Shown here in pieces: positions 1-33,151 of a stretch of 33,151 nt of DNA. Position numbers and translations under genes: made by a program. The stretch is from Aliivibrio sp. (GTDB taxonomy: Bacteria > Pseudomonadota > Gammaproteobacteria > Enterobacterales > Vibrionaceae). The notes beneath the pieces were generated by a model that saw only the letters and a list, made by a program, of their open reading frames with translations, searched no databases and was not told the DNA's origin. The stretch spans positions 1 to 33,151 of the forward strand of contig JAAGZR010000541.1 of assembly GCA_024206155.1 (NCBI GenBank). Reading direction: 5' to 3'. Numbering within the stretch: the first letter of the stretch is position 1; each line of letters begins with the position of its first letter.

Positions 1-1238
<1,238 letters not shown>

Positions 1239-1313
1239 CATATAGTGTCGTCTAGTATTAACTTTATACTAGAAAATGCAAAAATTACACTACTAAAAAA
1301 AAATAATTTAAAG

Positions 1314-1505
1314 TTAGTTGTAAAGTTTCGCAATTACTTTTGATACTTGAAGAGCTACAATTAAACCCCAACAAACCATACCTGTAGTAGGTGGGATGCT
1401 TCCTGGAATTACATGCGGACCATCAGTAAAAACATCATAAGTGCTTAAAGATAACATAAAAACTGCAACTTCGAAAATAGGAATTGGAATAGGTACCCAT
1501 AACAT
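1314..1505 (-). CDS. Unidentified 63-aa hydrophobic ORF downstream of cox1
   Basis: ORF starts 20 bp after the cox1 stop on the same strand; T/A-rich third positions like the other genes; predicted membrane segment (GMVCWGLIVALQVSKVI). Confidence 0.6.
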   Translation of the reverse strand: MLWVPIPIPIFEVAVFMLSLSTYDVFTDGPHVIPGSIPPTTGMVCWGLIVALQVSKVIAKLYN

Positions 1506-1525
1506 AGCGAATTGAATTTTTAAAA

Positions 1526-3127
<1,602 letters not shown>

Positions 3128-3189
3128 CTAAGAATTTAATATCAATTAAACTCTATACTAAAAAAGTATTTGCTATTTCTAAATATTAA

Positions 3190-4659
3190 TTACATACCGT
3201 GAGATAAGATATTGGCTACACTTGTATGCATCATAGATAAGTAAGATTCAGGATAAATACCCATCCATACTACTACCACAATTAACGGTACAAAGCACCA
3301 AAATTCACGTCTATTTACATCAGCTGTTGTAGAAATGAAGTGTGGTTTTGGAACACCATATAATACACGATTACATAACCATAAACCATAACCTGCTCCA
3401 AGTACCATACCTGTCGCTGCTACAGATGCTGCCCATGTTGATGATTGGAAAATACCAGCAAATACTAAAAATTCACCAACAAAACTACTTGTACCTGGTA
3501 AACTAATGTTAGCCATTGTAAAAAATACAAGTAGTACAGCAAAAATAGGCATTGTGCGAGCCATACCAGCATAGTAACGTAATAAACGTGTTTTATGGCG
3601 ATCGTATAATACACCTACACACATAAATAAAGCAGGTGAAACTACACCATGACTTAACATTAACAAAATAGCACCTTCTACTCCTTGTGTATTCAAACTA
3701 AACAAACCTAATGTTACAAAGTTCATGTGTGCAACACTTGAATAAGCAATAATCTTTTTAAGATCTACTTGACGTAATGTTGTTAAACTTGAATACACAA
3801 TTGCTACAACACTCATAGTTAACATAAGTGGAGTAAAATATAAAGTAGCATACGGGAACATTGGAATTGAAAAACGTAAAAAACCATATGTTCCTAATTT
3901 AAGTAATACACCAGCTAAAACAAGACTACCCGCTGTTGGAGCTTCCACGTGAGCTTCTGGTAACCAAATATGTACTGGGACCATTGGCACTTTTACTGCA
4001 AAACTTGCAAACATTGCAAGCCATAATAATAGTTCGCGTTCATGACTCCATTCCGTAACTGTAAGTAGTTCAATGTCTGTACTACCACATTGAAAAGCCA
4101 TTAATAGTACACCAAGTAGCATTAATACACTTCCTAACAAAGTATATAAAAAGAATTGATATGCAGCACGAATTTTACGTTCACGAGCACCCCAAACACC
4201 AATTACTAAAAACATGGGTAATAAAACGCTCTCAAAAAATACGTAAAATAATAATAAATCCAGAGCTGAGAAAACAGCCATAACCATTGCTTCAATAAGT
4301 AAAAAAGCAATACAATATTCACGCACTTTATATTGTACACTATGCCAACTTGCTAACAAACATACTGGCATTAAAAGGGTTGTGAGAAGGATAAAAAATA
4401 GTGAAACACCATCAATACCAAATCTAAAATGGGTGGTAGAAAGCATACTACCTTCAGTACCTAATGATACATCAAATACAAATTGATATAAAGGCGTTGA
4501 TGCATCAAATTCTACCCAAAGTAGTAATGATGTTAAAAACGTAGCGAGCATTACATATAATGTAATCATCCGGTACGTCATATCTTGACCACGTGGTACT
4601 AAAGGCAATACTAAAGCACCTAATACGGGCATAATCAAAACAAGGGCAAGAAGAGACAT
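3190..4659 (-). CDS. nad4: NADH dehydrogenase subunit 4
   Basis: Protein contains LPEAHVEAPTAGSLVLAGVLLKLGTYGFLRFS, typical Nad4. Confidence 0.98.
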   Translation of the reverse strand: MSLLALVLIMPVLGALVLPLVPRGQDMTYRMITLYVMLATFLTSLLLWVEFDASTPLYQFVFDVSLGTEGSMLSTTHFRFGIDGVSLFFILLTTLLMPVCLLASWHSVQYKVREYCIAFLLIEAMVMAVFSALDLLLFYVFFESVLLPMFLVIGVWGARERKIRAAYQFFLYTLLGSVLMLLGVLLMAFQCGSTDIELLTVTEWSHERELLLWLAMFASFAVKVPMVPVHIWLPEAHVEAPTAGSLVLAGVLLKLGTYGFLRFSIPMFPYATLYFTPLMLTMSVVAIVYSSLTTLRQVDLKKIIAYSSVAHMNFVTLGLFSLNTQGVEGAILLMLSHGVVSPALFMCVGVLYDRHKTRLLRYYAGMARTMPIFAVLLVFFTMANISLPGTSSFVGEFLVFAGIFQSSTWAASVAATGMVLGAGYGLWLCNRVLYGVPKPHFISTTADVNRREFWCFVPLIVVVVWMGIYPESYLSMMHTSVANILSHGM

Positions 4660-4686
4660 GTCAGATCATCATTTTTGTGGGGGGTA

Positions 4687-6690
4687 TTAAAATACCGGTG
4701 AAAGTAAACCTGATACCAGAATCACACCCACAAGACGAGGGTCAAGATTCATACCATAACCTTGAGATACAGCAGCTAAAGCAATTAAAACTGTAACCCC
4801 AAAAAGCATTACTAAGGCATAGTGATACATATATCCGGATTGTAAAGAACGTAAGCGTTGGGCTAATGATACACTTGCTTGTGATAATCCTTGAGGACCA
4901 AGAATTTCAAGAATACCTCGATCAATTGCACGAAAACTTGTACGATAGCCCCACTCCATTGCTGGGCGACCGATATACGCATTATAAACTACATCAACAA
5001 ACCAACGACGGTTACAGAATCGCATAATTTTACGCGTAGTACTTTTTAGTAATACCGAAGCATTCCATTCTGGAGCAGCAATACATACAATATAAGATAA
5101 AACTAATCCAAATACAGTTAGAATAAAAGGCAATAAACGAATCCATTGCGGTAAATATTCAGCTTCTACCATATGATCATGATAAGGCATCGTATAAATA
5201 GCATTACCCCAAAAATCAGTTCCTAAACCAATGAACATATCTCGTGATACATAACCTACAAAAATACTACCAATAGCTAAAATAATTAATGGCAATGCCA
5301 TAGGTAAAGGTGATTCATGAACATGTTTCATATGCACACGTGGAGCACGTGGTGGTGCTAAAAATACTAAAAAAATCAACCTAAAACTATAATAACTCGT
5401 TAGAAATACTACAATACTTGTAATAATCCAAGCAAAATTACCCATTGATGTATACTGGCCTCCTGTAATCTCTAAAATGACATCTTTACTGTAAAAACCT
5501 GTTAAAAATGGCCAGCCCACTAAAGCTAGTGTTCCAATCATAGTCATAGCATATGACATTGGTAATAGACGAACTAAACCACCCATACGACGCATATCCT
5601 GCTCATCACTTAATGCATGAATAACACTTCCCGCACTTAAGAATAATAAAGCTTTAAAAAAAGCATGGTTTGCTAAATGAAATACACCTAAAGCATATTG
5701 AGACATACCACAAGCAACCATCATATAACCCAATTGACTAGCAGTAGAATAGGCAATAACACGCTTCATATCGTGTTGAAATGCGCCAGTTGTTGCTGCA
5801 AAAATACATGTCATTGCACCAATAACAGTTACTACAGCTAATGCTGTTGGTGAAGCTTCGTACAACGGACTTAGACGTGCTAAAAGAAAAACCCCAGCAG
5901 TTACCATTGTAGCAGCATGAATTAAAGCAGATACAGGAGTAGGACCTTCCATAGCATCAGGAAGCCATGTATGTAATCCCATTTGAGCAGATTTACCCAT
6001 AGCTCCAATAAATAATAAGATACAAGCAAGATCTCCCCATGATAAAGGAACACCCCACATCATAAATACTTCATGTTGTACGTGTGGAGCACAAGCGAAT
6101 ACAGTTGCAAAATCTACGCTTTGATATTGTAAATAAATTGCAAATGTACCTAAAGCAAGACCGACATCACCAACACGATTCATAACCATAGCTTTAATAC
6201 TAGCTTTATTAGCAGCTACACGTGTAAACCAGAAATTAATTAATAAATAACTAGCTAAACCTACGCCTTCCCAGCCGAAAAATAATTGAACAAAATTATC
6301 AGCTGTTACCAACATAATCATAAAAAACGTAAAAATAGATAAATAACTCATAAAGCGAGGCAAATGGGGATCTGCACTCATATAGCCGATTGAGTATAGG
6401 TGTACTAAACTACTTACAAACGTAATTACTACTAACATAATTACTGTAAGGGTGTCAAAATAAAAACCCCATTTTGCTTGAAACATTTCAGAAACAAACC
6501 ATGGGCTTAAAGCAACACTACAAGGACTTCCTGAAATCGCAACTTCGTAGAACGCTAAAATACTCAAAAAAGCTGTTAAAGCTACAGAACATGTAGTAAT
6601 TACTGCAGCTCCACGAGCACCTAAATATCGTCCACCAAAGCCTGCGGTTACACTACCAAGTAAAGGAAGACTAATAATCAGTAGATACAT
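4687..6690 (-). CDS. nad5: NADH dehydrogenase subunit 5
   Basis: Protein contains FFGWEGVGLASYLLINFWFTR and TWLPDAMEGPTPVSALIHAATMVTAGVFL; start set at MYLLIISLPLLGS (6690) because the longer ORF runs into trnR. Confidence 0.97.
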   Translation of the reverse strand: MYLLIISLPLLGSVTAGFGGRYLGARGAAVITTCSVALTAFLSILAFYEVAISGSPCSVALSPWFVSEMFQAKWGFYFDTLTVIMLVVITFVSSLVHLYSIGYMSADPHLPRFMSYLSIFTFFMIMLVTADNFVQLFFGWEGVGLASYLLINFWFTRVAANKASIKAMVMNRVGDVGLALGTFAIYLQYQSVDFATVFACAPHVQHEVFMMWGVPLSWGDLACILLFIGAMGKSAQMGLHTWLPDAMEGPTPVSALIHAATMVTAGVFLLARLSPLYEASPTALAVVTVIGAMTCIFAATTGAFQHDMKRVIAYSTASQLGYMMVACGMSQYALGVFHLANHAFFKALLFLSAGSVIHALSDEQDMRRMGGLVRLLPMSYAMTMIGTLALVGWPFLTGFYSKDVILEITGGQYTSMGNFAWIITSIVVFLTSYYSFRLIFLVFLAPPRAPRVHMKHVHESPLPMALPLIILAIGSIFVGYVSRDMFIGLGTDFWGNAIYTMPYHDHMVEAEYLPQWIRLLPFILTVFGLVLSYIVCIAAPEWNASVLLKSTTRKIMRFCNRRWFVDVVYNAYIGRPAMEWGYRTSFRAIDRGILEILGPQGLSQASVSLAQRLRSLQSGYMYHYALVMLFGVTVLIALAAVSQGYGMNLDPRLVGVILVSGLLSPVF

Positions 6691-6740
6691 TATTATTATG
6701 GTTTTCTCACAACCGTTATGATATATTATATATATCAATA

Positions 6741-6814
6741 CGCACTCTGCAGGAGTTGAACCTGCGACCCTCAACTTAGAAGGTTGGTGCTCTAGCCATC
6801 TGAGCTAAGAGTGC
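6741..6814 (-). tRNA. trnR(ucu): tRNA-Arg(UCU)
   Basis: Cloverleaf gcactct...agagtgc; anticodon loop CTTCTAA. Confidence 0.95.
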
Positions 6815-6826
6815 CGCACTGGGATA

Positions 6827-6907
6827 TGCTCACTACCGGACTTGAACCGGTATCCCAGAAGGAACAGATTTTAAGTCTGTCGTGTATACCATTTCCACCA
6901 AGTGAGC
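6827..6907 (-). tRNA. trnL(uaa): tRNA-Leu(UAA)
   Basis: Cloverleaf with long variable arm; acaga-CTTAAAA-tctgt; GCTCACT/AGTGAGC acceptor. Confidence 0.95.
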
Positions 6908-6949
6908 GTATACACATTGGATAGTATACATACTATATATTGTGTAAAA

Positions 6950-7495
6950 CTAAGCTTCTAATGCAGCTAATGCTTGTTTAAGAGTATTTGAAGATACACC
7001 TGATGCATCTTGACCATGCTCTAACATTACTAATGCTGGTAAACCAGCTGCTAACTTATCTAGCATACGTGCGTTAGTATTAGCGCTAATAGTTGATAAA
7101 TAAGCACATCGATTATCGATACTACGTACAATATCACGATGCACCATACTTGAACAACTATTTGCATAGTTTGTCATGGCTTGTGTAACACCAGCAGCCA
7201 AACTTGAAACATGAGTGTTTAAATTTGATGTTGCTTTATGTGCTTCAGACAAGTTAAGTAATGCTTCTTCACGCGCTACTAAAAATTGCTCTAATTCTGC
7301 AGCAATCTCTTGCCCACGACTATCCATACTTGCACCAATGCTATCACCAGCATATTTATAAGTTAAATATACAAATAAAAAGAAACTTAGAGCAACTAAT
7401 GTTTCTTCGTTATAAATTAAAATATGTTTGCTACTTAATACACACCATAAAAGGAAAGCAGCGACATACATACGAACTTTGTTATTGCTAAACAT
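6950..7495 (-). CDS. atp4: ATP synthase F0 subunit b (Atp4/Ymf39)
   Basis: N-terminal membrane anchor NEETLVALSFFLFVYLTYKYAGDSI followed by a helical tail, typical Ymf39/Atp4; adjacent to atp8. Confidence 0.88.
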   Translation of the reverse strand: MFSNNKVRMYVAAFLLWCVLSSKHILIYNEETLVALSFFLFVYLTYKYAGDSIGASMDSRGQEIAAELEQFLVAREEALLNLSEAHKATSNLNTHVSSLAAGVTQAMTNYANSCSSMVHRDIVRSIDNRCAYLSTISANTNARMLDKLAAGLPALVMLEHGQDASGVSSNTLKQALAALEA

Positions 7496-7506
7496 AAAAT
7501 AAATAT

Positions 7507-7959
7507 TTATTTCTGTGATAGAGTATTTAGCATTGCTTTAATACGTAATGCTAATGGTGCTTGAGCTACAGCATGATAGTAAGCGCATTCTTGACTTACT
7601 AATTCTTGTGCCATGCTACGAACATAATGTGAATCAGCCTCAGCATAATTACTCTTCATAATATTACTATGAGTAGTTGATGCCCATGCGGTTGCATTAG
7701 CTTGTGCAGTATTTGAAGCTTGACGTGCTTCTTGATTTGCTTGTGAGAATACCCCAGATACACTATTGTGTACATGTTGTGTTTCTTGTGTTAACTCTGT
7801 ATTATGGCTAGTGTCACCACCCATACGTTCTTGACGAAGTGCCATAATACGACTTAATCGAGGTAAAAAGTATTTAGTCGCGCCATAATATAGGGCAAAA
7901 TAAAATACAATTAGCCAGAAATATTGTGAAAGATAGGTCACATGATCTAGTTGTGGCAT
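7507..7959 (-). CDS. atp8: ATP synthase F0 subunit 8
   Basis: Canonical start MPQLDHVTYLSQYFWLIVFYFALY; the upstream Met at 7977 gives a noncanonical extension. Confidence 0.95.
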   Translation of the reverse strand: MPQLDHVTYLSQYFWLIVFYFALYYGATKYFLPRLSRIMALRQERMGGDTSHNTELTQETQHVHNSVSGVFSQANQEARQASNTAQANATAWASTTHSNIMKSNYAEADSHYVRSMAQELVSQECAYYHAVAQAPLALRIKAMLNTLSQK

Positions 7960-7998
7960 GAATATAGAGATTTTCACATTTCATATTTTATGAAATTC

Positions 7999-8081
7999 TG
8001 GGAGAGGCAGGATTCGAACCTGCGTAGACCAATGTCAACGGAGTTACAGTCCGTCGCCTTTAGCCACTCAGCCACTCTCCC
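7999..8081 (-). tRNA. trnY(gua): tRNA-Tyr(GUA)
   Basis: acgga-CTGTAAC-tccgt anticodon arm; GGGAGAG/CTCTCCC acceptor; long variable arm. Confidence 0.95.
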
Positions 8082-8196
8082 TGTGCACCTATATACTAGA
8101 TAGAGATAAGGTACAGCATATCTATATAAAATACACAGAGATATGTATGTTATATAGAGAGCTCCATATATCCTAATATATGTCAATACGAATGTT

Positions 8197-8270
8197 GAGC
8201 AAGTAACTCAGTAGGTTAGAGTACACGCTTGATAAGCGTGATGTCGGGGGTTCAAGTCCCTTCTTGCTCA
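8197..8270 (+). tRNA. trnI(gau): tRNA-Ile(GAU)
   Basis: cacgc-TTGATAA-gcgtg; GAGCAAG/CTTGCTC acceptor. Confidence 0.95.
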
Positions 8271-8285
8271 GATGTTCTCTAGATT

Positions 8286-8314
8286 ATACTTGTATAAATA
8301 TTTTTTACAAGTAT
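8286..8314 (+). repeat. Hairpin ATACTTGTA-n11-TACAAGTAT in the cox2 leader
   Basis: 9-bp perfect stem between trnI and cox2. Confidence 0.75.
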
Positions 8315-8353
8315 TTGATATATTTTAAATTTTCAAGAAAATATCAATTTATT

Positions 8354-9148
8354 ATGGCTCTATACTTTAATTTACTGGTACTCGCATCATTAATGAGTGC
8401 ACCAGTATCAAAAGCACGCATGGACGCTCCGGAACCATGGCAAATGGGCTTCCAAGACCCTGCTACTCCGATTGCACAAGGTATTATGGATTTACACCAT
8501 GATCTAATGGTTTTTATTATTGCTGTAGCTGTTTTTGTAACATGGATTTTAGGTCGTACATTATCACATTTTCGTGCATCGAACAATCCATTACCACAAA
8601 AGATTTTACATGGTACAGCTATTGAAATTATCTGGACTGTTACACCAAGTTTAATTTTAATCGCTATTGCTGTACCAAGTTTTGCTTTACTATATAGTTT
8701 AGATGAGGTAGTTGACCCTGCCGTAACAATTAAAGCTATTGGACACCAATGGTACTGGACATACGAATATAGTGACTATGCTCAGTCTGATGAAGGGAGT
8801 ATTCAATTTGATAGCTATATGATTCCAGATGATGAATTAGAATTAGGTCAACTTAGGTTATTAGAAGTAGATAATCGTGTTGTATTACCTGTAAATACGC
8901 ATATTCGTGTTGTAATTACTGCAGCAGACGTATTACATAGTTGGGCTGTACCAAGCTTAGGTGTAAAATGTGACGCTGTACCTGGACGTTTAAATCAAGT
9001 ACCTTTATATATTGCACGTGAAGGTGTTTTCTATGGTCAATGTAGTGAACTTTGTGGTGTAAATCACGGTTTTATGCCGATCGTAGTAGAGGCAGTACCT
9101 TTAGAAAATTATGTGGATTGGGTAGCAGAACGCATTGAAGATATCTAA
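8354..9148 (+). CDS. cox2: Cytochrome c oxidase subunit 2
   Basis: [27 protein letters not shown] and [22 protein letters not shown]; start at MALYF since the longer ORF overlaps trnI. Confidence 0.98.
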
Positions 9149-9155
9149 TCAATTC

Positions 9156-9182
9156 ATTTAATACACCAAAAATGTATTAAAT
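9156..9182 (+). repeat. Hairpin ATTTAATACA-ccaaaaa-TGTATTAAAT between cox2 and cox3
   Basis: 10-bp perfect stem, 7-nt loop, covers about half of the spacer. Confidence 0.8.
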
Positions 9183-9203
9183 CTATAAAAACAAAGGGCA
9201 AGT

Positions 9204-9995
9204 ATGTCAGCAAAACATCCATTTCATTTGGTAGACCCAAGCCCATGGCCTTTATTCGCTAGTTGGGCAGCATTATTTATGGTCTGTGGTGGTGTAATGT
9301 ATATGCATGGTTATGAACACGGTGGTTTAGTACTATCAATGGGATTTTCTATGGTACTATACTCTATGGTAGTATGGTGGAGAGATGTAATTCGTGAAGG
9401 TACATTTCAAGGTCTCCATACTAAACAGGTACAAACAGGTCTACGTTATGGTATGATCTTATTTATTGTATCTGAAATTATGTTTTTTGTAGCTTTTTTT
9501 TGGGCATTTTTTCACTCTAGTTTATCACCCACTGTAGACATTGGTTGTGTATGGCCACCAAAGGGTATTGAAGCGATGAATCCTTGGGATATTCCTTTAC
9601 TCAATACAATGTTATTATTAACAAGTGGAGCTAGTGTTACTTGGGCTCACCATGCTATTTTAGCGGGTAAACAACGTGAAGGTGTAACAGCATTAGTATA
9701 TACTGTAGTATTAGCTGCTATTTTTACAGGATTCCAAGCATATGAGTATTTTGAAGCACCATTTACTATTAGTGATGGCGTTTATGGTTCAACATTTTAT
9801 TTAGCTACAGGATTTCACGGTTTTCACGTTATTGTTGGAACATTATTTTTAACAGTATGTACATATCGACTAGCAAAAGGACACTATACAGGTGGACACC
9901 ATGTTGGTTTTGAATCAGCTGCGTGGTATTGGCATATGGTTGATGTTGTATGGTTATTTCTATTTGTATGTATTTACTATTGGGGCGGTGCCTAA
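9204..9995 (+). CDS. cox3: Cytochrome c oxidase subunit 3
   Basis: [14 protein letters not shown]...[21 protein letters not shown]. Confidence 0.99.
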
Positions 9996-10025
9996 TAAGT
10001 AATTACATGAAAACATAAGTATGAC

Positions 10026-11222
10026 ATGGCTATTGAACAAGCGCTTACACCCCAGCGTGTTAAACACTTTACTTTAAATTTCGGCCCTCAACACCCTGCA
10101 GCGCATGGTGTTTTACGTTTAGTATTAGAAATGCAAGGTGAAGTTGTAGAGCGTGCAGACCCTCATATTGGTTTGTTACATCGAGGTACGGAAAAGTTAG
10201 TAGAGTATAAAAATTATCTACAAGCATTACCGTATTTTGATCGCCTTGACTATGTATCTATGATGTGTCAAGAGCATGGTTACTCCCTGGCGGTTGAGCG
10301 TTTATTGGGAGTATCTGTTCCACTTCGAGCACAATATATTCGTGTTCTTTACAGTGAACTTACACGACTTCTAAATCATCTTTTAGCTTTAACATGTCAT
10401 GCTATGGATGTAGGGGCTTTAACACCCTTCTTATGGGCTTTTGAAGAACGTGAGAAATTAATGGAATTTTATGAGCGTGTTAGCGGTGCTAGAATGCACG
10501 CTGCTTATATTCGTCCAGGTGGTGTTGCTCAAGACATGCCAATGGGATTAAGCCAAGATATTCATACATTTGCTAGCCAATTTGCTTCTCGAATCGATGA
10601 AATGGAAGAAATGTTAACAGGAAATCGTATTTGGAAACAACGTTTAGTGGATGTAGGGCGTGTAACTAAAGATCAAGCATTAGATTGGGGTTTTTCTGGT
10701 GTTATGTTACGTGGTAGTGGCGTAGCGTGGGATTTACGTAAAACAGAACCTTATGATGTATATGATCGTATGGATTTTGCTATTCCTGTAGGTACTCGTG
10801 GAGATTGTTATGATCGTTATATGATCCGTATTGAAGAAATGCGTGAAAGTTTACGTATTATTTCACAATGTTTAGATTCTATGCCAACCGGCCCAGTACG
10901 TATTGACGATCGTAAAATTTCACCTCCAAGTCGCGGTGATATGAAGCATTCTATGGAGGCATTAATTCATCACTTTAAGTACTACACTGAAGGTATTGTG
11001 GTCCCTGCTGGAGAAATTTATGCTGCAGTAGAAGCACCAAAAGGTGAATTTGGAGTTTATTTAGTAAGTAATGGAACACATCGACCATATCGATGCAAAA
11101 TTAGAGCTCCAGGATTTGCTCACTTACAGGGACTTGACTTTATGTCTCGTGGACATATGTTAGCAGATGTAGTAACAATGATTGGAACACAAGATATTGT
11201 ATTTGGTGAAGTTGATCGATAA
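10026..11222 (+). CDS. nad7: NADH dehydrogenase subunit 7
   Basis: [27 protein letters not shown]...[30 protein letters not shown]. Confidence 0.99.
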
Positions 11223-11278
11223 GTTTATCATATTAAACTCACCTTTTTATTTAATGTATATACAATATAAAAAAACTA

Positions 11279-11352
11279 TCAGGGTAGCAGGATTCGAACC
11301 TACGACCTCCTGTTCCCAAAACAGGCGCGCTACCAGACTGCGCTACACCCTG
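11279..11352 (-). tRNA. trnP(ugg): tRNA-Pro(UGG)
   Basis: cctgt-TTTGGGA-acagg; CAGGGTG/TACCCTG acceptor. Confidence 0.95.
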
Positions 11353-11392
11353 AGGTGATATATATCGCATATCTAGCATATATAATAAAATA

Positions 11393-11463
11393 AGCGGGTA
11401 ATGGGAATCGAACCCATATCAGCTGCTTGGAAGGCAGACAATTTACCATTAATCCATACCCGC
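11393..11463 (-). tRNA. trnG(ucc): tRNA-Gly(UCC)
   Basis: Anticodon loop CTTCCAA; GCGGGTA/TACCCGC acceptor. Confidence 0.93.
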
Positions 11464-11473
11464 AAACGCAACT

Positions 11474-11548
11474 AGGCGAATAACGGGATTTGAACCCGTG
11501 TTTTCAGAGTCACAGTCTGACACTTTAACCGACTAAGTTATATTCACC
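11474..11548 (-). tRNA. trnH(gug): tRNA-His(GUG)
   Basis: tcaga-CTGTGAC-tctga; GGTGAAT/ATTCGCC acceptor. Confidence 0.94.
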
Positions 11549-11571
11549 AAAATAAACAACAATTAATAAAA

Positions 11572-11877
11572 CTACCAACTTGCTTTAAATACACCCGGAA
11601 TATGTCCTTGTAGTGCTTCTCTACGGAACACTAATCTAGAAATTTTATATCTACGTAATACTCCATGTGACCTTCCTGTTACAACACATCGACGGTTAAT
11701 ACGAGTTAATGATGAATTACGGTCTAAGTTTTGTAATTCTTCCAGAGCACGTTGACGAGTTGTTGCAGGTACATGAAGATCATGATAAACAGATAATAAT
11801 GCTTGTCGTTTTAACTCATTATCATGGTATTTAGTTCGACGAGCAGCATCACGTGTAATAGAAGCAGAAGTATTCAT
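11572..11877 (-). CDS. rps14: Ribosomal protein S14
   Basis: [41 protein letters not shown], uS14 C-terminus. Confidence 0.97.
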
Positions 11878-11894
11878 AAATATATTATTTTATC

Positions 11895-11966
11895 AGCGGA
11901 AAAAGGGATTCGAACCCTCGACCTCGGCCTTGGCAAGGCAGCGCTCTACCGCTGAGCTATTTCCGC
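11895..11966 (-). tRNA. trnG(gcc): tRNA-Gly(GCC)
   Basis: Anticodon loop TTGCCAA; GCGGAAA/TTTCCGC acceptor. Confidence 0.93.
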
Positions 11967-12637
11967 GGCACTACAGACAAAAGAGTAGTTAAAGTCTTGT
12001 ATACATCGCGTAAATTCTGTAAATTGATAATAATTGGATATGTAATCCCTTTTAGAGAAGTATCAGATTCAACAAATCCAATAACAGGAATATGCATTCT
12101 TTGAGCCTCATCAATAACACGTGGACTTGTACCTGGATTTAACATAATAATCAAATCCGGATGTGGTGCTGGAGTTCCATCTTTTGAAATTAAACCTTGA
12201 AAATGACGTTTAACACGTTTATACCTAGGAAATTCTAAAGAATCTTCTTGTAGTAATTCACTACAACGTTGTTTAAACATACCATATGACAATACACTAC
12301 GTGAAACTGTAGACCAATTAGTTAATGTACCAGGTGTCCATGCGTGGCTACTATAACTAATTGAGTCACGAGCAATATTTGATAAGCTTAATACTAAAGG
12401 AGCTAATGTAGGTGAAGTATTAATAACCCATAAATGTCCACCATTAGAAACAATATTGTCTACAACACGTGCTGCACGTAATAGATTATTTCTATATTCA
12501 ATAGGTGATGATACGATCATACCATTACGTTCTCCATGCATTAACTCACTTGTGCTAGGGTGCCAAGCTCGTCGTCGAGCAATACCTAGTCGTGAATGTT
12601 GCCATTGAAGAGGTAATTGATTACGTGAAGTAGACAT
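11957..12637 (-). CDS. rps2: Ribosomal protein S2
   Basis: uS2-like: LLRAARVVDNIVSNGGHLWVINTSP and PDLIIMLNPGTSPRVIDEAQRMHIPVIGFVESD; stop overlaps trnG(gcc) by 10 nt. Confidence 0.92.
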   Translation of the reverse strand: MSTSRNQLPLQWQHSRLGIARRRAWHPSTSELMHGERNGMIVSSPIEYRNNLLRAARVVDNIVSNGGHLWVINTSPTLAPLVLSLSNIARDSISYSSHAWTPGTLTNWSTVSRSVLSYGMFKQRCSELLQEDSLEFPRYKRVKRHFQGLISKDGTPAPHPDLIIMLNPGTSPRVIDEAQRMHIPVIGFVESDTSLKGITYPIIINLQNLRDVYKTLTTLLSVVPRK

Positions 12638-12672
12638 ATATAAAGTTTATTTTTATATTTTATCAAAAATAA

Positions 12673-12746
12673 GAGCGGAGGTAGGACTCGAACCTACAAT
12701 CTTCAGATTATGAGCCTGACGAGACAACCATTTTCTCTTCTCCGCC
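12673..12746 (-). tRNA. trnMf(cau): Initiator tRNA-Met(CAU)
   Basis: CTCGTCAGGCTCATAATCTGAAG resembles bacterial fMet; weak G-U pair at 1:72. Confidence 0.9.
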
Positions 12747-12763
12747 AAAATATACCTGATTTC

Positions 12764-12836
12764 TGGGTATGGGGGGATTTGAACCCACGACCATCAGGTT
12801 AAAAGCCCGGTGCTCTACCAACTGAGCTACATACCC
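12764..12836 (-). tRNA. trnK(uuu): tRNA-Lys(UUU)
   Basis: Anticodon loop CTTTTAA; GGGTATG/CATACCC acceptor. Confidence 0.94.
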
Positions 12837-12850
12837 GGAAAACTAACTAA

Positions 12851-13204
12851 TTAAGACCAATCTAGAGCACCTTTTCGCCACTCATAAACAAATCCCACAG
12901 TAAGTACAGCTAAAAAAACCATCATTGATGTGAAACCTACACCACCAATTTCACCTAATACAACAGTCCAAGGAAATAAGAATGTAACTTCCAAATCAAA
13001 AATGATAAATAAAATAGCAACTAAATAAAATTGCACATCAAATTGACCACGTGAATCATCAAACGGGTCAAATCCACACTCATATGCCGAAATTTTCTCA
13101 GCATCTGGACGTTGTGTTGCAAAAACATAAGATAAACCTGCAATAATTACAGCTAATCCTGTAGCAATTGCAAAATAAATAAAAATACCTAGAAATTCAT
13201 TCAT
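12851..13204 (-). CDS. nad3: NADH dehydrogenase subunit 3
   Basis: KISAYECGFDPFDDSRGQFDVQFYLVAILFIIFDLEVTFLFPW; start at MNEFLGIF because the longer ORF enters trnD. Confidence 0.98.
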   Translation of the reverse strand: MNEFLGIFIYFAIATGLAVIIAGLSYVFATQRPDAEKISAYECGFDPFDDSRGQFDVQFYLVAILFIIFDLEVTFLFPWTVVLGEIGGVGFTSMMVFLAVLTVGFVYEWRKGALDWS

Positions 13205-13222
13205 AATAATCTGTATTTCCAT

Positions 13223-13296
13223 CGAGGACAACGGGGCTCGAACCCGCGACCTTTGGCGTGACAGGCCAATACTCTGACCAACTAAGCTATGTCCTC
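13223..13296 (-). tRNA. trnD(guc): tRNA-Asp(GUC)
   Basis: ttggc-CTGTCAC-gccaa; GAGGACA/TGTCCTC acceptor. Confidence 0.96.
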
Positions 13297-13316
13297 AAAC
13301 TTAATATTATTAAATA

Positions 13317-14489
13317 TTAAGCTACAGATGTTTGACGAACTGGATGCGTTAATAACACTTGTTCGATACGGCCTAAAAGAGGAACAATAACTAGAAAGTA
13401 AACAAAAAAATATACACTTGCTAATTGACCTAATGTAATATAAGGATCTTCTACAGGTTGTTGACCTAACCAACTTAATAATACTAAATCAGCAACTAGT
13501 ACCCAATATAAACGTTTATATAATGGTCTAAAATTACTACTACGGATTGGAGATGTATTAATAAAAGGTAGTGCTAATAAAGAAACAAATACTAATGCGA
13601 TAGCTGCAACACCTCCAAGTTTATTTGGAATACTACGTAAAATAGCATATACCCATAAAAAGTACCATTCTGGAACAATATGAGCTGGCGTTGACATAGG
13701 ATTCGCAGGGATGTAATTATCTGGATGTCCTAAAGTATTTGGATAAAAATATACAAATACAGAAAAAAACATTGCAAATACGACCCATGCTACTAAGTCT
13801 TTTACGTAAAAATAAGGATATAATGCTACTTTATCTACAGCACTATTAGTTCCAAGTGGGTTATTAGATCCATATTGGTGTAGCGCTGCTAAATGTACAA
13901 CACTTGCACCAGCAATAATAAAAGGTAATAAATAGTGTAAACTAAAAAAACGATTTAGTGTCGCATTATCAATCGAGAAACCACCCCATAACCATGTAAC
14001 AATAGAATCCCCTACTACTGGAATAGCACTTGCAAGGCTTGTAATAACAGTAGCTCCCCAGAAACTCATTTGGCCCCAAGGTAATACATAACCAATAAAT
14101 GCTGTAATAATCATTAATAATAAAATAACTACACCTACACACCATAATAATTCACGTGGTTGTGCGTAACTTCCATAGTAGAGACCACGAAACATATGTA
14201 GATATACAACAATAAAGAACATACTTGCACCATTGGCATGCATGTATCGCAGAAACCATCCACCTTCAACATCACGCATAATATGCTCTACGCTTGCAAA
14301 AGCGAGATCTACATGCGGTGTATAGTGCATAGCAAGAAAAATACCTGTAGCGATTTGTACAACAAGACAGATTCCCGCAATACTACCAAAGCTCCAAAAA
14401 TAATTTAAGTTACTTGGTGACGGGTAATCTGAAACATGTTCGTTCACGATAGACAACAACGGTTGTTTCATGATAGATACGCGCTTCAT
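13317..14489 (-). CDS. cob: Cytochrome b
   Basis: [51 protein letters not shown]; start at 14489 or the second Met at 14471. Confidence 0.98.
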
Positions 14490-14514
14490 ACAATTAAATG
14501 TTTTGAAATATGGT

Positions 14515-14586
14515 CTCCCCAGGCTGGATTTGAACCAGCGACCATATGGTTAACAGCCACATGCTCTGCCACTGAGCTACTGGAGA
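14515..14586 (-). tRNA. trnN(guu): tRNA-Asn(GUU)
   Basis: tgtgg-CTGTTAA-ccata; TCTCCAG/CTGGGGA acceptor. Confidence 0.95.
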
Positions 14587-14620
14587 TAAGACCGCTAATC
14601 TAGTGAGAATGTCTAGTGTT

Positions 14621-14640
14621 TCTCTATATGATAGACATGA
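14621..14640 (+). promoter_or_regulatory. Candidate promoter motif TCTCTATATGATAGACATGA in the trnN/atp6 divergent spacer
   Basis: Near-identical to motifs in the other divergent spacers (see findings). Confidence 0.45.
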
Positions 14641-14675
14641 ATATTTGAGCATATCTGATACGTATCAATAACAAC

Positions 14676-14717
14676 CCTAGAGTCAATGTATTCCGGAATT
14701 ATTGCGTTGACACTAGG
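14676..14717 (+). repeat. Stem-loop CCTAGAGTCAA...TTGACACTAGG upstream of atp6
   Basis: CCTAG-a-GTCAA pairs with TTGAC-a-CTAGG; loop contains palindrome TTCCGGAA. Confidence 0.7.
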
Positions 14718-14741
14718 AAAAAAAAACAAATAGAAGCTTCT

Positions 14742-15491
14742 ATGATTCATACACCTCTTGAACAATTTTCAATTATTAGTATTGTACCCCTACATTGGAA
14801 TCAATACTATCTTTCATTTACTAACAGTAGTTTATACATGTTGTTAGCTGTTGGTTTAGTATCTCTACTACTTTATGCAGTAACTATGGAAGGTGGGCGA
14901 CTTGTCCCAGGCCGTTGGCAAAGTCTGGTAGAAATGGTATACGAATTTGTTGTAGGTCTAGTATCTGAGCAAATTGGAACTGTAGGACGACGATTTTTTC
15001 CATTAATTTTTACAACATTTTTATTTCTTTTAAGTACTAACCTAATTGGTATGATTCCATATAGTTTTACAGCAACAAGTCATATGGTAGTTACATTTGG
15101 ATTATCTTTAAGTTTATTTGTTGGTGTAACTTTAATCGGATTTCAAACACATGGTTTACACTTTTTAAGTTTTTTATTACCAAAAGGAGCTCCATTAGCA
15201 TTAGCACCTTTATTAGTAGTATTAGAATTAGTAAGTTATAGTTTCCGTGCTGTAAGTCTAGGTGTTCGATTATTTGCTAATATGATGGCTGGCCATACAT
15301 TAGTTAAAATTTTAAGCGGGTTTGCTTGGACAATGTTAAGTGTTGGTGGAGTATTAGCAGTAGCTAGTGTTGTACCATTTGGTGTTGTTTTAGCACTTAC
15401 AGGTTTAGAAATTGGTGTAGCATGTCTACAAGCATATGTGTTTACTATTCTGCTATGCATTTATTTAAATGATGCAATTAATCTTCACTAA
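14742..15491 (+). CDS. atp6: ATP synthase F0 subunit a
   Basis: SLGVRLFANMMAGHTLVKIL and GLEIGVACLQAYVFTILLCIYLNDA. Confidence 0.98.
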   Translation: MIHTPLEQFSIISIVPLHWNQYYLSFTNSSLYMLLAVGLVSLLLYAVTMEGGRLVPGRWQSLVEMVYEFVVGLVSEQIGTVGRRFFPLIFTTFLFLLSTNLIGMIPYSFTATSHMVVTFGLSLSLFVGVTLIGFQTHGLHFLSFLLPKGAPLALAPLLVVLELVSYSFRAVSLGVRLFANMMAGHTLVKILSGFAWTMLSVGGVLAVASVVPFGVVLALTGLEIGVACLQAYVFTILLCIYLNDAINLH

Positions 15492-15514
15492 TATTTAAAA
15501 TTATTAGTTGTGTT

Positions 15515-15539
15515 TATATTATATAAATTATATAATATA
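15515..15539 (+). repeat. Perfect 12-bp inverted repeat TATATTATATAA-a-TTATATAATATA between atp6 and trnQ
   Basis: Exact arms with single central base. Confidence 0.8.
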
Positions 15540-15544
15540 TTGTA

Positions 15545-15616
15545 TGGGGTGTAGCCAAGTGGTAAGGCATCGGAATTTGGATCCGACACGCAAAGGTTCG
15601 AATCCTTTCACCCCAG
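15545..15616 (+). tRNA. trnQ(uug): tRNA-Gln(UUG)
   Basis: tcgga-ATTTGGA-tccga; TGGGGTG/CACCCCA acceptor. Confidence 0.95.
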
Positions 15617-15628
15617 TTGTATTGGATC

Positions 15629-15700
15629 GTCTAGGTAGCTCAGTGGTAGAGCAAAGGACTGAAAATCCTTGGGTCAGAGGTTCAAATCCCCTTCTAGACA
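15629..15700 (+). tRNA. trnF(gaa): tRNA-Phe(GAA)
   Basis: aagga-CTGAAAA-tcctt; GTCTAGG/TCTAGAC acceptor. Confidence 0.95.
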
Positions 15701-15719
15701 TTCAAATTCAAGTATTGTC

Positions 15720-15805
15720 GGATGAGTGTCTGAGTGGTCGAAGGTATCGGTCTTGAAAACCGACATACGTTATACGTATCGGGGGTTCGAATCCCTTCTC
15801 ATCCG
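15720..15805 (+). tRNA. trnS(uga): tRNA-Ser(UGA)
   Basis: tcggt-CTTGAAA-accga; long variable arm; GGATGAG/CTCATCC acceptor. Confidence 0.95.
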
Positions 15806-15820
15806 GACTCATGCTGTATA

Positions 15821-15893
15821 GGGCACGTAGCTCAATTGGTAGAGCAACTCGCTTACAACGAGAAGGTTAGTGGTTCAAGTCCGCTCGAGCTCA
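15821..15893 (+). tRNA. trnV(uac): tRNA-Val(UAC)
   Basis: Anticodon loop CTTACAA; acceptor has one A-A mismatch. Confidence 0.9.
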
Positions 15894-15901
15894 TCATGGA
15901 T

Positions 15902-15985
15902 GCGGGTGTGGTGGAATTGGTAGACACACCAGGTTTAGGTTCTGGGGGCTATACGGCCTTGCGGGTTCAAGTCCTGCCATCCGTA
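15902..15985 (+). tRNA. trnL(uag): tRNA-Leu(UAG)
   Basis: ccagg-TTTAGGT-tctgg; long variable arm; GCGGGTG/CATCCGT acceptor. Confidence 0.92.
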
Positions 15986-15998
15986 GATTTCGTTATTC

Positions 15999-16085
15999 GG
16001 AAGAATGGCTGAGTGGTCGAAGGCACTGGTTTGCTAAATCAGCGTATACATAAGTATACCATGGGTTCAAATCCCATTTCTTCCG
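15999..16085 (+). tRNA. trnS(gcu): tRNA-Ser(GCU)
   Basis: ctggt-TTGCTAA-atcag; long variable arm; GGAAGAA/TTCTTCC acceptor. Confidence 0.95.
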
Positions 16086-16097
16086 TACATATATGTA

Positions 16098-16170
16098 GGG
16101 AGCGTAGTTTAGTTGGTAGAACGCATGCTTTGCACGCATGAGGTCATCGGTTCAAATCCGGTCGTTTCCA
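16098..16170 (+). tRNA. trnA(ugc): tRNA-Ala(UGC)
   Basis: catgc-TTTGCAC-gcatg; GGGAGCG/CGTTTCC acceptor. Confidence 0.94.
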
Positions 16171-16199
16171 TTACGCATCATATAGTATGTATTCCTAAT

Positions 16200-16793
16200 A
16201 TGAAAATTCTCATAGATATGCAACATTTTGCAGAAACTCTTCGTCAAGAATGTCCACAATGGATTCAAGAAACAGTATGGAGCCGTGGTGAGCTTACTGT
16301 ACGAGTAGCACCCGAATATATTGTACCTTTTATGACATATCTGCGTGATCATAGTCAAACACAATTTAAATGTTTAATCGATGTAACAGCAGTAGATTAC
16401 CCTGATCGTGATTTACGTTTTCGTATTGTATATCATTTATTAAGTGTAGAATATGCATCACGTATTCGTGTATCAACAGATATTTCTGAAACACAACCAT
16501 TAGCTTCTGTAACACCTATTTTTAGTAGTGCTGGATGGTGGGAACGAGAAGTTTGGGATATGTTTGGTGTATTTTTCCAAGGTCATCCTGATTTACGTCG
16601 TATTTTAACAGACTATGGTTTTCAAGGTCATCCACTTCGTAAAGATTTCCCCCTTACAGGTTATAGCGAAGTTCGTTATTGTGATGCTGAAAAGCGAGTA
16701 ATTTCAGAACCAGTTGAATTAGCACAAGAATTCCGATATTTTGAATATGGAAGTCCTTGGGAAACACTTGGCCCAAAACGTGACCAAGAGTAG
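16200..16793 (+). CDS. nad9: NADH dehydrogenase subunit 9
   Basis: FKCLIDVTAVDYPDRDLRFRIVYHLLSV...WWEREVWDMFGVFFQGHPDLRRILTDYGFQGHPLRKDFPL; start at 16200 or 16218. Confidence 0.97.
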   Translation: MKILIDMQHFAETLRQECPQWIQETVWSRGELTVRVAPEYIVPFMTYLRDHSQTQFKCLIDVTAVDYPDRDLRFRIVYHLLSVEYASRIRVSTDISETQPLASVTPIFSSAGWWEREVWDMFGVFFQGHPDLRRILTDYGFQGHPLRKDFPLTGYSEVRYCDAEKRVISEPVELAQEFRYFEYGSPWETLGPKRDQE

Positions 16794-16794
16794 T

Positions 16795-17817
16795 TTACTT
16801 TGTATATAGATTCAATAAAACAACTAGTCCAGAAGGGAGCCAGTCAAAACTTAATAATACGCCTGCTACAAAAACTACCCATGCTAAAGATAATGGTAAA
16901 AAAACCTTCCATCCTAAACCCATAAGTTGATCGTATCTATATCGAGGATAACAAGCACGTACCCAAATATATAAGAATAAAATCGCTGTAACTTTAATTG
17001 CAAACCAAAAACTACCTGGAATCCAATAAAAAATTGCAATATCAAGCGGCGGTAACCAACCACCTAAAAAGAAAATAACACATAAACTGCTCATTACAAT
17101 CATGTTAGCATATTCTCCTAAAAAAAATAATGCAAAACCCATACTTGAATATTCTACATTATAACCTGCTACTAACTCAGCTTCTGCTTCTGGGAGATCA
17201 AACGGAGCACGGTTAGTTTCCGCAAGACATGAAATAAAAAAAAGCATTAATAACGGGTATAAAGGAACTACATACCACACATGTTGTTGTGATAGTACAA
17301 TATCGCTTAGATTTAGTGTACCAGCACAAAGTAAAACTGTGATTAAAATTAGTCCAATTGAAACCTCGTAACTAACCATTTGAGCTGCAGATCGTAGACT
17401 TCCCAAAAAAGCATATTTAGAGTTACTTGACCATCCGGCAATAATAATTCCATAAACTCCAAGACTAGAAATAGCAAAAAGATATAGAACACCGACATTA
17501 AGATCTGCAAGTACAGCTCCTGGGCTAAACGGAATTGCCGCCCAAGCAACTTGACTTAGAAGGAATGTAAGAATTGGAGCTCCTACAAAAAGTACAGTAT
17601 TAGCATTACTTGGTAATACCGGTTCCTTTACAAGTAACTTGAGACCATCAGCAATGGGTTGTAATACCCCAAAAATACCTACTACATTGGGTCCTTTACG
17701 GCGCTGCATGGCTCCTAATACCTTACGTTCAGCCAAAGTTGCAAAAGCTACTGCTAAAAGTAGTGGTACGGTGATACTCAAAATTTTGAGTACACTTGTT
17801 AATAGTAAACCATTCAT
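16795..17817 (-). CDS. nad1: NADH dehydrogenase subunit 1
   Basis: [39 protein letters not shown]...[23 protein letters not shown]. Confidence 0.99.
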
Positions 17818-17851
17818 ACAGCCTCCAAAAATGTTTTAAAGATAAATTAAA

Positions 17852-19390
17852 TTAAGCTTCTGATGCAAAACGAGCCGTGAAGTCATCAAAGAAAGCTTTT
17901 AATTTTGCTTCAGTCTCTGGTGATAACACTTTTTCACGACGAATAGTTTCAACAAGTGATGAATCTACTTGTTGTAATACAGCTGTTTCGTATTTTGAAA
18001 TATCAGCTACTGCTACTTTATCTAAATAGCCACGAGTAGCAGCAAATAAAACTACCACTTGTAAAGCAAAATCCATCGGTTGATATTGATCTTGCTTTAA
18101 TACTTCTGTTAATCGCTCACCACGATTTAATAAGTATTGTGTTGAAGCATCAAGATCTGAACCAAATTGAGCAAACGCCGCTACTTCACGATACTGAGCA
18201 AGCTCTAGTTTCATTGTACCAGCAACTTGTTTCATAGCTTTCACTTGAGCTGCTGATCCTACACGACTTACAGATAAACCTACGTTAATAGCTGGACGAA
18301 TACCTTTATAGAAAAGTTCTGTTTCTAAGAAGATTTGACCATCTGTAATACTAATTACATTAGTTGGAATATAAGCTGATACATCACCAGCTTGTGTTTC
18401 AATCACAGGCAGAGCTGTTAAACTACCACCACCCATTTCTGATGACATTTTAGCCGCACGTTCTAATAGACGTGAGTGTAGATAAAATACATCTCCTGGG
18501 AACGCTTCACGTCCAGGTGGACGACGAAGTAACAGTGACATTTGACGATATGCAACCGATTGTTTACTTAAATCATCGTATACAATTAAAGCATGCATAC
18601 CGTTGTCACGGAAATACTCACCCATAGCACATCCTGAATAAGGAGCTAAGAATTGTAAAGGTGCTGGATCACTAGCTGTAGCAGCAACTACAATACTGTA
18701 TTCCATAGCGCCAGCTTGTGTTAATGTATTCACAATCTGTGCAACTGTAGAACGTTTTTGACCTACAGCTACATAAACACAATATAATTTTTTGCTTTCA
18801 TCAGTTGTTTGGTTAACACCACGTTGGTTTAAAAAAGCATCTACTGCAATAGCAGTTTTACCTGTTTGACGATCACCAATAATAAGCTCACGTTGACCAC
18901 GACCAATTGGTACAAGACTATCTACAGCCTTTAAACCTGTTTGCATCGGCTCACTTACACTTTGACGGGCAATAATACCAGGAGCTTTCATCTCCGCACG
19001 ACGACGTGTTACATTTTCTAATGGACCACGGCCATCAATAGGATTACCTAATCCATCTAATACACGGCCTAAAGTACCTGGTCCTACTGGAACATCTACA
19101 ATAGCACCTGTACGTGTAACAACATCACCTTCACGGATCGCTACATCAGATCCAAAAAGAACAACTCCTACGTTATCACTTTCAAGGTTTAAAGCCATAC
19201 CACGTACGCCATTCGCAAATTCTACCATCTCACCAGCCTGAATATTATCCAGGCCTGATACACGAGCAATACCATCACCCACACTTAGTACGCGACCTAC
19301 TTCATCACGTGCTACTTGATTGTATGAATCACTAATCTTTTGCTCAAGTAATACTGAAATTTCACTTAGAGATACTGCCATAGTTGACAT
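17852..19390 (-). CDS. atp1: ATP synthase F1 subunit alpha
   Basis: [20 protein letters not shown] (P-loop) and [20 protein letters not shown]. Confidence 0.99.
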
Positions 19391-19426
19391 TTATTTTTTG
19401 ATTTATCATGCCTTTGAACATGAGGT

Positions 19427-19499
19427 CAGGAGAAAAGGGAGTCGAACCCTTAACCTCTGGTTTTGGAGACCATTATTCTACCATTAAAACTATTCTCCT
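19427..19499 (-). tRNA. trnW(cca): tRNA-Trp(CCA)
   Basis: tggt-CTCCAAA-acca; AGGAGAA/TTCTCCT acceptor; CCA anticodon fits UGA being a stop codon. Confidence 0.94.
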
Positions 19500-19514
19500 T
19501 GACTCATGATCATG

Positions 19515-19587
19515 AGCCTGCTATCGGAGTTGAACCGATAACCTTCAGTTTACAAAACTGATACTCTGCCAATTGAGTTAAGCAGGC
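19515..19587 (-). tRNA. trnT(ugu): tRNA-Thr(UGU)
   Basis: tcagt-TTTGTAA-actga; GCCTGCT/AGCAGGC acceptor. Confidence 0.95.
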
Positions 19588-19589
19588 TA

Positions 19590-19663
19590 CGTGCCTGGAA
19601 AGATTCGAACTCTCAGCCCTCAGATCCGTAGTCTGATACTCTATCCAATTGAGCCACAAGCAC
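19590..19663 (-). tRNA. trnR(acg): tRNA-Arg(ACG)
   Basis: tcaga-CTACGGA-tctga; GTGCTTG/CAGGCAC acceptor. Confidence 0.95.
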
Positions 19664-19669
19664 TTTAAT

Positions 19670-19972
19670 TTAACCGCGAATAAGATTGATATATTCTACC
19701 TGAATTGTACCACGAATACGATAATAAATAACAAGTAAAGCTAACCCAATAGCACTTTCCGCAGCAGCTACAGTTAATACAAATAAAGCAAATACTTGAC
19801 CTAGAACATCATCTAAGTAAACTGAAAATACTAAAAAATTCATATTAACAGCTAAAAGCATTAATTCAATACTCATAAGCATTACGAGAATATTTTTACG
19901 ATTCATAAAAATCCCCCAAATACCGAGCAAGAATAAAGACATTGCTACAGCAATATAGTTAACGATATCCAT
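19670..19972 (-). CDS. nad4L: NADH dehydrogenase subunit 4L
   Basis: [24 protein letters not shown]...[20 protein letters not shown]. Confidence 0.98.
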
Positions 19973-19989
19973 AGATATATATATACTTT

Positions 19990-20592
19990 TTAAGAGATTT
20001 TACGAATTGTACGAGCAAAATCTCGAGTATTCTGAAGATAAACAGTTTGACGACGAGCTCCGCGACGACGATTTTGTGTTAATACAATAGCCCCAACCAT
20101 AGCAACAAGTAAAATTAAACTAGCTACTAAAAAATAAACACCATAATAAGTATATAATAAACGTCCAATTGTATGCATATTAGTTACTTCACCTAATGTA
20201 GTTGTCCAATCAGTCCATGCTAAATCAGTCATATCTACACTAGAATAAAGTAATGGCACTAAGTCAACGTCTAAGATAACTAAACCTTCTAAAACAAATA
20301 GTAAACCTAATACGCCACCCATTGGAAGATATCGTAAACGTCGTTCTTGAAGCTCAGCAACATTAATATTAAGCATCATAACAACAAATAAAAATAGAAC
20401 TGCAATTGCTCCAACATAAACTACAAGAAATGTCATAGCAAAGAAATCTAATCCAAGTAAAAGTAATAATGCAGCACCATGGAAAAACACCAAAATTAAA
20501 AATAGCACGCTATAGACTGGGTTACGCGATTGGATAACCATAACGCCACTTGTTAACATTAAACTCGCAAACAGATAGAATAGAGTATTCAT
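19990..20592 (-). CDS. nad6: NADH dehydrogenase subunit 6
   Basis: [55 protein letters not shown]. Confidence 0.98.
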
Positions 20593-20615
20593 GAAGACTA
20601 AATTTTCATATACAT

Positions 20616-21311
20616 CTAGACACGTCTATACGTGATGCATAGATATAAAAGTGTGATTTCATACATACCACACAACAGTAAAGTGCACCATAGTTGAAGT
20701 ACTGGTACAGCTGGGCATAGGATACTAGCTAATACTAACGAAGTAATATACCAAACTTTACGATATTGTCTAAATACTTTAATTGGAACAACTAAAATAA
20801 TAAATAATGGAATTAAACTAAAACATACACATAAACTAGGTACTATTACACTCCATAATGTAATTGAAGATAAACGTGGCATATAGTTTATTTCTACACC
20901 CCACACCGCAGTAGCACCCATATTAGTACCTATAAGTATACTATAGATATTAGGCCAAATATATACATGAGAAATTATATAAATAGTAATTGTATATAAA
21001 ATTAAAAAAATTACTTTATAAAAAGTATTGTTATACTCATGTTTATACATGCCAGGACAAATATAGCAGTAATATGTATAACTAGTATAAGGTAAGATGG
21101 CTAAACTAGCAATATAAATACTGATTAAAGCACCAATTCGCATCTCTTCCCCAACATCGATCGTATATAACGTATCTGTTACGTTAGAAATGTATAAATG
21201 AACTAAAGTATATCTATATACCCAAGCTACAATTAGTGAAGTTACTAAAGTAAATAGAATATATAAACATCTATATTTTAATTCACGTACATGAATATAT
21301 AGCGGTGTCAT
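20616..21311 (-). CDS. tatC: Sec-independent protein translocase TatC (MttB)
   Basis: HVRELKYRCLYILFTLVTSLIVAW near the N-terminus and FxxPGMYKHEYN-like segment; several hydrophobic helices. Confidence 0.9.
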   Translation of the reverse strand: MTPLYIHVRELKYRCLYILFTLVTSLIVAWVYRYTLVHLYISNVTDTLYTIDVGEEMRIGALISIYIASLAILPYTSYTYYCYICPGMYKHEYNNTFYKVIFLILYTITIYIISHVYIWPNIYSILIGTNMGATAVWGVEINYMPRLSSITLWSVIVPSLCVCFSLIPLFIILVVPIKVFRQYRKVWYITSLVLASILCPAVPVLQLWCTLLLCGMYEITLLYLCITYRRV

Positions 21312-21370
21312 AGTATATAGATACGTGTCGGTCTAATAGATACAGAGCGCATGTTACCAAAAGACTTGTC

Positions 21371-21390
21371 TGCTCTATATGAGAGACATA
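21371..21390 (+). promoter_or_regulatory. Candidate promoter motif TGCTCTATATGAGAGACATA in the tatC/rps4 divergent spacer
   Basis: Near-identical to 14621-14640 and 27207-27229. Confidence 0.45.
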
Positions 21391-21426
21391 ATAAACCTCT
21401 ATTCTTACTTAAGAAATAATAATCTC

Positions 21427-22401
21427 ATGTCAAACCAACATATTACTGATATTCTAAACATTTTGGCTAACTTTTCAATTCATAAAGCTAATAAAAATTT
21501 AAATATCGATCATATTCCAAATAATGCCTGGTCCCCAGATCGTATTGAAGTGTTAGCTAGTATGGATGCATGGACAAATGATATGAGTAATAGAGGATCT
21601 TCGCCTCGTGAAAGTCTTGTAGGGAAAAATTTTGAACATTTACGTCGTTTACGTACAATGTATGGTAACCTACAATACAAAGATATTTTTCATTTAAGTA
21701 AACTGGCTTCAAGTAACAAAGGTTCTTGGGCACATAATTTTATCGCTTTATTAGAAAGACGGTTAGACGTAGTGCTTTGGCGTGCATTATGGGCAAATTC
21801 ACCCAAACAAGCGCGTTCATTAATTAAAAGTGGACATGTTAAAGTTAATGGTAAAGTATGTACACAAAGTAGCTTTTCTGTAAATCCTGGTGATTTTATT
21901 AGTTTAGGTTTAAATGTTCGAAAATTATATCAGCAAAGACTGATTGATAACTGGTCACATATTCCAGTATACCAATTTAATGATGCGCAAACGTCTAATC
22001 AGAATGAAAAAGCTACTTCAGTTCTAGATATTATGGAACGAGCACTCTTTCATGGTAATTTAGTTGATATGTGTAATTTAAATTCCGGGTCACTTGGTTA
22101 TATTAGTTCGACATCATCTAAAGTACGTAGTAATAAACCATTTACTAATATCGAAAAAGCTGCTAAAATTGTACTATATTCAATTAATGATGATGTTAAT
22201 CTAAATAAACATATTTGGGATTGTGTATCACGCGGTGTATCTCTTGACTACTCGGATAAAAATGCATCAATTTTCCCATGCATTATGCCACATATTGAAG
22301 TAAATTATAGTAATATGTCACTTATCTATTTATATACTCCACAAAGAGTATTATGGACAAGTTTAATCGATTTGGAATCACTCCATAATCATTTAGTTTA
22401 A
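21427..22401 (+). CDS. rps4: Ribosomal protein S4
   Basis: S4 RNA-binding domain LLERRLDVVLWRALWANSPKQARSLIKSGHVKVNGKVCTQSSFSVNPGDFISL; start set at the second Met (ORF from 21379 overlaps the promoter-like motif). Confidence 0.93.
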   Translation: MSNQHITDILNILANFSIHKANKNLNIDHIPNNAWSPDRIEVLASMDAWTNDMSNRGSSPRESLVGKNFEHLRRLRTMYGNLQYKDIFHLSKLASSNKGSWAHNFIALLERRLDVVLWRALWANSPKQARSLIKSGHVKVNGKVCTQSSFSVNPGDFISLGLNVRKLYQQRLIDNWSHIPVYQFNDAQTSNQNEKATSVLDIMERALFHGNLVDMCNLNSGSLGYISSTSSKVRSNKPFTNIEKAAKIVLYSINDDVNLNKHIWDCVSRGVSLDYSDKNASIFPCIMPHIEVNYSNMSLIYLYTPQRVLWTSLIDLESLHNHLV

Positions 22402-22416
22402 AATAGAGTAATATAC

Positions 22417-22797
22417 ATGCCTACTCGAAGTCAATTATTAAGACACCGCAGTCGTCGTATGACACCTACACGCCGAAGACGAGCTCCAGCATTGCTAAAA
22501 AGTCCACAAGCTCGTGGTGTATGTTTCCGTGTATATACTCGTACTCCAAAGAAACCTAATAGTGCTTTAAGAAAAGTGGCTAAAATTAGATTAAGTTCAG
22601 GAGTAGAAGTTATCGCTTATATCCCTGGTGAAGGTCATAATTTACAAGAACACTCAGTAGTAACTATCAGAGGTGGTCGTGTTAAAGATTTACCAGGTGT
22701 AAAGTACAAAGTTTCTCGTGGTGTACTAGACTTACAAGGTGTTCGTGATCGTCGCACAGCAAGATCAAAATATGGCACATCTAAACCTCGTGCATAG
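22417..22797 (+). CDS. rps12: Ribosomal protein S12
   Basis: [35 protein letters not shown]...[35 protein letters not shown]. Confidence 0.99.
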
Positions 22798-22827
22798 TTA
22801 TTTAATTAAAATTTAACAAAATAGAAT

Positions 22828-23280
22828 ATGAATTTAACAACTAAGTATACAGAGTCCGAATACGTAAAAATTCGATGTGCGTGTATCTCTTTACTAACAC
22901 GTAACGGATATAAAATCCGAGCACAACGTATTTGGGATAATGCTATGTCATATATTAGTCAACAAAATAGTAATGTAACTGATGTAGTTTTAAATGCTAT
23001 GGAAATGTGTACACCAGTTGTTGAATATCGTCGTGTTCGTGTTGCTGGTACGGTAGTTCAAGTACCTAAACTTATGACCCCAAAACAAGCACAATCTCGT
23101 GGTATGCGTTGGTTAATTGAAGGTGCACGTCGACGAGATAATCGTATCTATGCTCATGCATTAGCTCAAGAATTTTTGGACGCTGCCCGTGGAGCAGGGT
23201 GGGCAACATCTCAGCGAGATGAAATGCATCGTATTGCAGAAGCGAATCGCGCTTATGTCCGTTACCAGTGGTGGAAGTAG
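22828..23280 (+). CDS. rps7: Ribosomal protein S7
   Basis: NAMEMCTPVVEYRRVRVAGTVVQVPKLMTPKQAQSRGMRWLIEGARRR. Confidence 0.96.
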   Translation: MNLTTKYTESEYVKIRCACISLLTRNGYKIRAQRIWDNAMSYISQQNSNVTDVVLNAMEMCTPVVEYRRVRVAGTVVQVPKLMTPKQAQSRGMRWLIEGARRRDNRIYAHALAQEFLDAARGAGWATSQRDEMHRIAEANRAYVRYQWWK

Positions 23281-23306
23281 TTACTTTATTCGATTTTAAT
23301 AAAACT

Positions 23307-23377
23307 GGTCGAGTAACATAATGGTAATGTGTGGGATTGCAAATCCTGCAATGGCAGTTCAAATCTGCCCTCGACCT
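23307..23377 (+). tRNA. trnC(gca): tRNA-Cys(GCA)
   Basis: ggga-TTGCAAA-tcct; GGTCGAG/CTCGACC acceptor. Confidence 0.94.
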
Positions 23378-23412
23378 ATCTACTATAATATATTTAACAA
23401 ACACTCGCATAT

Positions 23413-24930
23413 ATGAGTCTTCAACACTATTCATTTGTATCTTTGGTATTTGATGTGGATTTACCACTAATGATTCCAGTTATTTATCTTAGTACAGCTA
23501 CAATGGCTGTATTAATGTATGGTGTAGTTTTTTCTACAGATGCTAAACGCCATGCACCAGTATTACAAAAGTCAACTACTTTATTAGGGTTATGGACGTT
23601 AGTATTAACTTTACTTTTAGTTTTAAATACTCCAGATTTAGAGGCTACAGTATTATATCATACACAAAGTATTGATAATCTTTCGACTACATTACAAGCA
23701 GGTATTTTAATTGCTACTATTGTTTCATTGTGGTCAGGTCTAGGTTATTGTATTCGTACAAGACTAAATACGTATGAATACGTAGTATTAGTACTGCTCG
23801 CAACACAAGGTATGATGTTATTAGTTGCAAGTCAAGATTTAGTAGGTTTATACTTAGCTATTGAACTTCAAAGTCTTTGTTTTTATGTTTTAGCAGCCTA
23901 TGCTCGCCATTCTGAGTTTGCAGTTGAAGCTGGTTTAAAATATTTTGTACTTGGCGCTTTTTCTAGTGGTTTATTATTATTTGGTGCAAGTTTAATGTAT
24001 GGTGCTACTGGCACAACTAATTTAATGGATATGGCAAGCATTTTTGCTGGCGGTACAAGTGATGCTCTAAGTACTACACATGGTATGCCCACATGTGAAT
24101 TAGGCCTTGTTTTAATTACAGTTGGTTTACTATTTAAATTAGCAGCAGCTCCTTTTCATATGTGGTCTCCAGATGTTTATGAAGGAGCACCTACAAGTGT
24201 AACCGCATATTTTATGATGGTACCTAAAATTGCATTTATGGGTGCGTTATTACGAGTACTATACGGCGGATGTTATGATTTAATGGACACATGGCAAACT
24301 GTTTTAATCTTAGCTAGTGGATTATCAATGATTGTGGGTGCATTTGCAGCATTAGTACAAACACGTTTAAAGCGTCTACTAGCTTTAAGTAGTGTAGGCC
24401 ACGTTGGTTTTATGTTAGCAGCTGTAAGTACAGGAACAATGGAAGGTGTTGAAGCTATGCTAGTATATTTAGCTGTATATACAGTCATGAATATTACTAT
24501 GTTTACTTATATTTTAGGGGGTGAACAAGGAGGAAATAGTCCACGTTTAGTAACTGATTTAACAGGTTTAGGTCTTACACAACCTGTCATCGCACTAACA
24601 ATGTGTATTATTTGGTTCAGTATGGCCGGTATTCCACCATTAGCTGGTTTTTATAGTAAAGCAATGGTTTTTTATAGTGCAGTAGCTGGAAACGTAACTA
24701 CACTTGCAATTCTTGGTGTATTAACTAGTGTAGTAAGTTGCTTTTACTATATTCGAGTAATTAAAATTATGTATTTTGAAAAATCAAAAACCTGGCCTGA
24801 AGCTCCTCGTATGGAACAGGGAGCTGCCTATATTCAAGGATTAGGGTTAGGGTTTTTAGTATTATTAATGGTATATCCAGCTCCACTAGAAACTATGGCT
24901 AGTCGAATTGCTTTAACTGTCTGCGCATAA
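23413..24930 (+). CDS. nad2: NADH dehydrogenase subunit 2
   Basis: LKYFVLGAFSSGLLLFGASLMYGATGTTNL...APFHMWSPDVYEGAPTSVTAYF...MAGIPPLAGFYSK. Confidence 0.98.
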   Translation: MSLQHYSFVSLVFDVDLPLMIPVIYLSTATMAVLMYGVVFSTDAKRHAPVLQKSTTLLGLWTLVLTLLLVLNTPDLEATVLYHTQSIDNLSTTLQAGILIATIVSLWSGLGYCIRTRLNTYEYVVLVLLATQGMMLLVASQDLVGLYLAIELQSLCFYVLAAYARHSEFAVEAGLKYFVLGAFSSGLLLFGASLMYGATGTTNLMDMASIFAGGTSDALSTTHGMPTCELGLVLITVGLLFKLAAAPFHMWSPDVYEGAPTSVTAYFMMVPKIAFMGALLRVLYGGCYDLMDTWQTVLILASGLSMIVGAFAALVQTRLKRLLALSSVGHVGFMLAAVSTGTMEGVEAMLVYLAVYTVMNITMFTYILGGEQGGNSPRLVTDLTGLGLTQPVIALTMCIIWFSMAGIPPLAGFYSKAMVFYSAVAGNVTTLAILGVLTSVVSCFYYIRVIKIMYFEKSKTWPEAPRMEQGAAYIQGLGLGFLVLLMVYPAPLETMASRIALTVCA

Positions 24931-24950
24931 TTTAAAATATAATTTACTAT

Positions 24951-25304
24951 ATGTATACTGTCAATCTTCATATTAGTGGTTATACTGCAGATAGTTTACA
25001 AAGTGCTAGTTTGTGGTTAACTAAATTAGCACAGACATGTAAAGGTCAAAACATTCGTATGTGGCCATTACCAAAACGCCGTCACTTAATTACAGTACTT
25101 CGATCACCACATGTAAATAAAAAGTCTAGAGAACAATTTATTGAAACAACCCGTGGTCGTATGTTTGTAGGACAATATACTCCTGAGTTAACACAAGTTT
25201 TTGTACAATTAGTAGAACAAGCCCATTTACCTGGTGTGGAAGTAACAATGAAGGTATCTCAGCCTACAGTATTTCCCAGTTTATTTTGTATATATATTAA
25301 ATAA
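24951..25304 (+). CDS. rps10: Ribosomal protein S10
   Basis: uS10 motif MWPLPKRRHLITVLRSPHVNKKSREQFIETTRGRMF. Confidence 0.95.
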   Translation: MYTVNLHISGYTADSLQSASLWLTKLAQTCKGQNIRMWPLPKRRHLITVLRSPHVNKKSREQFIETTRGRMFVGQYTPELTQVFVQLVEQAHLPGVEVTMKVSQPTVFPSLFCIYIK

Positions 25305-25319
25305 AATAATAATAATTTA

Positions 25320-25697
25320 TTATGTTCGACGCTGACGTGGACGTCTGCAGCCATTATGCGCTGTTGGCGTTACATCTTGAATACGTAAAATATCAATACC
25401 TGATTGGGCTAACGCACGGACAGCACTTTCTTTACCATAACCTAATCCTTTGACACGTACATAAACACGACGCATTCCCATACGATGCGCTAAAGAAGCC
25501 ATATGTTCACCTACAGCCTGTGCACCGTATGTAGTAGATTTTCGACTATTACGAAAACCTAAAGCACCAGCACTAGTCCATGCTAAAGTTTTACCTTGTT
25601 CATCCGATAGTGTGATCATAGTATTGTTACTTGTAGATTGGATACTAATATAACCAGCAGCCCGAATAGGACGTGCAAATTTTTGTGATTGTAACAT
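25320..25697 (-). CDS. rps11: Ribosomal protein S11
   Basis: SAGALGFRNSRKSTTYGAQAVGEHMA...VRVKGLGYGKESAVRAL...IQDVTPTAHNGCRRPRQRRT. Confidence 0.98.
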   Translation of the reverse strand: MLQSQKFARPIRAAGYISIQSTSNNTMITLSDEQGKTLAWTSAGALGFRNSRKSTTYGAQAVGEHMASLAHRMGMRRVYVRVKGLGYGKESAVRALAQSGIDILRIQDVTPTAHNGCRRPRQRRT

Positions 25698-25712
25698 AAA
25701 GTGAAGTACTTT

Positions 25713-26072
25713 TTATGATGAAGTAACACGTGGACTACGACGTCGGCTTTTCGAGTTTGTGTGCGTACGTTGTCCACGAACCGGTAAATGCGCTACATGT
25801 CTAAATCCACGATACGTTCCCATTGAAATGAGTCTTTTAATAGCCTCAACACGTCGTCGGTGCATATCTTGTCCTGTATGATAATATGTAGTAATTAGTT
25901 GTTCTAAACGTTCCCAATCTTCCGAACTCACTTCAGCCACACGAATATTTGGAGATAGTCCTAATTCATCACATAATTGTAACGACTGATGTTTACCAAG
26001 TCCTGAAATCCGTTGTAAAGCTTGAGTTACTAATGATTGAGGAGACACATATCGATGTAATAAATATGCCAT
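25713..26072 (-). CDS. rps13: Ribosomal protein S13
   Basis: RRRVEAIKRLISMGTYRGFRHVAHLPVRGQRTHTNSKSRR. Confidence 0.98.
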   Translation of the reverse strand: MAYLLHRYVSPQSLVTQALQRISGLGKHQSLQLCDELGLSPNIRVAEVSSEDWERLEQLITTYYHTGQDMHRRRVEAIKRLISMGTYRGFRHVAHLPVRGQRTHTNSKSRRRSPRVTSS

Positions 26073-26081
26073 ATTTATATG

Positions 26082-26618
26082 TTATTTTCGTTTACCTGCT
26101 TTACGTCGATAAACACCATGTGTATTATAAATACCTTTAGATTGATAAGACGAAGGTTTACGTAAATGAATTAGAGCAGCTGCAACTTGACTTACTTGAT
26201 TAGCATCAATACCAAATAAAACTAAAGTAGTTGTGTCTGGGGCGTAAACTTGCACACTTTCTGGAATTTTATATAAAATATCGTGACTTAACCCAACTTT
26301 GAGATAAACATTTTGCCCCTCAACACGTACTCTATAACCAATACCTTTCAATGTTAATGAAGCAGTGTGCCCACGTGTAACACCACGAAATAAACTATTA
26401 ATTCTTCCATACCAGAAACCTGCAAGTGCAGGAGATACTGCATTAATATATAAAGATGTATTGCTGTATTTCCAAGCAATTTGCGCCTTTGGATCTAATT
26501 GTGAAAGATTTAGTGAAATAGATCCAAGTGGACCTAGAATTTTCATAAAACCTGGTGTTGATTCTACTGTTACTTGGTTTGGAATATCAATAACTCTTGT
26601 ATTACCATGACGTGACAT
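26082..26618 (-). CDS. rpl6: Ribosomal protein L6
   Basis: GVTRGHTASLTLKGIGYRVRVEGQNVYLKVGLSHDILYKIPESVQV. Confidence 0.96.
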   Translation of the reverse strand: MSRHGNTRVIDIPNQVTVESTPGFMKILGPLGSISLNLSQLDPKAQIAWKYSNTSLYINAVSPALAGFWYGRINSLFRGVTRGHTASLTLKGIGYRVRVEGQNVYLKVGLSHDILYKIPESVQVYAPDTTTLVLFGIDANQVSQVAAALIHLRKPSSYQSKGIYNTHGVYRRKAGKRK

Positions 26619-26626
26619 AATCTAAC

Positions 26627-27160
26627 TTAGATTTTTACTGGAATTTGTAAAGCACTCCATAAGCAAATGTTAATTGGTTTTGAAAGACTTGACGAAGAAA
26701 AATTAATATCTAATCCATCTACGCCAGGTACCATATCCCATAAATGTTTTAATTCTGGAAACATTAATAAATCTTTACATCCAATACTAAATTGACCATT
26801 AATATCAAAGCTTTTAGTATTAATACCAATAAATTCACGATTCTGAACCCATGAGATATCTACTAATTTCTGTAAGAAATTCCACATATATAAATTACGT
26901 AACGAAACTTTACAACCTAAAAGTTGCCCTTCACGAAGTTTAAAACCCGCCATTGCTGCACGAGCACGAGTCCATTGTGGGCGTTGACCTGAGATCATAG
27001 TTAGAATACCACCACTTGCTAGTACAGTATCAAGATCTCCTCCTGGACTTGTATGTAAATTAATAAGTACAGGTTTAGGTGTATTGTGGGGTGAAGATGT
27101 TTGTGCTTTTAGCATCATATCTTGTGCTACAATAGAATTGTAATATTTATTATAAGTCAC
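26627..27160 (-). CDS. rpl5: Ribosomal protein L5
   Basis: SGQRPQWTRARAAMAGFKLREGQLLGCKVSLRNLYMWNFLQKLV; lies upstream of rpl6-rps13-rps11 as in the bacterial spc operon. Confidence 0.95.
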   Translation of the reverse strand: MTYNKYYNSIVAQDMMLKAQTSSPHNTPKPVLINLHTSPGGDLDTVLASGGILTMISGQRPQWTRARAAMAGFKLREGQLLGCKVSLRNLYMWNFLQKLVDISWVQNREFIGINTKSFDINGQFSIGCKDLLMFPELKHLWDMVPGVDGLDINFSSSSLSKPINICLWSALQIPVKI

Positions 27161-27206
27161 GGGTATTTAAAAATCTTTCATATAAAATAGTGAGATATCT
27201 TATGTC

Positions 27207-27229
27207 GCTCTATATGATATGCACATGAC
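27207..27229 (+). promoter_or_regulatory. Candidate promoter motif GCTCTATATGATATGCACATGA in the rpl5/trnE divergent spacer
   Basis: Near-identical to the motifs at 14621 and 21371. Confidence 0.45.
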
Positions 27230-27253
27230 ATATCTTGTCCATTCTCTCTAGTA

Positions 27254-27325
27254 GTCCCCTTCGTCTAGTGGTTAGGACACTGCCTTTTCGAGGCAGTAAC
27301 ACGGGTTCGAACCCCGTAGGGGATA
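27254..27325 (+). tRNA. trnE(uuc): tRNA-Glu(UUC)
   Basis: ctgcc-TTTTCGA-ggcag; GTCCCCT/AGGGGAT acceptor. Confidence 0.95.
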
Positions 27326-27355
27326 TCGACTATTTGGATATAGTCGCAGCCATGA

Positions 27356-27607
<252 letters not shown>

Positions 27608-27624
27608 TCGTTTAGAATTACTTT

Positions 27625-27660
27625 AAAGAGTTATCTATATTTATAAATATAGATATCTTT
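27625..27660 (+). terminator. Large palindromic hairpin followed by a T-rich tract, downstream of atp9
   Basis: Perfect 24-nt palindrome TATCTATATTTATAAATATAGATA (27632-27655) extended by AAAGA/TCTTT with a 2-nt bulge. Confidence 0.5.
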
Positions 27661-27673
27661 TTAACTTTTTTTT

Positions 27674-27780
27674 GGATTCCCTTAGGAATGTTGTGATACA
27701 CCCGAACCCAACCGACTTCGATATGTGACCCCAACATTCGCTATATGTACTGCATACCGCGGGAGACGTAGTTGGAGTCC
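27674..27780 (+). rRNA. rrn5: 5S ribosomal RNA
   Basis: Terminal helix GGATTCC/GGAGTCC; 5S-like tgatACACCCGAACCCAaccGACTTCG and TACTGCATACCGCGGGAGAcgtag blocks; between atp9 and trnMe-rnl. Confidence 0.88.
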
Positions 27781-27790
27781 GTTCTATTTT

Positions 27791-27863
27791 GGCGGAATAG
27801 TTCAATTGGCAGAACATTGGAGTCATAATCCACAGGTTGGGGGTTCAAATCCCTCTTCCGCTA
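27791..27863 (+). tRNA. trnMe(cau): Elongator tRNA-Met(CAU)
   Basis: TTGGAGTCATAATCCACAGGTTGGGGGTTCAAATCCCTC resembles alphaproteobacterial elongator Met rather than tRNA-Ile2. Confidence 0.85.
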
Positions 27864-27867
27864 CCAT

Positions 27868-30515
<2,648 letters not shown>

Positions 30516-30520
30516 TTATT

Positions 30521-30540
30521 GTATGCTCGAAAGAGCATAC
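30521..30540 (+). repeat. Perfect hairpin GTATGCTC-GAAA-GAGCATAC (GNRA loop)
   Basis: 8-bp perfect stem, GAAA tetraloop, immediately after rnl. Confidence 0.85.
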
Positions 30541-30569
30541 TCCATATATACTCCAAGAGTATTTCATGG
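30541..30569 (+). repeat. Hairpin TCCAT-ATATACTC-CAA-GAGTATTTC-ATGGA
   Basis: ATACTC/GAGTAT inner stem and TCCAT/ATGGA outer stem. Confidence 0.7.
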
Positions 30570-30602
30570 ATATATTAGTTCTAAAATTTAGAACTAATAT
30601 AT
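30570..30602 (+). repeat. Perfect 16-bp inverted repeat ATATATTAGTTCTAAA-a-TTTAGAACTAATATAT
   Basis: Exact reverse complement arms separated by one nucleotide. Confidence 0.9.
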
Positions 30603-30641
30603 GCATAATTATTCTTAAATATTTTAAAACTAAATTTAAAT

Positions 30642-31547
30642 ATGGGACAAAAAGCACATCCACTTGCATTGCGCCAAGCTAGCAAATATCGTCGACAAGA
30701 CAACTTATGGTATAGTCGACGTTATCGTGACCAACTTTTATTAAAAGATATGGCTTTACGAAATTATATTGATGTATTAAGTACTCAACAACAAATGCCA
30801 AAACCTAGACTAGCAGTACAACATGGACATAATTCTAGTAGTGTATATGCATTTATTTGTATCCCATTTACCGATCGTCGTGATATGGCAACACAGTGTC
30901 GTGTAAAATTACCAACTTTACCTGCACCAGTACAATCATCAACAATGTGGTCTAATATTCAGAAAGAAACTTCAAACAAGTTTATTACTCAAAAGAACTA
31001 TGATCTTTCTATTCCTGGAATTTCAAATTCTGAGATGATTAATTTAGTAGAAGAATCGTGCAATTATCAAGTACCAAATACGTTATCTTCTACTTTAACT
31101 TCAGTTATTTATAAACAACCGTTAAAAGTAAACAAAGTTAAAAGTTCTGATATGTGGATGCAAAATCATATTTCTGATCATATTGAATCTTCATTAAAAT
31201 CACCTGTAAACTGGTATCCAGTAGCAATTTCAAGTATTTGGCAAGATGCAAGTTTTCTAGCTGATGAAATTGTTTGGTTTTTAGAACGACGTGTTAGTTT
31301 TCGTTTATTAAAACGAGCATTAGCACGTACAGTTGAAAATATGCCAAATATTCAAGGAGTTCGTGTAACAGTTTCTGGTCGTGTAGGAGGACGTTCAAAA
31401 AAGTCTAACCGTGCAAGATCAGAAACTTGGAAGTATGGCGCAACACCATTACATGTTTTTTCACGTGAAATTGATTATGCTCAACGAGTAGCTCGAACAC
31501 CACTTGGTACATCTGGTGTTTCCGTTTGGCTTGTTCAGCGTTCATAG
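30642..31547 (+). CDS. rps3: Ribosomal protein S3
   Basis: N-term MGQKAHPLALRQASKYRRQDNLWYS; C-term GVRVTVSGRVGGRSKKSNRARSETWKYGATPLHVFSREIDYA. Confidence 0.96.
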   Translation: MGQKAHPLALRQASKYRRQDNLWYSRRYRDQLLLKDMALRNYIDVLSTQQQMPKPRLAVQHGHNSSSVYAFICIPFTDRRDMATQCRVKLPTLPAPVQSSTMWSNIQKETSNKFITQKNYDLSIPGISNSEMINLVEESCNYQVPNTLSSTLTSVIYKQPLKVNKVKSSDMWMQNHISDHIESSLKSPVNWYPVAISSIWQDASFLADEIVWFLERRVSFRLLKRALARTVENMPNIQGVRVTVSGRVGGRSKKSNRARSETWKYGATPLHVFSREIDYAQRVARTPLGTSGVSVWLVQRS

Positions 31548-31563
31548 ATAAGATTTATATAAA

Positions 31564-31983
31564 ATGTTACAACCTAAACGTACTCGTTATCGCAAACATC
31601 ATAAACCTTCATCAAAAAGTCCAGTAAGTAATACATCAAAATTGGTATTTGGTGATTTTGGGATCCAAGCAATTCAACCTGGATGTATTTCTGCACGTCA
31701 TCTTGAAGCTGTAAGACGTGTTTGTACACGTTTATGTAAACGTCAAGGTAAGATTTGGTTACGTTTATACCCGGATTGGGTTGTAACGCGCAAATCAGCA
31801 GAATCACGTATGGGTAAAGGAAAAGGGGCTCCTGCTTTTTGGGTTTCACCTGTAGCTGCGGGTGGAATAATTTTAGAAATGAGTGGTATGCCTCTAGAAA
31901 CCGCAAAAGCTGCTGCACGTATGGCAAATTATAAATTACCTATGGCTACTAGATTTGTAACTAGATCAGGCGTTGCTGGATAA
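31564..31983 (+). CDS. rpl16: Ribosomal protein L16
   Basis: PKRTRYRKHHK...FGDFGIQAIQPGCISARHLEAVRR...RMGKGKGAPAFWVSPVAAGGIILEMSG. Confidence 0.98.
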   Translation: MLQPKRTRYRKHHKPSSKSPVSNTSKLVFGDFGIQAIQPGCISARHLEAVRRVCTRLCKRQGKIWLRLYPDWVVTRKSAESRMGKGKGAPAFWVSPVAAGGIILEMSGMPLETAKAAARMANYKLPMATRFVTRSGVAG

Positions 31984-31999
31984 ATAGATAAATAGTATT

Positions 32000-32227
32000 A
32001 TGACAAGATCTGTATGGAAAGGACCTTATACTCGTGTAAATACAAGTGATCAAGTAATTTGGTCTCGATCTTCTATGATTACACCTGAATGGGTAGGGCA
32101 AAAAGTATCCATTCATAATGGTAAAATTTTTATCAGTTTACAAGTAACGCAAGATATGGTAGGTCATCGTTGGGGTGAATTTGCATCTACACGTCGACGT
32201 GCTCAACATCGTCGTGTAACACGATAA
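32000..32227 (+). CDS. rps19: Ribosomal protein S19
   Basis: TRSVWKGPY...WSRSSMITPEWVGQKVSIHNGKIFISLQVTQDMVGHRWGEFASTRR. Confidence 0.97.
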   Translation: MTRSVWKGPYTRVNTSDQVIWSRSSMITPEWVGQKVSIHNGKIFISLQVTQDMVGHRWGEFASTRRRAQHRRVTR

Positions 32228-32256
32228 CAACTCCACTTTAATAGAAGATTTATTTT

Positions 32257-32760
32257 ATGAAACATCAAGAATTATCTGCCATGCAAGAGTATATGAATAA
32301 ATGGTCTTATATTATTGTATATCAACACCAAGGTATGAATGTATTAATGTGGCAAAAATTACGTTCAGAACTTGGCGACAATATGGAATGTATGGTAGTC
32401 AAAAATTCACAAGCAAGCCGCGTTTTAAATAATGATAAGTTATGTAGTGGATCTACATGTTTTATTGGTGTATCATCTATGGAAGATATTAAACGTTTGG
32501 AATCAATTACAAAAAAGTATGTTTATTCACTTTTAATTATTGGTGGTTTTTGGGACAATAAATGCTGGACGTACACAGATATTCAACGGGTTTTAAATTT
32601 AAATTCTATTGAAAACGTTTGGGGTGAATTAATTACAACAATGTTAAATAGTGAAACATTTGTTCAATGTTTATCACAGAATAATAATAATTGTCTTAAT
32701 ACTATTGAAACAAATTCAAATACTTTATGTGCTGTGTTAAATAATTATTCACAACAGTAA
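32257..32760 (+). CDS. rpl10: Ribosomal protein L10 (divergent)
   Basis: YIIVYQHQGMNVLMWQKLRSEL...MVVKNSQASRVL...GSTCFIGVSSMEDIKRL matches the mitochondrial Rpl10 pattern; C-terminus Asn-rich and divergent. Confidence 0.8.
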   Translation: MKHQELSAMQEYMNKWSYIIVYQHQGMNVLMWQKLRSELGDNMECMVVKNSQASRVLNNDKLCSGSTCFIGVSSMEDIKRLESITKKYVYSLLIIGGFWDNKCWTYTDIQRVLNLNSIENVWGELITTMLNSETFVQCLSQNNNNCLNTIETNSNTLCAVLNNYSQQ

Positions 32761-32787
32761 TTTTATTGTATATATATCAAATAAAAG

Positions 32788-33151
32788 TCAATCCAACCGC
32801 AGGTTCCCCTACGGTTACCTTGTTACGACTTCACTCCAGTTGTGATATGCGGTCTGGGACCCTATTCCTATACTTACATTAATTCTGTATTTTCAAAATA
32901 TAGGTAAAATATAAATACATCAAGGATACTTCCACTACATACTACTCCCAGAGTGTGACGGGCGGGGAGTACAAGGCTCAGGTACGTATTCACCGTGGCA
33001 TGCTGATCCACGATTACTAGTGATTCCGGCTTCATGGAGTCGAGTTGCAGACACCAATCCGTACTGAGGTGTAATTTAGCGATTGGCTCCGATTTTCATC
33101 ATTGCTACGTTTTGTTTACACCATTGTAACACGTGTGTAGCCCAGTTCATA
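32788..33151 (-). rRNA. rns: Small subunit rRNA, 3' part (33011-33151 duplicates 1-141)
   Basis: Minus strand reads AAGTCGTAACAAGGTAACCGTAGGGGAACCTGCGGTTGGAT, the SSU 3' end. Confidence 0.96.
33011..33151. repeat. 141-bp terminal redundancy identical to 1-141 (circular molecule overlap)
   Basis: cgattactagtgattccggc...cccagttcata present at both window ends; both lie within a single continuous rns. Confidence 0.95.

What the first reader, a model, noticed from the sequence alone, without database searches (positions are those of the whole stretch)
20616..21311. No trnI(cau), and AUA codons nearly absent except in tatC and the rps10 tail
I find only two CAU-anticodon tRNAs: an initiator-like trnMf (12673-12746) and an elongator-like trnMe (27791-27863). 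The lysidine-type trnI(cau) needed to read AUA as Ile is not seen. Stretches of cox1, nad3, atp6, atp9, rps3, rps4, rps7, rpl6 and others that I read by eye use AUU/AUC only. tatC carries at least four in-frame AUA codons (in ...YIISHVYIWPNIYSILIGTNMG...VEINY...), and rps10 has one near its C-terminus. Either AUA is read by an imported tRNA, or it has shifted toward Met. As I recall, a variant plastid code affecting AUA has been reported in Chloropicophyceae; that comparison is from memory.
Basis: partly seen in the sequence, partly recalled or inferred. Interest (0 to 1): 0.75.

Follow-up and report, generated by a model that had tools for sequence, protein, structure and literature searches.

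The report
Orphan AUA codon in algal mitochondrion
This is a complete mitochondrial genome of a green alga that has lost the one tRNA needed to read the codon AUA and has almost stopped using that codon, a situation already described in several green-algal groups, with seven or so leftover AUA codons whose meaning cannot yet be settled.

Summary
The window is a complete circular green-algal mitochondrial genome (33,010 bp after a 141-bp end overlap), present as a stray contig in a proteobacterial MAG. It has 25 tRNA genes and no trnI(cau). Its two CAU tRNAs fall with the initiator-Met and elongator-Met classes of alphaproteobacteria, not with Ile2. In-frame AUA occurs 10 times in 8,225 codons, against 309 and 147 in the other two frames and roughly 280-600 expected. 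The other three (nad9 x1, rps4 x2) sit near uncertain starts. The reading "shifted toward Met" is not supported. AUA is used in neither an Ile pattern nor a Met pattern, and the six alignable codons lean weakly to Ile (rpl16-102 and tatC-141 are Ile/Val columns). Most likely AUA is a near-unassigned codon, purged after loss of its tRNA and tolerated in the weakly constrained tatC. This is a known kind of case: trnI(cau) is absent from Ostreococcus, Pycnococcus and Prasinoderma mtDNA, and AUA is rare in pedinophytes and Scenedesminia. New example; modest interest.

The parts
12673..12746 (-). trnMf(cau), initiator-type tRNA-Met
   Evidence: 69-73% identical to alphaproteobacterial initiator class, core GTCAGGCTCATAA.CTGAAG shared
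27791..27863 (+). trnMe(cau), elongator tRNA-Met
   Evidence: 73-78% identical to alphaproteobacterial elongator class (GGCGG..., G1-U72, GGA.TCATAATCC); 53-63% to most Ile2-type sequences and 62% to E. coli Ile2, two other sequences 71-72%
8196..8271 (+). trnI(gau), the only Ile tRNA, cognate for AUU/AUC
20616..21311 (-). tatC (mttB), 231 aa, five AUA codons
   Evidence: PF00902 E=4.5e-15, residues 7-208; no stops or frameshifts
20976..20978 (-). AUA, tatC codon 112 (Ala column in alphaproteobacteria)
20937..20939 (-). AUA, tatC codon 125 (Phe column)
20931..20933 (-). AUA, tatC codon 127 (Leu column)
20889..20891 (-). AUA, tatC codon 141 (Ile in 24 of 28 homologues)
20844..20846 (-). AUA, tatC codon 156 (Leu column)
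25290..25292 (+). AUA, rps10 codon 114, in the tail beyond the S10 domain
31867..31869 (+). AUA, rpl16 codon 102, Ile/Val column (18 I, 10 V, 1 M of 29)
16212..16214 (+). AUA, nad9 codon 5 if translation starts at 16200 (start uncertain; before the Pfam domain)
21388..21393 (+). two AUA, rps4 codons 4-5 if translation starts at 21379 (start uncertain)

Best explanation
The alga's mitochondrion lost trnI(cau) (shown by its absence from a complete circle). AUA was then driven out of nearly all genes and became a near-unassigned codon: no cognate tRNA is encoded, and the few remaining AUA codons are read slowly by near-cognate tRNAs (inferred). They persist in the least constrained frames and tails, chiefly tatC. 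What they insert is unresolved. Ile, via mitochondrial tRNA-Ile(GAU) or a little imported cytosolic tRNA-Ile(UAU), is somewhat favoured over Met via tRNA-Met(CAU).
For: Complete circle, 25 tRNAs, no trnI(cau) under any setting. The two CAU tRNAs are classed as initiator and elongator Met. AUA is 10 of 8,225 codons, while ATA is common out of frame. Usage fits neither an Ile codon with a working tRNA (P<1e-53) nor a Met codon with one (P about 1e-212). AUA is concentrated in tatC (Fisher P=1.3e-4). rpl16-102 and tatC-141 lie in Ile/Val columns; summed log-odds are +4.0 bits for Ile over Met, reached by 8% of Met-like draws with tatC+rpl16 calibration and 1.7% with cob added. PMC12574857 states the same model for pedinophytes.
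Against: Only six AUA codons can be aligned, and four lie in non-Ile columns (A, F, L, L). The alignments use bacterial homologues because no algal mitochondrial relatives could be fetched. The Ile lean may be chance. An inefficient import of tRNA-Ile(UAU) gives the same pattern. Codon usage is compared with other families of one genome, not with relatives that keep trnI(cau).
Confidence: 0.62

Rival explanations
1. AUA is still Ile, read by a cytosolic tRNA-Ile(UAU) imported into the mitochondrion; the codon is rare because import is recent or weak.
For: Ile lean at rpl16-102 and tatC-141. Eukaryotic cytosol has such a tRNA, and import is discussed as an alternative in PMC12574857 and PMC4558845.
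Against: The encoded set is otherwise nearly complete (only CGG, 6 codons, also lacks an obvious cognate), so no general import need is seen. Efficient import would not leave AUA at 2% of Ile codons.
Confidence: 0.2
2. [quoted passage not shown]
For: Known in Pycnococcus and some pedinophyte mitochondria and proposed for Scenedesminia. The only tRNAs one wobble away are tRNA-Met(CAU) and tRNA-Ile(GAU).
Against: AUG is 318 against AUA 10, although the other A/G pairs counted are 81-93% A. No AUA sits in a Met column; rpl16-102 and tatC-141 are Ile/Val columns. No cox, nad or atp gene (apart from the uncertain nad9 start) uses AUA.
Confidence: 0.13
3. trnI(cau) is present but missed, or one CAU tRNA is really Ile2, and AUA is rare by drift in base composition.
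For: trnI(cau) is easily mistaken for trnM by anticodon alone.
Against: Class comparison, complete circle and permissive scans. ATA is abundant out of frame.
Confidence: 0.03

Closest known systems
Mitochondrial AUA in low-usage pedinophytes (Resultomonas, Marsupiomonas, A. japonica; PMC12574857)
   Same: No trnI(cau); only initiator and/or elongator tRNA-Met(CAU); AUA almost gone (1-4 instances) and its meaning not deducible; authors propose inefficient reading by a near-cognate tRNA.
   Different: Here the gene set is large (33 proteins incl. rpl10, 25 tRNAs), trnR(ucu) and trnL(uaa) are kept; the AUA lean is to Ile rather than Met.
trnI(cau)-lacking prasinophyte mtDNAs: Ostreococcus and Prasinoderma (PMC3873408, Table 2)
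   Same: trnI(cau) absent while trnI(gau), trnMe and trnMf are kept; Prasinoderma described as using the standard code.
   Different: They keep rps8 and rpl14 (Ostreococcus also nad10), missing here; AUA usage was not compared here.
Pycnococcus provasolii mitochondrial code (AUA=Met; Turmel 2010, Noutahi 2019, cited in PMC6821328)
   Same: No trnI(cau).
   Different: AUA there is reported as Met; here AUA is almost absent, UUR is not a stop, and no Met signal is seen.
Chloropicophyceae plastid/mitochondrial tRNA losses and Chloroparvula plastid AUA=Met (Turmel 2019, cited in PMC12574857)
   Same: Loss of trnI(cau) with depleted or altered AUA.
   Different: trnL(uaa) is present here with 602 UUA codons; by my recollection it is lost in that class. 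The reassignment reported there is plastid.

Membership tests
Mitogenome with lost trnI(cau) and depleted AUA (green-algal type) | No trnI(cau) in a complete mitogenome | tested here: met
Mitogenome with lost trnI(cau) and depleted AUA (green-algal type) | AUA strongly depleted in frame, not by base composition | tested here: met
   10 in frame vs 309/147 out of frame
AUA=Met variant code (Pycnococcus/pedinophyte type) | AUA codons at conserved Met columns | tested here: not met
   0 of 6 alignable AUA in a Met column; two in Ile/Val columns; small sample
AUA=Met variant code (Pycnococcus/pedinophyte type) | AUA used as a regular partner of AUG | tested here: not met
   10 AUA vs 318 AUG in a genome preferring A at third positions
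AUA=Met variant code (Pycnococcus/pedinophyte type) | Modified C34 on tRNA-Met(CAU) | not testable with these tools
   needs tRNA mass spectrometry or sequencing
Chloropicophyceae mitogenome | Loss of trnL(uaa) together with trnI(cau) (from memory of an unheld abstract) | tested here: not met
   trnL(uaa) at 6827-6907(-), UUA 602 codons; the criterion itself rests on memory
Viridiplantae (core-chlorophyte-like) mitogenome | Gene repertoire and closest Cox1 | tested here: met
   Cox1 best to 7jro COX1 (plant, by my knowledge) 959 bits vs 777 for the next; ribosomal/tatC gene set equals that of Trebouxia sp. TR9 and rpl10 follows rps19 as in most Trebouxiophyceae (PMC6547736). No tree was made.

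The most novel reading that the evidence does not exclude
A mitochondrion caught between codon loss and codon capture: AUA has no cognate tRNA yet is kept at five internal sites of a working tatC, read as Ile without lysidine by tRNA-Ile(GAU), unlike the Met outcome seen in other green algae.
Probability: 0.2. Interest if true: 0.5.

Novelty: new member of a known kind. Interest (0 to 1): 0.3.

Why it matters
It adds a further genome to the cases in which AUA loses its tRNA in green-algal mitochondria (whether an independent loss is not tested). The seven internal leftover codons are so few that a handful of peptides could show what a near-unassigned codon inserts. It also warns against translating AUA here as Met by analogy.

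Tried and rejected
(1) A missed or disguised trnI(cau): rejected. (2) Base-composition drift: rejected by out-of-frame ATA. (3) A 27-43 mismatch in trnMe as a sign of AUA reading: such mismatches occur in several other tRNAs here too, so it is not distinctive. (4) AUA codons counted at the 5' ends of the raw ORFs of nad5, cox2, nad3 and atp8 and one of two in nad9: upstream of plausible starts (the nad5, cox2, nad3 and nad9 ORFs run back into a tRNA gene), excluded. (6) Plastid or 18S contigs in the same MAG: no psbA family match; the 18S search failed.

Full report
What the window is. The window is a green-algal mitochondrial genome carried as contig C337 of a proteobacterial MAG. Its first 141 bases repeat exactly at its end, and the small-subunit rRNA runs across the junction, so it is a complete circle of 33,010 bp. 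Cox1 is closest to the entry 7jro (a plant enzyme, by my knowledge; 959 bits against 777 for the next). The ribosomal-protein and tatC gene set equals that listed for Trebouxia sp. TR9, and rpl10 (32257-32760, PF00466) follows rps19 as in most Trebouxiophyceae (PMC6547736). nad5-nad4, cox2-cox3 and trnS(gcu)-trnA(ugc) are adjacent as in prasinophytes (PMC3873408). The exact class was not determined, since no algal relatives could be fetched.

No trnI(cau). ARAGORN finds 25 tRNAs and two with CAU. Mitochondrial, intron-allowing and relaxed modes on the rotated circle find no third, nor does a permissive Rfam scan. I collected CAU tRNAs of ten alphaproteobacteria-like genomes plus E. coli ileX and metT/metU. 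They fall into initiator, elongator and Ile2-like classes. The gene at 12673-12746 goes with the initiators (69-73%). The gene at 27791-27863 goes with the elongators (73-78%, sharing GGCGG, G1-U72 and GGA.TCATAATCC), and is 62% identical to E. coli Ile2. Two GGGGGGA-type sequences score 71-72%; their class is not certain, but they lack the elongator core.

AUA is nearly absent. With ORFs trimmed to plausible starts there are 10 AUA in 8,225 codons. ATA occurs 309 and 147 times in the two other frames, and 280-609 in-frame AUA would be expected. If AUA were an ordinary Ile codon it should be near half of AUA+AUU; it is 10 of 449. If it were an ordinary Met codon it should be over 80% of AUR, as A is in the ten other A/G pairs counted; it is 10 of 328. 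So AUA behaves as a codon that the ribosome reads poorly, whatever it inserts. This is the main inference of the report.

The leftovers. tatC has five AUA (codons 112, 125, 127, 141, 156), rps10 one (114, in the tail) and rpl16 one (102). nad9 codon 5 and rps4 codons 4-5 depend on uncertain starts. tatC is enriched (Fisher P=1.3e-4). It is an intact TatC (PF00902, E=4.5e-15) with the lowest GC of the genes apart from rpl10 (0.29), and it keeps recognisable TatC landmarks by eye (HVRELKYR near the N-terminus, PGMYKHE).

What AUA means. Against 28 bacterial TatC and 29 L16 proteins, tatC-141 is Ile in 24 of 28 and rpl16-102 is Ile/Val in 28 of 29; the other four columns are Ala, Phe, Leu, Leu. 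Summed log-odds are +4.0 bits for Ile over Met. Random sets of Met codons from tatC and rpl16 reach this in 8% of draws, 1.7% when cob is added to the calibration. This is a lean, not a result.

Comparison with what is known. Table 2 of PMC3873408 shows trnI(cau) missing from Ostreococcus, Pycnococcus and Prasinoderma mtDNA. PMC12574857 reports pedinophyte mitochondria without trnI(cau), with 1-4 AUA in four species, and proposes reading by a near-cognate tRNA. PMC6821328 reports rare AUA and two CAU tRNAs in Scenedesminia. The key Chloropicophyceae paper (Turmel 2019) is not held; what I say of its trnL(uaa) loss is from memory. The present case is therefore a new example of a known kind. Its one possible twist is the lean to Ile rather than Met.

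Noticed in passing
whole window: UGA is wholly unused: 0 of 33 stops and 0 sense codons (25 UAA, 8 UAG), so it too looks like an orphan codon.
   Followed up: partly
19590-19663, 6741-6814: Only trnR(acg) and trnR(ucu) are present; CGG occurs 6 times with no obvious cognate tRNA.
   Followed up: no
1-141 and 33011-33151: Exact 141-bp end overlap: the contig is a complete circle, an algal mitogenome misbinned in a proteobacterial MAG.
   Followed up: yes
32257-32760: rpl10 ORF downstream of rps19 (PF00466), a gene often left unannotated in green algae (PMC6547736).
   Followed up: yes
whole window: No 5S rRNA match even in the permissive Rfam scan, although Trebouxia mtDNA carries rrn5 (PMC6547736).
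   Followed up: no
21379-22401: rps4 ORF of 340 aa is long; only the S4 domain (127-174) is recognised, with an uncertain start that holds two AUA codons.
   Followed up: no
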